DNA of 64,000 bases from Lautropia mirabilis (GTDB lineage Bacteria > Pseudomonadota > Gammaproteobacteria > Burkholderiales > Burkholderiaceae_E), in NCBI RefSeq assembly GCF_900637555.1, contig NZ_LR134378.1:1870001-1934000 (forward strand). The letters are read 5' to 3'. Each line of letters starts with the position of its first letter. Position 1 is the stretch's first letter. Shown here piece after piece: positions 1 through 64,000 of this stretch. The notes under the pieces are model-generated. The model did not search any database, had not been told where the DNA came from, and saw only the letters and a list, made by a program, of their open reading frames with translations. The position numbers and the translations under genes are program-made.

Positions 1-1
1 G

Positions 2-2002
2 GCCGGCACCACGCCTGAAGTGGCTACGGGCAACGGCAGCAGCACCGCCAGCGGTGCCATCAGCGCGAAGGTTGATGATGAGCGCGGTGGTCAGGCCGGC
101 AGCCAGGACCGCCTGGAGCTGAGCCGCTCGGAAGGTGGCAAGGATGAGCAGGGCAGCGCCGTCGGTGCCCGTGATGCCGAAGCCCAGGTGGCCCGTGAGG
201 CCGCGCTCAAGGAAGCCAACAGCCGCATCGCCGAGCTGGAGAAGAACGTTGGCGCCCTGAAGAGCATGCTGGAGCTGAAGGACAAGTCGCTGGCTGACCT
301 GCAGGCTCAGCTGGAGAAAGCCCGCGTTGCCGGTGCCCAGGTCAGCGGCACGGTGGCTGCAGCTGCCACGGCGGCTGCCGACAAGGCCCGCGACGCCGCC
401 AGCAAGGTGGCTGACAAGGCTGCTGCCGAGAAAACGGCTGCCGAGAAGGCCGTGGCCGAGAAGGCTGCCCAGACCAAGGCTGCGGCTGACAAGCTGGCTG
501 CCGAGGCCAAGGCCGCCGCCGACAAGGTCGCTGCCGAGAAGGCTGCCGCCGAGAAAGCGGCTGCTGACAAGGCTGCTGCCGAGAAGGCCGCTGCAGAGAA
601 GGCGGCTGCCGACAAGGCTGCCGCTGACAAGGCCGCCGCAGACAAGGCTGCTGCCGAGAAAGCCGCGGCTGATAAGGCTGCCGCCGAGCAGGATCAGTCC
701 AAACCGGCCGAGGGTGCGGACAAGGACGCCGTCGAGCGTGCTGCTGCCGATGCCAAGGCCGAGGTCGAGCGCGTGACCAACGGCGATGCCGACAAGTCCA
801 AGGACATGCCCAAGCCCGCGCCGGTCAACGAAAGTGAGGAGCAGGGCGGCCTGATCGAGGGGCTGTCGCAGAATTCCCTGCTGCTGCCGGGTCTGGGCGT
901 GGCTGCCCTGGCCGCGGGTCTGGGCTTCTGGATGCTGCGCCGCCGCCGCCGCGAGGATGACGGCTTCTCCGACAGCATCAGCGCCGACGAATTCAGCGCC
1001 AACTCGCTGTTCGGCACCACCGGTGGCCAGAGCGTCGACACGATGACCGGCGCCAGCACGCAGATCACCACGATCAGCGAGAGCACGCCGACCGAGGTCG
1101 ACCCGATCGCCGAGGCCGAGGTCTACATCGCCTACGGTCGCGAGACCCAGGCCGAAGAGATCCTGCGCGAGGCGCTGAAGCGCCAGCCCGAGCGCCAGGC
1201 CATCCGCCTGAAGCTGCTGGAGATCTACTCGGGTCGCAAGGACACGGTGGCCTTTGGCCAGATGGCGCGCGAAATGCACGACATGACCGGCGGCCTGAAC
1301 GAGGAATGGTCGAAGGTGGTGCAGATGGGTGCCGCCCTGGATCCGGACAACGCGCTGTATGGTGATGGCACGGCCGATCTGGCCGCCCCGTCGCCGGTGG
1401 CTTCGCCGGCTGCTGATGTTGGCGGCATGGCTGCCGCAGGGGCTGCCGCGGTTGCCGCTGGCGTGGCGGGTGTGGCCGCCGCTGTCGAGCCGGAAGCACA
1501 GGCAGTGTCGTCGCCCTCGCTGGATGAAGGCCTGGCCTTCGATGGCGGCTACAACAAGCCGGCTGCCGAGGCTGAATCGAAGCCGGTGCAGACCTTCCAG
1601 TCGACCCGTTCCGGTCCGCTGTCGGCCATGCCGGGTGTCGAGCTGCCCTCGCTGGATCTGGACGCGCCGCTGGACCTGGATGAAGGCCCGAGCACCGTCA
1701 CCGATCTGAACATCGACACGACCATCACCGAGTCGCTGGACATGGGCCATGCGTCGGGCGGTGAGGGTGATGGCCTGGGCGCCATCGGCCTGGATCTGTC
1801 GCCGTCGACGATCTCCGGTCCGATCACCATGAGTGGTGCGGCTTCCAGCCAGTGGCAGGAAATGGCCTCGAAGCTGGACTTGGCCTCGGCCTATGTCGAG
1901 ATCGGCGACAAGGAAGGTGCCCGCGAACTGCTGGAAGAAGTGATCAACGGCGGTGACGCCGCCCAACAGCAGCGCGCTCGCGAACTGCTTGCCGATCTCT
2001 GA
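2..2002 (+). CDS. fimV: FimV/HubP-type polar pilus-assembly protein, C-terminal part (5' end outside window)
   Basis: The frame is open to the left edge, so only the last 666 residues are visible. In order they show a short coiled coil (nt 190-320), a long Ala/Lys/Glu/Asp tract built from units such as [10 protein letters not shown] (nt 370-700), one membrane segment (about nt 870-940) followed by a run of arginines, then a cytoplasmic acidic region. That region has a TPR-like block (nt 1100-1300, with [20 protein letters not shown]) and a final helical block (nt 1850-2000, with [20 protein letters not shown]) typical of the FimV C-terminal domain. FimV proteins are inner-membrane polar hubs with periplasmic LysM and cytoplasmic TPR parts that support type IV pili and motility. 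The LysM part would lie upstream and is not seen. The gene is immediately followed by a strong terminator, and fimV before truA-trpF is the usual Burkholderiales order. Confidence 0.88.
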
Positions 2003-2026
2003 TCGACAGCTTCCGACCCGACGATT

Positions 2027-2094
2027 GCCCCCGCACGGCGGGGGCTTCAACTGCCACCCTCGTCCTTCGGGATGACGGTGGCAGTTTCGTTTTT
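2027..2094 (+). terminator. Double-hairpin Rho-independent terminator after fimV
   Basis: A first hairpin pairs GCCCCCG (2027-2033) with its complement at 2039-2045. A second, longer hairpin pairs CTGCCACC (2051-2058) with GGTGGCAG (2077-2084) and is followed directly by the T-rich tail TTTCGTTTTT (2085-2094). It separates fimV from the truA-trp operon. Confidence 0.82.
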
Positions 2095-2173
2095 GGGCGC
2101 TCGTTGCGGGGCCTGGACGCGGGGGATGGTGCGTTCGGGCAGAATACCGGACGGACACACCTCGGGAGTGACG

Positions 2174-3097
2174 ATGGACGACGATCTGACAGGCGACAGG
2201 CAGGCAGAGGCGGGGCGGGCTGAGGGCGTGCTGCCGGCTGGCGGTGCAGAAACGCAGCCTGCCGACGGGCAGATGGGTGATGTGCCGCGTCATCGCTGGG
2301 TCTGCGGCGTGTCCTACGATGGCCGGGATTTCTGCGGCTGGCAGAAGCAGCCCCCTGTGCCGGGCCTGGCGCCGTCGGTCCAGACCACGGTGGAAGCGGC
2401 GCTGTCGGCCGTGGCAGGGCAGACCATCGACATCCGTTGTGCCGGACGTACCGATGCCGGGGTGCACGCGCTGGAACAGGTCATCGAGTTCTCCACCACG
2501 GCGCAACGGCCACCCACGGCCTGGGTACGGGGCGCCAATGCCCACCTGCCGGATACGGTGGCGGTGCGCTGGGCCGCGCCGCTGGCGCCGGATGCCGATT
2601 TCGACGCCCGTTTCTCGGCCCGGGAACGCACCTACTGGTATGTGCTCATCGACAGTCCCGTGGCGCCGCCACTGTGGCAGGGGCGCGCCGGCTGGACGCA
2701 TCGGCCGCTGGACGTGGCGCGGATGCAGGCCGCAGCCCGGTCGGTGCTGGGCACGCATGATTTCAGCAGCTTTCGGGCCTCGGAATGCCAGGCGGCCACG
2801 CCGGTGCGCACGCTGACGGAATGGACGGTGGAGCGCCATGGCGCCTTCGTGATGATGCGGCTGACGGCCAATGCCTTCCTGCATCACATGGTGCGCAATC
2901 TGGTGGGATCGTTGGTGTATGTGGGGGACGGGCGGCGCCCGGTGTCGTGGATGGCCGAGGTGCTGGCTGCGCGCTCACGGTCAGCCGGGGCGCCGACGTT
3001 TGCGGCCGGAGGGCTGTATCTGGCGTCGGTGCGCTATGACGAGGCCTGGGGATTGCCCTGTACGGTGCGTCCGCTGTCGATGGCGGAGCTGGTGTGA
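2174..3097 (+). CDS. truA: tRNA pseudouridine(38-40) synthase TruA
   Basis: TruA converts uridines 38-40 in the anticodon arm of many tRNAs to pseudouridine. The protein (307 aa) has the family opening VSYDGRDFCGWQ, the catalytic motif GRTDAGVHA with the nucleophilic aspartate at residue 94, and the conserved NAFLHHMVRNLVG segment near the C-terminus. I chose the ATG at 2174 because GGGAG lies a few bases before it. The frame is open further up to 2072, but that part would run through the fimV terminator. The chosen start gives an N-terminal extension of about 35 residues beyond the usual start, and an ATG at 2273 would give a protein closer to family length. TruA ahead of trpF is a common proteobacterial arrangement, and transcription probably continues into the trp genes. 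Confidence 0.93.
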   Translation: MDDDLTGDRQAEAGRAEGVLPAGGAETQPADGQMGDVPRHRWVCGVSYDGRDFCGWQKQPPVPGLAPSVQTTVEAALSAVAGQTIDIRCAGRTDAGVHALEQVIEFSTTAQRPPTAWVRGANAHLPDTVAVRWAAPLAPDADFDARFSARERTYWYVLIDSPVAPPLWQGRAGWTHRPLDVARMQAAARSVLGTHDFSSFRASECQAATPVRTLTEWTVERHGAFVMMRLTANAFLHHMVRNLVGSLVYVGDGRRPVSWMAEVLAARSRSAGAPTFAAGGLYLASVRYDEAWGLPCTVRPLSMAELV

Positions 3098-3173
3098 GGG
3101 CAGGTCCTATACTTCTGTGGGATTCCGGGCACAGGGGCGGCCTGGACGGGAACCGGGAGCCAGGGAGAAAGGG

Positions 3174-3914
3174 ATGACAGTGCAGCGTACGCGGGTGAAG
3201 TTCTGTGGGCTGGTGCGTCCGCAGGATGTGGATACGGCGGTGGCGCTGGGGGTGGATGCGGTCGGGTTTGTCTTCTATCCGAAGAGTGCACGCTGCGTGA
3301 CGCTGGATGAGGCCGCGGTGCTGCGGCGGCGTCTGCCGTCCTGGGTGCGGGCGGTGGGGCTGTTCGTGAACGAGCCGCTGGATGTCATGCTGGAGGGCGT
3401 GCGCCGGGTGGGGCTGGATGTGGTTCAGGCACACGGCGACGAGACAGCGCAGGGGCTGGCTGCACTGGGTGGGCAGGGTGTCCGGTACTGGAAGGCGCTG
3501 CGCATTGGCGGGCAGGTGGCCGCTGAGGAGCGCGCTGCGTGGCTGCAGGCGGGACGGGTGCCGGCGGATGCCCGAGCGCTGGATGAGGCGCTGGGGCTGT
3601 TCGGGCAGGCGGAATGCTGTCTGCTGGACAGTGCCGGTCCGGGTTTTGGTGGCACCGGGCATGCGTTTGACTGGTCGTTGCTGGAGGGGCGCTCGCAGGC
3701 CGGATCGCCCCGTGACGATGAACCGCGTCTGGTGCTGGCTGGCGGATTGAGACCCGAGACGGTGGGCGAGGCGATCCGTCAGGTGGGGCCTTTTGCGGTG
3801 GATGTGTCCAGCGGGATTCAGGGGGACGATCCAAGGAAGAAAGACACGGTTAGAATGGAGCGTTTCATGACAGCCGTGTTGCAGGCCGATGCGGATCGGG
3901 CGCAGGCTGGTTGA
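3174..3914 (+). CDS. trpF: Phosphoribosylanthranilate isomerase TrpF
   Basis: TrpF isomerises N-(5'-phosphoribosyl)-anthranilate to the carboxyphenylamino-deoxyribulose phosphate in tryptophan synthesis. The 246-residue TIM barrel starts with VKFCGL, whose Cys11 is the catalytic general base, and carries the general acid Asp152 in LLDSAGPGFGG. The phosphate-binding end LAGGLRPETV and the motif FAVDVSSGI are present. The ATG at 3174 follows AGGGAGAAAGGG, a good ribosome site. The frame is open upstream into truA, but that stretch has no family similarity. The trpB start lies 24 bases downstream of the stop, so trpF-trpB-trpA form one transcription unit; trpE, trpG, trpD and trpC are not in the window. 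Confidence 0.95.
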   Translation: MTVQRTRVKFCGLVRPQDVDTAVALGVDAVGFVFYPKSARCVTLDEAAVLRRRLPSWVRAVGLFVNEPLDVMLEGVRRVGLDVVQAHGDETAQGLAALGGQGVRYWKALRIGGQVAAEERAAWLQAGRVPADARALDEALGLFGQAECCLLDSAGPGFGGTGHAFDWSLLEGRSQAGSPRDDEPRLVLAGGLRPETVGEAIRQVGPFAVDVSSGIQGDDPRKKDTVRMERFMTAVLQADADRAQAG

Positions 3915-3938
3915 ATGGTTTTTCTATCGGAAGGTGTG

Positions 3939-5147
3939 ATGACGACTGATGCCTATGATTTTCCGGATGCATCCGGGCATTTCGGCCCCTATGGTGGCCT
4001 GTTCGTCTCCGAGACGCTGATCGGCGCGCTCACCGAGCTGCGCGAGGCCTACGAGCGCTACCGCCACGATCCGGATTTCCAGGCAGAGTTCCGCGACGAG
4101 CTGGAGCACTTCGTGGGGCGGCCCAGCCCGGTCTATCACGCGCGGCGCTGGTCGCAGATGCTGGGCGGGGCGCAGATCTACTTCAAGCGTGAGGATCTCA
4201 ACCACACCGGGGCCCACAAGATCAACAACGCCATCGGTCAGGTGCTCCTGGCACGGCGCATGGGCAAGAAGCGCATCATTGCCGAGACGGGCGCGGGCCA
4301 GCACGGGGTGGCCACGGCCACGGTGGCCGCGCGCTACGGGCTGGAGTGCACGGTGTACATGGGCTCGATCGACGCCGCCCGCCAGCGCCAGAACATCTAC
4401 CGGATGAACCTGCTGGGTGCGAAGGTGGTCGAGGTGGAGTCGGGCTCGAAGACGCTGAAGGACGCGCTCAACGAGGCGATGCGGGTCTGGGTGACGAACG
4501 TTGACGACACCTTCTACATCATCGGCACGGTGGCCGGTCCGCATCCGTATCCGATGATGGTGCGCGACTTCCAGGCCATCATCGGCCAGGAGTGCCGGGT
4601 GCAGATGCCGGCCTATGCGGGGCGACAGCCGGATGTGGTGATTGCCGCCGTGGGCGGGGGCTCCAATGCCATCGGCATCTTCCATCCGTACATTCCCGAC
4701 GCCGCCGTGAAGCTGGTGGGTGTGGAGGCCGCCGGTGACGGCATCGGGACCGGCCGGCATGCGGCCTCGCTGCAGTGCGGCGTGCCGGGTGTGTTGCACG
4801 GCAACCGCACCTATGTGCTGCAGGATGCCGACGGGCAGGTCATCGAGACGCATTCGGTGTCGGCCGGGCTGGACTACCCGGGTGTGGGCCCCGAACACGC
4901 CTGGCTGAAGGATTCGGGACGTGCCGAGTACGTGCCCATTGACGATGCCCAGGCGCTGGCAGCCTTCCACGACTGCTGCCGCATCGAGGGCATCATTCCG
5001 GCGCTGGAATCCAGTCATGCGCTGGCCGAGGCGGTACGACGCGCGCCCACCATGAGCAAGGACGAGATCATCCTGGTCTGCCTGTCGGGCCGGGGCGACA
5101 AGGACATGCATACCGTGGCCCAGCGCGCGGGCCAGAGCTGGGCCTGA
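3939..5147 (+). CDS. trpB: Tryptophan synthase beta chain
   Basis: TrpB condenses indole with L-serine using PLP, in the alpha2-beta2 complex with TrpA. The 402-residue protein has the PLP lysine at residue 94 in [11 protein letters not shown], the phosphate-binding GGGSNAIG loop and the KRED/GAGQHG motifs, at the normal family length of about 400. I prefer the ATG at 3939, preceded by GGAAGG at 3929-3934. A second ATG at 3915 sits right against the trpF stop codon and would add eight residues; the choice is not certain. Downstream, trpA begins 88 bases later. The reverse strand of this gene also carries a very long open frame, which I regard as a high-G+C artefact. Confidence 0.96.
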
Positions 5148-5235
5148 GAGGCATGATCCGGGGTGCCTTCTGTCGTGAAGGGGCATGTTCCGGGCGCCTT
5201 TTCCTTTCATCCGTACGCATATCGTTCCATCTGGC

Positions 5236-6102
5236 ATGAATACACCTGACACGAAGGCAGCCCCGACGGGGCATGCCGGTTCGCCGCGCATTGCCGCGGT
5301 TTTTGCCGAGAAGGCGCGACAGGGCCGCGCCGCACTGATTCCCTATGTCACGGCCGGTTTTCCCGAGCCCGAACAGGCGCTGGCGGTGCTGCGCGCGCTG
5401 GTGGCGGGCGGCGCGGACATCATCGAGCTGGGTGTGCCGTTCTCCGACCCCGCGGCCGATGGCCCCACCATCCAGCGGGCCAATGACCGGGCGCTGGCCG
5501 CCGGCATGAGTCTGTCCAAGGTGCTGGCGCTGGTGACCGAGTTCCGCCGCGAGGACCCGACGACCCCGATCGTGCTGATGGGCTACTGCAACCCCATCGA
5601 GGCGGTGGGCATCGAGACCTTTGCCGAAGCGGCCGCGAAGGCCGGGGTGGATGGCGTGCTGGTGGTGGATTGCCCGCCAGAAGAAGCCCGGGACTACGCA
5701 GCCGCCTTGCGCAGCCGTGCCATCGACCTCATCTACCTGCTGGCGCCCACGTCCGGGTCGGATCGTCGCCAGAAGGTGGCGGCAGTGGCCAGCGGCTACG
5801 TCTACTATGTCTCGCTCAAGGGCGTCACCGGTGCAGGCAATCTCGACACTGATGCCGTGGCACGTGCACTGCCGGCCATCCGTGAGGCGGTACAGTTGCC
5901 GGTGGGCGTGGGCTTCGGCATCAAGGATGCGACCACGGCTGCTCGCGTGGCCGAGTTTGCCGATGCCGTCATCATCGGCAGCCGCCTGATCGAGGTGCTG
6001 GAAGCCGGTGATCCCGCCGGTGCGCCGGCCCGTGCCCAGGCCTGGCTGTCCGAGGTGCGCAGCGCCATCGACGCCAACCCGAAGCGGGGGGCTTCGGCCT
6101 GA
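5236..6102 (+). CDS. trpA: Tryptophan synthase alpha chain
   Basis: TrpA cleaves indole-3-glycerol phosphate to indole, which is channelled to TrpB. The protein (288 aa) has the catalytic pair Glu64 in [12 protein letters not shown] and Asp71 in FSDP, followed by the ADGPTIQ segment and the phosphate-binding VGFGIKD loop. The start ATG at 5236 gives MNTPDTK and leaves an N-terminus about 20 residues longer than the E. coli protein; a longer in-frame start at 5185 is possible but has no better ribosome site. The accD start follows after 94 bases, and trpA-accD-folC is a frequent betaproteobacterial neighbourhood. Confidence 0.95.
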
Positions 6103-6196
6103 CCCTGTCCCATTCGCCGATGGGCCGGGACGCGTCGTCGCGTGCCGTCCGGTCCGTCCCAAACTCCTGATTCCTCATTCAGAAGGAACCCGATCC

Positions 6197-7132
<936 letters not shown>

Positions 7133-7145
7133 GGGACGCCCATCG

Positions 7146-8477
7146 ATGTCAGCCTTTACGCTGCCGACCACGCTGGATGGTTGGCTGACGCTTCTGGAAA
7201 CGCGACACGCCAAGCCCATCGACCTGGGGCTGGAGCGCGTCGGTGAGGTCTATCGTCGACTGGGCATCCAGCTGCCGGGCGTGAAGTTCGTGGTGGCCGG
7301 CACCAACGGCAAGGGCTCCACCTGCGCCATGCTGGATGCCATCCTGCGTGCGGCCGGCTACCGGGTGGGCCTGCACACCTCGCCGCACCTGCTGCGCTTC
7401 AATGAGCGCATCCGCATCGACGGTGAGGAGCTGTCCGACGAGGCGCTGCTGCCGCTCTTCGAGCAGGTGGAGCTGGCCCGCGGCGACGTGTCGCTGTCGT
7501 ACTTCGAGTTCACCACGCTGGTGATGTTCCTGGCCTTCTCGCGCGAGCCGCTGGATGCGGTGGTGATGGAGATCGGTCTGGGCGGACGGCTGGATGCCGT
7601 CAACCTCGTGGATGCGGACTGTGCCATCGTCACCAGCGTGGCCATTGACCATGCGCAGTGGCTGGGCAACGACCGCGAGACCATCGCGCTGGAAAAGGCC
7701 CACATCTTCCGGCCGGACAGGCCCGCCATCTGCAGCGATCCGCAACCGCCACAGAGCCTGGTGCGTCACGCCGAGGAGATCGGTGCCGACCTGTGGCTGC
7801 TGGGGCGCGACTACAACTATGCAGGCGACCGCCAGCAGTGGGCCTGGACAGGGCGGGGCACGCGGCGCAGCGGTCTGGCCTATCCGGCGCTGCGCGGGAT
7901 GAACCAGCTGCTCAACGCTTCTGGCGTGCTGGCTGCACTGCAGGCCGTGCGTGGCCAGCTGCCGGTCAGTGCCCAGGACATCCGACGCGGCCTGTCGCTG
8001 GTCGAGATGCCGGGACGCTTCCAGGTGCTGCCGGGGCAGCCCACCATCATCCTGGACGTGGGGCACAACCCCCATGCGGCCGGGCATCTGGTGGCCAATC
8101 TGGGCAACATGGCCTACCACCCGGCCACCTACGCGGTCTTCGGCATGCTGTCCGACAAGGACATCGACGGCGTGATTGCCCATCTGGCCAATCATGTGGA
8201 CCACTGGATCTGCTGCGATCTGCCCGGGCCTCGCGGCACCACCGCCCGGATGCTGGCCGATCACCTGCACATGGCGGGCATCGACGATCTGGTCGATCGC
8301 AGAAAGGGCATCGACCGCAGTGTGGTGTGTTCCACCACACCCGACGAGGGGCTACGTCTGGCGCGCAGGCAGGCGGGACCGGATGATAGAATCATCGTCT
8401 TTGGCTCGTTTCTCACGGTGGCGCTTGCCTTGCCCGCCGTGCGCGAGGATCTGTCCGCCACGCCCCCCTCGAATTGA
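7146..8477 (+). CDS. folC: Bifunctional folylpolyglutamate synthase / dihydrofolate synthase FolC
   Basis: FolC adds glutamate to dihydropteroate and to folates in an ATP-dependent Mur-ligase-type reaction. The protein (443 aa) has the P-loop GTNGKGST at residues 52-59, the conserved FEFTTLVMFLAF region with the downstream IGLGGRLDAVN motif, and the second-domain DVGHNPHAA segment. The ATG at 7146 is 13 bases after the accD stop and follows GAGGGA. Its stop codon overlaps the next start in the form TGATG, so the SPOR gene is translationally coupled. Length and motifs are normal for the family. Confidence 0.95.
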   Translation: MSAFTLPTTLDGWLTLLETRHAKPIDLGLERVGEVYRRLGIQLPGVKFVVAGTNGKGSTCAMLDAILRAAGYRVGLHTSPHLLRFNERIRIDGEELSDEALLPLFEQVELARGDVSLSYFEFTTLVMFLAFSREPLDAVVMEIGLGGRLDAVNLVDADCAIVTSVAIDHAQWLGNDRETIALEKAHIFRPDRPAICSDPQPPQSLVRHAEEIGADLWLLGRDYNYAGDRQQWAWTGRGTRRSGLAYPALRGMNQLLNASGVLAALQAVRGQLPVSAQDIRRGLSLVEMPGRFQVLPGQPTIILDVGHNPHAAGHLVANLGNMAYHPATYAVFGMLSDKDIDGVIAHLANHVDHWICCDLPGPRGTTARMLADHLHMAGIDDLVDRRKGIDRSVVCSTTPDEGLRLARRQAGPDDRIIVFGSFLTVALALPAVREDLSATPPSN

Positions 8478-9421
8478 TGTCGCGCCCGAAATCCCGCAAC
8501 GGTTCCGACTCCGCTGCCGACGCCTCGCTGGCCGAGAAGAAGAAGGCCCGCCATCGCCTGGTGGGCGCGATCGCCCTGTGTCTGGTGGCAGCCTTCGTCG
8601 TGCCCATGCTGCTCGAATCCGAGCCGCGCACCGGCCTGCGCTCGCTGCCCATGACGGTCGAGGCTGCGGCCAACTCCACCCGGGCTGACCAGCCCTGGAT
8701 CCGCCCGCCGGTGGCCGACGAGGCCGCCCGTTCCGTCATGCCCGACCAGGTGGTGATGCTGGAAGAGGGCGCTGCCGGGCAGCCCGCCGCATCCGGTCAG
8801 GGGGCACCCCGTGCACCCGGCGATCAGCCGTCGGTGAACCTGCCTGACCTGAGCGCAAGGACGGGTCAGGATCCGGAGACTCCCGCCACGCCCGCCGTGC
8901 CGCCGTCATCCCCGCAATCGGCCCGTTCCGCAGCACCCGACACCGCTGCTGGCCGGGGACGTGCTGCAGCGGGGCAGGATGCGGCCAACCAGGCACGTCC
9001 GGCCCGGCCGGCCACGGCCCCGTCCGGCAACACGACCCAGCGCCCGGCCAATGCCCCGCTGCCCAAGCCGCTGCCGATGACGCAAGGGGGGGCGCAGTCC
9101 GACGCCGACAACCGCCCCGACGTGCTGGCCCGCCTCATTGACCAGGTCGATTCGGGCAGCAATGCAGCCCGCCCGACCGCCCGACAGCAGTCGCGCCGCT
9201 TCCTGGTGCAGGTGGGGGCCTACAGCAACGTGAAGAGCGCCCGCGCGGCCGTCGATCGTGTGGCCAAGGCCGGCTTCAATGCCTATCAGGAAACGGTCAA
9301 GACCAGCAATGGCGACTGGATCCGGGTGCGCGTGGGGCCATTCGCGTCACGTGAAGACGCCGAACAGGCCCAGCAGGCACTCAAGCGGGCCGGGGTCACC
9401 GCCGCACTGATCGCCCTCTGA
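8477..9421 (+). CDS. SPOR-domain inner-membrane protein (DedD-like)
   Basis: This protein (314 aa) has a short basic cytoplasmic N-terminus, one membrane segment at about residues 28-46, a long Pro/Ala/Gln-rich periplasmic linker and a C-terminal SPOR domain from about residue 238 (RRFLVQVGAYSN, then WIRVRVGPFASREDAEQA). SPOR domains bind denuded glycan strands of septal peptidoglycan, and single-pass SPOR proteins such as DedD act in cell division. The family role is inferred; the exact function of this one is not shown. The ATG at 8477 shares one base with the folC stop. The gene sits in the conserved folC-dedD-cvpA-purF order. Confidence 0.9.
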   Translation: MSRPKSRNGSDSAADASLAEKKKARHRLVGAIALCLVAAFVVPMLLESEPRTGLRSLPMTVEAAANSTRADQPWIRPPVADEAARSVMPDQVVMLEEGAAGQPAASGQGAPRAPGDQPSVNLPDLSARTGQDPETPATPAVPPSSPQSARSAAPDTAAGRGRAAAGQDAANQARPARPATAPSGNTTQRPANAPLPKPLPMTQGGAQSDADNRPDVLARLIDQVDSGSNAARPTARQQSRRFLVQVGAYSNVKSARAAVDRVAKAGFNAYQETVKTSNGDWIRVRVGPFASREDAEQAQQALKRAGVTAALIAL

Positions 9422-9449
9422 CCTTCCTTCAACCGATACGGAGACGCCC

Positions 9450-9947
9450 ATGTCCACCTGGTTTGCCAGCGCCACCCTCTGGGACTGGGCCATCGGTCTG
9501 GTGGCCGTGCTGTCCATTCTCATGGGTCTTTGGCGCGGTTTCGTGCGCACCGCCTTCGGCCTGGCGGCCTGGGTGCTGGCCTTCCTGTTCACCGCCCCCG
9601 TCTCGGCGCTGGTGGCCCCCTGGGTGGCCAGTTTCTCCATGCCGACCCTGGTGCTGCAGGTCATCGTCTTTCTCGTGCTCTTCGTCCTGTGCCGCTTCGT
9701 GGGTGCCATGGTCAGTCGTGCCATGCGGGCCATTGGCCTGGGCGGGCTCGATCGCTTCTTCGGCGCGCTGCTGGGCGCGGCGCGTGCGGCCGTCATCATC
9801 ACGGTCGTGGCCATGGCCTGCGTCGTTGCCATGAAGCAGGGCGTCCCTCTGGACCTCTCCTGGCAGGACGCGCATGCCCGGCCGCTGCTGGACGGCATGG
9901 TCGAGGCCGGTTTCAGATACTTGGGGCAGTTCCAGCCCCAGCCGTGA
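9450..9947 (+). CDS. cvpA: CvpA family membrane protein
   Basis: The 165-residue product is highly hydrophobic, with about four predicted membrane segments and the family signature of small residues near WRGFVRTAFGL. CvpA is needed for colicin V production in E. coli and is implicated in envelope homeostasis, but its biochemical role is unsettled. GGAGA lies seven bases before the ATG. The gene is 68 bases upstream of purF, as in many gamma- and betaproteobacteria, and is probably cotranscribed with it. The reading frame contains no charged cytoplasmic domain, so a purely membrane-embedded role is likely. Confidence 0.9.
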   Translation: MSTWFASATLWDWAIGLVAVLSILMGLWRGFVRTAFGLAAWVLAFLFTAPVSALVAPWVASFSMPTLVLQVIVFLVLFVLCRFVGAMVSRAMRAIGLGGLDRFFGALLGAARAAVIITVVAMACVVAMKQGVPLDLSWQDAHARPLLDGMVEAGFRYLGQFQPQP

Positions 9948-10015
9948 GCCCTCGGCCCACCCTGGGCCATAGGTTCGCGTGAGTCAGGTTTTTCTTTTTC
10001 GAGCGGGGCATCATC

Positions 10016-11512
10016 ATGTGCGGAATCTTGGGCCTGGTCGGACAGGCGCCGGCCAACCAGTTGTTGTATGACGGACTGCTGCTTCTGCAGCATCGGGGAC
10101 AGGACGCGGCCGGTATCGGCACCAGCAGCGGCCGCTCCTTCGCGGTTCACAAGGGCAGCGGGCTGGTGCGGGACGTCTTTCGCACCCGCAACATGCGGGC
10201 GCTGCCGGGCTGTACGGGCATTGGCCATGTCCGCTACCCCACGGCAGGTTCGGCCGTGAGTCTGGAAGAGGCGCAGCCCTTCTACGTGAATGCCCCGTTC
10301 GGGATCATCCTGGCCCACAACGGCAATCTCACCAACACCGACGCGCTCAAGCAGGAACTCTTCCAGCGCGACCGCCGGCACATCAACACGGACTCGGATT
10401 CCGAAGTCCTGCTGAACGTGTTGGCGCACGAGCTGGACAACCAGGCGCGGGGCGTGACGCTGGATCCGGACACCATCTTCCAGGCGGTGGCCGCGCTGCA
10501 TGGCCGGGCGCGTGGTGCCTACGCCTGCGTGGCCGAGATCGCCGGCTACGGGCTGCTGGCCTTCCGTGATCCGCTGGGCATCCGGCCGCTCTGCTACGGC
10601 GTGGCCGAGGCCGAGAACGGCCGTACCGAGTACCTGGTGGCGTCGGAATCGGTGGCGCTGGAGGGCCTAGGCTTCCGGCTGGTGCGTGATCTGGAGCCCG
10701 GCGAGGCCATCTTCATCGACCGCGACGGGGGCTTCCATAGCCGGACCTATGACAAGGCCGGCCCGCTGTCCACCTGCATCTTCGAGTACGTCTACTTCGC
10801 ACGCCCCGATTCGGTGATCGACGGCGCCTCGGTCTATGACGTGCGCCTGAGGCTGGGCGAGAAGCTGGCAGCCACGGTCGAGCAGCAGCTGCGCCTTGAG
10901 GACATCGATGTGGTCATCCCCATTCCCGAGACCTCGCGTCCGTCCGCCATGCAGCTGGCCGGCCGTCTGGGGCTTGCCTACCGCGAGGGCTTCATCAAGA
11001 ACCGGTACGTGGGCCGCACCTTCATCATGCCCGGCCAGGCCGTGCGCCAGAAATCGGTGCGTCAGAAGCTCAATGCCATGAGTATCGAGTTCAAGGGCAA
11101 GAACGTGCTGCTGGTCGACGATTCCATCGTGCGGGGCACCACCTCGCGCGAGATCGTGCAGATGGCCCGCGAGGCAGGCGCCAACAAGGTGTTCTTTGCT
11201 TCTGCGGCACCTCCGGTGCGCTTTCCCAATGTGTATGGCATCGACATGCCCACCCGCAGTGAGCTGATCGCTTACGAACGTGATGACGACGCGATCCGCG
11301 ACGCCATCGGGGCCGATGCGCTGGTCTATCAGTCCATCGAGGCGATGAAGCAGGCTGCGTGGGATTCCGGCGCCCGTGCCACGCGCTTCGATGCCTCCTG
11401 CTTCGATGGCGTCTACTGCACCGGTGATGTCACGCCCGAATCGCTGGCGGCGCTGGAAGCGTCGCGCAAGAAGGCGGACGAGGCACGCCGGGCAGCCGAC
11501 GCGGCCAGCTGA
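10016..11512 (+). CDS. purF: Amidophosphoribosyltransferase PurF
   Basis: PurF catalyses the first committed step of purine synthesis, transferring glutamine amide nitrogen to PRPP. The protein (498 aa) begins MCGILG, so Cys2 becomes the N-terminal nucleophile of the class II glutaminase domain after methionine removal. The phosphoribosyltransferase domain has the PRPP loop VLLVDDSIVRGTT starting at residue 364. The size is typical of the E. coli-type enzyme, without the cysteine-ligated iron-sulphur cluster and propeptide of the Bacillus type. It is followed by a 156-base gap with a hairpin before metZ. Purine repression by PurR is known elsewhere, but I see no clear PUR box here. Confidence 0.97.
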   Translation: MCGILGLVGQAPANQLLYDGLLLLQHRGQDAAGIGTSSGRSFAVHKGSGLVRDVFRTRNMRALPGCTGIGHVRYPTAGSAVSLEEAQPFYVNAPFGIILAHNGNLTNTDALKQELFQRDRRHINTDSDSEVLLNVLAHELDNQARGVTLDPDTIFQAVAALHGRARGAYACVAEIAGYGLLAFRDPLGIRPLCYGVAEAENGRTEYLVASESVALEGLGFRLVRDLEPGEAIFIDRDGGFHSRTYDKAGPLSTCIFEYVYFARPDSVIDGASVYDVRLRLGEKLAATVEQQLRLEDIDVVIPIPETSRPSAMQLAGRLGLAYREGFIKNRYVGRTFIMPGQAVRQKSVRQKLNAMSIEFKGKNVLLVDDSIVRGTTSREIVQMAREAGANKVFFASAAPPVRFPNVYGIDMPTRSELIAYERDDDAIRDAIGADALVYQSIEAMKQAAWDSGARATRFDASCFDGVYCTGDVTPESLAALEASRKKADEARRAADAAS

Positions 11513-11519
11513 AGCACTT

Positions 11520-11543
11520 CTGGCCGGAACAGGGGCCGGCCAG
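11520..11543 (+). terminator. Hairpin after purF (weak terminator candidate)
   Basis: CTGGCCGG (11520-11527) pairs with CCGGCCAG (11536-11543) over an eight-base loop. The following T run is only three bases, so it may be an attenuating or RNA-stabilising hairpin rather than a full terminator between purF and metZ. Confidence 0.4.
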
Positions 11544-11668
11544 AGCATTTCGAGGGGAGCAGCAGTGCGTCTGCGAGACGCGCCGCTGCTGTCTTCATCT
11601 CACCGCCGGAGCTGCCCGCCTGCGGGGTTTCCGGCGCTGGGTTCTCTCCATCTTTCAGGAACGATGAC

Positions 11669-12967
11669 ATGACCAAGCCTGCCGATACCCACACTCATCC
11701 GCACGATCCGGCCGCTGCGCCGACTGCCCCGGGACACGGCAGCGCACGGCGTGCCCCCTGGAACGAACGCCTGGCCGACGTCAGCCTGGAGACCCTGGCC
11801 GTGCGTGCCGGTTTCGATCCGGGCGAATTCGGTGAACACTCCGAGGCCATCTACCTCAGCTCCAGCTTCGTTCACGACAATGCCGCGCACGCCGCCGCCA
11901 AGTTTGCCGGTGAAGTGGATGGCTTCATCTATTCGCGTTTTCGCAATCCCACCGTGCGGGTCTTCCAGGACCGTCTGGCCGCGCTGGAAGGCGCCGAGAT
12001 GTGCCTGTCGGCCGGCTCCGGCATGGCGGCCATCCACGCGGTGGTCATGAGCCTGACCGGGCAGGGTGACCATATTGTTTCCTCGCGCTCGGTGTTCGGC
12101 ACCACGGTGCAGCTCTTTGCACTCTTCGAGCGCTATGGTGTGCAGGCCACCTATGTGGACATCGCCGACCTGAAGGCCTGGGAGGCCGCCATCCAGCCGG
12201 GCAAGACGCGCTTCCTGTTCGTGGAGAGCCCGGCCAACCCGTCCACCGAGGTGGCCGACATCCGGGCGCTGGCCGAGCTTGCACATCGCCACGGTGCGCT
12301 GCTGGTGGTGGACAACACCTTTGCCACGCCAGTGCTGCAGCGCCCGCTGGAACTGGGCGCCGATGTCGTCGTGCATTCGGCCACCAAGTATCTGGATGGC
12401 CAGGGCAGGGTGCTGGGTGGAGCCGTGCTGGGCAGCCAGTCCTACATGAAGGAGAAGCTTGAACCGGTGCTGCGCTATACGGGTCCGGCGCTGTCGGCCT
12501 TCAACGCATGGATCCTGCTGGGCGGCTTGCAGACGCTGCCGGTGCGCATTCGCGCCCAGTCCGACAGCGCCCTGGCCGTGGCGCGCTGGCTGGAGGCCCA
12601 TCCGGCCGTGGCGCGCGTCTACTATCCGGGTCTGCCCAGCCATCCGCAGCATGAACTGGCCAAGCGCCAGCAGAGCGGCTTTGGCCCGGTGCTGGCCTTT
12701 GAGGTGAAGGGCACAAGTCCCGACGTCACCCGCCAGAACGCCTGGCAGGTGGTCGACAGTTGCCAGGTGGTGTCGGTGACCGCCAATCTGGGTGACGTGA
12801 AAACCACCATCACGCACCCGGCCAGCACCACCCATGGCAAGATGAGCCCCGAGGCGCGCGCGGCCGCCGGCATCGGCGAAGGCCAGTTGCGCATGGCCAT
12901 CGGTCTGGAATCGCCCGAGGACATCTGCGCCGACCTGGAGCGCGGGCTGTCCAAAGCCGTGTTCTGA
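11669..12967 (+). CDS. metZ: O-succinylhomoserine sulfhydrylase MetZ
   Basis: MetZ makes homocysteine directly from O-succinylhomoserine and sulfide, a PLP-dependent step of methionine synthesis. The protein (432 aa) has the Cys/Met-metabolism PLP fold, with the PLP lysine at residue 240 in HSATKYLDGQGRVLGG and the motifs YSRFRNPTV and ITHPASTTHGK. The GQGRVLGG variant after the lysine is characteristic of MetZ rather than MetB/MetC. The first 30 residues are a His/Pro/Ala-rich extension outside the fold. Placement after purF is conserved in Burkholderiales. I looked at the upstream 156 bases for an S-adenosylmethionine riboswitch and saw no convincing one. A second PLP sulfhydrylase is encoded at 53839-55110. 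Confidence 0.93.
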   Translation: MTKPADTHTHPHDPAAAPTAPGHGSARRAPWNERLADVSLETLAVRAGFDPGEFGEHSEAIYLSSSFVHDNAAHAAAKFAGEVDGFIYSRFRNPTVRVFQDRLAALEGAEMCLSAGSGMAAIHAVVMSLTGQGDHIVSSRSVFGTTVQLFALFERYGVQATYVDIADLKAWEAAIQPGKTRFLFVESPANPSTEVADIRALAELAHRHGALLVVDNTFATPVLQRPLELGADVVVHSATKYLDGQGRVLGGAVLGSQSYMKEKLEPVLRYTGPALSAFNAWILLGGLQTLPVRIRAQSDSALAVARWLEAHPAVARVYYPGLPSHPQHELAKRQQSGFGPVLAFEVKGTSPDVTRQNAWQVVDSCQVVSVTANLGDVKTTITHPASTTHGKMSPEARAAAGIGEGQLRMAIGLESPEDICADLERGLSKAVF

Positions 12968-13018
12968 TTGTGTTTTCTGGAATTTTCACTCTGACCCTTC
13001 CTTTTTGAGACTCTGAAC

Positions 13019-13450
13019 ATGATGAAGATCTTCTCGCACGCCGGTTTCCGGACTCTGGGAGCTGCGCTGGCGGTTTCGGGCGGCCTGGTGCTGGCAGCCG
13101 TGCCCACGGTCGGTGTCCAGGCGGCTGATGCTGCACAGGCGACGCAGGCTGGTGACGTTGCACCGGCTGCCCAGCCCATCTGGATCGACGTGCGTACGCC
13201 GAAGGAGTTCGACGGCGGCCATCTGGAAGGCGCTCACAACGTGCCGGTCGAACAGATCGCCGGGCAGATTTCGACGCTGGTGCCCAACAAGGACACGCCG
13301 GTGATGCTCTACTGCCGCAGCGGCCGTCGCGCCGAGCAGGCCCGCAAGCTGCTGCTGCAGCAGGGCTATACCCATGTCGAGAACAAGGGGGGCTACGCCG
13401 ATCTGCTGAAACAGCAGCAACAGCAACAACAGCAGCAGCCCCAGGAGTGA
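13019..13450 (+). CDS. Periplasmic single-domain rhodanese (PspE/GlpE-like) with polyglutamine tail
   Basis: This small sulfurtransferase (143 aa) has a signal peptide of about 35 residues ending near QAADA and one rhodanese domain with the opening WIDVRTPKEFDGGHLEGA and the catalytic Cys99 in LYCRSGRR. Rhodaneses move sulfane sulfur between thiols; an exported version fits PspE-like periplasmic enzymes. The last segment is nine consecutive glutamines (residues 132-140) encoded by CAG and CAA at 13412-13438, then Pro-Gln-Glu, beyond the folded domain. It lies 51 bases after metZ and may read through from it, which would couple two sulfur-metabolism genes, although the sequence does not prove this. 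Confidence 0.85.
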   Translation: MMKIFSHAGFRTLGAALAVSGGLVLAAVPTVGVQAADAAQATQAGDVAPAAQPIWIDVRTPKEFDGGHLEGAHNVPVEQIAGQISTLVPNKDTPVMLYCRSGRRAEQARKLLLQQGYTHVENKGGYADLLKQQQQQQQQQPQE

Positions 13451-13798
13451 CGCTGCGGCGGGCATGGCCCGTCCTTCATCAGGCCCGCGTGCTTCCGATA
13501 CCGCGCCGCCCGGACGTGCCTGCGGGGTACCCTGGCAGGGATCGGCATCCGCGGGCTGCTTTTAAATCGACCGTCGTGCACGTCGACGGCGACGCTTGGG
13601 AAGCCATCCCCTGCACCTGAGCATGCCTGGGCCCTGCATGTGGCTGAAATGCCTGTCGCAACGGGCGCACGCCGGTCGCCGGCCGGCTGCCAGCCTCCGC
13701 CACTGGTGCGCCCCAGGCCCGACCGACGGACAGGCCCGGCCGCGCAACGCCTGAAAATTCCTGCTTCTTTCGAATATTCATTCAGGCAGGGAACAACA
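13451..13798. other. Intergenic stretch between rhodanese and RCC1 genes
   Basis: These 348 bases carry no convincing gene. I see GC-rich short palindromes (around 13525-13545 and CGTCG/CGACG at 13573-13590) and a small AT island TTTTAAAT near 13560. No T-tailed terminator is clear. The last 50 bases before the next gene are relatively AT-rich and could hold its promoter. Confidence 0.5.
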
Positions 13799-15184
13799 AT
13801 GGCGGTCTTGGCAGGCAGAACACAGCGGGTGCTGGCCAATGGGGTTTACAGTGGTCTGGCGGTGGCGGCGGCGCTGGGGGCACTGGCCCTGGGCAACGCC
13901 CTGCGTCATGGCCTGATGGCGCCAATGCCGGCTCAGACGGCTGTCAGCGCGTCGCCCCAGGTCGACGATGCACGTGGCACGGGTCATGCGGCCGTGGCCG
14001 GGCTGGATGCCGGGGCGCTTCGGCATGCCGGGCAGGGGGCCGCGCCCTCGGCCGCGCTCTTGCGCCCGATCTCTGCCCTGAGCCGCTCTCAGGGTTCCGA
14101 TGTGCCGGGCAACACCTCGGCGAGTGTTCGAAGCATGTCCCCACGACCGCTGCTGGCCACGATGTCGGCGCTGGAGATCACGCCGCTGCGCGAGATTCCG
14201 CTGGGCCTGGTGGGCGATGTCGCCGGGCTGGCTCAAGCCCGTGACTTCATGCTGGTCCTGGGGGCCGATGGCCGGCTCTGGGCACGCGGTCTCAACACGC
14301 GGGGACAGCTGGGCGTGGGCATTGCCCAGGCCCAGGTGAACGATTTCCTGCCCCTGCCGGGGCATGACTATCAGGCCGTGGCCGTTGGCGGCGCCCATGC
14401 GCTGGCGCTGGATCGCCAAGGCAATCTGTGGGGCTGGGGGGATGATCGCCATGGCCAGCTGGGTCGCGGACGGGTCAATCACACGCCGCAGGACAGGCCG
14501 ACACGCATTGCCCGCGACATCGTGGCCATCGCTGCTGGCGATCGGCACAGTCTGGCGGTGCGCAAGGACGGCGCGTTGCTGGCCTGGGGTGAGAACCGCT
14601 GGGGTGAGGTGGGCAATGGCAGTCAGGAGACCATCACCGACCCTGTCGTCATCGGTCAGGGCTTCCGTTCGGTGGCGGCCGGGGCCGGCTACTCGCTGGC
14701 CATCGACCGCCAGGGCCGGCTTTGGGCCTGGGGTCGGGGCGAATCGGGCCGCCTGGGCACGGGCAACGAGGACGACCAGTCCCGGCCGGTCCTGATCGGG
14801 AGCGGCTACCGCAGTGTCACGGCTTCCACGGCCCAGTCCTTTGCCATCGGGCAGGACGGGACGCTGTGGGCCTGGGGCAGCAACCTGCTGGGTCAGCTGG
14901 GCGATGGTACCCATGAAGACCGGCTGAGCCCGGTGAAGATCGGCAGCGGTTATGTGGCCGTGGCTGCGGGCGGCGCTCATGCCGTGGGTCTGCAGCGTGA
15001 CGGCAGTGTCTGGGCCTGGGGCAGCAACGGCGTGGGCCAGCTGGCGGATGGCAGTCTGGACGATCGGCTGCGCCCTGCGCGGATCGGTCGTGGCTACGAC
15101 TTCATCGGGGCTGCCGGCGCTGCCTCGACGCTGGCCCGCCGTGATGGGGTGCTGCGCATGGCGGGGGCCAGACTGCTGCAGTGA
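13799..15184 (+). CDS. Membrane-anchored or secreted RCC1-repeat (beta-propeller) protein
   Basis: The protein (461 aa) has an N-terminal hydrophobic segment (about residues 15-40) that would act as signal or anchor, a low-complexity linker of about 100 residues, then six to seven RCC1 repeats of about 50 residues. Each repeat has the core W-x-W-G-x-N/D-x-x-G-Q-L-G, for example WGWGDDRHGQLGRG and WAWGSNLLGQLGDG. Seven such repeats make a seven-bladed propeller. In bacteria these repeats occur in exported proteins of unknown ligand. AGGGAA precedes the ATG at 13799. The frame is open further upstream but with no start that keeps the hydrophobic segment N-terminal. The function cannot be deduced from sequence. 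Confidence 0.82.
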   Translation: MAVLAGRTQRVLANGVYSGLAVAAALGALALGNALRHGLMAPMPAQTAVSASPQVDDARGTGHAAVAGLDAGALRHAGQGAAPSAALLRPISALSRSQGSDVPGNTSASVRSMSPRPLLATMSALEITPLREIPLGLVGDVAGLAQARDFMLVLGADGRLWARGLNTRGQLGVGIAQAQVNDFLPLPGHDYQAVAVGGAHALALDRQGNLWGWGDDRHGQLGRGRVNHTPQDRPTRIARDIVAIAAGDRHSLAVRKDGALLAWGENRWGEVGNGSQETITDPVVIGQGFRSVAAGAGYSLAIDRQGRLWAWGRGESGRLGTGNEDDQSRPVLIGSGYRSVTASTAQSFAIGQDGTLWAWGSNLLGQLGDGTHEDRLSPVKIGSGYVAVAAGGAHAVGLQRDGSVWAWGSNGVGQLADGSLDDRLRPARIGRGYDFIGAAGAASTLARRDGVLRMAGARLLQ

Positions 15185-15331
15185 CCGGGAGGAGGGCCGG
15201 GTACTGTCGATCACCCAACGGAGTGCTGGCCAACGGAATGCCCCTGGCCGGCTTTGGGTTATATTTGTCACACGCCGGCCGTTCACTCCGCCGGGGCGGC
15301 GCCCGGCATCTTCTTCTGTCTGTTGCTCGCC

Positions 15332-15994
15332 ATGATTCCAGCCCACGAAGCCCTCAAGATCCTTCAGGCTGGCAACAGCCGTTTCGTCGCCGGCTTGGGG
15401 GGCGTCTCACTGGCCACCAACCAGGCGCGCCGCTCCCAGCTCATCATGAAGCAGACGCCCTTCGCCGTGCTGCTGGGCTGTGCGGACTCCCGCGTGCCAG
15501 CCGAGCTGGTCTTCGATCAGGGGCTGGGCGAGCTGTTCGTCATCCGCGTGGCCGGCAACATCGTGGCGCCTTCGCAGATCGGCAGCGTCGAGTTTGCCGT
15601 CGAGCGTTTCAGCACCCGGCTGGTGGTGGTGCTGGGCCATTCCAACTGTGGTGCCATCTCGGCCACGCTGGATGAGCTGAAGCTGCCCGCCAAGGGGCGT
15701 TCCCCCAACCTGCGTGCCGTGGTGGACCGCATTCGCCCATCCATCGAACCCCTGCTGGAAACCGAGCTGGCCAACGATCCGGAGCGGCTGAAGCGGCATG
15801 CGGTACGCGCCAACATCCGCCACGCGGCCAACCACCTGCGGCACGGCTCCCCCATCCTCGAACACTGGATCGCGCATGAGGGGCTGCTGGTGGTCGGGGC
15901 CGAATACTCGCTGGAGACCGGTATCGTCGAATTCTTCGACGGCATGCCGGACATCGCGCCCCCGGCGGTACCGGGGCTGCCGTCGGCCGCCTGA
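15332..15994 (+). CDS. can: Beta-class carbonic anhydrase
   Basis: The 220-residue enzyme should hydrate CO2 to bicarbonate with a zinc ion. It shows the zinc ligands Cys50, His103 and Cys106 (in GCADSR and GHSNCG) and the Asp52-Arg54 pair that opens the active site. I took the ATG at 15332 (MIPAHEALK), which gives the usual N-terminus; the frame continues upstream to 15254 without similarity. Bicarbonate supply matters for the biotin carboxylase and carbamoyl-phosphate steps served by other genes here. The gene runs towards the hydrolase on the other strand, with a repeat tract between them. The gene symbol is given for the family and not for proven orthology. Confidence 0.9.
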   Translation: MIPAHEALKILQAGNSRFVAGLGGVSLATNQARRSQLIMKQTPFAVLLGCADSRVPAELVFDQGLGELFVIRVAGNIVAPSQIGSVEFAVERFSTRLVVVLGHSNCGAISATLDELKLPAKGRSPNLRAVVDRIRPSIEPLLETELANDPERLKRHAVRANIRHAANHLRHGSPILEHWIAHEGLLVVGAEYSLETGIVEFFDGMPDIAPPAVPGLPSAA

Positions 15995-16038
15995 CTTTGG
16001 GCAGCCTGTCTTCTCGTCTTTACGGTCTGGGCTGGAGA

Positions 16039-16171
16039 GGTCAGAGCAGCGCAGATCAGATCTGGCCAGACCCAGCAAACCAAACCAGGCAAACCACGCC
16101 AAGCCAGATCAGGCCACTTCAAATCAGACCAGGGAAAACCAGGTCAAGGAAAACGAGGCCAGGTCAAATCA
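16039..16171. repeat. Degenerate pentanucleotide repeat tract, consensus NNNCA
   Basis: Cut in fives, the sequence from 16087 to 16171 reads as 17 consecutive pentamers, 14 of them ending in CA (GGCCA, GGTCA, AATCA, GATCA, AACCA and others) and all ending in A. Another six units in a different phase lie at 16039-16068, five of them ending in CA (GGTCA, GAGCA, GCGCA, GATCA, GGCCA). The tract is more A-rich than its surroundings, lies between two convergent genes and has no plausible coding function. Confidence 0.75.
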
Positions 16172-16205
16172 ACAAGCCTGGCCCGATTCCCGGCCCCCTG
16201 ACGTC

Positions 16206-17327
16206 TCAGCGCCAGTCCGACAGCGGATGTGCGCCGTCGTGGTGGTCGCGGAAGTGGCTTTCGATGAACTTCTGCTCCACGGCGGCCAGCGTGGGCGGAT
16301 CCCATTTGGGCGACCGGTCCTTGTCGATGAGCAGTGCACGCACGCCCTCGGCAAAGTCATGGGCCGCACAGCAGCTGATGGCCACGTTGTACTCGATGCG
16401 GAACACGTCGGCCAGCGAGCGGTGACGGCAGCGGTGCTGCAGTTCCCAGGCCAGCGCGGCCGAGGTGGGGCTGCCGCGCCGGAACGTGTCCACGGCCGTG
16501 GCCAGCCATTCGTCGCCCTCGGTGGGCAGGGCCAGCAGGCGCTCGGCCGTGTCTTTCAGGCTGGCCATGCCCACGGTCTTGCGAATGAGGTCGAAGTGCT
16601 TGCGCAGGTTGGACGGCGCGCGTTCGGCCTTGCTTTCATGCGCATCCAGCAGGTGGGTCATCTGGGCCTTGTTCGCCGCCGTGTCGGTGCCCCAGTGCGC
16701 CTTCAGGATATCGGCCAGCACCGCATCGCGGGCCGAATCGTCAATGCAGAAATCGCCCATGCCGGAAAAGAGCGCGTCCGAGGCGTTCATCGGCGCACCA
16801 GTCAGTGCCAGGAAGAGCCCGGCCCGGCCCGGCAGTCGGCTCAGGAACCAGCTACCCCCCACGTCAGGGAAGAGACCGATGCTGATCTCGGGCATGGCGA
16901 TGCGGGTCTCGGGGGTGACCACACGGTGCGAGGCGCCGGCCAGCAGGCCCAGGCCGCCCCCCATGACGATGCCGTGCCCCCAGCAGAGCACCGGCTTCGT
17001 GCAGGTGTGAATGCGATAGTCCAGCGCGTATTCCAGGAAGAAGAAGCGCTGCGCGTAGGGGTTGGGGCGGTCTCCGTATTCCTTGATGGAATGGTAAAGG
17101 TCCCGGATATCACCGCCGGCACTGAATGCGCGCGATCCGGCGCCATCCAGCACGATGGCCACGATGTCCGGATCCCGGATCCATTGCTTGAGGCGTGGCA
17201 GCAGCTGCTCGACCATGGCCAGTGACAGTGCGTTCAGCGATGCCGGTGCGTTGAGGCGGGCATGACCGATGCGCCGGCCATCGGCTGTGGCGGGTTCCTC
17301 GAAAATGACCACGTTCTCTTCTGTCAT
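16206..17327 (-). CDS. 3-hydroxyisobutyryl-CoA hydrolase / enoyl-CoA hydratase-isomerase family protein
   Basis: The protein (373 aa) belongs to the crotonase superfamily branch that includes 3-hydroxyisobutyryl-CoA hydrolase of valine breakdown. The oxyanion-hole segments are AFSAGGDIRDLY (about residues 67-78) and GIVMGGGLGL (119-128), and the catalytic-acid region is PEISIGLFPDVGGSWFL (from 146). The extended C-terminal half is typical of this branch; simple enoyl-CoA hydratases are only about 260 aa. The ATG at 17327 follows a GGAGACAGGA stretch. The frame stays open upstream across the neighbouring gene on the other strand, which I treat as an artefact. A pure enoyl-CoA hydratase activity remains possible. 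Confidence 0.85.
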   Translation of the reverse strand: MTEENVVIFEEPATADGRRIGHARLNAPASLNALSLAMVEQLLPRLKQWIRDPDIVAIVLDGAGSRAFSAGGDIRDLYHSIKEYGDRPNPYAQRFFFLEYALDYRIHTCTKPVLCWGHGIVMGGGLGLLAGASHRVVTPETRIAMPEISIGLFPDVGGSWFLSRLPGRAGLFLALTGAPMNASDALFSGMGDFCIDDSARDAVLADILKAHWGTDTAANKAQMTHLLDAHESKAERAPSNLRKHFDLIRKTVGMASLKDTAERLLALPTEGDEWLATAVDTFRRGSPTSAALAWELQHRCRHRSLADVFRIEYNVAISCCAAHDFAEGVRALLIDKDRSPKWDPPTLAAVEQKFIESHFRDHHDGAHPLSDWR

Positions 17328-17555
17328 GACGATGTGCGTTCCTGTCTCCCCCGCAGGCCGGGGCAAAAATAAGTCCCTGATTACTACCACAATATTAACC
17401 GGGCGGTCAGCGTGTCGAGGGCGCTGCCTACGGGAAAACGGAAAGATGCCGGATCCGTCGACAGTCTCCGGCTGCGCATGCGCCGAGTGGGGAGGGGCAT
17501 GAATGCTAAACTCCGTCAAATCATCCTGACCCGCAACGATGCCTGGAGAAGACGC

Positions 17556-18200
17556 ATGAAAGTACGCAGTGACTCCTTCGTGGCTGGCCAGCCGCTGCCT
17601 GATGCGCTGGCCTTCGCGCGACCCGATCCCTCCTCGCGGGTAACCCTTTCCGACAATCGCAACCCGCACCTGGCCTGGGAGGATGTGCCCGAGGGCACCC
17701 GTTCCTTTGCCGTGCTGTGCATCGACCATGACGCACCTTCGCGGCCCGACGACGTGAATCACCCGGACCGTGAAGTGCCGGCCGACCTGCCGCGCGTGGA
17801 ATTCATGCACTGGACGCTCATCGACCTGCCGCCCGAGCTTCGTTCGGTGGGCGAGGGCGTGTATTCCAGCGAGGTCTCGCCGCGTGGCAAGCCGGGGCCG
17901 GAGCTGCCTGACGGCACCCGCCAGGGCGTGAACGACTACACGGCCTGGTTTGCTGCCGATCATGACATGAACGGCGACTATTACGGCTACGATGGCCCGT
18001 GCCCGCCGTGGAACGATGCGCTGCCGCACCGCTATGACTTCATCGTGCATGCGCTGGATGTGGAGCGCCTGCCCATTGAAGGGCGTTTTGACGGCCGTCA
18101 GGCCATCGAGCTGATCAAGCGGCACAGCCTGGGATCGGCCAGCGTGGGCGGCACCTATACGCTGAATGCCCGCCTGCGGGCCACGCAGGCAGGTCGCTGA
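17556..18200 (+). CDS. YbhB/YbcL-type PEBP family protein
   Basis: The 214-residue protein matches the bacterial phosphatidylethanolamine-binding-protein family: an N-terminal beta region with NPHLAWEDVPEGTRSFAVLC, the ligand-site segment DHDAP, the HWTLIDLP strand, and YGYDGPCPPWND followed by YDFIVHALD. There is no signal peptide, so it is probably cytoplasmic like E. coli YbhB. The family fold binds small anionic ligands, but the physiological role of these bacterial members is not known. TGGAGAAG lies about five bases before the ATG. It converges on lexA, with a strong hairpin between the two stop codons. Confidence 0.88.
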   Translation: MKVRSDSFVAGQPLPDALAFARPDPSSRVTLSDNRNPHLAWEDVPEGTRSFAVLCIDHDAPSRPDDVNHPDREVPADLPRVEFMHWTLIDLPPELRSVGEGVYSSEVSPRGKPGPELPDGTRQGVNDYTAWFAADHDMNGDYYGYDGPCPPWNDALPHRYDFIVHALDVERLPIEGRFDGRQAIELIKRHSLGSASVGGTYTLNARLRATQAGR

Positions 18201-18242
18201 TCTGACGCTTTCCGTCAGCGCGGGGGGCGCTGACGGATCAGC
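18196..18242. terminator. Large hairpin between convergent PEBP gene and lexA
   Basis: CGTCAGCGC (18213-18221) pairs with GCGCTGACG (18227-18235) over a GGGGG loop. Outer arms GCTGATC (18196-18202) and GATCAGC (18236-18242) extend the structure. It overlaps the stop codons of both genes and has no T tail, so Rho-independent termination is uncertain. Confidence 0.5.
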
Positions 18243-19006
18243 CCCACGCCGATGCCCTCGATATGGAAGTCCCGGGTGCCGACAGGCACGACGATGGGTT
18301 CATAGGCGGGATTCTCCGGCAGCAGTTCCACGGGGCCATTGAGCCCGTTTCGGTGCAGCCGCTTGACGGTGACTTCCTGTCCCAGGCGGGCCACGACGAT
18401 CTGGCCATTGTGTGCGTCGGAGGTGGCCTTGACTGCCAGCAGGTCGCCATCCAGCATGCCCGCATCGCGCATGCTGTCGCCACGGATGCGCAGCAGATAG
18501 TCGGGGTGGCGCTCGAAAAGGCTGGCATCGAGCGTGAAGCTGGCCTCGATGTGGCTTTCGGCCAGGATGGGGTGCCCGGCCGCCACGCGCCCCACCAGGG
18601 GTAGCGAGATGCTGGGGCTGCTGCCCAGCAGCCCGGCCGCCGCGGCGCGCTCCATGGCGCCTGCACCCAGCCCGCGCACCGTCACGCTGCGCCCGCCCCG
18701 GGTGAGCGTGGTGCCGTTGGCTCCCCTGGCCGTGGCATGACCGGCCGTGCCGGAAGCGGCAGGGTGGATCGCGCCTTCCAGGGAACCTTCGGCGGCCGGC
18801 AGCAGGCGGATGCCGCGCGAGGTGCCGGCACAGAGTTCGATCATGCCCTTGCGGGCCAGCGCCTTCAGGTGATCTTCAGCGGCATTGACCGACCGGAAGC
18901 CCAGCGCACTGGCGATTTCCGCCCGGGTGGGGGGAAAGCCGGTCTGGTCAAGATGCGCTTGGATCTGGGCAAGGACTTCCCGTTGCCGGGCGGTGAGGGG
19001 GCGCAT
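18215..19006 (-). CDS. lexA: LexA repressor with an enlarged hinge
   Basis: LexA represses SOS genes and self-cleaves when RecA filaments form. The protein (263 aa) has the winged-helix N-terminus ([16 protein letters not shown], with recognition-helix region [20 protein letters not shown]), the cleavage site Ala143-Gly144 in GRVAAGHP, and the Ser178/Lys193 dyad in RGDSM and AVKATSD. Residues about 71-132 form a Gly/Ala/Thr/Arg-rich hinge roughly 60 residues longer than in E. coli LexA (202 aa). I chose the ATG at 19006 because an SOS box lies 40 bases upstream; a longer frame from 19078 would put the operator inside the coding region. No good Shine-Dalgarno sequence is visible before this ATG. 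Confidence 0.94.
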
Positions 19007-19605
19007 GGTGGCAGGCGAATCGAAGAAGGGACAAGGGCGATCAGCCTGTATTTTTGTCCAGTATCGTGTGAACCGCAAGTCATGGGGAGATTCACACTGC
19101 AGCAGGCAAAAAAAGTTACACTCTCATATTGTGGCACTGCAACTCAGGATGCGAGCGCTTTCTGTCTCATATACGCGCTGCATTCCGCCGTGACGGGACA
19201 GCTTGCTTGAAAGGTCTCCTCAATGCGTTGCCACCATTCCGTTGCTTGCCGGGGCGTTTTCCTGCGGTCGGTCCGCAGGCGCCTGTATCGGGGTTGCGCA
19301 GTCGTTCGCACCGCTGCCTGACCCCGCCGGGCGGGCAGCCTCTTTCCACGGGGTTGCCAGGCAATGGAACGGTTCTCTCTTCCAGGGGTTGCCGCCCTGT
19401 TCAGGGGCTGGCGCTCTACCGTTCGTAAGCACGGACGGCTGTTCTCGCTCGTTTCTCGTCGATCCCTCGCATGGAGGGCCGCCCGATCGGCCCCGATTCC
19501 TGCGCGGGGGCTGTGGCTGCATCACGCCGTCGGGCGATCGATCCCCTCGGTATCCGACAGCCGCACGCCGTGTTTCGTCCCTTTTCTGGAAGCCCGTTTC
19601 ACTAC
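19007..19605. other. Divergent lexA / RRM-protein intergenic region and long RRM leader
   Basis: These 599 bases hold the lexA operator (19046-19061), an AT-rich patch with GCAGGCAAAAAAAGTT (about 19101-19116), and then a GC-rich stretch of over 400 bases before the RRM start. That stretch has a clean hairpin CCTGCGG-TCGGT-CCGCAGG (19261-19279) and several GGGGTTGCC/GTTGCC copies. I find no convincing gene. The spacing suggests a long untranslated leader for the RRM gene. Confidence 0.5.
19046..19061. promoter_or_regulatory. LexA (SOS) box upstream of lexA
   Basis: The 16-mer CTGTATTTTTGTCCAG matches the CTGT-N8-ACAG consensus with one mismatch in the outer half-sites (CCAG for ACAG). It lies 40 bases upstream of the lexA ATG, the usual place for autorepression. 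Confidence 0.85.
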
Positions 19606-19905
19606 ATGTCCACCAAGATCTACGTCGGTAATTTGCCATGGCGCACCACGGATGTGCAGCTGACCCAGCTGTTCGCTGCCCATGGTGATGTCCTCAGTGT
19701 CCGCATCATCTCCGACCGGGATACCGGCCGGTCGAGAGGGTTTGCCTTTGTCACCATGGCCAGCGCGCCGGCAGCCCAGGCAGCCATTGCCGCCCTGCAC
19801 GGCTCGTTGCTGGAAGGGCGCACGCTGGTGGTCAACGAGGCCAACAACCAGGGCGGTCGCCCGGGGTCTCGCCCGACTGGCCCTCGCACGCACGAAGACG
19901 CATGA
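19606..19905 (+). CDS. Single-RRM RNA-binding protein
   Basis: The 99-residue protein is a single RNA recognition motif with RNP2 IYVGNL (residues 5-10) and RNP1 RGFAFVTM (44-51), followed by a short Gly/Arg/Pro tail. Such stand-alone RRM proteins in proteobacteria and cyanobacteria are small cytoplasmic RNA binders, often linked to cold or stress; no specific target can be named here. The ATG at 19606 gives MSTKIYVGN, the standard start, although the frame is open upstream to 19471. No strong ribosome site is visible directly before the ATG, which, with the long leader, hints at regulated translation. A strong hairpin begins at the stop codon. Confidence 0.9.
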   Translation: MSTKIYVGNLPWRTTDVQLTQLFAAHGDVLSVRIISDRDTGRSRGFAFVTMASAPAAQAAIAALHGSLLEGRTLVVNEANNQGGRPGSRPTGPRTHEDA

Positions 19906-19939
19906 ACACAGGGGCCCGGCATCGCCGGGCCCCCTGTGT
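19906..19939. terminator. Strong hairpin after the RRM gene
   Basis: ACACAGGGGCCCGGC (19906-19920) pairs with the complementary arm at 19924-19939 with one bulged C and a three-base loop. It starts one base after the stop codon. It could end transcription of the RRM gene and, from the other side, of the ETF-QO gene. The T tail is short. Confidence 0.7.
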
Positions 19940-20022
19940 CGTTTCATGGGGTGTTCCGGAACGGGGGGCGGCCTGCAGGCCCCCGTGGGCAAGGGCGCGT
20001 CCCGAAGGGCTGCGCCCAGGGC

Positions 20023-24613
<4,591 letters not shown>

Positions 24614-24781
24614 GGCAGGTCATGTATGGCCTGGCTGGCTGCAGGCGCCTGTCCGGACGAAGGGCTACGGCCGTCTGTTGCGCCGCGACCTTTCCGCAAG
24701 GTTTTATCCCCCGGGAAAGCCCCAATGCAGGCATAATCCCGAAGGTAAAGGAATGTCATAGATTTCCAGGGAGGTAACCCC

Positions 24782-25078
24782 ATGGCAGCCTACGTGATCG
24801 CCGACATCGCCGGTGTCACCGACGCCGAGAAGATCGCCGCCTACCGCGAACTCTCCACCCGGGCCACCGCGGCCGGGGGCGGGCGTTTCGTCGCCCGGGG
24901 CGGGCAGGTGGATGTCTTCGAGGGCAACTGGAAACCCGAGCGCATCGTCATCATCCGTTTCGATGACATGGACGCGGCCCGCCGGTACTATGATTCGGAG
25001 CAGTACCGCCAGGCCCGCGCCACGCGGGCAGGCGCAACCGCACAGTTCAACATGATCTGTGTTGAAGGCTTAGATTGA
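24782..25078 (+). CDS. DUF1330 family protein
   Basis: This 98-residue protein has the ferredoxin-like alpha/beta dimeric barrel pattern of DUF1330: MAAYVIADIAGVTDAEKIAAY at the N-terminus, then GGRFVARGG and RIVIIRFDDMDAARRYYDS. The family has no established biochemical role. GGGAGG lies about six bases before the ATG. The gene fills the usual pyrG-kdsA-(DUF1330)-eno position in betaproteobacteria and ends 12 bases before eno, so it is very likely in the same transcript. A promoter may lie in the 168 bases between kdsA and this gene, where CATAAT (about 24732) resembles a -10 box. Confidence 0.9.
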   Translation: MAAYVIADIAGVTDAEKIAAYRELSTRATAAGGGRFVARGGQVDVFEGNWKPERIVIIRFDDMDAARRYYDSEQYRQARATRAGATAQFNMICVEGLD

Positions 25079-26380
<1,302 letters not shown>

Positions 26381-26463
26381 TCGCGGTTCGGGCCCGGCTT
26401 CATGCCGGGCTCCCGGACAGGGCCGGACAGGTCCTGGCCGCAGCCTCCCCCAAGGGGGGCCGT

Positions 26464-26490
26464 GGCCGGTGAAACCAGCCGGCCCTTTTT
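26464..26490 (+). terminator. Rho-independent terminator after eno
   Basis: GGCCGG (26464-26469) pairs with CCGGCC (26479-26484) and is followed by CTTTTT (26485-26490). An additional GC hairpin without T tail (GCCCGGC/GCCGGGC, about 26393-26411) lies just after the eno stop. Confidence 0.6.
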
Positions 26491-26544
26491 GCCACTTCTT
26501 TCCGTATTCCCTTTCGTCGGCGCGCCGTCGACCCGTCTGCCACC

Positions 26545-26841
26545 ATGCGCCTGCTCTTCGTCGTCCTTGTCGGTCTGCTCGTACTCATCCAGTACCCGCT
26601 GTGGCTGGGCCAGGGCAGCTGGTCGCGTGTCTGGCGCCTGGATCAGTCATTGGCCCTGCAGCGTGAGGTCAACGCCGGCAAGCGCCTGCGCAACGAGGGC
26701 CTGGAGGCCGAGGTCGAGGACCTGAAATCCGGCCGCTCTGCCGTCGAGGAACGCGCCCGCTATGGCCTGGGCATGGTCAAGCCGGACGAGATCTTCGTGC
26801 AGATCAACCCGGCTCCCGATTCACCGGCCACCGGGCATTGA
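26545..26841 (+). CDS. ftsB: Cell division protein FtsB
   Basis: FtsB is a small bitopic protein that forms the FtsQLB complex controlling septal peptidoglycan synthesis. The 98-residue product has a short N-terminus, one membrane segment (about residues 3-20), and then a coiled coil (about 30-65) with the conserved end ERARYGLGMVKPDEIFVQI. The length and the eno-ftsB order agree with the family. The gene lies 164 bases after eno, beyond a likely terminator, so it may have its own promoter. It converges on hslO. Confidence 0.93.
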   Translation: MRLLFVVLVGLLVLIQYPLWLGQGSWSRVWRLDQSLALQREVNAGKRLRNEGLEAEVEDLKSGRSAVEERARYGLGMVKPDEIFVQINPAPDSPATGH

Positions 26842-26960
26842 CCCTGGGCCGCAGCTGGCCACAGGACGGTGGACCAGAGGGAGCAGGCCAGATACAGCAG
26901 GCCCACGTGGCGGCCACCCGGCGCGGCCTGCCATCATGGTTGTTGCGGCCCACGCGCCCG

Positions 26961-27004
26961 TGTCGTGAAACCGGGCGCGACAGCTCACGACACTGACGTT
27001 TTTT
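26961..27004 (+). terminator. Possible terminator between ftsB and hslO
   Basis: TGTCGTGA (26961-26968) pairs with TCACGACA (26985-26992). A GTTTTTT run follows at 26998-27004, after six spacer bases. The arm overlaps the hslO stop codon on the other strand. Confidence 0.45.
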
Positions 27005-27929
27005 CGTCTGCCTGCGGATCGGCAAACAGCGCTGCCACCTGCTGCGTGTCGAAGCGGTACGGCAGCCGGCAGAACTCGCAGTTCACCTGGATGGCGCCTT
27101 CCTGCTCCTCCAGGATGCTCTCCACCTCCGCGCGGCCCAGCATCTTCAGCATGCCTGCCACCTTCTCGCGCGAACACGTGCACTGGAAGCGGGGCTTCTT
27201 CTGGTCGAAGGCGCGGATGTCCGTCTCCCAGAAGAGGCGGCGCAGCACTTCCTCGGGCGGCAGCGTCAGCATCTCTTCTCGGGTCAGCGTGTCGGCCAGT
27301 GCCTGCACCTGCTCCCACAGCATCCGGCCTTCCTCATCGTCGGTGGCCAGCTGGTCGGACGTGCCCGGCATCACCTGCAGCAGCAGCCCGAAGGCGCTCT
27401 GCTCGTTGGCGCCCAGCCAGAGCCGTGACGGCAGCTGCTCCGACAGGCTCATGTAGTTTTCCAGCACCTCGGCCACCGTGTCCCCCTCGAAGGGGATGAT
27501 GCCCTGGTAGGGGTTGTCCAGCCCCTTGGATGCGTCCGAGCTGTTGCTGGCTGGCAGCAGCGTCACCGCAAAACGGCCATTGCCGTCCGGATTCACCAGA
27601 TCGCCAAAAGAGGCATCGTGCGGGATGGCCGTGCCGTCCTGCAGCTTTACCGTGGCGCGAAAGCGCCCGTCGGCCTGGCATTCCGCCACGAAGAGCCGCG
27701 CCGGCCCGGTGCCCTGGATCTGCAGCAGCAGGCTGCCGTCGAACTTCAACGACGAGGCCAGCAGCAGCCCGGCCGCGGTCAGCTCACCCAGCCGCTCGCG
27801 CACCGTGGGTGGCACGTCACGCTCGCCGTAGCGCTGGTGATGGGTGACGATGGGCAGCCAGCTCTTGTCCAGCCGCACCACCTGGCCACGCACCCGCCCG
27901 TTGAATCCGAATCGAATCAGGGAATCCAT
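26985..27929 (-). CDS. hslO: Redox-regulated chaperone Hsp33
   Basis: Hsp33 is a cytoplasmic holdase switched on by oxidation of four zinc-bound cysteines. The protein (314 aa) has the N-terminal Hsp33 fold and the redox switch Cys250-x-Cys252 and Cys284-x-x-Cys287 (CTC and CEFC), all present. Its 5' end overlaps the 3' end of the gamma-carbonic-anhydrase-like gene by 13 bases, so the two genes are probably cotranscribed in that order. The size is slightly above the 292 aa of E. coli Hsp33, with about 20 residues after the last cysteine pair. Confidence 0.95.
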   Translation of the reverse strand: MDSLIRFGFNGRVRGQVVRLDKSWLPIVTHHQRYGERDVPPTVRERLGELTAAGLLLASSLKFDGSLLLQIQGTGPARLFVAECQADGRFRATVKLQDGTAIPHDASFGDLVNPDGNGRFAVTLLPASNSSDASKGLDNPYQGIIPFEGDTVAEVLENYMSLSEQLPSRLWLGANEQSAFGLLLQVMPGTSDQLATDDEEGRMLWEQVQALADTLTREEMLTLPPEEVLRRLFWETDIRAFDQKKPRFQCTCSREKVAGMLKMLGRAEVESILEEQEGAIQVNCEFCRLPYRFDTQQVAALFADPQADEKTSVS

Positions 27930-28444
27930 TCTGTCAGTTCTCTGTTGTAGCGCGCCGCATGCGCCTGATAGTTTGCGGCCGATTTCGCCAGCCCGGCGAT
28001 CTCCTCGGCCGTCAGGGGGCGCACCGCCTTGGCCGGTGCGCCGAGGATCAGCCAGCCGTCCTCGAACTGCTTGCCCTCCGTGACCAGCGCCCCTGCACCC
28101 ACCAGACAGTTGCGGCCTATGCGCGCATGATTCAAGACCACCGCCTGAATCCCCACCAGACTGTTGTCCCCGATCGTACAGCCGTGCAGCATGGCCTGGT
28201 GGCCTACAGTAACGTTGCTGCCCAGCACGAGCGGTGCCCCCGGGTCCACGTGCAGCACGGCATTTTCCTGCACGTTGCTGCCTTCGCCGATGGTGATCGG
28301 CTCATTGTCGCCGCGCAGCACTGCGCCGAACCAGATGCTGGTGCCGGCCTCCAGCCGCACGTCACCGATCAGCGAGGCTGAGGGGGCCACCCAGGCATCG
28401 GGGGCCAGGGTGGGGTGCTTGGGGCCCAAGGTGTAGAGGGGCAT
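27917..28444 (-). CDS. Gamma-carbonic-anhydrase-like hexapeptide-repeat protein (YrdA/PaaY type)
   Basis: The 175-residue protein is a left-handed beta helix with imperfect hexapeptide repeats and the three histidines expected to hold a metal (His65, His82 and His87 in AVLHVD and VGHQAMLHG). Members of this family are annotated as gamma-carbonic anhydrases, but several have no measured activity. CAAGGAGA precedes the ATG. It overlaps hslO downstream. With the beta-class enzyme at 15332 the genome has two potential CO2/bicarbonate enzymes of different fold. Confidence 0.88.
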   Translation of the reverse strand: MPLYTLGPKHPTLAPDAWVAPSASLIGDVRLEAGTSIWFGAVLRGDNEPITIGEGSNVQENAVLHVDPGAPLVLGSNVTVGHQAMLHGCTIGDNSLVGIQAVVLNHARIGRNCLVGAGALVTEGKQFEDGWLILGAPAKAVRPLTAEEIAGLAKSAANYQAHAARYNRELTEWIP

Positions 28445-28706
28445 GGGGGTCTCCTTGAAATGGCTGTTGAGGGGATAGTGTAGAGCCGGTCAAGGGCGAT
28501 GGTCTCAGATCGGTGGTTGTGGTCGCCCAACCGTCCAGGGGATCGCAAGCCTGACGGGCGCCGCCCGTCTCGCCACGAACCAGGTCGTGCTGTCGCTGGA
28601 AAAGACACGGGACGCCCGTTGTGCCCTGCTGATGCTGCTGCCTTTCACACAATCAGATGTCTGGATGTTGCCAATTCAGGCGTTTTCTATAAGATCAGCG
28701 ATCAGT
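28445..28706. other. Intergenic stretch with one copy of a 35-bp repeat
   Basis: These bases separate the divergent hexapeptide gene and the DUF2892 genes. They include repeat copy A (28506-28540) and an AT-rich patch with TATAAG (28688-28693), a possible -10 element for the rightward DUF2892 genes. No complete gene is supported. Confidence 0.5.
28506..28540. repeat. 35-bp intergenic repeat, copy A
   Basis: The core GTTGTGGTCGCCCAACCGTC is nearly identical to the core at 31405-31424. The flanks also match (CAG-TCGG before it, CCA-GG after it). A small hairpin GGTTG/CAACC lies inside. The partner copy is at 31397-31431. Confidence 0.65.
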
Positions 28707-28877
28707 CATGACTTCATTCACCTGCTGTCCGGTTTCGTCGGGGCAGGGCTGATGTTTGCCGGCATCTCGGGCTTCTGCGGTCTGGCCCGCCTGCTGGTCA
28801 GGATGCCCTGGAACCGCAAGGCCATGACGGCCTCAACCGTTTGTCTGTATTGTCCGATCACCAAGGAGTCATCATGA
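28707..28877 (+). pseudogene. Remnant of a YgaP-type DUF2892 membrane protein
   Basis: The frame encodes [19 protein letters not shown] followed by [16 protein letters not shown]. This is the second half of a DUF2892 membrane domain of the rhodanese-associated YgaP type, whose usual end is MPWNR. The first membrane helix is missing: upstream residues in the same frame have no such similarity, and no good start codon with a ribosome site is visible. After MPWNR the frame runs on for about 20 residues and stops at 28877, overlapping the next ATG as ATGA. It may be a decayed gene or a very small real protein. Confidence 0.45.
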
Positions 28878-29071
28878 AACTGAACGTTGGCAGCATCGAC
28901 CGAGCACTGCGCATCATCATCGGCATCGTGCTGATCGCACTGGCCGCGACCAACACCGTAGGATGGTGGGGGTGGCTGGGCATCATCCTGTTGCTGACTG
29001 GTCTGTTCCGCTTCTGCCCGCTGTATCGGATGCTGGGCATCTGCACCTGCCCCATCAGCAACAAGAACTGA
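28874..29071 (+). CDS. DUF2892 small membrane protein
   Basis: The 65-residue protein has two membrane helices ([16 protein letters not shown] and [17 protein letters not shown]) and the family ending [32 protein letters not shown] is the standard N-terminus of this family. The cysteines suggest a link with sulfur or redox chemistry, as do frequent rhodanese partners, but the function is unknown. AAGGAG lies seven bases before the ATG at 28874. The ATG overlaps the stop of the preceding DUF2892-like frame, so translation of the two may have been coupled. Confidence 0.88.
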
Positions 29072-29298
29072 TCTCCTCCGTCCGGTGGGAGCCCCCGCCG
29101 GAAAAGGGTGCCACGCAGGCAACCGGATGCCCTTTCATCGTCCGGGGTGCCTACCTGGTTCCCGACAAGGCCTGCCAGCTCTTTCAGAGCGGCAGGCTTT
29201 TTCATGGCGGCAAGGTAAAGGTGGGGCGAGTGACAGGCGAAGAGGGCGCATGACACACACGAATCCCCGTATGCGCCATCTCCCGGTTCAGCAGGTCA

Positions 29299-31110
29299 TC
29301 AGGACGGGTCGCGGCTGTAGATCAGCACACTGTAAGGCGCAATCGTCACTTCCGCGCTGGCCGGCAGGCCATCCTGGGCCTCATCCGTGGCCGTGAGATG
29401 GGTGCTGAGGGTGTTCTGGAAATCATCGCTGTAGATCGACGCATCGGAATTGAAACGCAGCTTCCATTCGCCGCTCTGCGGCATGCCGATGCGATAACCT
29501 TCCTTCACCTCGTAGCCGCAATTGGCGATCACCATCACGTCATCCCCGTCACCGTGCTGGTCCCAGCGCTGGAGCGCGATCAGGTTCTGCTGATCATTCA
29601 CGTGCGTGACGGCCACATTCTGTCCGCACAGCCCACGACTGACGCCATCCCGGTTCAGCCGCAGCCAGATCAGGTCACGGTACATGCGGGCCACGCCGTG
29701 ATACTCCTCGTTCATGTGCCAGTCGAGCGGCACATTGTCACGGAACCATTCGCCCTGCAGGAATTCCTGTCCCTGAAAGATCATCGGGATGCCGGGCGAG
29801 GTGAACAGCAGCCCGGCCGCCAGCGTCGAGCGCTTCTGGGCATGCCAGCCCGTCGGATCATCGTTGTTGATCTCCTGCGGAACGCGCGCCTTGCCATTGG
29901 CCACCTCATCGTGTGACTCGCTGTAGATCACGCGATTGCAGGCATCTTCCTCATAGCGGTAGGTGATGGCCGTCTTCACCGCCTCCATCGAGCGGCCTGC
30001 ATCATCGGCCTGGATCACCATCTCGCGGATCGGATGCACGAACTGTGCATCCCACTGAGAATGGAAGCCCGCACCGCTCCGGTCCGGGTCGGCGGTGATG
30101 GCCGGATTGCTGTGCAGATCCTCGGCGATCATGATCCGGCCCGGAAAACGCTTGCGCACGTCCTGGTTCACGTACTGCATCAGGCTCCAGCCTTCCGGAA
30201 TCGTCTCGCCGCCGTCCCCGTTCACGCTGTGGATGTAGAGGATCATGTCCCAGCGCAAGCCGTCGACGTGGTAGTCCTCAAGCCACATCATCGCGTTGTC
30301 GTGGATGAACTGACGAACCTCGCCACGGCCGTAGTCCGGGCGAGTGTCCCCCCAGGGCGTCTTCGAGCGGTGGTCGTTGTAGAAGTAGATGCCGCCCTTG
30401 TCGTTCTCCTGCCAGCCATCGAACTGCCACAGGTCGAGATCGCTCGGGCCGAAGTGGTTGTAGACCACATCCAGGATGACGGCGATGCCGCGCTTGTGCG
30501 CCTCCCGGACGAGCTGCTTGAAGCCGTCCGGCCCGCCATAGGCACTTTCCACCGCGAAGATGTGGGCGGGGTTGTAGCCCCAGGAGTAATCTCCGGCGAA
30601 CTCGGCGATCGGCATGATCTGGATGGCATTGACCCCGAGCTTCACCAGATGATCCAGCCGCTGCAGCATGGTCTCGAATCCCCCCGGCCGGCCTTCCTCT
30701 TCCACATGGAAAGAGCCGATATGCAGCTCATAGATCACGAGCTCGTTGTGTGAACTGACCTGGAAGTCATCGCCCTGCCAGTCGAAAGCGGCCGGATCGT
30801 AGATCACACCGTGACCGACCGAATTCGTCACCTGACGGGCATACGGGTCGATCCGCTCCAGCACGGTATCGCCATTGCGGAGCACGAACTTGTATTCCTG
30901 ACCGGCCTTGGCGCCCTTGACTTCGGCATACCAGTAGCCGTTGCCCTCATGAACGAGCGGGTGTTCGGTCTTTGACCAGTCATTGAAATCTCCCGTCACC
31001 CAGACCTGATCCGCATGCGGCGCCCAGACGCGGAAGAAAACGCCCCCCTTGCAGGGCAGTGCGCCCATGCCGGCATGATGTTTCCGGTTTCGCTTGGAAG
31101 AATCGGTCAT
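29299..31110 (-). CDS. GH13 1,4-alpha-glucan branching enzyme-like protein
   Basis: The 603-residue protein has an N-terminal CBM48-like domain (FFRVWAPHADQVWVTGDFNDW), a GH13 barrel with the catalytic nucleophile Asp288 (VDGLRWDM), acid/base Glu330 (MIAEDLH) and the His400-Asp401 pair (YSESHDEV), then a C-terminal beta domain. Branching enzymes make alpha-1,6 links in glycogen. It is shorter than GlgB of E. coli (728 aa) and stands alone, with no glgA, glgC or glgP nearby, so a trehalohydrolase-like or other alpha-glucan role cannot be excluded. Its base composition looks less G+C-rich than its neighbours, which could mean transfer. A relatively AT-rich region lies upstream. Confidence 0.85.
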   Translation of the reverse strand: MTDSSKRNRKHHAGMGALPCKGGVFFRVWAPHADQVWVTGDFNDWSKTEHPLVHEGNGYWYAEVKGAKAGQEYKFVLRNGDTVLERIDPYARQVTNSVGHGVIYDPAAFDWQGDDFQVSSHNELVIYELHIGSFHVEEEGRPGGFETMLQRLDHLVKLGVNAIQIMPIAEFAGDYSWGYNPAHIFAVESAYGGPDGFKQLVREAHKRGIAVILDVVYNHFGPSDLDLWQFDGWQENDKGGIYFYNDHRSKTPWGDTRPDYGRGEVRQFIHDNAMMWLEDYHVDGLRWDMILYIHSVNGDGGETIPEGWSLMQYVNQDVRKRFPGRIMIAEDLHSNPAITADPDRSGAGFHSQWDAQFVHPIREMVIQADDAGRSMEAVKTAITYRYEEDACNRVIYSESHDEVANGKARVPQEINNDDPTGWHAQKRSTLAAGLLFTSPGIPMIFQGQEFLQGEWFRDNVPLDWHMNEEYHGVARMYRDLIWLRLNRDGVSRGLCGQNVAVTHVNDQQNLIALQRWDQHGDGDDVMVIANCGYEVKEGYRIGMPQSGEWKLRFNSDASIYSDDFQNTLSTHLTATDEAQDGLPASAEVTIAPYSVLIYSRDPS

Positions 31111-31455
31111 TCGGTGGCTCCTCGACGGATCGTGATCGGACAGCCAAACAAAATATCAGGGATCCGACTGACCATTTTTATTACACGAGAAGCTGGAAAT
31201 GTCTTTACATTTTGTTCATCTTTCAGCATCTTCATTCATCATCACTCATGTCAGAAGATGGGTGCGAGCCTAGGGTCGGAAGGGCTGCGGCGTGAGATGG
31301 CGACAGACCGGGGTCGAGGAGGGGTGTCAGCTTTTGCCTTTCAGCGCACGTGCGCTGGGTGATGCTGGGTGATTCAGGCCCCGGAGGGCCCCGTTGCAGT
31401 CGGCTGTTGTGGTCGGCCAACCGTCCAAAGGTGTCCACGTGCAACAATCCGTCTC
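31111..31455. other. AT-rich divergent intergenic region with repeat copy B
   Basis: From 31140 to 31255 the sequence is strikingly AT-rich for this genome (for example ATTTTTATTACACGAG), suiting a promoter for the branching-enzyme gene on the minus strand, although no clean -35/-10 pair stands out. Copy B of the 35-bp repeat lies at 31397-31431, 25 bases before the PHP gene. No gene is supported. Confidence 0.5.
31397..31431. repeat. 35-bp intergenic repeat, copy B
   Basis: The core GTTGTGGTCGGCCAACCGTC differs from copy A (28506-28540) at one base, and the flanks are also similar. It lies just upstream of the PHP gene start at 31456. Confidence 0.65.
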
Positions 31456-32322
31456 ATGCCCGCCGATCACCTCAACATCGACCTCCACAGCCACACCACC
31501 CGTTCTGACGGCATGCTCTCGCCCACGGCGCTGGTGGAGCGTGCCCGTGCCAACGGGGTGGACATGCTGGCGCTGACCGACCATGACGTGCTGGATGGCC
31601 TGCCCGAGGCGCGGGCGGCTGCACGGGCCGAGGGGCTGGTGCTGATTCCGGGGGTGGAGGTGTCGATCACCTGGGCGGGCGAGACCATCCACATCGTGGG
31701 CCTGCGGGTGGATCCGCAGGATGCGACGCTGCTGGCCGGGCTGGAGGCCAACCGGGCGGGGCGCACCGAGCGGGCGCGCGAGATGGCGGCCGAGCTGGAA
31801 CGCTGCGGGGTGCCCGATGCCTGGGAAGGGGCGCTGAAGTACGTGGGCAACCCGGCCCTGATCTCGCGCAGCCATTTTGGCCGGCACCTGGTGGCGCTGG
31901 GGCTGTGCGCCAGCCAGCGCGAGGTGTTCGATAACTGGCTGGTGCCCGGCAAGCCCGGCTATGTGCCGCAGCGCTGGGCCAGCCTGGATGAGGCGGTGAG
32001 CTGGATCCGGGGCGCGGGCGGGGTGGCGGTGCTGGCGCATCCGGCACGCTACCGGCTGGACGAGACACGGCTGTGGGCGCTGGCCGAGCACTTCAAGGCG
32101 GCCGGCGGGCAGGGCATCGAGGTGATCTCGGGTGGTCACGCACCGGCGGACGTTCAGCGGTTCGCGGGCTGGGCGCGCCGGCTGGAGCTGGCCGCGTCAC
32201 GCGCCTCGGACTTTCACGATCCTGTTGAGAGCCGCTTCGACGTGGGCCAGATGCCGCCGCTGCCGTCCGATCTCACCCCGATCTGGGACGGCTGGCCGGA
32301 GCTGGCGGATATTCGCGTCTGA
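31456..32322 (+). CDS. PHP-domain phosphoesterase (RNase AM / 3',5'-nucleoside bisphosphate phosphatase type)
   Basis: The 288-residue protein is a stand-alone PHP domain. It carries metal ligands in DLHSHTTRSDG (residues 9-19), the LTDHDVLDG motif, GVEV, VLAHPAR and a late SDFH. The E. coli homologue (YciV/RnmA, RNase AM) and its Chromobacterium relative act on nucleoside 3',5'-bisphosphates and on short 5'-monophosphate RNA, including maturation of rRNA 5' ends; that activity is inferred here from family similarity. The ATG at 31456 lacks a strong ribosome site; the upstream frame is open but without similarity. In many proteobacteria this gene precedes a YciO-type gene and trpS, as here. 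Confidence 0.88.
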   Translation: MPADHLNIDLHSHTTRSDGMLSPTALVERARANGVDMLALTDHDVLDGLPEARAAARAEGLVLIPGVEVSITWAGETIHIVGLRVDPQDATLLAGLEANRAGRTERAREMAAELERCGVPDAWEGALKYVGNPALISRSHFGRHLVALGLCASQREVFDNWLVPGKPGYVPQRWASLDEAVSWIRGAGGVAVLAHPARYRLDETRLWALAEHFKAAGGQGIEVISGGHAPADVQRFAGWARRLELAASRASDFHDPVESRFDVGQMPPLPSDLTPIWDGWPELADIRV

Positions 32323-32574
32323 GCGCTCGGATTCACGGGTTCTGCCCGCGCGCCGGTTGCTTTCGGACACGGCACATGCGAACGCGCCGGCACGGCATGG
32401 CATCGCGCCAGCCGCGATCTGTTGCAAAATGGCCCTGTCAGGGCGATGCTGTCGCAGCGCCCATTCCATCCGGGTTCATCCCGGCCGGCCGTGTGCATGG
32501 CCACCGGTGTCCGGGTCGCCATCGGGGGCCCGAACGGATGGAACACTTCTTCATGGTCTGCCAAGAGGCCCCAC

Positions 32575-33195
32575 ATGAAACGCATCGAGATCCATCCCGT
32601 CAATCCGCAGCCCCGTCTCATCCGCCAGGTGGCCGAACAGTTCCAGACCGGCGCGCTGGTGGCGCTGCCCACTGATGCCAGCTATGTGCTGGCCTGTCAC
32701 CTGGAAGACCGCACGGCCGTTGACCGGATGCGTCAGCTGCGCGGCATCGATGAGAAGCACCTGTTGACGCTGCTGTGTCGCGACCTGTCCGAGCTGTCGC
32801 AGTACGCGCAGGTGGACAACCGCCAGTTCCGCTTCCTGAAGGAGTGGACGCCGGGCGCCTACACCTTCATCCTGCCCGCCACACGTGAGGTGCCGCGCCG
32901 GCTGATGCACCCGTCGCGCAAGACGGTAGGCCTGCGGGTGCCGGAGGCCCCCATCGTGCAGGCGCTGCTGGCCGAGCTGGGCGTGCCACTCCTGTGTGCC
33001 TCGCTGATCCTTCCGGGCGACGAGAATCCGCTGTCCGACCCGGACGACATCGAGGACCGCATCGGCAAGCGCATCGACCTGCTGGTCGACGGCGGTGCCG
33101 GACAGCTGGAGGCCACCAGCGTCATTGACGTGACGGGTGACGAGCCCGTCATCCAGCGCGTGGGCCTGGGACCAGTGGAGGCCATGCTGCGCTGA
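32575..33195 (+). CDS. YciO/YrdC/Sua5-type nucleotide-binding protein
   Basis: The 206-residue protein has the YrdC fold: PTDASYVLACHLEDRTAVDRM near residue 36, KHLLTLLCRDL, the KTVGLRVPEAPIV core and LCASLILPGDENP. The SPT-type nucleotide segment differs from true TsaC/Sua5, and the sequence agrees better with the YciO branch, whose role in threonylcarbamoyladenosine formation is uncertain. The ATG at 32575 lies after AAGAGG at moderate distance. It follows the PHP gene by 252 bases, which contain GC-rich sequence without a gene, and precedes trpS by 59 bases. Confidence 0.88.
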   Translation: MKRIEIHPVNPQPRLIRQVAEQFQTGALVALPTDASYVLACHLEDRTAVDRMRQLRGIDEKHLLTLLCRDLSELSQYAQVDNRQFRFLKEWTPGAYTFILPATREVPRRLMHPSRKTVGLRVPEAPIVQALLAELGVPLLCASLILPGDENPLSDPDDIEDRIGKRIDLLVDGGAGQLEATSVIDVTGDEPVIQRVGLGPVEAMLR

Positions 33196-33216
33196 GGCCC
33201 GTCGAGGACACGTAGA

Positions 33217-33240
33217 ATGCGGAGATTCCATTTTCCGCAT
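33217..33240. repeat. Inverted repeat ATGCGGA/TCCGCAT before trpS
   Basis: ATGCGGA (33217-33223) and TCCGCAT (33234-33240) can form a hairpin with a 10-base loop, 14 bases upstream of the trpS ATG. It could end the previous transcript or affect trpS translation. A similar inverted repeat lies at 41136-41174. Confidence 0.5.
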
Positions 33241-33254
33241 CCATCCGCCTCACC

Positions 33255-34577
33255 ATGTCATCTGCCAAGCCCTCCCTGCCACGCGTGCTCACCGGCATCA
33301 CCACCACCGGCAGCCCGCACCTGGGCAACTATGCAGGCGCCATTCGCCCGGCCATTGCTGCCAGCCGCAGCGGCAATGCCGACAGCTTCTACTTCCTGGC
33401 CGACCTGCACGGGCTGATCAAGTGTCCCGATCCGGCCCGCATCCAGCGCTCCACGCTGGAGATCGCCGCCTGCTGGCTGGCGGCAGGGCTCGATCCGGAA
33501 CGCGTCACCTTCTACCGCCAGTCCGACATCCCCGAGATCCCGCAGCTGTGCTGGTACCTGACCTGCGTGACCTCCAAGGGGCTCCTGAACCGTGCGCATG
33601 CCTACAAGGCGGCCAACGACAGGAACCGTGAGGCCGGTCTGGACCTGGATGCCGACGTGACGGCCGGGCTCTACATGTACCCGGTGCTGATGGCGGCCGA
33701 CATCCTGGCCTTCAGTGCCAACCGGGTGCCGGTGGGGCTGGACCAGGTGCAGCACCTGGAGATCGCACGGGACGTGGCCCAGCGCTTCAACCACCTGTAC
33801 GGGGAGGTGCTGACGCTGCCCCAAGTGCAGATCGACGAGCAGGTGGGCACGCTGCCGGGCCTGGACGGCCGCAAGATGAGCAAGAGCTACGACAACACCA
33901 TCCCGCTCTTCACCGAGCGCCGGCAGCTGCAGCGGCTCATCATGAGCATCGTCACCGACTCGCGCCAGCCGGGCGAGCCCAAGGATACCGACGGCTCGGC
34001 GCTCTTTCAGCTCTACCAGGCCTTTGCCACCCCGCAGGAAACCGCAGCCTTTGCCCAGGCCTTTGCCGACGGCATTGGCTGGGGGGATGCCAAGCAGCAG
34101 CTCTTCGAGATGCTGGACCGGATGCTCTCGCCCATGCGTGAGCGCTACGAGGCGCTGATGGCCGATCCGGCCGGCATCGAGAAGGTGCTGGAGGCCGGTG
34201 CAGAGAAGGCGCGGGCGGTGTGCGTGCCGCTGGTGAAGGCGGTGCGCGAGGCGGTGGGCATCCGCTCGCTGGTGGGGGCACAGGCGGGTGGCGCTCAGGC
34301 TGCTTCCGGAGCCGCGACGGGGGCCCGTGGCGCCCGACCGGTCCTCAAGCAGTACCGCGAGAAGGATGGCCTCTTCTACTTCAAGCTGCAGGTGGGCGAT
34401 GCCGAGCCGCTGCTGCAGAGCCTGGGCTTTGCCGATCCGAAGGCATGTGGTGCCTGCATCGGCAGTCTGAAGGCCGACCCGCAGGGCTGGGCCGCCCAGC
34501 AGGCGTACCTCCAGCCCGTGCCGGCCGACCGCCAGCCGGCCGTGGTGGCAGCCCTCCAGCAGCTGGCCGAGGGCTGA
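33255..34577 (+). CDS. trpS: Tryptophanyl-tRNA synthetase
   Basis: TrpS charges tRNA-Trp. The class I signatures are GSPHLGNYAG (residues 19-28, the HIGH equivalent) and KMSKS (207-211). The protein has 440 residues against about 334 in E. coli. The extra C-terminal block from about residue 340 has a Gly/Ala linker and then a conserved-looking segment (KQYREKDGLFYFKLQVGD and onward) that is known from betaproteobacterial TrpS proteins. The start at 33255 is the first ATG after a small hairpin. The trpF-trpB-trpA operon is about 30 kb away, and no trp-codon leader peptide is seen here. Confidence 0.95.
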   Translation: MSSAKPSLPRVLTGITTTGSPHLGNYAGAIRPAIAASRSGNADSFYFLADLHGLIKCPDPARIQRSTLEIAACWLAAGLDPERVTFYRQSDIPEIPQLCWYLTCVTSKGLLNRAHAYKAANDRNREAGLDLDADVTAGLYMYPVLMAADILAFSANRVPVGLDQVQHLEIARDVAQRFNHLYGEVLTLPQVQIDEQVGTLPGLDGRKMSKSYDNTIPLFTERRQLQRLIMSIVTDSRQPGEPKDTDGSALFQLYQAFATPQETAAFAQAFADGIGWGDAKQQLFEMLDRMLSPMRERYEALMADPAGIEKVLEAGAEKARAVCVPLVKAVREAVGIRSLVGAQAGGAQAASGAATGARGARPVLKQYREKDGLFYFKLQVGDAEPLLQSLGFADPKACGACIGSLKADPQGWAAQQAYLQPVPADRQPAVVAALQQLAEG

Positions 34578-34610
34578 TGCGCATCGGACGTGGTCCCGCG
34601 TGATGCGGGA

Positions 34611-37595
34611 TCACACCACGCCGGTCAGTTCGCGTTTCTTCAGGTACTCGGACAGCTTCTGCGGGGGCAGGGCAGCGCTGATGAAGTGACCCTGCATCAT
34701 GCGGCAGCCCAGCTCGCGCAGGGCGTGCATTTCCTGGGCGGTTTCCACACCCTCGGCGATCACCTGCAGCTTCAGCTTCTCGGCCAGCGTCATGATGGCC
34801 TGCATGATGGCGGCGTTGCCCCGGTCGTCGGGCAGGCCGCGGATGAAGCCCTGATCGATCTTCAGGCCGCTGACCGGCAGGTTGCGCAGGTAGGACAGCG
34901 ACGCATAGCCGGTGCCGAAGTTGTCGATCATCACCTGCACGCCCAGCTTGCGCAGTGCCGTCATCTGGGCGATGGTGCGGCTGGAAGCCTCGATCAGCGT
35001 GTTCTCGGTCAGCTCCAGGCGCAGCATCTCGGGGCGCACCTGGTATTCGTCCAGCATGCCCTTGAGCTGCGCCAGGAAGCGGTCCTCGTTGATCTGGTTG
35101 GGCGAGATGTTCACCGACACCACCAGGTTGCCGTAGCGATGCAGGTCCAGCTTCTGGCGGTCCTGCAGCGCGCGGCGGATCGTCCAGCTGGCCAGCTGCT
35201 TCATGGCGTTGCTCTGCTCGGCACTGGGCAGGAACTGGTCGGGCAGCAACAGCCCCTGGGTGGGGTGGCGCCAGCGGATCAGGCCCTCCATGCCCACCAC
35301 CTGCAGGTCGAAGCTGGAGATGACGGGCTGGTAGTGCAGCTCCACCTCGCCGCGCTCGATGGCCAGCGGGAATTCGCTGCTCAACTGTACCTGTGCCACC
35401 TTGGCGGACTTCAGGTCGGGGCTGAAGAAGCGCACGTCGTTGCGGCCTTCGGACTTCACCGTGTACATCGCGGCGTCAGCACGCTTGATCAGCGTGCCCG
35501 CATCGGTGCCGTGCTGCGGCGAGAGCGACACGCCGATACTGGCCGACAGGAAGTGGGCGCGCTCCTGCAGGATGAAGGGGCGCTCGGCCGCTGCCAGCAC
35601 CTGGCGGGCGATGTGCTCCACCTTCTTCGCGTCGTTCTGGTTGAGCAGCACCAGAATGAACTCGTCACCGCCCACGCGGCTGGCAATGTTGCCAGGGCCG
35701 ATGGTGTCCTTGAATCGGCGTGCCATCTCCACCAGCACCTGGTCACCGGCCTGGTGGCCCAGGGTGTCGTTGATGGCCTTGTAGCGGTCCAGGTCGATGT
35801 AGAGCACGGCCAGCGGCTGCTTGTGTTCCAGCTGCTTTTCCAGTCGTTCGGACAGGTACTTGCGGTTGGGCAGGCCGGTCAGCGCATCGTGCTGCGACTG
35901 GCGGCGCAGCTGTGCTTCCAGCCGCTGCCGCTCCATGTACTGCGACAGCAGCCGCGACAGCATGCCGACCAGATCCACGACCAGCGAGTTGCCTTCGAAG
36001 CTCTGCGGGGTGAAGAAGAGCAGGACGGACAGCACCTTGCCCTTGTCCATGACCGGGGCGAGCAGGGCGGCCTTCAGGCCCAGCCGCTCCATCTGGTAGC
36101 GGGCATAGAACTCGGCGCTGTTGCCGTCCTTGCGGTGCAGCCACAGCAGGGCGCCCTCGCGAAGCACCATGGCTTCGGGCGAGTTTGCCAGCAGCAGCAT
36201 CTCCTTGCCCAGCGCCGACAGCATCTCCTGGACGGCCGGGGTGCCGCATTTCTCCTCGATGGTGACCCGCGAGCTTTCCGGGACCGGGCGCATGTGCAGG
36301 CCGCCCGCCCAGTTCAGCGTCCGGCAGACCAGGGTGATCACCTCGCGCACCACGACCGATTCGTCCTGTCCCTGTGCGTCGAGCTCCTGCAGCAGCTTGA
36401 CGATGTCGGACTCCAGGCGCAGCAGCAGGTTCTGGTGGTTCTCGCGCGTCACGTCGCGGCCCACGCCCCGGTAGTACAGCAGCTGCCCGGTCTTCTCGTC
36501 GATGATCGGGCGCCCCGACAGCGACAGCGTGAGCAGGCGACCCTTGGTGAGGATGCCGAACTCGAAGTCACGGATGCGTTCACCCCGCTGCAGGGTGGCA
36601 TGCCACAGCTTCCAGCCGGCATGCGGGTCCTGCAGGAGCATCTCGCGCGCCTGTTGCAGGTGCTCCGGCAGGATTCGCGCGTCCTGCTCCGGTGTCTTGT
36701 CGTTCCGACGTCGGGCGGGGGGATTGCTGTTGGCCGCACGTGCGTCATTGGCCAGCTTCTGGGCCAGCTGCGTCTCGCCGGCCCAGGGAATGTTCACCGT
36801 CGTCAGGTCCCAGAAATAGTGACCCGTGATGGCATCGGACCAGTCACGCAGCAGGTCCGGAATCTGCTTCGAGATCTCGCGGATCCGGAAGTCCGGCTCC
36901 AGCTCCCAGTCCCAGTCGGCACTCAGCTCGGTCAGGGTCAGGTACTTGGCCTTCTCGTCGGCCAGCTGGTCGGCGGCGGCCTTGCTCTCGGTGATGTCCT
37001 GGGCCACGCCGGCGATGCGTGCCAGCTGGCCGTCCTCACCCAGCTCGGGCGTGCCCACCCAGCGCACCCAGATGGGGGTGGAGCCGTCCTTCACGTACCG
37101 GAACACCAGGTCGATGCGTTCCTGCCGGGCACTCTGGCGACGGTGCTCGCTCTTGAACTTTTCCTGGTCCTCGGGGTGCACGCAGATGAAGAAGGCCTGC
37201 TGCGAGACCGAACCGTGCTCCTTTTCCAGACCGAACACGTTGTAGCAGCCGCCGCTCATGTGGATCATCTTCGTCTTCTGATCCCACACCCACGAGCCCA
37301 CGTGTGCCAGCCCTTCGGCCAGACCGTACTGGGCCTGCAGTTCCTGCAGCCGGCGGTTCACGGCCCGTTCGGCCCGCAGGTCCTCGGACGTGTTCAGCAG
37401 GCTGTAGGCAAACACCGTGAGCGCGAACAGCGCCACCGGTGCCAGGTACATCATGTAGGTGCGCATCCATTCCGGGTACAGCTCGCCCCCCAGAATGATC
37501 AGCAGCGCCACGGCGCTGGGCAGGATGAACACGAGCAGCCGCCGGCGCAGGCGGCGCAGGTTTTCATAGAATCGTTGCAATGCAGGTGCTGCCAC
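34611..37595 (-). CDS. Membrane PAS-GAF-GGDEF-EAL cyclic-di-GMP protein
   Basis: The protein (994 aa) has two N-terminal membrane helices (about 19-37 and 45-64), a PAS domain with PAC motif (about 80-210), a second PAS-like segment (about 215-390), a GAF-like domain (about 400-560), then GGDEF and EAL domains. The diguanylate cyclase motif GGDEF (642-646) is intact, and no RxxD inhibitory site stands five residues before it. The EAL side is altered: EGL (770-772) replaces EAL, and the metal-site DDFGTG is DNFGTG (Asp891-Asn892), while the ELTEN and EGVET motifs remain. I infer cyclase activity and weak or regulatory phosphodiesterase function. The gene diverges from the methyltransferase gene. 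Confidence 0.93.
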   Translation of the reverse strand: MAAPALQRFYENLRRLRRRLLVFILPSAVALLIILGGELYPEWMRTYMMYLAPVALFALTVFAYSLLNTSEDLRAERAVNRRLQELQAQYGLAEGLAHVGSWVWDQKTKMIHMSGGCYNVFGLEKEHGSVSQQAFFICVHPEDQEKFKSEHRRQSARQERIDLVFRYVKDGSTPIWVRWVGTPELGEDGQLARIAGVAQDITESKAAADQLADEKAKYLTLTELSADWDWELEPDFRIREISKQIPDLLRDWSDAITGHYFWDLTTVNIPWAGETQLAQKLANDARAANSNPPARRRNDKTPEQDARILPEHLQQAREMLLQDPHAGWKLWHATLQRGERIRDFEFGILTKGRLLTLSLSGRPIIDEKTGQLLYYRGVGRDVTRENHQNLLLRLESDIVKLLQELDAQGQDESVVVREVITLVCRTLNWAGGLHMRPVPESSRVTIEEKCGTPAVQEMLSALGKEMLLLANSPEAMVLREGALLWLHRKDGNSAEFYARYQMERLGLKAALLAPVMDKGKVLSVLLFFTPQSFEGNSLVVDLVGMLSRLLSQYMERQRLEAQLRRQSQHDALTGLPNRKYLSERLEKQLEHKQPLAVLYIDLDRYKAINDTLGHQAGDQVLVEMARRFKDTIGPGNIASRVGGDEFILVLLNQNDAKKVEHIARQVLAAAERPFILQERAHFLSASIGVSLSPQHGTDAGTLIKRADAAMYTVKSEGRNDVRFFSPDLKSAKVAQVQLSSEFPLAIERGEVELHYQPVISSFDLQVVGMEGLIRWRHPTQGLLLPDQFLPSAEQSNAMKQLASWTIRRALQDRQKLDLHRYGNLVVSVNISPNQINEDRFLAQLKGMLDEYQVRPEMLRLELTENTLIEASSRTIAQMTALRKLGVQVMIDNFGTGYASLSYLRNLPVSGLKIDQGFIRGLPDDRGNAAIMQAIMTLAEKLKLQVIAEGVETAQEMHALRELGCRMMQGHFISAALPPQKLSEYLKKRELTGVV

Positions 37596-37678
37596 GTCAA
37601 CGGCCTCCGCCCTGGGGGGCCGGCACCTGTGCCAGCCGTAGGCTGGCCGCGACGAGGCCAGCCCGGTTTTCCGGAATC

Positions 37679-38254
37679 ATGCTGATGAACAACGAAGCGA
37701 GAAACGATGCAGGGGCTGGTCCGGATGCGGACGGCCCCAGTGACTGGGTGCGGCGCTGGCTGCCCGAAGCGAGCGGGTCGGGTCGGGTGCTGGACTTTGC
37801 CTGCGGGCGCGGGCGGCACGCACGGCTGGCCGCAGAGCGGGGGCATTCGGTGCTGGCGCTGGACCGCGATCCGGCCTGTCTGGCACTGAACCGGATACCG
37901 GGCATCGAGGCGCGCGTGGCCGATCTGGAAGCCGATGCCTGGGACTGGGGCTCGGAGCGCTTTGCGGTCATTGTCATCACCAGGTATCTGTTTCGTCCGA
38001 GACTTGATCTGTTGCTGGGGCGGCTGGCTGACGGCGGCTGCCTGATCTACGAGACCTTTGCCCAGGGGCATGGGCGCTATGGTAGGCCGTCGAGACCCGG
38101 CCACCTGCTGCAGCCCGACGAATTGTTTATCGCGGCCCGACGGGCGGCCTTGCGTGTCTGCGCCTTCGAGCAGGGGAGTGTCAGCCAGCCGCGACAGGCC
38201 ATCGTGCAGCGGATGGTGGCCTGGCGCAGCAACCAGCCGCAGTCGCTGCGCTAG
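37679..38254 (+). CDS. Class I SAM-dependent methyltransferase
   Basis: The 191-residue protein has the SAM-binding motif VLDFACGRGRHARLAAERGH followed by the acidic residue of motif II (LALDRD), and a small C-terminal part ending in Arg/Gln-rich residues. The short size and the motif resemble TehB-like and other small-molecule methyltransferases; the substrate cannot be told. The ATG at 37679 (or 37685, MNNEARN) is my choice because the longer frame upstream overlaps the start of the divergent GGDEF gene. It precedes dapA by 81 bases and is probably cotranscribed with dapA-bamC. Confidence 0.8.
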   Translation: MLMNNEARNDAGAGPDADGPSDWVRRWLPEASGSGRVLDFACGRGRHARLAAERGHSVLALDRDPACLALNRIPGIEARVADLEADAWDWGSERFAVIVITRYLFRPRLDLLLGRLADGGCLIYETFAQGHGRYGRPSRPGHLLQPDELFIAARRAALRVCAFEQGSVSQPRQAIVQRMVAWRSNQPQSLR

Positions 38255-38335
38255 AATGGGCGGCACCGCCGCCGGGTGGGCCACTTCCGTCCTGCCTGCC
38301 CGGCCACTGATGCCACACCATCGGGAGATGCCATC

Positions 38336-39220
38336 ATGAAGATCCAAGGCAGTCTGGTCGCGGTCGTTTCGCCGATGAAGGCGGATGGCTCACTGGATTT
38401 CGACGCATATCGCAACCTGCTCGACTGGCACATCGAGTCCGGGACCAGCGCCATCGTGGCGGTGGGCACCACCGGAGAATCGCCCACTGTCAGCGTCGAG
38501 GAGCACGCTCAACTCATCCGGGTCGCCGCTGAACATTGCCGCGGCCGGGTCCCGGTCATCGCCGGTACCGGTGCCAATTCCACGCGCGAGGCCATCGAGC
38601 TCACCCGCCATGCCTTCGAGGTGGGGGTGGACGCCACGCTGCAGGTGGCCCCCTATTACAACAAGCCCTCGCAGGAGGGCCTGTACCGCCACTTCACCAC
38701 GGTGGCCCAGGAAGGCGGTCTGCCCGTCATCCTGTACAACGTGCCTGGCCGTACCGTGGCCGATATCTCCAATGCCACCGTGCTGCGGCTGGCCGACAAC
38801 CCCAACATCATCGGGCTGAAGGACGCCACGGGCGACATCGGCCGGGGCGCGTCGCTGCTGGCCCGCCTGCCCGAGCGCTTTGCCGTCTACAGCGGCAACG
38901 ACGATTCCGCGCTGGCGCTCATGGCCATGGGCGCCGACGGTGTCATCTCGGTCACGGCCAACGTGGCACCGAAGCAGATGGCCGACATGTGCGCCGCCGC
39001 CCTGGCGGGCGACTTTGCCAAGGCGCGCACCATAAACCGCAAGCTCATCACGCTGCATGAGCGGCTGTTCTCGGAACCGAACCCGGTGCCGGTCAAGTGG
39101 GCGCTGGCCCGCATGGGCCGCATTGCCGGCCCGACGGTCCGTCTGCCGCTGTCGCCGCTCACGCCTGCCGGCCAGGCCAGCGTGCTTGATGCCCTGAAAA
39201 CCTCGGGAGTCCTTGTCTGA
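38336..39220 (+). CDS. dapA: 4-hydroxy-tetrahydrodipicolinate synthase DapA
   Basis: DapA condenses pyruvate and aspartate semialdehyde, the first step of the lysine/diaminopimelate branch. The protein (294 aa) has the Schiff-base Lys162 in [10 protein letters not shown], Tyr134 in LYNVPGRT, and the GTTGESPTV motif. The ATG at 38336 follows GGGAGATG. The stop and the bamC start share one base (TGATG), so bamC is translationally coupled; dapA-bamC (nlpB) is the standard proteobacterial pair. Diaminopimelate supplies peptidoglycan, which links it to the envelope genes here. Confidence 0.97.
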
Positions 39221-40458
39221 TGTCCGATTCCGTGCGCCGCCCGTCGCGGGCCGTCTGGCCAGCCCTGCTGGTGCCTTTCCTGCTGCTGGGCGGCTGCTCC
39301 GTCCTGCGTGACTCGCTCGACGCCGACAACGTCGAGTACCGCAATGCCCGGCGCGGGCCCGGCCTGGACGTGCCGCCCGATCTGGTGGCGCCCAAGGCCG
39401 ACAGCCGCTACACGCTGCCGGGCACCGAGGAAAGCCAGAGCCTGTCCGATTTCAACCGGCAACGCGAGGACGCTCGTGCCAATGGCGACGGGGTGCCCAG
39501 CGCCGGCAACGTGCTGCCCGAGCGTGCCGAGGCCCGCATCCATCGTGACGGTCCCACGCGCTGGATCTCCGTCAAGGCGCCGCCCGAGAAGGTCTGGCCC
39601 ATCCTGCTGGACTTCTGGGCCGTGCAGGGCTTCAACCTGGAAGTCTCCCAGCCGCGGCTGGGCCTGATGGAGACCGACTGGGCCGAGCGCTACCAGCGGG
39701 TCGAGACCGATGGCGTGCGCGGCATCCTGTCCCGCAAGACCGGGGCCGTCTATGCCACCGGTGACCGTGACAAGTACCGCACCCGGCTGGAGCGCACCGA
39801 GGGAGGCGACACCGAGATCTACCTGACCTACTACGGTCGCGAGGAGCAGCTGCGCGGCTCGAACAAGGACCAGTCGATCTGGGTGCCCAACAACGAGAAC
39901 CGTACCGAGCTGGAGGTGGAGTACCTGCGGCGGATGCTGGCGCGGCTGGACAGCGCCTTCGCCCATGGACAGCTGGGCAGTACCGCACAGGCCGATGCCA
40001 CGGGTGCAGCCAGCGGTCAGGGGGCGGATGCAGCCGCGGCTTCGGCACCTGCTGCGGGTGCCCAGCCGGCGGAGAAATCCCGCGCACGCATCGTGACCCA
40101 GGAAGGCCAGCCCAGCCATCTGGTGCTGTCCGAGGACTTCGATCGCAGCTGGCGTTCGGTGGGCGTGGTGCTGGACCGGCTCGATTTCAGCATCGAGGAT
40201 CGCAACCGCGAGCAGGGGGTCTACAACATCATCTATGTGGACCCGCAGCGCCGTGACAAGACGCAGGGCACGTGGTCGCGCATCTTCTCGGGTGAACGCA
40301 AGGATCTCACCGGCCAGCACTATCAGCTGCTGGTGCGGGGTGAGGGCGGCGAGACGGCCGTCAGCGTGCTGCTGGCCGACGGCAAGCAGCCTTCCCGCGA
40401 GGAAGATCGCCGCGTGGCCGACGAGATCATCCGCATCCTGAACGAGAACCTGCGCTGA
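39220..40458 (+). CDS. bamC: Outer membrane assembly lipoprotein BamC
   Basis: BamC is a lipoprotein of the BAM complex that inserts beta-barrel proteins into the outer membrane. The 412-residue product has a lipoprotein signal ending LLLGGCS (lipid-modified Cys26), an N-terminal unstructured region with the conserved Asp/Val-rich segment that meets BamD (LDVPPDLVAPKADSRYTLPG), and two helix-grip domains (from about residues 100 and 290) separated by an Ala/Gln-rich linker. It is longer than E. coli BamC (344 aa), mainly through the linker. Coupled to dapA by TGATG, it ends before a bidirectional terminator. Confidence 0.92.
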   Translation: MSDSVRRPSRAVWPALLVPFLLLGGCSVLRDSLDADNVEYRNARRGPGLDVPPDLVAPKADSRYTLPGTEESQSLSDFNRQREDARANGDGVPSAGNVLPERAEARIHRDGPTRWISVKAPPEKVWPILLDFWAVQGFNLEVSQPRLGLMETDWAERYQRVETDGVRGILSRKTGAVYATGDRDKYRTRLERTEGGDTEIYLTYYGREEQLRGSNKDQSIWVPNNENRTELEVEYLRRMLARLDSAFAHGQLGSTAQADATGAASGQGADAAAASAPAAGAQPAEKSRARIVTQEGQPSHLVLSEDFDRSWRSVGVVLDRLDFSIEDRNREQGVYNIIYVDPQRRDKTQGTWSRIFSGERKDLTGQHYQLLVRGEGGETAVSVLLADGKQPSREEDRRVADEIIRILNENLR

Positions 40459-40503
40459 CATCACAAGGAGGGCCCCAGGGGGCCTTCCGGTGGTTCTGCC
40501 CGC

Positions 40504-40546
40504 AAAAAAATCGCCCCGGCGGCCTGTGCCATCGGGGCGATTTTTT
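40504..40546. terminator. Bidirectional Rho-independent terminator between bamC and the repeat lipoprotein
   Basis: AAAAAATCGCCCCG (40505-40518) pairs with CGGGGCGATTTTTT (40533-40546) across a 14-base loop. Having A and T runs on both sides, it can stop transcription from both convergent genes. Confidence 0.88.
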
Positions 40547-40642
40547 GGACGCCTGGTGTGGCGTCCTGAAGGCTGCATCCTGCCTGGTTGGGCGGACCCG
40601 AACGGCGTTCAGGCCCGCACAGGCAGGATCAGACCACCTGGA

Positions 40643-41056
40643 TCACTGCTTGGCAGCGTCCTTGGCGTTCTGAACGGCCTTGGCCGCGGCATCCTTGGCG
40701 GAATCCATCTTCTCGGAAGCAGCGTCCTTGGCAGCGCCCATCTTCTCGGAAGCGGCGTCCTTGGCCGCATCCATCTTCTCGGCGGCAGCGTCCTTGGCGT
40801 CGTGCATGTGCTGCTTGGCGTTGTCCATGGCGGCACCAGCCGATTCCTTGGCGTTGTCCATGCCCTTGGCAGCGGCGTCCTTGGCAGCTTCCACGCCCTT
40901 GGAGGCGGCTTCCTTGGCGGAATCCACGGCCTGCGAGGCGTTCTGCTTGGCGTCGTCCAGAGCCTTCTGGGCGGCTTCGGCGGCAGGATCCTGCTGTTTC
41001 TGGCAGGCAACCAGGGCCAGGGCGAGCAGCGGAGCCGCAAAGATCAGTTTACGCAT
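40643..41056 (-). CDS. Small lipoprotein with 11-residue LEA-like repeats
   Basis: The 137-residue protein starts with a lipoprotein signal (LALALVACQK, Cys18). The mature part is almost entirely helical, built from 11-residue units such as AKDAASEKMGA, AKDAASEKMDS and AKDAAAKAVQN, with Ala, Lys, Asp and Met. This is the pattern of group 3 LEA proteins and of some Lpp-like envelope helices. At DNA level the units give a 33-bp period across 40690-41000. It probably sits in the outer or inner membrane as a rod or protective protein; the function is not known. An inverted repeat lies 80-120 bases upstream of its start. Confidence 0.85.
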   Translation of the reverse strand: MRKLIFAAPLLALALVACQKQQDPAAEAAQKALDDAKQNASQAVDSAKEAASKGVEAAKDAAAKGMDNAKESAGAAMDNAKQHMHDAKDAAAEKMDAAKDAASEKMGAAKDAASEKMDSAKDAAAKAVQNAKDAAKQ

Positions 41057-41474
41057 GGTTCTCTTTTCTCTCGATTAGGGGAGTTGAACAGGACTGGCCT
41101 GATCGACATGCCGACGCTGGCTGGCACGCCAGGGAAATGCGGAAAGTGGAAGGACATCTGCCGTCTTCCGCATTGCCATATGTCAAGTCGACAATTGATG
41201 GTAGCACCCCGACCGATGCCCTTTGTGCCGGCCATGTTGTGGGCGGAGGCGGGATGGTAAGCGCTTGTACCTTTTGATACGTGCTGTCATGCAGATCGAC
41301 TGTCTGAAAGATGGTGATACATGGTGGGCGCTTTCCAGCTGGGCGGGCCGCCGGCGCAGTTCGGCGCAGGGGCCTGGACGGCCCTTCGCACGTGTGAGAG
41401 AACGTCCAGACCCCGTGCCTGGAGGCGAGCACGGGGCCGTGGCTTCCTCGCCTGCCGTGGACCGATGGCCGCCC
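41057..41474. other. Intergenic stretch with inverted repeats
   Basis: These 418 bases have no supported gene. They include the inverted repeat at 41136-41174 and CCCCGTGC/GCACGGGG (41411-41418 and 41429-41436), which could end the mutS-phosphoesterase transcript. The middle (41180-41300) is moderately AT-rich and may hold the promoter for the lipoprotein gene. Confidence 0.5.
41136..41174. repeat. Inverted repeat AATGCGGAA/TTCCGCATT
   Basis: Nine-base arms at 41136-41144 and 41166-41174 are perfect complements around a 21-base loop, in the leader of the repeat lipoprotein. The first eight bases of the left arm also occur in the arm at 33216-33223 before trpS. Confidence 0.55.
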
Positions 41475-42689
41475 TCAGGCGTGGTGGGTATAGACCCGGA
41501 AGGCCGGCCCGCGTTCCGGATCGGGGCGATCCGGCATGGCGGCTTCCGGGTTCCAGCGGATGGTCACCCACTGCCAGGTGAAGGGCGAGCCGAAGCACTC
41601 CACCCGGATGAAGTTTTCCAGGCCGTGGGAGCGCAGCAGCAGGCGGTCGGTGCGGAAGATGTGGGTATCGCCATGCAGCAGCGCCACGGGTCCGCCGAAG
41701 TCCGCTGCCGTGGCGATGATGGCCTGGCGCGTGGCCGTCCAGCCGTCGTTGCGGGCGGCCTCGAAGCCCATGTTGGCATGGGTGGCAATGACCAGCCCCC
41801 GTGCGCCATAGCGCTTGGCCAGCACGGCCGTCTCGGTCAGCCAGATGGCGTTGGCCTGCTGGCGCAGCGCCCAGGCCTCGCGCATGGCGGGGGTGGAGAA
41901 CATGGCGTTGTTGCTGCCCACCACGTGGATGGTGCAGAACTGCAGCGATCCGATGCGCCAGCGCATGTTCTCGGGCAGGCGGGGCTGTTCCAGGCTGTTG
42001 GAGTCACGCACCGACAGCTGCGGGATCATCTGGCGCTGCTGCTCGACGCGCATGCGACGGGCGCCCAGCGACTCGGGGTGGTGATAGACGCGCGAGCGCA
42101 GCCAGTGCAGGCGCTCCAGCGGCGTGCCCGGTGCATAGGGATCGTCCGGGTCGATCCAGCCGCAGTCGGTCCATTCGTTGTCGCCGGGCGTGTAGATGAG
42201 CGGATGCTGGCTGCGATCCATCATTTCCACCCGGTCCGAGAGCAGGATGTCGGAGCAGCGCTCACCGCGGCTCTTGATGTCGCCCACGTGCAGGACGAAC
42301 TCCAGATCCGTGTCGTCCAGCCCTGCCATCACCCGCTTCAGGCCCTGCTGGTCCAGCCGGTTGTAGGGGGTGTCGCCGATGAAGCCGAAGGTGAAGGCGC
42401 GGTCCTGGCCATCGAAGGGGACGGTGCCGCTGCCCCAGCCCTCATGTGGGGGAACGGGCTTGCCGGAAGTGTCAGCGGGCTTGCCCTGGGCTTCATGGAT
42501 GCTGTCCAGCTCGGACAGCGCCTTGGCGTCGAACTGGGGTACGGGGGCATCGGCCCGTGCGGTGGCCAGCAGCGAGGCTGCGGCCAGGGGCGGGGCGGTG
42601 ACGGCGGCCGTCATCTTCCGCAAGGCCCGCCGCCGCGAGGCGGACGGAGGCACTTCGGGAGGGACGGGTTGCATCGGCCTGTTGCTCAT
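41475..42689 (-). CDS. Exported calcineurin-like metallophosphoesterase (probable Tat signal)
   Basis: The 404-residue protein begins with a twin-arginine-like signal: SRRRALRK followed by a hydrophobic Ala-rich stretch ending LATARA. The mature part resembles calcineurin-type phosphoesterases, with [39 protein letters not shown] and a late HGDTH motif; these should bind two metal ions. The substrate is unknown, and no cyclic-nucleotide or purple-acid subfamily can be fixed. The start ATG at 42689 overlaps the mutS stop as ATGA, so the gene is translationally coupled to DNA mismatch repair, which is an odd neighbour for an exported enzyme. Confidence 0.82.
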
Positions 42690-45430
42690 GATCCTGATGG
42701 CTGCAGGACCTCGCGCCAGCGGTGCAGCTGTTCGGCGGCCTGGCGGGGCGTGATCGCGTCCAGATCCAGCGCCCGAAGCTCGTCCAGCACCTGCTGTGCC
42801 GCGGCATCGGCCCTGAGCGAAGAGAAGGGTTCCCCTCCATTTTCGCACTCCTGCGTGTCGGATGCCGGTACGTCTGATGCAACAGTGCTGTCTTGCAGGG
42901 TTTCCGTTGCAAAAAGGTCCAGCTGGGGGCCCTGGTCGGCGGCGTTCTCTTCCAGCGCCTGCAGGAGTGTCTGGGCATGGCGCAGCAGCCCGGCGGGAAG
43001 CCCCGCCAGCTTGGCCACCTGCAGGCCATGGCTCTTGCTGGCCGGCCCCGGCTGGACCTGATGCAGGAACACGATGCGCCCGTTGTGCTCGGTGGCCGAC
43101 AGGTGCAGGTTCACGGCTGCATCCTCGTGCGCAGCCAGGCTCGTCAGCTCGAAGTAGTGCGTGGCAAAGAGCGTGAGGCAACGGCGCTGCACCAGCAGGT
43201 GGCGCGCAATCGCGTGGGCCAGCGACAGTCCGTCGAAGGTGGAGGTGCCCCGGCCGATCTCGTCGACCAGCACCAGCGAGCGTTCGGTGGCGGCGTTGAC
43301 GATGACGGCTGCCTCGGTCATCTCCACCATGAAGGTGGAGCGGCCGCCGGCCAGGTCGTCGGATGCGCCGATGCGCGTGAAGATCCGGTCGATGGGGCCG
43401 ACTTCGCAGGCGGTGGCCGGCACGAAGCTGCCGCACCAGGCCAGAATGGCAATGAGGGCTGCCTGCCGCATGTAGGTGGACTTGCCGCCCATGTTGGGGC
43501 CGGTGATGATCAGCAGCCGCCGCTGCGGCGTCAGCTCGCAGTCGTTGGCAATGAACTGCTCCACCATGCCTTCCACCACCGGGTGTCGTCCGCCTTTCAC
43601 GAGCAGTCCCGGCACGGCCAGCAGGCCCGGCCGACTCCAGCCCGACTGCCCGGCCACCTGGGCAAAGGCCTGGCACACATCCAGGTGGGCCAGGCCGGCG
43701 GCCAGCCGCTGCAGGGCCGGTGTATGTGGAGCCAGCTCGGTCAGCAGCTGCTCGTAGAGCGCCCGCTCGCGCGCCAGTGCCCGTTCACGGGCTGACAGCG
43801 CCTTGTCCTCGAAGGCCTTCAGTTCGGGTGTGATGTAGCGTTCGGCCGCTTTCAGCGTCTGGCGGCGCCGGTACTCGGTGGGGATGCGGTCGGCGTGGCT
43901 GCGGCCCACCTCAATGTAGAAACCGTGCACGCTGTTGTAGCCCACCTTCAGCGTGGCGATGCCGGTACGCTCGCGCTCGCGCGCTTCCATCTCGGCCAGA
44001 AAGCCGTCGCAGCCGGCGTCGATGTCGCGCAGCTCGTCAAGCTGGGCATCGAAGCCGGGGCGGATCACGCCGCCGTCGCGGATCATCGTGGCTGGCTCGT
44101 CCAGCAGTGTGGCCGACAGCCGTTCGCCGATGGCCGGATCGATGTCGGCTGCCTGGGCCAGCTGCTGCAACGCGGTGAGGGCTGCCGGCTCGGTCTCAGC
44201 GCCCGGAACATCCAGCTGGGCCTGCAGCTGCGAGACGCAGGCACCCAGGACCGGCAGGCTGTCGCGCAGCGCCACCAGCTCGCGCGGCCGTGCGCTGCCC
44301 AGCATGATGCGCGACGCAATCCGCTCGATGTCGGCCGCCTGCGAGAGCAGCCGCCCGATGGGCTGTGCCATGTCCTTTTCCAGCAGCAGCGCCACCAGCG
44401 CCTGGCGAGCGTGCACGGCGGTGCGGTCCTGCAGCGGTGCCAGCAGCCATTGGCGCAGCAGCCGGCTGCCGGCCGCGGTGGCGCAGACATCCATCCGCGA
44501 CAGCAGCGTCGGCCCCTGTTCCTCCTGCAGCGGGCGTACCAGTTCCAGATTTCGGCGTGCCACCTGGTCGATGATGATGTGCGCCTCGCGCCGCACGCGC
44601 TCGATGGGCTGCAGGTGCCGGAAGGGCTGGCCGATGTTCTGACCCAGATAGACCAGCAGCGCACCGATGGCGGCCTGGCCGGCCTCGTCCTCCTGCAGCT
44701 CGGTGGCGTGCAGCGTCTGGATGCCCAGGGCCTCGCAGATGGTGCGACCGGCACGCGCCACGTCGAACTGCCAGTCCGGCCTGGCCAGGATGGGCATCAC
44801 CGGCGTGGTGCGGGCATGCAGGCGCAGACGCTCCAGCAGCACCGACTTGTTGCGTGCCGCCGCCTCGGACACCAGCAGCTCGCCTGGGCCGATCCGCTCG
44901 ATCTCGGCTTCCAGCTCGGCCTCGGGCAGGGTGGTGAGCGTGCAGCGCCCGCTGGCGGCCACCACGGTGGCCAGCGTGACCAGCGGTGTAGTCCGGGCAC
45001 CTCGCCGCCCTGCGTCGGAGAACACCAGCGCCGCCAGCGGCCGGTCCTCGCGTTCTGGCAGCAGTTGCGCGTCCGTCAGCGTGCCGGGGGTGATGGTGCG
45101 GATCACCTTCCGCTCCACGGGCCCCTTGCTGGCGGCCGGATCGCCAATCTGCTCGCAGATGGCCACCGACTGGCCCAGCGCCACCAACCGCGCTAGGTAC
45201 TGCTCCAGCGCCTGCACGGGTACCCCGGCCATCGGGATTGGCTCGCCGGCCGACGTGCCACGCTTGGTCAGTGTGATCGACAGCAGCTGAGCCGCCTTTC
45301 GGGCATCCTCGTAGAACATCTCGTAAAAGTCGCCCATCCGGTAGAAAAGCAGCGCATCCGGATGTTCGGCCTTGATGCTCAGGTACTGGCGCATCATCGG
45401 CGTGTGGGCGGAGAGATCGACGGAGGACAT
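42686..45430 (-). CDS. mutS: DNA mismatch repair protein MutS
   Basis: MutS recognises base mismatches and recruits MutL. The protein (914 aa) has the mismatch-reading Phe35-x-Glu37 motif in GDFYEMF, the connector, lever and clamp domains, and the ATPase with Walker [12 protein letters not shown] from residue 644, followed by [12 protein letters not shown] and ATHYFELT. The C-terminal tail beyond about residue 820 includes the helix that mediates tetramerisation in E. coli. The length is slightly above E. coli MutS (853). No strong ribosome site is visible before the ATG. The upstream 222 bases contain an imperfect direct repeat. Confidence 0.97.
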
Positions 45431-45492
45431 GGCGGGCAGGCAAGCGTTGGGAACCAGACACGATGGTAACGTGATGGCAACCCGTGAGCCGT

Positions 45493-45604
45493 GCGATCCG
45501 GGAGCCCGGGCAGTCTGGGGGCCTGAGCAGTCTAGTAGTCCAGGCAGTCAGGAGCTTGGGGAGCATTTGGCCCCCTGGGCGATCCGGGGCTCGGGGCAGT
45601 TCGG
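45493..45604. repeat. Imperfect 26-bp direct repeat upstream of mutS
   Basis: GCGATCCGGG followed by GGGCAGT-type sequence occurs at 45493-45518 and again at 45579-45604, with 20 of 26 positions the same and 86 bp between starts. Four GCAGT copies lie in this stretch. It is the non-coding gap between the LysR gene and mutS; no gene is supported in it. Confidence 0.5.
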
Positions 45605-45652
45605 CACCCTGGAGGCTTCCCGCTGCCCGGGGCCCACGGGGCAGATCGATGG

Positions 45653-46573
45653 TCAGTGTGCCGCGTCGGTGTTCCAGGGCGCCTCCCGCCAGCGCCGGGC
45701 CAGGAATTCGATGAAGACGTCCAGCCGGCGCGGGACCGGGTCGCGCCGCGCCCGCACGGCGCTGATGTGGGTGACGGGCACGGTCCAGTCCGGCAGCACC
45801 GGTACCAGGCGTCCGCTGCGCAGAGCATCGTGGATGTCCCAGGTTTCCCGCAGCGAGATGCCCAGCCCCGCCAGGCACCAGGCGTGCAGGATGTCGCCGC
45901 TGTCACTGCCCAGCGCCCCGTTCATCACCACCGTCCGTTCCCGCCGTCCCTGGCGCAGGGCCCAGGTGGTCTGCGCCCCGTCCGCGCCGGCCGGCAGCAG
46001 GGCCTGATGCCGACTCAGATCCTCAGGCCGATGCGGCGTGCCGTGGGCGGCCAGATAGCCTGGTGAGGCCACCAGCATGCCGCGGTTGAGTGCCAGCGGC
46101 GTGGACACCAGACGCGAATCGGTCGGCTCGTCCAGGCGGATGGCCAGATCGAAGCCGTCGCCGTACAGGTCCACCATCCGGTCGGTCAGGCGAAGGTCGA
46201 AGCCGACCTGTGGGTGCCGGCGACTGAACTCGGCGATGGCCGGGGCCACGTGCTTGCGTCCGAACGGCGCCGGTGCCGTCAGCCGGATGACGCCGCGCAG
46301 CGTGTCGTCGTCACCCTGGCCCACCTGCTGGATCTCGTCCAGGATGGACAGCACCGAGCGGGCACGCGCTGCAATGGTGCGTCCCTCGTCGGTGATGCGC
46401 AGATTGCGCGTGTTGCGCTCGAAGAGGGGCGTGCCCAGCGCGTTCTCCAGTCGCGCGATCTGCTTGCTGACGGTCTTTGGATCCAGTTGCAGGCTACGGG
46501 CGGCTGCCGAGAAACTGGCGCTGTCGGCAACCCGTACCAGAACGTGCAGATCGTCGAGGTTTCGCAAAGACAT
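45653..46573 (-). CDS. LysR-family transcriptional regulator
   Basis: The 306-residue protein has the N-terminal winged helix of the LysR family (about residues 6-65: DLHVLVRVADSASFSAAARS then KTVSKQIARLENALG) and a substrate-binding region with two alpha/beta subdomains. The similarity is to the DsdC/CrgA-like group that usually senses small organic molecules. The gene has no divergent partner next to it; the nearest upstream gene on the other strand is the L36 paralogue 271 bases away, so its target is unclear. A small hairpin CCCCAT/ATGGGG at 46660-46677 lies in its upstream region. Confidence 0.9.
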   Translation of the reverse strand: MSLRNLDDLHVLVRVADSASFSAAARSLQLDPKTVSKQIARLENALGTPLFERNTRNLRITDEGRTIAARARSVLSILDEIQQVGQGDDDTLRGVIRLTAPAPFGRKHVAPAIAEFSRRHPQVGFDLRLTDRMVDLYGDGFDLAIRLDEPTDSRLVSTPLALNRGMLVASPGYLAAHGTPHRPEDLSRHQALLPAGADGAQTTWALRQGRRERTVVMNGALGSDSGDILHAWCLAGLGISLRETWDIHDALRSGRLVPVLPDWTVPVTHISAVRARRDPVPRRLDVFIEFLARRWREAPWNTDAAH

Positions 46574-46780
46574 CGATACATCCTGCCCAATACAAGCGGT
46601 CTTGTTGTGAGATAAGTAATTGACTGGAACATTCTGTCACATCGCAGGGTGAAGGACAGCCCCATAAAAAGATGGGGAAGGGCGATGTCCGAAGTCGGGA
46701 TAGGAGGGGGCTTTCATCGTGCGGCGCCCTCGCCATGTGCCTTCATGACGACAGTTCCGCGGACAGAGAGCAGGTGCCTC

Positions 46781-46808
46781 TTGGCTCTTATTGCTAATGC
46801 AGTATCAT
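46781..46808 (+). promoter_or_regulatory. Promoter of the L36 paralogue
   Basis: TTGGCT (46781-46786) and TATCAT (46803-46808) are 16 bases apart, matching sigma-70 boxes at four and five of six positions. The -10 box overlaps the palindrome at 46793-46812, as expected for a repressible promoter. Confidence 0.6.
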
Positions 46809-46812
46809 TAGC
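46793..46812. promoter_or_regulatory. Zur-like palindromic operator
   Basis: GCTAATG (46793-46799) and CATTAGC (46806-46812) are perfect inverted arms with a six-base centre (CAGTAT). The ATG-N6-CAT core has the spacing of proteobacterial Zur sites, and the next gene is a typical Zur target. This is inference from pattern and context. Confidence 0.55.
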
Positions 46813-46844
46813 GTTTTGATGAAACGCCATGAGGAGCCCAAACC

Positions 46845-46997
46845 ATGCAGGTCCTGTCGTCCTTGAAGGAAGCCAAGAAACGTGCCCGTGACTGCCAGGT
46901 GGTGCGGCGGCGTGGGCGCATCTACATCATCTGCAAGTCCAACCCGCGCTTCAAGGCGCGCCAGGGCGGGGCCAAGAACCGCAACAAGCACGCCTGA
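46845..46997 (+). CDS. rpmJ2: Ribosomal protein bL36, zinc-independent paralogue (YkgO type)
   Basis: The 50-residue protein is too short for usual gene-length cut-offs but is clear: [20 protein letters not shown], then [20 protein letters not shown], then a Lys/Asn/Gly end. This is the variant L36 that lacks the four-ligand zinc ribbon of the main bL36 and replaces it when zinc is scarce. In other bacteria such genes are repressed by Zur. The preceding promoter overlaps a palindrome of the right type. AGGAGC lies upstream of the ATG. It stands alone here; an L31 paralogue is not adjacent. Confidence 0.9.
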
Positions 46998-47170
46998 AAC
47001 ATCGCTCCAAAGCGCGGCGCGCACTGTTCAAGGCCTGGAGAACAGGGCTCAGATCGCGGCCCGAAGCCGCCGTGCCTGGTGCCGAAGGGCCGGGCACGCC
47101 AGGCACGCATCGGGTTTTCCAGAGTTCAGGGCGGGTCTTTCAGCCTTGGGCGGGCCGTATCATCCCGGGC

Positions 47171-48115
47171 ATGAGTACGCAGCCTGCCGTGTCCGGGGCA
47201 TCGCCTTCGCCCCCATCCACATCTTCATCCCCGCAGTCCCCCTCTCCGTTTTCGCTGTCGCGCCAGGAGCTGGCGCTGGTGGCCGTCACGGCCTTCTGGG
47301 GCAGCACCTTTCTCATCATCCAGCTGGCCATGCAGCACAGCGGGCCGCTGTTCTTCGTGGGGCTGCGCTTCGTCACGGCCGGACTGGTTGGAACGCTGGT
47401 GTTCTGGAAGCGATTGCAGGGTCTTACCCGGCAGGATCTGGTGGCGGGCATGGTGATCGGGATCAGCATCTGCCTGGGCTATGTGCTGCAGACCTGGGGG
47501 CTGAAGACGATTCCGGTCAGTCAGTCGGCCTTCATCACCGGGCTGTATGTGCCGATGGTGCCGCTGCTGCAGTGGCTGGTGATGCGTCGCCGACCGTCGG
47601 CCATGAACCTGGTGGGGGTGACGCTGGCCTTTGCGGGGCTGGTGCTGATGGCAGGTCCCCAGGAGGGCGAGTTCGGCATGACCTTCGGGGCATGGGTGAC
47701 GCTGGCTGGGGCGGTGGCCATCGCCTTCGAGATCATCCTGATCGGGCACTACGCCGGCCGGGTGGACCTGGGGCGGGTGACGGTCGTTCAGCTGTACGCA
47801 GCCGGACTGCTGTCGTTTCTCCTGATGCCCGTTCTGGGCGAATCGGTTCCGGAATTTTCCTGGGTGTGGCTGGTGGGGGCTATCGGGCTGGGCCTCAGCA
47901 GCATCCTCATCCAGCTGGGCATGAACTGGGCCCAGAAAACGGTCTCGCCCACCCGGGCCACAGTCATCTACGCCGGTGAGCCGGTCTGGGGCGGGCTGGC
48001 CGGTTATGCAGCCGGTGAACGTCTGCCGCTGCTGGCCCTGGCCGGGGGCGCGCTGATCGTGACCGGGGTGCTGGTCAGCGAGCTGAAGCTACGCCGGCGC
48101 CAGCCCGGGTCCTGA
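47171..48115 (+). CDS. EamA/DMT-family transporter (ten-helix)
   Basis: The 314-residue protein has two EamA repeats of about five membrane helices each (first repeat from FWGSTFLIIQLAMQHSGPLF, second from AWVTLAGAVAIAFEIILIG with WAQKTVSPTRATVIYAGEPVWG). DMT permeases export or import small metabolites such as amino acids, nucleosides and their analogues; the substrate cannot be told. The Ser/Pro-rich first 28 residues are cytoplasmic. The ATG at 47171 is my choice since the earlier open frame has no similarity. It is 173 bases after rpmJ2 with no obvious terminator between. Confidence 0.9.
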   Translation: MSTQPAVSGASPSPPSTSSSPQSPSPFSLSRQELALVAVTAFWGSTFLIIQLAMQHSGPLFFVGLRFVTAGLVGTLVFWKRLQGLTRQDLVAGMVIGISICLGYVLQTWGLKTIPVSQSAFITGLYVPMVPLLQWLVMRRRPSAMNLVGVTLAFAGLVLMAGPQEGEFGMTFGAWVTLAGAVAIAFEIILIGHYAGRVDLGRVTVVQLYAAGLLSFLLMPVLGESVPEFSWVWLVGAIGLGLSSILIQLGMNWAQKTVSPTRATVIYAGEPVWGGLAGYAAGERLPLLALAGGALIVTGVLVSELKLRRRQPGS

Positions 48116-48182
48116 TCGCATCAGGGCATCGGCATGGGCCATGGGCAGTCCTTGGTGGCCAGCCGACCAGCCATGGCGTATT

Positions 48183-49826
48183 TCAGGACGCCCGCTGCCG
48201 GGGACGCAGCAGCCGGTTGGTGATCCATGCCCCGCTGGTCAGGATGACTGCCCCCAGGTGCATCACCACGGTGTAGCTGCGGTCAAAGGCCGTCTGGGCA
48301 GCGACCAGCAGGCTAGCTGCCTCTTGGCGGGCGGCTGCATCCTCTGCAGGCAGGGAGCCCGCCAGCCCCGGTTCGGCCAGGGTTGGGGACAGATGCTGGC
48401 CAAGGTGCGCCAGGTGATCGGGCAGGGCGCCGCCGGATGCCGCCACGATGTCCAGGGCCGCGCTGATGCTTCGGGCGGCCGCTGCGTCCACGCCCGGTGG
48501 CAGCTGCACGAACACCGTGTAGAGCCCGGTCAGCAAGCTGCCCAGCAGTGCGATCGACAGCAGCGCACCGAATTCATAGGCCACTTCCTCCACGGACGAG
48601 GCCATGCCGGCCCGGTGCGGTGGCGCGCTTTCCACGATGGCGGTGGAGGCCACCGAGATGGTGGCGCCCAGGCCCAGCCCGGCCAGCAGCAGGCCCGTCA
48701 CCAGCCATCCCAGGCCCTCATGGGCCGCCGGCAGGCCCGATGGATGCCACGGGAGCGCCTGGGCGGCCACCAGCATGCCCAATGCACCCACAGCCAGACC
48801 ACCGGCAATCAGCCGCCGCAGGCCGATATGGTGCAGCCACAGGCCTCCCAGGATGGAACTGGGCAGCGTGCCGATGAACAGCACCGAGGCCAGCAGCCCG
48901 CTCTGCAGCGGCGTGTAGCCGGCTACCCACTGAAAGCGCTGTGAGACGCCCAGCAGCACGCCACCGGTCGTGAACGTCACCGACACGGCGCCCAGCACGC
49001 CCGCGGCAAAGGCGGGGTTGCGAAACAGCGAGAAGTCCAGCAGGGGATGGGTTAGCTGGCGCTGTCGCCGGACGAAGGCCAGTCCTGCCACAAGGCCAGC
49101 GGCCAGGGCGGCGCCCAGCACTCCAAGGTCGATGGGCGGATGGGTGGCCGTCTTGATGGCCAGCACCAGCGAGGAGAGCGCAAGCAGCGCCAGCACCGAC
49201 GAGGGCAGATCCCAGGGATCTGCGTTCGGGTTGCGCTGTTCGGGTGCCACGAACCAGGTGCCCAGCCAGGCCACGGCGATGATGGGCACGTTGACGAGAA
49301 AGAGCGCGCCCCAGTGGAAGTGGCCCAGCAGCCAGCCGCCCAGCAGCGGCCCCAGAATGGCACCCACCAGCGACAGGCAGGCCCAGACCGAGATGGCCAG
49401 CGCCCGTTCGCGCTCGTCGGCAAAGCCCACCCGGATGAGGGCCAGCGTGGCCGGCAGCATGGCCGAGGCGCCCATGGCCTGCAGCACGCGGGCCAGCACC
49501 AGAACGGCCACCGAGCCCGCATAGGCCGCCATCAGCGAGGCCAGCCCGAAGATGACCAGCCCCACCAGGTACATGCGCCGGTGGCCGATGCGGTCGCCCA
49601 GCGTGCCCGCACCCAGCAGCAGTCCGGTACTGAAGAGCGGATAGGCATTGACGATCCACAGCCCTTCGGCCGCGCTGGCGTGCAGTTCATGCGTGAGCAC
49701 CGGCAGGGCCGTCAGCAGGATGGTGATGTCCACCGTGACCAGCAGCAGGCCCAGGCCCACCATCATCAGCAGCAGCCAGCGGTGGGGAGATTTCGGTGCA
49801 GCGGAAAAGGGATGTTCCTCGGTCAT
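48183..49826 (-). CDS. MFS drug-resistance transporter, DHA2 (SmvA-like, 14 helices)
   Basis: The 547-residue protein has about 14 membrane helices, with the DHA2 N-terminal motif LLVTVDITILLTALPVL, a GDRIGHRRMYLVGL loop and GPLLGGWLLG. SmvA-type relatives export cationic compounds such as methyl viologen, quaternary ammonium and related biocides. The C-terminal region includes an Ala-rich periplasmic loop (about residues 450-500) that is longer than usual. Its start is 19 bases downstream of the speG stop, so the two are likely one transcript and may share a role in polyamine or cationic-compound handling. This link is an inference. Confidence 0.88.
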   Translation of the reverse strand: MTEEHPFSAAPKSPHRWLLLMMVGLGLLLVTVDITILLTALPVLTHELHASAAEGLWIVNAYPLFSTGLLLGAGTLGDRIGHRRMYLVGLVIFGLASLMAAYAGSVAVLVLARVLQAMGASAMLPATLALIRVGFADERERALAISVWACLSLVGAILGPLLGGWLLGHFHWGALFLVNVPIIAVAWLGTWFVAPEQRNPNADPWDLPSSVLALLALSSLVLAIKTATHPPIDLGVLGAALAAGLVAGLAFVRRQRQLTHPLLDFSLFRNPAFAAGVLGAVSVTFTTGGVLLGVSQRFQWVAGYTPLQSGLLASVLFIGTLPSSILGGLWLHHIGLRRLIAGGLAVGALGMLVAAQALPWHPSGLPAAHEGLGWLVTGLLLAGLGLGATISVASTAIVESAPPHRAGMASSVEEVAYEFGALLSIALLGSLLTGLYTVFVQLPPGVDAAAARSISAALDIVAASGGALPDHLAHLGQHLSPTLAEPGLAGSLPAEDAAARQEAASLLVAAQTAFDRSYTVVMHLGAVILTSGAWITNRLLRPRQRAS

Positions 49827-49845
49827 CGACGATGCCTGTGCCGCC

Positions 49846-50490
49846 TCACTGTGCCGTCGGTGTCACCAGCCCGACCTGCTGAGGACGGTTGGCCGACAGG
49901 AAGTCGTGCTGGAACAGGCACATCCGGATGACGTCGCGGTACTGGCCGTTGATGAAGAATTCGTGCTTCAGCTCGCCTTCCACCTCGAAGCCCAGCTTCC
50001 GGTAGATGTGCATCGCCTTGTGGTTCTCGCGGTCGACGATCAGGTAGATCTTGTACAGGTTCAACACGCTGAAGCCATACTCCATGGCCAGCCGGGCCGC
50101 CTTGAAGGCAATGCCCTTGCCCTGATGATCGGGGGCGATGATGATCTGGAACTCGGCCCGCCGGTGCACGTGGTCGATCTCCACCAGCTCCACCAGGCCC
50201 ACGCTCTTGCCATAGGCCTCCACCACGAAGCGGCGCTCGCGCTGGTCGTGGATGTGCTCGTCGTACAGCGCCGACAGCTCGGCAAAGGTCTCGAAGGGCT
50301 CCTCGAACCAGTAGCGCATCACGTTGGCGTTGTTGTCCAGCTGGTGCACGAAGGGCAGGTCCTCACGCTCCAGCGGACGCAGCCGCAGGCTGATCTCGGC
50401 TGGACGGGAGGCCGCTTCGGCAGGGCGTGCAGAAGCATGGAGCGCCGGGGCCGGCGCCTCGGCAGCGTGTGGGCGATGCTTGGAAGACAT
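49846..50490 (-). CDS. speG: Spermidine N1-acetyltransferase SpeG
   Basis: SpeG acetylates spermidine and spermine with acetyl-CoA to lower toxic polyamine levels. The protein (214 aa) is a GNAT with the SpeG signature [20 protein letters not shown], the acetyl-CoA loop HQGKGIA and [16 protein letters not shown]. The first 36 residues are an Ala/Pro/Arg-rich extension not found in E. coli SpeG (186 aa). The start ATG at 50490 is chosen since the longer frame has no similarity. The DHA2 transporter follows 19 bases downstream. Confidence 0.9.
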
Positions 50491-50668
50491 GGTTGTCGGA
50501 AGGGGTGTACGAAGGCCCACTATAGCGCTGCGCCCGCGACGCACAAAGCCGCGGGCGATCAGATGCAGGCCAGCACGCCGCTTCCATGCGAGGACGTTGT
50601 ACCGTTGCATCGGTGCACACGGTCGGAACGCTGGGGTACCGGCCAGGGGCCGGTACCGTCGTGGCGTC

Positions 50669-51712
50669 TTACCCCTGGCCGCGCACCAGCGCCATCACCT
50701 TGGCCGCATCCAGCTGGCGCGATTCAGCCTCGATCCGGGGCAGGTACTGCGACTGCAGCGCACGACCGTCGCCCAGCACGCGCTGATAGGCGTCCTTCAG
50801 CATCTGGGTGGACAGCGTGCGGCCGCCGGCATAGTACTCGCGCGCCACGTGTCCCAGGGCGTAGGTGCTGGCAAAGCTCATGCCCGAGCTGACGGCCTGG
50901 CGGCCGAGCCCGCCCAGCATGCCCTTGCCCAGCTTCTTGCCGAGCAGGCTGCCCAGCAGCTTGCGGCCGGCCTGTTCCAGATACTGCGAGGTGACGCCCA
51001 CGCCCAGCGTGGCCAGAAAATCGCGGATGTGGCCCTTGTCCAGCGGGTAGCCGTACTGCTGGCCGATCTGGTAGACCAGCCGCATCTGCAGCGGGATGAT
51101 GGCCAGCGTCGACAGCGATTCGGGCAGCAGCTCGATGGCGCCGTTGGTGATGGCCGCGCGCAGGATCTGCTGGTCGATGGCCTGTGCGTCCGGCGTGGGG
51201 CGGCCGGTCGGCACGTTCTGGTTCGCCGGAGCGTCCGGGAGCGGGGGTGTCGGGTGGCTGCCGGCTTCGTGGGGTGTGCCCTGGGCCCGGGAGTTTCCGA
51301 AAAGCGGGGTTTCCTGCAGCGGTTCCGCCAGCGGGGCCTGCGCCAGCGCCTCGGCCTGCTGCACCGTGGCCTCGGCGGAAGCTGTATCCAGCTGCAGGGC
51401 CTGGCGTGCCTCGGTCAGGAAGGCGCGTTCGGCCTCGCTGATGCTGCCATCGGCCTCGCAGACACAGACCGCCATCTCGTAGGCCAGCCGGCGGGCATCG
51501 TCATCCTGCAGCCGGGCGGCCACGTCCTGCACGCCGGTGCGCTTCATCAGCACATCCTGATGGAGCGCAGGCAGATTGATCTCCTCGCGGGCGGCCAGGC
51601 CCTCGGCAATGCGCCGGATCTCCTCGCCTTCGCGTTCATGTTTCTGCTGGTCTGCGTAGGCAGCCAGCAGGCACAGCGTCAGGGTCGCGCGGATCTGTTC
51701 GGTGTCCGTCAT
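50669..51712 (-). CDS. TerB-like / DUF697 two-domain protein
   Basis: The 347-residue protein has an N-terminal TerB-like helical domain (about residues 1-125, with [20 protein letters not shown]), a Pro/Ala-rich linker of about 60 residues, and a C-terminal DUF697-like domain (about 180-330, with [20 protein letters not shown] and [20 protein letters not shown]). DUF697 occurs with small GTPases and in tellurite-related proteins and is often membrane-associated through its Gly-rich segment. The role is unknown; TerB homologues are associated with tellurite or stress response but are not proof of resistance. No other ter genes are nearby. Confidence 0.78.
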
Positions 51713-51815
51713 GGTGGGGATCCCTCCTTCGTGTGGTCAGAATGGGCGTGTGGGTCCTGCCCGGTCGGTCAGTGCCTTCTGGCGTTGTCCGGTCGGAATG
51801 TCGGCTGGCCGGCAT

Positions 51816-53708
51816 TCAGGGCTGGCAGACGAACTGCAGCCCGGAAAACCCGCAGAAGCGCTGGAAGCCCGGTTTGAAGAACTCGGCCCCGGCCCAGTTG
51901 CGGTACAGCGCCGGGTCGATGTCGATGGTGCGGCCGCGCTGCCAGTCGGCAGGGTTGGCCGGATCGCCACCCGGTTTCAGCACCGTCAGGTACGGAAAGC
52001 GCTGGATCGGTCGGCCGCGGCCGGCGCGGGCATCCACCTCGGTGGCCGAGGCAAACAGCGTCTCGGGGGCCAGGCCGTCTTCCACCCAGTCCATCAGCGG
52101 CGTGGTCACATCCAGGCTGCCCAGGCCGTCGCCGCGGTCGCAGTGGTACATGCCGGGAATCAGGAAAAGCCGCAGCATGTCGTCGGCCTGCGGGTCCAGG
52201 TCGCGCACGGCCTGCCAGTAGGCGATGGCATTCATCGGCGTGATGTTCGGATCGGCCAGACCATGCCAGATCAGCACCTTGCCGCCCGCTTCGCGGTAGG
52301 CGGACAGATCCGGATTGCTGGCGTCCAGCAGGGCGTGCATCGGCGCCAGCCGTTGCAGTGATTCGCGGGTGAAGCGAAAGTTCGCCAGCTTCCAGTGCGG
52401 ATCGTAGGAACCCGGATAGGCCAGCGCCGGAATGATGTCGCTGGAAGACTTCAGGCTGACGGTGCGTGCCGTGGGCGGCAGCACCACCTGGTCGATGGGC
52501 GTGCCCTCGGGGCTGGGCGGGCGCGTGGGTGTGGCGGCATCGGGCACCGCTGCGTGCGCGTTGGGGGCCGGCTTTGGGGGTGGCGGTGCAGCGGGCGAGG
52601 GCGTCTTCGACGGATGCAGCGGGGTGCTCATGTCGTGCGACGAGCGCTGCTGCGTCTGGCGCTGCAGCACGGCGTTGCGCGGCACCAGCACGCGCAGCCA
52701 GGCCAGCTCCGAGCCTGGCAGCACCGAGCCCAGCACCAGCTTGTGGTCGCCGTCATGGGCGCCCCGATAGACTTCGGCCACCGCGGCGGCCGTGCGCGGC
52801 GAGATGCAGTTGCCCGCGTTCATGAGGTCCCGGGAAGGGTCCGCCACCTTGTCGGGGCACACCCATTGCCAGGGATCGACCTTGCAGGTCGGGTCGCTGA
52901 CCAGGCCGTCGGTCGTGCCGTCGGCGGCATCGCAGGCCTGCACTGCACGGCGGTGCAGGATCGGCAGGTCGTCCTCGCGGATGGCGGGCTGGTCGCTGTC
53001 GGGCTGCACGATGCGGGCATTCCAGCCGTGGTACATGCTGTTCTGAATGGTGAACACCAGGGACGGTGCGCCGGCCACCACGCCGTTGAAGTCTTTCGGA
53101 TAGAGCTGCACGGCCATCAGCGCCTCACGCCCACCGTCGGAGCAACCTGAGAAATAGGTGTACTTCGGTGGCTGACCATAATAGCGATGAATGAGTTCAC
53201 CCGCGATGAGGCGGGTGGCATGCACGGCGCGGTAGCCGAAATCCACCCGCAGCTGCATGTCGGCGGCGGCCCAGATGCCGCCGGCGCCACTGGTGTGGCC
53301 CATGTCGGTCGAGGCCATGGCCAGCGTGCCGTCGCGCTCGAAGGAACAGTCGCGCTGCGGGGAATGGATGGCCAGCCGGCCGCACAGCCCGCCGCAGCCG
53401 GTCTGCAGGTAGCGCTGCGTCCAGCCGGCCACGGGCAGCCGCACGATGAAGCGGATCTGGGGCGAGATGACGCCCTGCACCAGGCACATCGCCTTGCCAT
53501 TGATGTCCTCGGTCTGCACGGACGTGACCTGCGTGGGCGCCTCGGCCAGCGAGGCATCGGCAAAGCTGTTGAGCGTGCAGGGCAGTCGGGGCATGACCGG
53601 GGGCAAATCCTGCACCGCCTGGGCATCCAGCGGCAGGGCCAGGACCCAAGGCAGGGCAGCCAGCAGGAGGGACAGGCGGCGGCGAAGGCGACCGGGTTGC
53701 AATATCAT
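51816..53708 (-). CDS. Secreted tannase / feruloyl esterase family hydrolase
   Basis: The 630-residue protein has a signal peptide of about 31 residues (RLRRRLSLLLAALPWVLALP, cleavage near DAQA) and the alpha/beta-hydrolase core of the tannase family. The nucleophile Ser190 is in FSGCSDGGRE, and a late GMYHCDRGDG carries the expected histidine. Cysteines around the active site probably form the family disulfide. A Pro/Ala/Thr-rich segment (about residues 350-410) interrupts the lid region. Natural substrates would be esters of gallic, ferulic or other phenolic acids, or a similar ester outside the cytoplasm. The start at 53708 is divergent from the sulfhydrylase gene, leaving 130 bases between the starts. 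Confidence 0.87.
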   Translation of the reverse strand: MILQPGRLRRRLSLLLAALPWVLALPLDAQAVQDLPPVMPRLPCTLNSFADASLAEAPTQVTSVQTEDINGKAMCLVQGVISPQIRFIVRLPVAGWTQRYLQTGCGGLCGRLAIHSPQRDCSFERDGTLAMASTDMGHTSGAGGIWAAADMQLRVDFGYRAVHATRLIAGELIHRYYGQPPKYTYFSGCSDGGREALMAVQLYPKDFNGVVAGAPSLVFTIQNSMYHGWNARIVQPDSDQPAIREDDLPILHRRAVQACDAADGTTDGLVSDPTCKVDPWQWVCPDKVADPSRDLMNAGNCISPRTAAAVAEVYRGAHDGDHKLVLGSVLPGSELAWLRVLVPRNAVLQRQTQQRSSHDMSTPLHPSKTPSPAAPPPPKPAPNAHAAVPDAATPTRPPSPEGTPIDQVVLPPTARTVSLKSSSDIIPALAYPGSYDPHWKLANFRFTRESLQRLAPMHALLDASNPDLSAYREAGGKVLIWHGLADPNITPMNAIAYWQAVRDLDPQADDMLRLFLIPGMYHCDRGDGLGSLDVTTPLMDWVEDGLAPETLFASATEVDARAGRGRPIQRFPYLTVLKPGGDPANPADWQRGRTIDIDPALYRNWAGAEFFKPGFQRFCGFSGLQFVCQP

Positions 53709-53838
53709 CGGGTCGGAATACGGGAACGGCAGGATCCCGCAGTCTACCGGGTTGTGGCAACGCGGCAACAGAATGCCCCCAACACGTGGGGCCAGCGGTG
53801 CATTGCGTTCTGCCGGGCATTCATCTCAGGAGACTCTC

Positions 53839-55110
53839 ATGAAATTTTCCACCGCCGCCATCCATGCCGGCTACCACAGCGACCCCACCACCCGGGCGGC
53901 CGCCGTGCCGGTCTACCAGACGACTTCGTACACCTTCGACGACAGCCAGCATGGCGCGGACCTCTTCAACCTGGCGGTGCCCGGCAACATCTACACGCGC
54001 ATCATGAACCCCACCAATGCGGTGCTGGAGGCGCGCGTGGCGGCCCTGGAGGGTGGCGTCGGTGCGCTGGCGCTGGCTTCGGGCATGACGGCCATCACCT
54101 ATGCGCTGCAGGCACTGTGCTCGCCGGGCAGCAACATCGTCTCCACCAGTCAGCTGTATGGCGGCACCTACAACCTGTTCGCGCACAGCCTGCCTAACCA
54201 GGGCATCCAGTGCCGCTTCGTGGATCACGACGATCTGGAGGCGCTGGAAGCGGCCATTGATGACAATACCCGTGCGCTCTACTGCGAATCGATCGGTAAC
54301 CCGGCCGGCAACGTGGTGGACCTGAAGCGCTGGGCCGAGGTGGCCGAGCGCCATGGCGTGCCGCTCATCGTCGACAACACGGTGGCCACCCCCTACCTGT
54401 GCCGCCCCTTCGAGCATGGGGCCCACATCGTCGTGCATTCGCTCACCAAGTACATTGGTGGCCATGGCACCACGATTGGCGGCGCCATCGTCGACAGCGG
54501 CCGCTTCGACTGGAAGAAGCACGCACGGCGCTTCCCCATCTTCAGCCAGCCCGACCCGTCCTACCATGGCGTCGTCTACACCGACTCCTTCGGCGAGGCG
54601 GCCTACATTGCGCGCTGCCGTGTGGTGCCGCTGCGCAATACCGGTGGGGCACTCTCGCCCTTCAACGCCTTCATGCTGCTGCAGGGGCTGGAAACCCTGT
54701 CGCTGCGCATGGAACGGCACTGCAGCAACGCGCTGCAGGTGGCGCAGTGGCTGGAGAAGCACCCGAAGGTGACACGGGTCAATTACGCGGCGCTGCCGGG
54801 CAGCCCCTACCGGGAAACGGCCGAGCGCATCTGCGGCGGCCGCGCGTCGGGCATCCTCAGCTTCGAACTGAAGGGCGGCATCGACGCCGGCATGCGCTTC
54901 ATCGACGCGCTGCAGATGATCTATCGCCTCGTCAACATTGGTGATGCGAAGACGCTGGCCTGCCACCCGGCCTCCACCACGCATCGGCAGCTGAACGAGG
55001 AAGAACTGGCGCGTGCCGGTGTGCCGGCCGGTCTGGTGCGGCTGTCCATCGGCATCGAGGATGTCGAGGACATCCTGGCCGACATCGCGCAGGCGCTGGA
55101 TAAGGCCTGA
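53839..55110 (+). CDS. metY: O-acetylhomoserine aminocarboxypropyltransferase / sulfhydrylase
   Basis: The 423-residue PLP enzyme is the MetY-like branch of the Cys/Met family. It has TTSYTFDDSQHGADLF at the N-terminus, the NIYTRIMNPTN motif, the PLP Lys204 in HSLTKYIGGHGTTIGG, and HPASTTHRQL near the end. It should make homocysteine from O-acetylhomoserine and sulfide. CAGGAG precedes the ATG. The genome thus carries this enzyme and MetZ, which prefers the succinyl ester; both possibly work under different sulfur conditions. An EamA-type small transporter starts 31 bases downstream. Confidence 0.9.
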   Translation: MKFSTAAIHAGYHSDPTTRAAAVPVYQTTSYTFDDSQHGADLFNLAVPGNIYTRIMNPTNAVLEARVAALEGGVGALALASGMTAITYALQALCSPGSNIVSTSQLYGGTYNLFAHSLPNQGIQCRFVDHDDLEALEAAIDDNTRALYCESIGNPAGNVVDLKRWAEVAERHGVPLIVDNTVATPYLCRPFEHGAHIVVHSLTKYIGGHGTTIGGAIVDSGRFDWKKHARRFPIFSQPDPSYHGVVYTDSFGEAAYIARCRVVPLRNTGGALSPFNAFMLLQGLETLSLRMERHCSNALQVAQWLEKHPKVTRVNYAALPGSPYRETAERICGGRASGILSFELKGGIDAGMRFIDALQMIYRLVNIGDAKTLACHPASTTHRQLNEEELARAGVPAGLVRLSIGIEDVEDILADIAQALDKA

Positions 55111-55141
55111 CCAATCGCAAGACGCTCAGAAGGGAAAGACC

Positions 55142-55564
55142 ATGGAACGCTGGGTCCTCTACGCCACGCTCTCGATGCTGTTTGCGGGCTTCACCTCCGT
55201 CATTGCCAAGATGGGCATGGAGGGCATTTCCGCCGAGCTGGGACTCAGCGTGCGCACGCTGTTCGTCTGCGGCTTCGTCTTCGTGTTTGCGCTGATGTTC
55301 GTGGACCCGGCCGAACTGCCCCGGCTGAATGGCCGCAGCCTGATGTGGCTGTGCATTTCCGGCGCCACCACGGCGCTTTCATGGATCTTCTACTACAAGG
55401 CCATCAAGGAAGGCCAGGTGGCCACCGTGGCGCTGATCGACAAGGGCAGCGTGGTGGTGGCCATGATCCTGGCCTGGATCCTGCTGCGCGAGGCCATCAC
55501 CCCGCGCATGGCGATCGGCGCGACGCTGATCGTGTCGGGGCTGCTGGTGATGGTGCGCAGGTAG
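55142..55564 (+). CDS. Single-EamA-domain (half-size DMT) membrane protein
   Basis: The 140-residue protein has about five membrane helices of one EamA repeat (SMLFAGFTSVIAKMGMEGIS, ISGATTALSWIFYYKAIKEG, IDKGSVVVAMILAWILLREA). Half-size EamA proteins work as dimers of identical or paired subunits and belong to the ancestral form of DMT transporters. It lies 31 bases after the sulfhydrylase with a good AGAAGGGAAAG ribosome site, so it may export a product or analogue linked to that enzyme, which is a guess. The stop is only three bases before the end of the convergent RHS gene. Confidence 0.88.
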   Translation: MERWVLYATLSMLFAGFTSVIAKMGMEGISAELGLSVRTLFVCGFVFVFALMFVDPAELPRLNGRSLMWLCISGATTALSWIFYYKAIKEGQVATVALIDKGSVVVAMILAWILLREAITPRMAIGATLIVSGLLVMVRR

Positions 55565-55567
55565 GCA

Positions 55568-57472
55568 TCAGTACGGTGCAAAGGGCTTGAGTGCAGCCTG
55601 CATCGGGTTGCCGTTCATGAACAGATACGGGTTGCTGCCCTTGGGGGCATCGGGCTGCGGTACCAGATAGCGGCCCGTATCCGGATCGTATTCACCCCGT
55701 TTCGTGAAATGCAGCCCCGTGGTGGGATCTGCCCAGTGGCCGGGGAAGCGCACCACAGGGTCTGCCTGCCGACGCTCGGCGTCCGACAGCGGTTCCGGCT
55801 GCCATTTCAGCGTGGTCGGGTAGGGGGTATCGGGCAGCTCCTCGCCAAAGGGGCCGAACAGCTGGCTCCAGCTCAACGTGGTGCGCGGACTGGCTACACC
55901 GTAGGGCAGGCCACGCGGATCAAGCAGGATCCAGCGCATGCCATAGGCGTCATGCTGCAGCGTGGGACAGTTCCACGGATCCTGTGACCCGGACGACTTG
56001 ACATGCTGGGCAGCGGTGCATGGGTGGGCTGTTGCGACGTTTGCCGGAGTGGCCTTCGAGTCAGTCTGTGGATGGCCGGCATCTTTCTTTCCGGGTGCCG
56101 ACGCGGGTTCCTTCAGGGTCTCGATCATCAGCAAGGGCATGCCCTGATAGTGCCACCAGGTGCGCATCAACGGACGCTGCGCGCCGATCTCGGCCTGCAG
56201 CAGGCCATCCTGATAGTCGTAGAAGGTCCATTGCTTGCCTTCACGACGGGCCACCCGTTCACCGCGGTGGTTGTAGCTGTACTGGATGCTGCGACCATCC
56301 TTGTGCGTCATCGACAGGATCTGGCCGCCTGGATGCCAGCGCAGCTTCCAGCCGTTCCATTCCAGCGGCCTGCCGGCAGCGTCGTAGGGTACGTTCTTGT
56401 AACGGTGGGTGCCCGGCAGGAAGGAGGCTTCCTGCTTTCGGTCGGCCGATTTCCCGTTCAGCGTAGGCTGATGCGTCCAGCTCGATGCGATGCGGTTGCC
56501 CCGGTCGTCATAGCGGTACTGCCATTGGCTGTCACCCACTGCGGTTGGAGAAATGCGCAGCTTGTCGAGTTTTTCCTTGCTGTCGGTAGATTGCCATTTG
56601 GTGCGGATGAGACGGCCCTGCGCATCATAGTCAAAGATCTGACCGTGGTAGCGGGTTCCGATCGCCTGCCAGCGTCCGTTGTCGTGGTGTTGCAGGCGGT
56701 ATTCGGTCAGATGGCTGTCGTAGTACGGAGAATCCGAAAAGATGGCGGCCCCACCCCCGATCGGCTGGCCGTTGCGTTCAAACGCCAACACATCGAAAAG
56801 ACCGTTTGCAAGCGTTGCAAAGCGCTGTGGGCCGTCGTTGCCACTCTGGCGATTGGAATACAGAAAACCGTTGTGCCGTTCGCCCAGCCGGAAGTTCGCG
56901 GAGCGCACATTGATGGAGCCATTGGATTGACGGTCGATGCTCATTGCAGCCCCGTTGGGCAGCATGATTCCGCTGGGGCGCGCATCCCGGCTGTTGTTGG
57001 ACGGATCGTACTGGAAGCGGGTGACGAAAATCTGATTCTTGCCCGAATCAACCGGATGGATCGCGGCCGTGCGTGCAATCAGCCGGCCGTGGGCATCGTA
57101 TTCCATCCGCTCGGTCATGGAGGGTGATTCGACCTTGACCAGTTGATTTTCCTTGTAGTGGTAGGTCGTTGTTTCAGAAAACCCCTGCTTGTCGGACAGG
57201 CGCTTTTCGATCATGCGGCCCTGCTTGTCGTACTGGATCTCCAGGCGGGAGCCGGTGGCGTCGATTTCGCGGATCGGTCGGCCGGCTTCGTCGAAGAAGA
57301 GCTGGCTGGTGCCGGTGTCGGCAGATTTCATTTCCACCATCTTTGCTGCCTTGGGCTCCGCGGCAGACGCGGAATGTGGCGAGGTCAGTGAGGTGGCAGA
57401 CAGCCCCAGTGAGAAGGCGGCCAGCAGGGCGGCGTACAGGGGGGAGCGGTTGCAGGCAAGGGGTGTTTTCAT
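55568..57472 (-). CDS. Secreted RHS-repeat protein without a visible toxin domain
   Basis: The 634-residue protein has a signal peptide (about 37 residues, SLYAALL-type hydrophobic core ending SASA), then multiple YD repeats of the Y-D-x-x-G-R-L type (YDKQGRMIEK, YDAHGRLIAR, YDAQGRLIRT, YDAAGRPLEW) and the RHS core near the end (FPGHWADPTTGLHFTKRGEY, YLVPQPDAPKGSNPYLFMNG). It stops about 12 residues after the core, so there is no C-terminal toxin as found in large RHS effectors. I chose the ATG at 57472; a GTG at 57514 would add 14 residues before the signal. No VgrG, PAAR or immunity gene is beside it. Role unknown. Confidence 0.85.
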   Translation of the reverse strand: MKTPLACNRSPLYAALLAAFSLGLSATSLTSPHSASAAEPKAAKMVEMKSADTGTSQLFFDEAGRPIREIDATGSRLEIQYDKQGRMIEKRLSDKQGFSETTTYHYKENQLVKVESPSMTERMEYDAHGRLIARTAAIHPVDSGKNQIFVTRFQYDPSNNSRDARPSGIMLPNGAAMSIDRQSNGSINVRSANFRLGERHNGFLYSNRQSGNDGPQRFATLANGLFDVLAFERNGQPIGGGAAIFSDSPYYDSHLTEYRLQHHDNGRWQAIGTRYHGQIFDYDAQGRLIRTKWQSTDSKEKLDKLRISPTAVGDSQWQYRYDDRGNRIASSWTHQPTLNGKSADRKQEASFLPGTHRYKNVPYDAAGRPLEWNGWKLRWHPGGQILSMTHKDGRSIQYSYNHRGERVARREGKQWTFYDYQDGLLQAEIGAQRPLMRTWWHYQGMPLLMIETLKEPASAPGKKDAGHPQTDSKATPANVATAHPCTAAQHVKSSGSQDPWNCPTLQHDAYGMRWILLDPRGLPYGVASPRTTLSWSQLFGPFGEELPDTPYPTTLKWQPEPLSDAERRQADPVVRFPGHWADPTTGLHFTKRGEYDPDTGRYLVPQPDAPKGSNPYLFMNGNPMQAALKPFAPY

Positions 57473-57631
57473 GGCGACAGGCACCGTGAAGAGGATGGAG
57501 CGAGGTTCGCTCACTGTGCGCCTGAAGTCGGAAAGCCGCCATCCATCGATTGGATGGTCGGCATGGGCCAGATGGATGAGCGGCTGGTGGGGGTTACCTG
57601 AACGCGTTCAAGGTCCTGCCAACGGTACTTG

Positions 57632-58966
57632 CTACCGATGAGCCGCCACCAGCGCCGCACTGCCCAGGCCACCCACACCAGCGATGCAGGCCAGACCTAG
57701 CCGTGGATGGCGGGGCATGGCGGTAGCCTCCGTGCCCGGCATGTCTGGACGGACCGGATGAGGTGCAGTGGATGGTTCCGCCGGAATCTCTGAGCTCTTT
57801 GGCCTCTCTGGAATGGCCGAGGTTGTCGAGGCAGCGCATGGGGCATGGGGGGCATGCAGTCGGGCCAGCAGCTCCACCAGCGCAATGGCGCCCGAGGCGC
57901 CGATGGGGTGGCCGCGCGCCAGTCCGCCGCCCCAGGCGTTGACGCGCGCAGGATCCAGCCCTTTGCCGTGCAGGGCCTGCTGGAAGGCCAGACCCTGCAC
58001 GGCAAAGGCGTCATGCAGCTCGACGGCGTGCAGGACATGCAGGTCCAGCTGCTGCCGCTGCATCAGGGCCTCCGTGGCGGCCAGCGCGCCGGTCAGCGGG
58101 TTGTCAGGATCGGCGCCCAGGCTGAGCCCGCCCAGCCAGTGGGCGGCGGGCGCGATGCCATGCCGGGCGCAGAATTCTGCCGAGGCCATGAGCACGAGTG
58201 CGGCACCATCGGCCTGCGGGGAGATGGCCAGACGGCTGAGAGCGCAGTCCGGGTCCGATGCATCGGGGCTGTGGGTATCGGTTGGTGCGCGTGCCGCCAC
58301 CGGCATCCGCGATGCCTGGCGCTCGCTCAGCAGCCGGGGATAGGCATCGTGCAACAGACCTTCCAGGGGCAGGATGGCGGATGGCGTGCAGGCGGAGCGT
58401 GCCGCCATGGCACGGACGGCGCGGGCGTGGCTGTCGCGGGCGTATGCATCCTGCTGGTGGCGCGTGAATCCGTGGCGGGCCGCGTAGTCGGCAGCGGCCT
58501 GCAGTGGATCGGGATCACGTGCCGGCCACGGGGTGAAGGCGGGGCGTTCGTAGGGAATGGCGGCCTGGGTGGCGTCCATGGGCCGGTGCTGGCGGATGGG
58601 GGATCGGGTCCAGGCTTCGGCACCACCGGCAATGACGACGTCGGACTGACCCGACAGGATGCGCGCCGCTGCCAGGTTGATCGCGTCCAGCCCCGAGCAG
58701 CACTGGGTGTCCACCGAGAAGGTGGCGCAGCGTTGTGGCAGGCCGGCTGCCAGCGCCGTCATGCGTGCAGGGTTGCCGCCGGCCCCCAGTGCATTGCCCA
58801 GGATCAGGGTGTCCACCGCCTCCGGCGGCAGCCCGACTGTTTGCAGCAGATGCAGCACCAGGGGGGCGGCCAGCGTGTGTGGTGTGTGATGACGCAGCGC
58901 GCCATGACGCGGCGCGACCGGGGTGCGGCCCCCGGCAAGGAGCGGAACGGGCAGAGGGGACAGCAT
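57632..58966 (-). CDS. Divergent thiolase (YhfS-like) in the bioY operon
   Basis: The 444-residue protein has the thiolase fold with the nucleophile Cys89 in DTQCCSGLDAI, the base His353 in ARGHPIGASGA, and a second cysteine at Cys427 (LACIAGVGGLG). The usual NEAF motif is replaced by ELHDAFA, with His318 where Asn normally helps form the oxyanion hole. A Pro/Ala/Ser/Thr-rich stretch of about 48 residues (373-420) interrupts the C-terminal domain. The ATG at 58966 shares a base with the ligase stop (TGATG). In B. subtilis the homologue YhfS is in the bioY operon; its function there is not established. A role in a biotin-linked acyl-CoA path is a hypothesis. Confidence 0.8.
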   Translation of the reverse strand: MLSPLPVPLLAGGRTPVAPRHGALRHHTPHTLAAPLVLHLLQTVGLPPEAVDTLILGNALGAGGNPARMTALAAGLPQRCATFSVDTQCCSGLDAINLAAARILSGQSDVVIAGGAEAWTRSPIRQHRPMDATQAAIPYERPAFTPWPARDPDPLQAAADYAARHGFTRHQQDAYARDSHARAVRAMAARSACTPSAILPLEGLLHDAYPRLLSERQASRMPVAARAPTDTHSPDASDPDCALSRLAISPQADGAALVLMASAEFCARHGIAPAAHWLGGLSLGADPDNPLTGALAATEALMQRQQLDLHVLHAVELHDAFAVQGLAFQQALHGKGLDPARVNAWGGGLARGHPIGASGAIALVELLARLHAPHAPCAASTTSAIPERPKSSEIPAEPSTAPHPVRPDMPGTEATAMPRHPRLGLACIAGVGGLGSAALVAAHR

Positions 58967-60690
58967 CAGGGGCGAATCCGGGTGGCGCCCTCCAGCGCAT
59001 GGCGGATGGCGGTCAGATCGGTCTTTCCGCTGGCGGTCATTGGCCAGTCGCCTTGCCAGCGCCACCAGTGGCGGGGCACCTTGTAGGACTCCAGCGCCTG
59101 ATGGCACCAGGCCACCAGGTCGGCGGGAGCAGCCGTCAAGGGCACGAGTGCCGGTGCTTCGACATCGGCGCTGCCGGTCATGGCGGGGGTCTGGTTGCCG
59201 TCATCGGATGGACGCATCAGTACTGCATGCACCACCTGACCGCGCTGCGGATCAGGCAGGCCCAGCACGGCGGCCTGGGAGATGTCCGGATGGGCCATCA
59301 GACGGGCCTCGACCTCTTCGGGGAACAGGTTCCGGGCCTGGGTGACGATCATGCGATTCTCGCGCCCCACCAGATACAGGTTGCCCTGGGCATCCTGCCA
59401 CCCGATGTCGCGCACGGTCAGCCATTCGCCCACGCGGCGGGCTGCCGTGGCGTCCTGGCCATTCACGTAGTCGATGAACAGCATGGGGCTGCGGATCCAG
59501 ATGAGGCCGGGCTGAGGGCGGGTTGGGGGATCGGCGTGGTCCTCCTGCGTGGGGGGCGATGCCTTGTCGGAGGGGGCGGACGAGGTGGGGAACGAAGCAG
59601 GCGATGGGGTGGAAGATGAGGGAAAACCGGCGGGTGACGAGAAGGGCGAAACCTGGAGCGAAACGGTGGCTGGAGCTGCGGGTGATGGGAGTGGCGTGGA
59701 ACCGCCTGTTCCATGGAAGCCGTTGCCGGGGTCGGATGCCGGGGGCAGCGTCTCGGCCGCTCCGATGTGGACCTGCACGTTGCCGAAGGGGCGGCCGACC
59801 GCCTGGGGCGGGGCGTCGGGTGTGGCCTGCATCCAGCTTACGTAGCTGGTTTCCGAGGCGCCATAGAAGGTGATGATGCGTGCCTGTGGAAACAGTGCCT
59901 GAAGCGGCGCGGTGTTCTCGTGGGCCCAGCGTGCGCCGCTGATCAGCAGCAGCTTCAGCTGCGGGATGGGACCGATCCGACGCCGGCGTGCGGCCGTCAG
60001 CAGCATCAGCAGCTGGCTGGGCACGCTGACCATGACCGGGGAGCTGCCGTCGGCCAGCGTGGTCAGGGTTCGGCCGGCCGAGAAGCGGCTCTGCAGCGAG
60101 GTGCCGCCACCGCTCCAGAGTCCCAGCAGTGCGCCGAACAGGAAGAGCGAGTGCGACATCCGCCCTGGGGCCAGCACGCGGCCGCCGGCCACCGGGCCGA
60201 AGGTCTGCAGGGTGATGCGGAAGGTCTCTGCCCATGAGAGATGGTGACGCCGGAAACCCTTGGGCAGGCCCGTGCTGCCGGAGGTGAAGCCGATGTAGAA
60301 GGGCGTTTCCGGCGTGGGGGGCGGGCTGGGGGCCGGGGACGGGTCGCCCATGTCGCGCAGCGCCGCTTCCATGCGGGCATGAACCTCGGTGGGCCAGTCC
60401 GGGTCGGCCACGGCCGCACATCGCCCGCTGCGGATGACGGCCAGGAAATCGATCAGCAGCGCCAGCGGATCGGCGGTGCTGGTGAGCAGCACGTTGCTGC
60501 CGAGGGAGCGGCCGGTGGGTGCCGCGCCCCGTTCTTCGACGGCCTTCAGGAGCTGGCCGAAATCCAGCTGCCGGGCATGGCTGCCATGGGCATCCTGGAT
60601 GATGGCTGGCCGATCGGGGTGTTCATGGGCCCAGCGCAGCAGCGGGCCATGGACCAGATCGGCGGGATCGGCAGATCGGATCGCGTTCAA
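58966..60690 (-). CDS. Acyl-CoA/AMP ligase family enzyme (YhfT-like) with an inserted low-complexity region
   Basis: The protein (574 aa) is an ANL-superfamily adenylating enzyme: P-loop TSGSTGLPKG (residues 136-145), YGASE (276-280), the hinge-region Asp428 in VRDIGWQDAQG and the C-terminal lysine Lys556 in SGKTDLT. Between YGASE and Asp428, residues about 314-393 are Pro/Ser/Thr-rich and have no counterpart in the family. I assign a TTG start at 60690, where TTGA overlaps the bioY stop; no ATG is plausible nearby, and this start is uncertain. It overlaps the thiolase by TGATG. The set matches B. subtilis yhfU-yhfT-yhfS, with YhfT annotated as a long-chain acyl-CoA ligase. The substrate is unknown; pimelate or a fatty acid is possible. 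Confidence 0.8.
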   Translation of the reverse strand: MNAIRSADPADLVHGPLLRWAHEHPDRPAIIQDAHGSHARQLDFGQLLKAVEERGAAPTGRSLGSNVLLTSTADPLALLIDFLAVIRSGRCAAVADPDWPTEVHARMEAALRDMGDPSPAPSPPPTPETPFYIGFTSGSTGLPKGFRRHHLSWAETFRITLQTFGPVAGGRVLAPGRMSHSLFLFGALLGLWSGGGTSLQSRFSAGRTLTTLADGSSPVMVSVPSQLLMLLTAARRRRIGPIPQLKLLLISGARWAHENTAPLQALFPQARIITFYGASETSYVSWMQATPDAPPQAVGRPFGNVQVHIGAAETLPPASDPGNGFHGTGGSTPLPSPAAPATVSLQVSPFSSPAGFPSSSTPSPASFPTSSAPSDKASPPTQEDHADPPTRPQPGLIWIRSPMLFIDYVNGQDATAARRVGEWLTVRDIGWQDAQGNLYLVGRENRMIVTQARNLFPEEVEARLMAHPDISQAAVLGLPDPQRGQVVHAVLMRPSDDGNQTPAMTGSADVEAPALVPLTAAPADLVAWCHQALESYKVPRHWWRWQGDWPMTASGKTDLTAIRHALEGATRIRP

Positions 60691-61289
60691 CGGCGCGTGG
60701 CGCGGCTCTCGCTGCCCGGGAAGGGCCAGTCGGGCAGGGCGCGCGCGACGGTGTGGACGATGAGGGCGCACAGCAGCGCCTTGATGGTGTCGCCGGGCAC
60801 GAAGGCCAGATCCGCCAGGAAGGCCTTGTCAAAGGTCATGTCGGCAAAGATGGTCAGACCGATGATGCCCGTGAGGTGCAGGAACACGAGCCCGCCAGCC
60901 ATGGAGGCGATGAAGGCGTTGGCGGCCAACCGTCCGGCGGTATGGGCGCGCGGCAGCATCAGCATCATCCAGCCGGTGACGAAGGCCGCTGGCGCGAAGC
61001 CGTACAGGTAGCCGGCTGACGGCGACATGAACGGGGCCAGACCGCCCCGGCCTCCGGAGAGCACCGGCAGGCCCAGGGCCGCGGCCACGACGAACAACAG
61101 TACCGCCTGAAAGCCGCGCCAGGGGCCCAGCAGGCAGCCGGCCAGCATGATGCCCAGCGTCTGGGCGGTGATGGGAACGCCGAAAGGCAGGTCGATCTTG
61201 GGAATGAGGCCCAGTACCGCCAGCAGGGCGGCAAAGAGGGCGACTTGCGAGATGTGCTGCGCACTCTGGCGCGACAGGGTTCGGTCCAT
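60687..61289 (-). CDS. bioY: Biotin ECF-transporter substrate-binding component BioY
   Basis: BioY is the membrane S component that captures biotin, working with the ECF module BioM/BioN or alone. The 200-residue protein has about six membrane helices and the family motifs TAQTLGIMLAGCLLGPWRGF, LPVLSGGRGGLAPFMSPSAG and GYLYGFAPAAFVTGW. It ends in TTGA-overlap with the ligase gene, so it is the first gene of a three-gene operon. Upstream (61388-61415) lies a direct repeat. A BioN-like T component ends the window at 63615-64000 on the same strand. Confidence 0.92.
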   Translation of the reverse strand: MDRTLSRQSAQHISQVALFAALLAVLGLIPKIDLPFGVPITAQTLGIMLAGCLLGPWRGFQAVLLFVVAAALGLPVLSGGRGGLAPFMSPSAGYLYGFAPAAFVTGWMMLMLPRAHTAGRLAANAFIASMAGGLVFLHLTGIIGLTIFADMTFDKAFLADLAFVPGDTIKALLCALIVHTVARALPDWPFPGSESRATRR

Positions 61290-61387
61290 GAATGAGGGGA
61301 TGTCTGGCAGAAGAAGGATGGGGCGCAGAGGCCGGTCGTACTGATCCCTTGGAACGTCTCCGGTCTGTGCCGTCTGGAATGGGTGTC

Positions 61388-61415
61388 ATTCTACGGTTGA
61401 CTGAAATTCTACCGT
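61388..61415. promoter_or_regulatory. Repeat motif upstream of the bioY operon
   Basis: ATTCTACGGT (61388-61397) and ATTCTACCGT (61406-61415) differ at one base and are 18 bp apart. The inner parts ACGGT and ACCGT are also inverted. On the minus strand each copy reads TAGAAT, which resembles a -10 box. It is a candidate operator or promoter of bioY and does not resemble the classic BirA box. Confidence 0.4.
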
Positions 61416-61724
61416 CGCCGGGAATCAGGGTTTTGCCGGATGCGGACCTGTGAGGGCTCCTTCATGCCTGCGGGCGATTCCGTTGTCGAGCTTTCCGGGT
61501 ACGCCTGCTGTGCTGCCTGTCGACAACGGTCCACTCAACAGCCAGCCCCTCCGACTGACCCGGCGTTGCCTGTATCGACAGGCCCCGTGCGAGGGACGAC
61601 CGATGGTATGAGTGCGACATGGACAGGAGCGGCACGAACTCTCGACTACCATGGGTATAGAATCAGATTGTCAATTAATGTCATAGAACGGGCGGCAACG
61701 GATACCCCGCATTCAGGAGCGATC

Positions 61725-63089
61725 ATGTTGAGCACATTGATGCAACAGATGGGCATCCATCCATTCTGGGCACAGCTGCTGCTGTTGCTGGTCATCATCT
61801 ACTTCGGCATCCGCTTCGGTGGGGTGGCACTGGGCCTGCTGGGCGGGCTGGGCATCACGCTGCTGGCTTTCCTGTTCGGCGTGGCGCCCGGCAAGCCGCC
61901 CATTGATGTCATCCTGATCATCATCGCGGTGGTGACCACCTCGGCCACGCTGGAAGCCACCGGGGCGCTGAACCTGATCGTGCGGCTGGCCGAGAAGCTG
62001 CTGCGCCGCCATCCCGAGCGGGTCACCTACCTGGCGCCGATCTGCACCTTTTCGCTGACGATGCTGGTGGGGACTGGGCATGCGGTCTATCCGCTCCTGC
62101 CGGTGATCTATGACGTGGCGTATTCCAAGGGGATTCGTCCCGAGCGCCCGATGGCGATTGCGTCGGTTGCCAGCCAGATGGGCATCACGGCCAGCCCGGT
62201 GTCCGCCGCTCTGGCCACGGTGGTGGCCATCGCTGCCACCAACCATGTGGCCATTTCGGTGCCGCAGGTGCTGTGTGTGACCGTGCCTTCATGCATCATC
62301 GGCATGCTGGTGGCGGCCACCTGGAGTCTGAAGCGGGGCAAGGAACTGGCCGACGATCCGGATTTCCAGGCCCGGATGCAGGATCCCAAGATGCGCGAGT
62401 ACATCGAGGGGGGCAGCCATTCGGTGCTGGGCGAGGCCGTGAGTTCGCAGGCGCGCAGTGCGCTGACGATCTTCCTGCTGGGTATCGTGGCCATCGTCTG
62501 CCTGGCTTCGGTGGCGCAGCCGCTGCTGCCGCTGGATGCCAAGGGACAGCCGCTGACGATGGTGCCGGTGATCCAGTTCGTCATGCTGGCGGCCGGCGCG
62601 CTCATCCTGTTCTTCACCGGCGTCAAGCCCAAGGCCATCTCGGATTCCAAGGTCTTCAATGCCGGCATGATCGCGGTGGTGATGATCATGGGTATTGCCT
62701 GGATGAGCGATACCGTCATCTCGGGCAACAAGGGCTACATCACCGACCTGCTCAAGGCCGAGGTGGAACGCCATCCGTGGACCTTCGCCCTGGCCATGTT
62801 CACCTTCTCGGCCTTCCTGAAGTCCCAGGCGGCCACGCTGACGGTGATGCTGCCGCTGGGCTTTGCGCTGGGGCTTTCACCGGCCACGCTGCTGGGATCG
62901 GTGCCGGCCAGCTATGCATACTTCTTCTTCTGCTTCTACCCGAGTGATCTGGCAACGATCAACTTCGACCGTACCGGCACCACGCACATCGGCAAGTACA
63001 TCCTGAACCACAGCTTCATGATGCCTGGCCTGATTGGCGTGGGGGTGGCCACGGTGGTGGCGATGCTGATCGCGCAGGTGGTGGTGTGA
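61725..63089 (+). CDS. Anaerobic C4-dicarboxylate transporter (DcuA/DcuB family)
   Basis: Dcu transporters exchange fumarate, malate or aspartate for succinate, mostly under oxygen limitation. The 454-residue protein has about 10-12 membrane helices and family segments such as ATLEATGALNLIVRLAEKLL, LVGTGHAVYPLLPVIYDVAY, and RPERPMAIASVASQMGITAS. CAGGAGC precedes the ATG at 61725. The upstream bases are AT-rich for this genome (61645-61690), with TATAGAAT and a TGTCA-N5-TGTCA direct repeat at 61670-61684, possibly a regulatory site; I do not see a good FNR palindrome. DcuA versus DcuB cannot be separated by eye. Confidence 0.9.
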   Translation: MLSTLMQQMGIHPFWAQLLLLLVIIYFGIRFGGVALGLLGGLGITLLAFLFGVAPGKPPIDVILIIIAVVTTSATLEATGALNLIVRLAEKLLRRHPERVTYLAPICTFSLTMLVGTGHAVYPLLPVIYDVAYSKGIRPERPMAIASVASQMGITASPVSAALATVVAIAATNHVAISVPQVLCVTVPSCIIGMLVAATWSLKRGKELADDPDFQARMQDPKMREYIEGGSHSVLGEAVSSQARSALTIFLLGIVAIVCLASVAQPLLPLDAKGQPLTMVPVIQFVMLAAGALILFFTGVKPKAISDSKVFNAGMIAVVMIMGIAWMSDTVISGNKGYITDLLKAEVERHPWTFALAMFTFSAFLKSQAATLTVMLPLGFALGLSPATLLGSVPASYAYFFFCFYPSDLATINFDRTGTTHIGKYILNHSFMMPGLIGVGVATVVAMLIAQVVV

Positions 63090-63135
63090 GGCAGGGGGCT
63101 GGCGGTCCTGGCGGAGGTTCTTCCGCTGGTGACCG

Positions 63136-63555
63136 TCAGCCCCGCAGTTTCTGCAGGAACGGATTGTGGGCGATTTCCCACAGGAAGCCGTCCGGGTCCG
63201 CGATATAGCCGCTGTAGCCGCCCCAGAACACTTTCTGGGGCGGTTTGATGATGGTGACGCCATGCTCGCGAAAGCGCGCAAAGAGCGCATCGACCTCGGT
63301 GGCGGTGGCCAGGTTGTGAGCCATCGAGAAGCCGGGAAAGCCGCCCGGCATTGTGACAGGGCTGTCATGGCCGGCATCCTTGGCCAGCGCATCACGCTGG
63401 AACAGTGCCAGTATCAGCGCGCCGCCCGTCTGGAAGAACGCAATGTGCTCGTTGCTTTCGGCGCTTTCCTGCCAGCCGAAGACTTCCTGGTAGAAACGGC
63501 GTGATCGGCCAACGTCCGCAACGCCGAGAGTGATGTAGTTGATGTGCTGGTCCAT
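63136..63555 (-). CDS. VOC-family (glyoxalase/bleomycin-resistance-type) protein
   Basis: The 139-residue protein has two beta-alpha-beta-beta-beta modules of the vicinal-oxygen-chelate family: INYITLGVADVGRSRRFYQE at the N-terminus and GYSGYIADPDGFLWEIAHNP at the C-terminus. The metal-binding His4 of MDQH and the late Glu in LWEI may be ligands. The reaction cannot be told; family members isomerise or cleave small molecules, or bind antibiotics. The ATG at 63555 gives MDQHINY. It lies 59 bases downstream of the BioN-like gene on the same strand, so it may be in that transcript. Confidence 0.85.
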   Translation of the reverse strand: MDQHINYITLGVADVGRSRRFYQEVFGWQESAESNEHIAFFQTGGALILALFQRDALAKDAGHDSPVTMPGGFPGFSMAHNLATATEVDALFARFREHGVTIIKPPQKVFWGGYSGYIADPDGFLWEIAHNPFLQKLRG

Positions 63556-63614
63556 GATGAGATCGAACGGGGTCGGGGCGTGGTGGACGGGATCAGCCGT
63601 GGGGGGCGCCGGCT

Positions 63615-64000
63615 TCAGTCCCCCAGTCGCGCAAACAGCGCATCGGCCACGCGGCGGGTGGTCTGCAGCATCTGGATGGTGAGGGGGGCGATGAGGCGCC
63701 AGCCGCCGGGCCGGCCGGTGCGCAGGCGCCAGGCGTCGTCGAGCTTCTTCCATTGCACGAAGAAGTGCTCGATGAAGCGCAGCATCAGGCCCAGCTGCAG
63801 GGCCAGGCGTTCGGGGGACAGGCCCACCAGGCGCAGAGGCTGCAGTAGCCATTCCAGCACGTCCAGCAGCGCGGCGGGACGGGTGGTGACGGTCAGTACA
63901 GCTCCCAGGCTGCAGGTGCAGGCCAGCCGCACGGTGGCGGACCAGGCCAGGTCCGGACGGCCCATCCACAGCTGAAAGAGTGCCACCAGGCCGGCGGCCA
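63615..64000 (-). CDS. bioN: ECF transporter T component, BioN/CbiQ-like (5' end outside window)
   Basis: The frame runs off the right edge; only the last 127 residues and the stop are visible. They contain an AAGLVALFQL helix at the edge, LDVLEWLLQPLRLVGLSPER, LGLMLRFIEHFFVQWKKLDD and the C-terminal coupling segment RTGRPGGWRLIAPLTIQMLQ with TTRRVADALFARLGD. ECF T components link S components such as BioY to ATPases. The match to BioN rather than CbiQ is supported by the nearby bioY gene and size, but the N-terminal half and any adjacent bioM lie outside. The gene name is tentative. Confidence 0.72.
   Translation of the reverse strand, partial: AAGLVALFQLWMGRPDLAWSATVRLACTCSLGAVLTVTTRPAALLDVLEWLLQPLRLVGLSPERLALQLGLMLRFIEHFFVQWKKLDDAWRLRTGRPGGWRLIAPLTIQMLQTTRRVADALFARLGD

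Follow-up and report, generated by a model that had tools for sequence, protein, structure and literature searches.

In this study, we describe an operon of Lautropia mirabilis in which the gene for the biotin transporter component BioY is followed by genes for an ANL adenylate-forming ligase and a thiolase homologue. Analysis of the window, by which we mean the whole 64,000-nucleotide stretch of DNA, and of related loci showed that this gene order is conserved and linked to biotin import, that the acyl-CoA ligase motifs are intact and that the base residue of the thiolase has been lost. The explanation that we prefer, to which we would give a probability of roughly 0.4, is that the operon links the import of biotin with acyl activation and acyl transfer by two enzymes, as predicted from sequence comparison. 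According to this model, BioY together with BioN and BioM, which are encoded 2-4 kb upstream, would import biotin or a close vitamer, the ligase would convert a carboxylic acid via an acyl-adenylate into an acyl-CoA, and the conserved cysteine of the thiolase homologue would accept the acyl group from the acyl-CoA and pass it to an acceptor other than the acetyl-CoA enolate, or to water, without acting as a carbon-carbon thiolase. We guess that the acid is biotin itself or a vitamer resembling it, and that the step serves to scavenge when biotin is short. If it is true that the pair handles biotin or its vitamers, this would represent a new step in bacterial life on scarce biotin.

Table 1. 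Genes of the biotin import locus of L. mirabilis; positions are those of the window unless stated otherwise
Feature	Position	Strand	Details
bioY, biotin S component of ECF transporter	60687..61289	-	ATG start, 200 aa; PF02632
ANL adenylate-forming ligase, YhfT-like	58966..60690	-	TTG start, 574 aa; PF00501, PF13193
Thiolase-fold protein, YhfS-like	57632..58966	-	ATG start, 444 aa; PF00108, PF02803
bioN, ECF T component	63615..64000	-	PF02361 on the in-window part; continues past the window edge
bioM	genome C1:1934201-1935007, just outside the window		assigned by similarity to relatives

The three genes overlap on the minus strand exactly as a sequence-only reading of the window had reported (Table 1). 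The bioY and ligase genes have four bases in common (TTGA), the ligase TTG at 60690 overlapping the bioY stop codon, and at the TGATG junction the thiolase-homologue ATG at 58966 starts on the final A of the ligase stop codon; this arrangement fits the earlier proposal that the three proteins are produced together. The TTG start was assigned from its position, and the Comamonas ligase has an ATG start that also overlaps the bioY stop. In Pfam searches BioY scored 122 bits (cut-off 25), the ligase 95 bits for AMP-binding and 46 bits for AMP-binding_C, and the thiolase homologue 110 bits for Thiolase_N and 58 bits for Thiolase_C. A genome search returned a single BioY in L. mirabilis, and this S component has genes for T and A components close by, as in a BioMNY ECF biotin transporter; bioN at the window edge and bioM beyond it had previously been overlooked. 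An Rfam scan of the window gave no match at the gathering scores.

The expectation that the linkage would recur in other genomes held up. We collected 79 loci using the ligase alone as query and then sought the partner genes by tblastn, which found bioY in 75, the thiolase in 78, bioN in 71 and bioM in 70 of them, most commonly in the order bioM-bioN-bioY-ligase-thiolase. Since the loci had been picked by the ligase only, the presence of bioY at 75 of 79 is not due to chance. Going by rough automatic start calls, the bioY-ligase gap is below 100 bases or an overlap in 72 of 75 loci (an overlap in 24), and ligase and thiolase genes overlap in 41 of 78. In 59 of the 79 loci, a gene of the nitroreductase family follows on the 3' side, although none is found beside the operon at the Lautropia locus. 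Once the known members (bioM, bioN, bioY, ligase, thiolase and nitroreductase) had been set aside, the 25 commonest neighbour clusters, reviewed by eye, resembled antisense shadows or lineage neighbours. In a survey of 250 genomes of the order, in which five candidates per genome were scored at a ligase threshold of E 1e-30 or better, the ligase was detected in 5 of the 18 genomes that carry BioY and in 0 of the 232 that do not (Fisher p about 1e-6, ignoring relatedness); one genome overlooked in this survey (G184) raises the former count to 6 of 18. The remaining 12 BioY genomes showed no pair adjoining BioY, some of their contigs ending early, and the pair is therefore an optional partner of BioY. 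This counts against our reading, as does a member of the thiolase clade in Rhizobium IE4771 that lies without an adjoining BioY, because of which the clade cannot be regarded as strictly tied to biotin.

The earlier reading had pointed to the biotin-regulon operon encoding BioY, YhfT and YhfS, and the window likewise has bioY next to the genes for an ANL ligase and a thiolase homologue in one operon. We take YhfT of Bacillus subtilis to be the ligase and YhfS to be the thiolase homologue. Its yhfUTS operon combines, as in the window, a BioY gene with two partners, there under joint BirA control (PMC4016012, accessible text). In contrast to B. subtilis, the Lautropia genome has dedicated bioN and bioM genes close by, lacks BioF, BioA and BioD at cut-off and shows no BirA-type half-site. 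For Staphylococcus aureus the homologues are stated to be a ligase and a thiolase homologue (accessible part of PMC6391492), and in the portions of the literature available to us YhfT and YhfS of both biotin regulons are described as putative homologues only. The S. aureus thiolase belongs to the same clade as that of the window, with the CxG cysteine replaced by glycine, although in the S. aureus record the yhfT-yhfS pair does not adjoin bioY, keeps NEAF and is followed by two small genes; from its gene order, it is apparently vraA-vraB. In Sinorhizobium meliloti, bioY (called bioB there), SMc00965 and SMc00966 form a putative NolR-repressed operon known from expression data, which encodes BioY, an AMP-binding protein and a thiolase family protein (PMC12445080, as far as its accessible text goes). 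Because the trio has been published for B. subtilis and S. meliloti, and the BirA-controlled S. aureus pair likewise, at least in the source text available, it was an overstatement to call the system undescribed. A search of open-licence papers, which makes for a weak negative, found none on a cysteine-less biotin-linked thiolase or on BioY with a nitroreductase.

The best NCBIfam equivalog of the thiolase homologue, PRK06690, was matched with 166 bits against a cut-off of 498, and the AlphaFold model of the protein (pLDDT 88.6) had only thiolases among the best 50 PDB matches listed. Alignment to AtoB and FadA showed that Cys89 and His353 are kept, that the CxG cysteine is replaced by Ala429 and that NEAF has become HDAF. 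In the Zoogloea ramigera thiolase, the role of base falls to the equivalent Cys378, and the oxyanion hole for the enolate is built from Asn316 and His348 (PMC3406046, in the text accessible). Since the base cysteine and the NEAF asparagine are both replaced, it is doubtful whether the divergent thiolase of the earlier reading functions as a thiolase. Among 77 aligned thiolase rows (3 of 78 thiolases, shorter than 300 aa, had been removed beforehand), the nucleophilic cysteine of CxS is present in 77 and the GHP histidine in 76, whereas the base position holds alanine in 74, proline in one, a gap in one and cysteine in one. The sole cysteine belongs to a locus (L055) whose reading frame is broken there. 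The base position is alanine, proline or glycine in all 28 chosen clade members, from beta- and alphaproteobacteria and S. aureus, and cysteine in 18 of 18 ordinary thiolases, from which the 28 are set apart in the tree by a branch with 100/99 support. The NEAF asparagine position varies between histidine, as in the window, methionine (G064, G184 and most alphaproteobacterial members) and asparagine; as the members of S. aureus, Azospirillum lipoferum and Rhizobium IE4771 keep NEAF, which speaks against our reading, the loss of the cysteine alone is common to the clade.

Two known types of enzyme were considered and rejected. SCP2-type thiolases resemble the window protein in that the CxG cysteine is missing and NEAF is exchanged for a His-Asp motif, and they are thought to rely on the cysteine of HDCF (PMC7682436, in its accessible part); HDAF, however, offers no cysteine for the role of base, and position 320, the site of that cysteine, is alanine in 76 and serine in one of the 77 rows. 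The histidine at the NEAF position gives the betaproteobacterial members a Cys-His-His arrangement. Such a triad is like that of KAS I/II, but it fits these members only, the others having methionine or asparagine, and was dismissed for the clade as a whole. We infer that the homologue is a putative acyltransferase, and the active site indicates the half of the thiolase reaction that would still be feasible. Against this, the lack of the base might be compatible with slow activity, with a substitute base or with condensation of malonyl groups. A further step, which is speculative and which we consider unlikely, would be that the clade comprises unrecognised CoA-dependent cysteine acyltransferases and forms with the ligase a CoA route, sometimes joined by a flavin nitroreductase, that passes the acyl group of imported biotin or a vitamer to an acceptor for trapping, salvage or carrier loading, separately from BirA and de novo synthesis.

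The A5 glutamate and the C-terminal catalytic lysine of the ligase (Glu280 and Lys471 when numbered as in Comamonas) are retained in all 27 aligned rows. Its best NCBIfam match was NF005797/PRK07638, with 244 bits against a cut-off of 518, and the S. aureus pair had the same two best models as the window pair, with 271 and 395 bits, likewise below the cut-offs of 518 and 498. The predicted models of the ligase (pLDDT 88.8) and of the thiolase homologue confirm the folds, not the substrates. A role in lipid economy is possible, if on the whole doubtful: at biotin shortage, with acetyl-CoA carboxylase starved, the ligase would activate fatty acids from outside the cell, whose acyl groups the thiolase homologue would then route, so that malonyl-CoA would be spared. 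This would agree with the NCBIfam model that ranks second for the ligase, a subfamily of long-chain fatty acid ligases (136 bits), with the retention of the pair in holders without BioB and BioF, with the biotin/BirA control that the pair shares with the importer in Firmicutes (PMC4016012, PMC6391492) and with the labelling of vraA and vraB of S. aureus and S. epidermidis, apparently the same pair, as fatty acid genes (PMC11730646, PMC10620731), the last two points as given in the accessible text of these sources. However, a general lipid role would not call for so close a link to bioY, no lipid gene was recognised on inspection by eye of the 25 neighbour clusters, and the ligase model is nearest to MenE and the amide synthetase McbA among the PDB matches listed, which is weak evidence.

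We regard it as improbable that the pair remodels biotin catabolites, the ligase activating bisnorbiotin-like acids, the thiolase homologue rebuilding the valeryl chain by decarboxylative or ordinary condensation and the nitroreductase serving as reductase. Three enzyme types do adjoin the biotin importer, the Cys-His-His arrangement of the betaproteobacterial members would suit such a reaction, and the acyl-CoA dehydrogenase and enoyl-CoA hydratase families each have two matches in the Lautropia genome; yet the base cysteine is missing throughout the chosen clade members, the alphaproteobacterial members shown lack the histidine, and the window operon has no nitroreductase beside it.

L. mirabilis appears to lack most biotin-making genes: BioB is present in its genome (G000), and none of BioF, BioA and BioD was found at curated cut-offs. 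Lower-scoring aminotransferases are present. BioF and BioB exceeded the cut-offs in 6 and 33, respectively, of the 51 genomes holding the pair; the first BioF, BioA and BioD scans covered 25 or 31 holders, 18 of them selected for BioB below cut-off, and the BioF scan was later extended to the remaining 20, which the BioA and BioD counts leave out (as BioD does G254). BioZ and BioW are routes to the pimeloyl moiety that feed BioF, BioA and BioD; they likewise link acyl activation or a condensing-enzyme fold with biotin genes, but the window genome lacks these three enzymes at cut-off. The pimelate supply proposed earlier, with the pair producing or activating the pimeloyl group that BioF uses, is therefore unsupported in Lautropia and very improbable for most holders tested, with BioF below cut-off in 45 of 51, Lautropia included, BioB below cut-off or missing in 18 and no condensation base in the thiolase homologue, even though Robbsia (G284) has BioB, BioF, BioA and BioD, bioB is the first gene of the Comamonas avium operon and BirA governs bioWAFDBI and yhfUTS jointly in B. 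subtilis (accessible text of PMC4016012). Together with the active-site reading, this result reduces the question of the pair's function to a short list of assays. That most holders tested lack the early pathway, set beside BioD in 203 of the 250 genomes of the order, favours our coupling model. Against the model, BioD was found in 4 of the 18 genomes with BioY (1 of 6 with and 3 of 12 without the pair); since its absence tracks BioY as such, auxotrophy is no specific pointer to the pair.

With regard to regulation, biotin control in Firmicutes favours the coupling model: together with biotin and ATP, BirA of B. subtilis binds to the operator of yhfUTS (PMC4016012), and that of S. aureus represses a yhfS-yhfT reporter (PMC6391492), according to the accessible portions of both papers. 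Against the coupling model, exact matches to the BirA-type half-sites TTGTNAAC or GTTNACAA, degenerate forms being uncounted, occurred in 0 of 75 upstream regions. Among the types of palindrome that were counted, none recurred in over 5 of the 75. The plain word CTAGAATC is present in 19 of these 75 regions.

The gene coordinates bear out the view, first taken from the sequence alone, that bioY, an ANL ligase and a thiolase homologue of Lautropia mirabilis (G000, a single contig of 3,172,010 bases in which a genome search found one BioY) form a minus-strand operon with overlapping stop and start codons (see table). The linkage of bioY to both enzyme families, which that reading proposed to look for elsewhere, is strong. 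A ligase alignment of four sequences was used to scan 84,980 species genomes and the best 80 of the 106 relatives found were retained, giving 79 loci, in which tblastn detected thiolase in 78, bioY in 75 and the genes of its ECF transporter partners, bioN and bioM, in 71 and 70, respectively. One of the four loci without bioY (L087) begins within the ligase, and in L073 (Azospirillum), L074 (Robbsia) and L090 bioY was not found within the sequence stretch covered. Judged from record titles, most hosts belong to Comamonadaceae, and the rest include Herbaspirillum, Robbsia, Candidimonas, Lautropia and a few alphaproteobacteria. The same families also occur on plasmids of alphaproteobacteria: an Azospirillum lipoferum plasmid carries bioMNY-ligase-thiolase and a Paracoccus plasmid bioY-ligase-thiolase, and on Pseudosulfitobacter and Marivivens plasmids ligase-thiolase faces a bioM-bioN-bioY-nitroreductase operon. 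Across 250 genomes of the order, BioY was present in 18 and the ligase (threshold E 1e-30, five candidates scored per genome) in five, all among these 18 (Fisher p ~1e-6, with genomes counted as independent despite their relatedness). A sixth BioY genome, G184, has a ligase that falls below this threshold, and in the remaining 12, some with short contigs, no pair adjoins BioY.

Features of the operon and its surroundings in L. mirabilis (window positions unless a contig is named)
Feature	Position	Strand	Remark
bioY	61289-60687	minus	operon with ligase and thiolase homologue
ANL ligase	60690-58966	minus	TTG start overlaps bioY stop
Thiolase homologue	58966-57632	minus	ATG starts on last base of ligase stop
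bioN	63615-64000	minus	starts at window edge
bioM	just outside window		after bioN (locus L014)
DcuA/DcuB-type dicarboxylate transporter	61440-63089	plus	between bioN and bioY
Glyoxalase-family gene	listed under 63136-63999	minus	between bioN and bioY
Stand-alone bioB	G000:C1:1642936-1643847		outside window (loci L108, L180)

Compared with E. coli AtoB and FadA, the thiolase homologues retain the nucleophilic Cys and the His of the GHP motif and lack the CxG Cys (AtoB Cys379); the Asn of the NEAF motif is usually lost too, its position being His, Met or Asn according to lineage. Over 77 aligned rows (the window, genome G064 and 75 of the 78 loci, three short ones being left out), the nucleophilic Cys is found in all 77 and the GHP His in 76, and the base position is Ala in 74, with one Pro, one gap and one Cys; this lone Cys and the lone missing His both belong to L055, where the thiolase frame is broken. 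Among the members shown, the base Cys has given way to Ala in betaproteobacteria and most alphaproteobacteria. G064 and G184 have Pro at this position; A. lipoferum, Rhizobium IE4771 and Staphylococcus aureus have Gly. In a tree of 46 sequences, a 100/99 branch splits 28 chosen Cys-less proteins from 18 ordinary thiolases, which come from three holder genomes, L090 and E. coli and all keep the Cys. According to the available sections of one report, the equivalent Cys of the Z. ramigera thiolase acts as the base that abstracts a proton, with Asn316 and His348 stabilising the enolate (PMC3406046); PDB 2wku, a listed match, is the N316H mutant of this enzyme, the same substitution as in the window protein. 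SCP2-type thiolases also lack the CxG Cys, and the Cys of HDCF is thought to serve (PMC7682436, available sections); the window motif, HDAF, has no Cys. The structural model (pLDDT 88.6) has an ordinary thiolase fold. Our reading of these residues is that the acyl-transfer half-reaction would be kept and the Claisen half lost. A Rhizobium etli plasmid (L138, 4037-7152) carries thioesterase-ligase-thiolase of the Cys-less clade with bioY absent nearby, and the matches listed include similar pairs on many further Rhizobium plasmids.

All 27 ligase rows keep the catalytic Lys, the A5 Glu and a family signature of Arg148, Ser152 and Trp153 (Comamonas numbering) that E. coli MenE, CaiC and FadD lack; the ligase model (pLDDT 88.8) is closest to the structures of MenE and McbA. 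Both window enzymes contain a low-complexity insertion with many Pro, Ser, Thr and Ala residues. In the ligase it lies between the A5 and A8 regions (about 59515-59718) and in the thiolase near the C-terminus (about 57709-57844), each being shorter or absent in aligned relatives.

Judged from the sequences, the trio probably works as importer, ligase and acyl-Cys transferase. From family knowledge, BioY would import the substrate and the ligase would then activate the acid; the active-site residues suggest that the thiolase homologue would act as an acyl-Cys transferase rather than in thiolysis. That the acyl group is biotin or a vitamer is a guess based on the bioY linkage and on biotin control in Firmicutes. 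Among three rival explanations, we rank lipid economy during biotin shortage first and the remodelling of biotin catabolites second. The third, a supply of pimelate for biotin synthesis (pimelate was one of the acyl substrates suggested in the sequence-only reading), is excluded for most holders tested.

In 51 holder genomes (drawn from 49 of the 79 loci plus three added genomes, some being incomplete metagenome assemblies), BioB scored over the cut-off in 33 and BioF in six (2/31 and 4/20 in two batches); BioA did so in 2/31 and BioD in 1/25, these two sets and the first BioF set including 18 genomes picked for BioB absence. Seven further holders gave weaker BioF matches (best 262 to 353 bits vs a cut-off of 426), which may represent either divergent BioF or different members of the same enzyme family, and lower-scoring aminotransferases were seen in 31/31 BioA-tested holders (up to 372 bits vs 405). 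G000 has BioB only, with BioF, BioA and BioD not found at the cut-off and no other biotin genes recognised by eye near bioB. Robbsia (G284) has all four enzymes, and Delftia acidovorans (G254) BioB, BioF and BioA over the cut-off. On these profiles most holders tested are probably incapable of making biotin from pimelate, and the pair would therefore have another role there. The 27 of 33 BioB holders without BioF over the cut-off suggest use of external dethiobiotin. BioD is present in 203 of the 250 genomes of the order, and in 1/6 BioY genomes with the pair vs 3/12 without; pathway loss thus follows BioY as such, pair or not. The bioY-ligase-thiolase operon of Comamonas avium (L066) has bioB as its first gene.

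The trio was initially singled out as the best candidate for an undescribed system; it is instead of a known kind, as the available sections of three papers indicate. In S. meliloti, NolR represses the BioY gene together with SMc00965 (AMP-binding) and SMc00966 (thiolase family) (PMC12445080). In B. subtilis, BirA together with biotin and ATP binds the operator of yhfUTS (PMC4016012), and the S. aureus protein represses a yhfS-yhfT reporter (PMC6391492). The best matches of the window ligase (PRK07638) and thiolase homologue (PRK06690, the best equivalog) are under cut-off, and the S. aureus pair has the same best models, likewise under cut-off. An exact BirA-type half-site was found in 0 of 75 upstream regions, which counts against a biotin-regulated reading in the window lineage. 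Three features set the trio apart, namely a thiolase altered at two positions, dedicated importer genes and a nitroreductase in many of the loci; no description of any of them was found in the available sections of the related-system literature. The advance is that a pimelate role is ruled out for most holders tested and that the thiolase label is in doubt clade-wide.

A nitroreductase-family gene (PF00881) lies 3' of thiolase in 59/79 loci, on the same strand in 21 and the opposite strand in 38, at no more than 350 bases in 48 of the 59 (farthest 3,030). Eight of the 20 loci without it have less than 1 kb or no 3' sequence, and in 12 it was not found despite at least 2.6 kb. It adjoins the pair in the bioY-less L073, L074 and L090 and on three alphaproteobacterial plasmids; none stands beside the window operon, where the next gene encodes an RHS-repeat protein. 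While bioM-bioN-bioY are contiguous in Comamonas, Delftia and most relatives, in the window the transporter and the glyoxalase-family gene intervene; in the same-genus genome G009, bioM, bioN, bioY, ligase and thiolase cluster on a single strand. Completeness is at least 99% for G000, G009 and G064. In G064, an ATPase-like gene, recognised by eye, separates bioY from the ligase (L013, 4969-6120). Visual inspection likewise placed NRPS sequence and a gene resembling a 4'-phosphopantetheinyl transferase near bioM just past the window (L014, 8572-16005) and in G009 (L010, 11856-13893).
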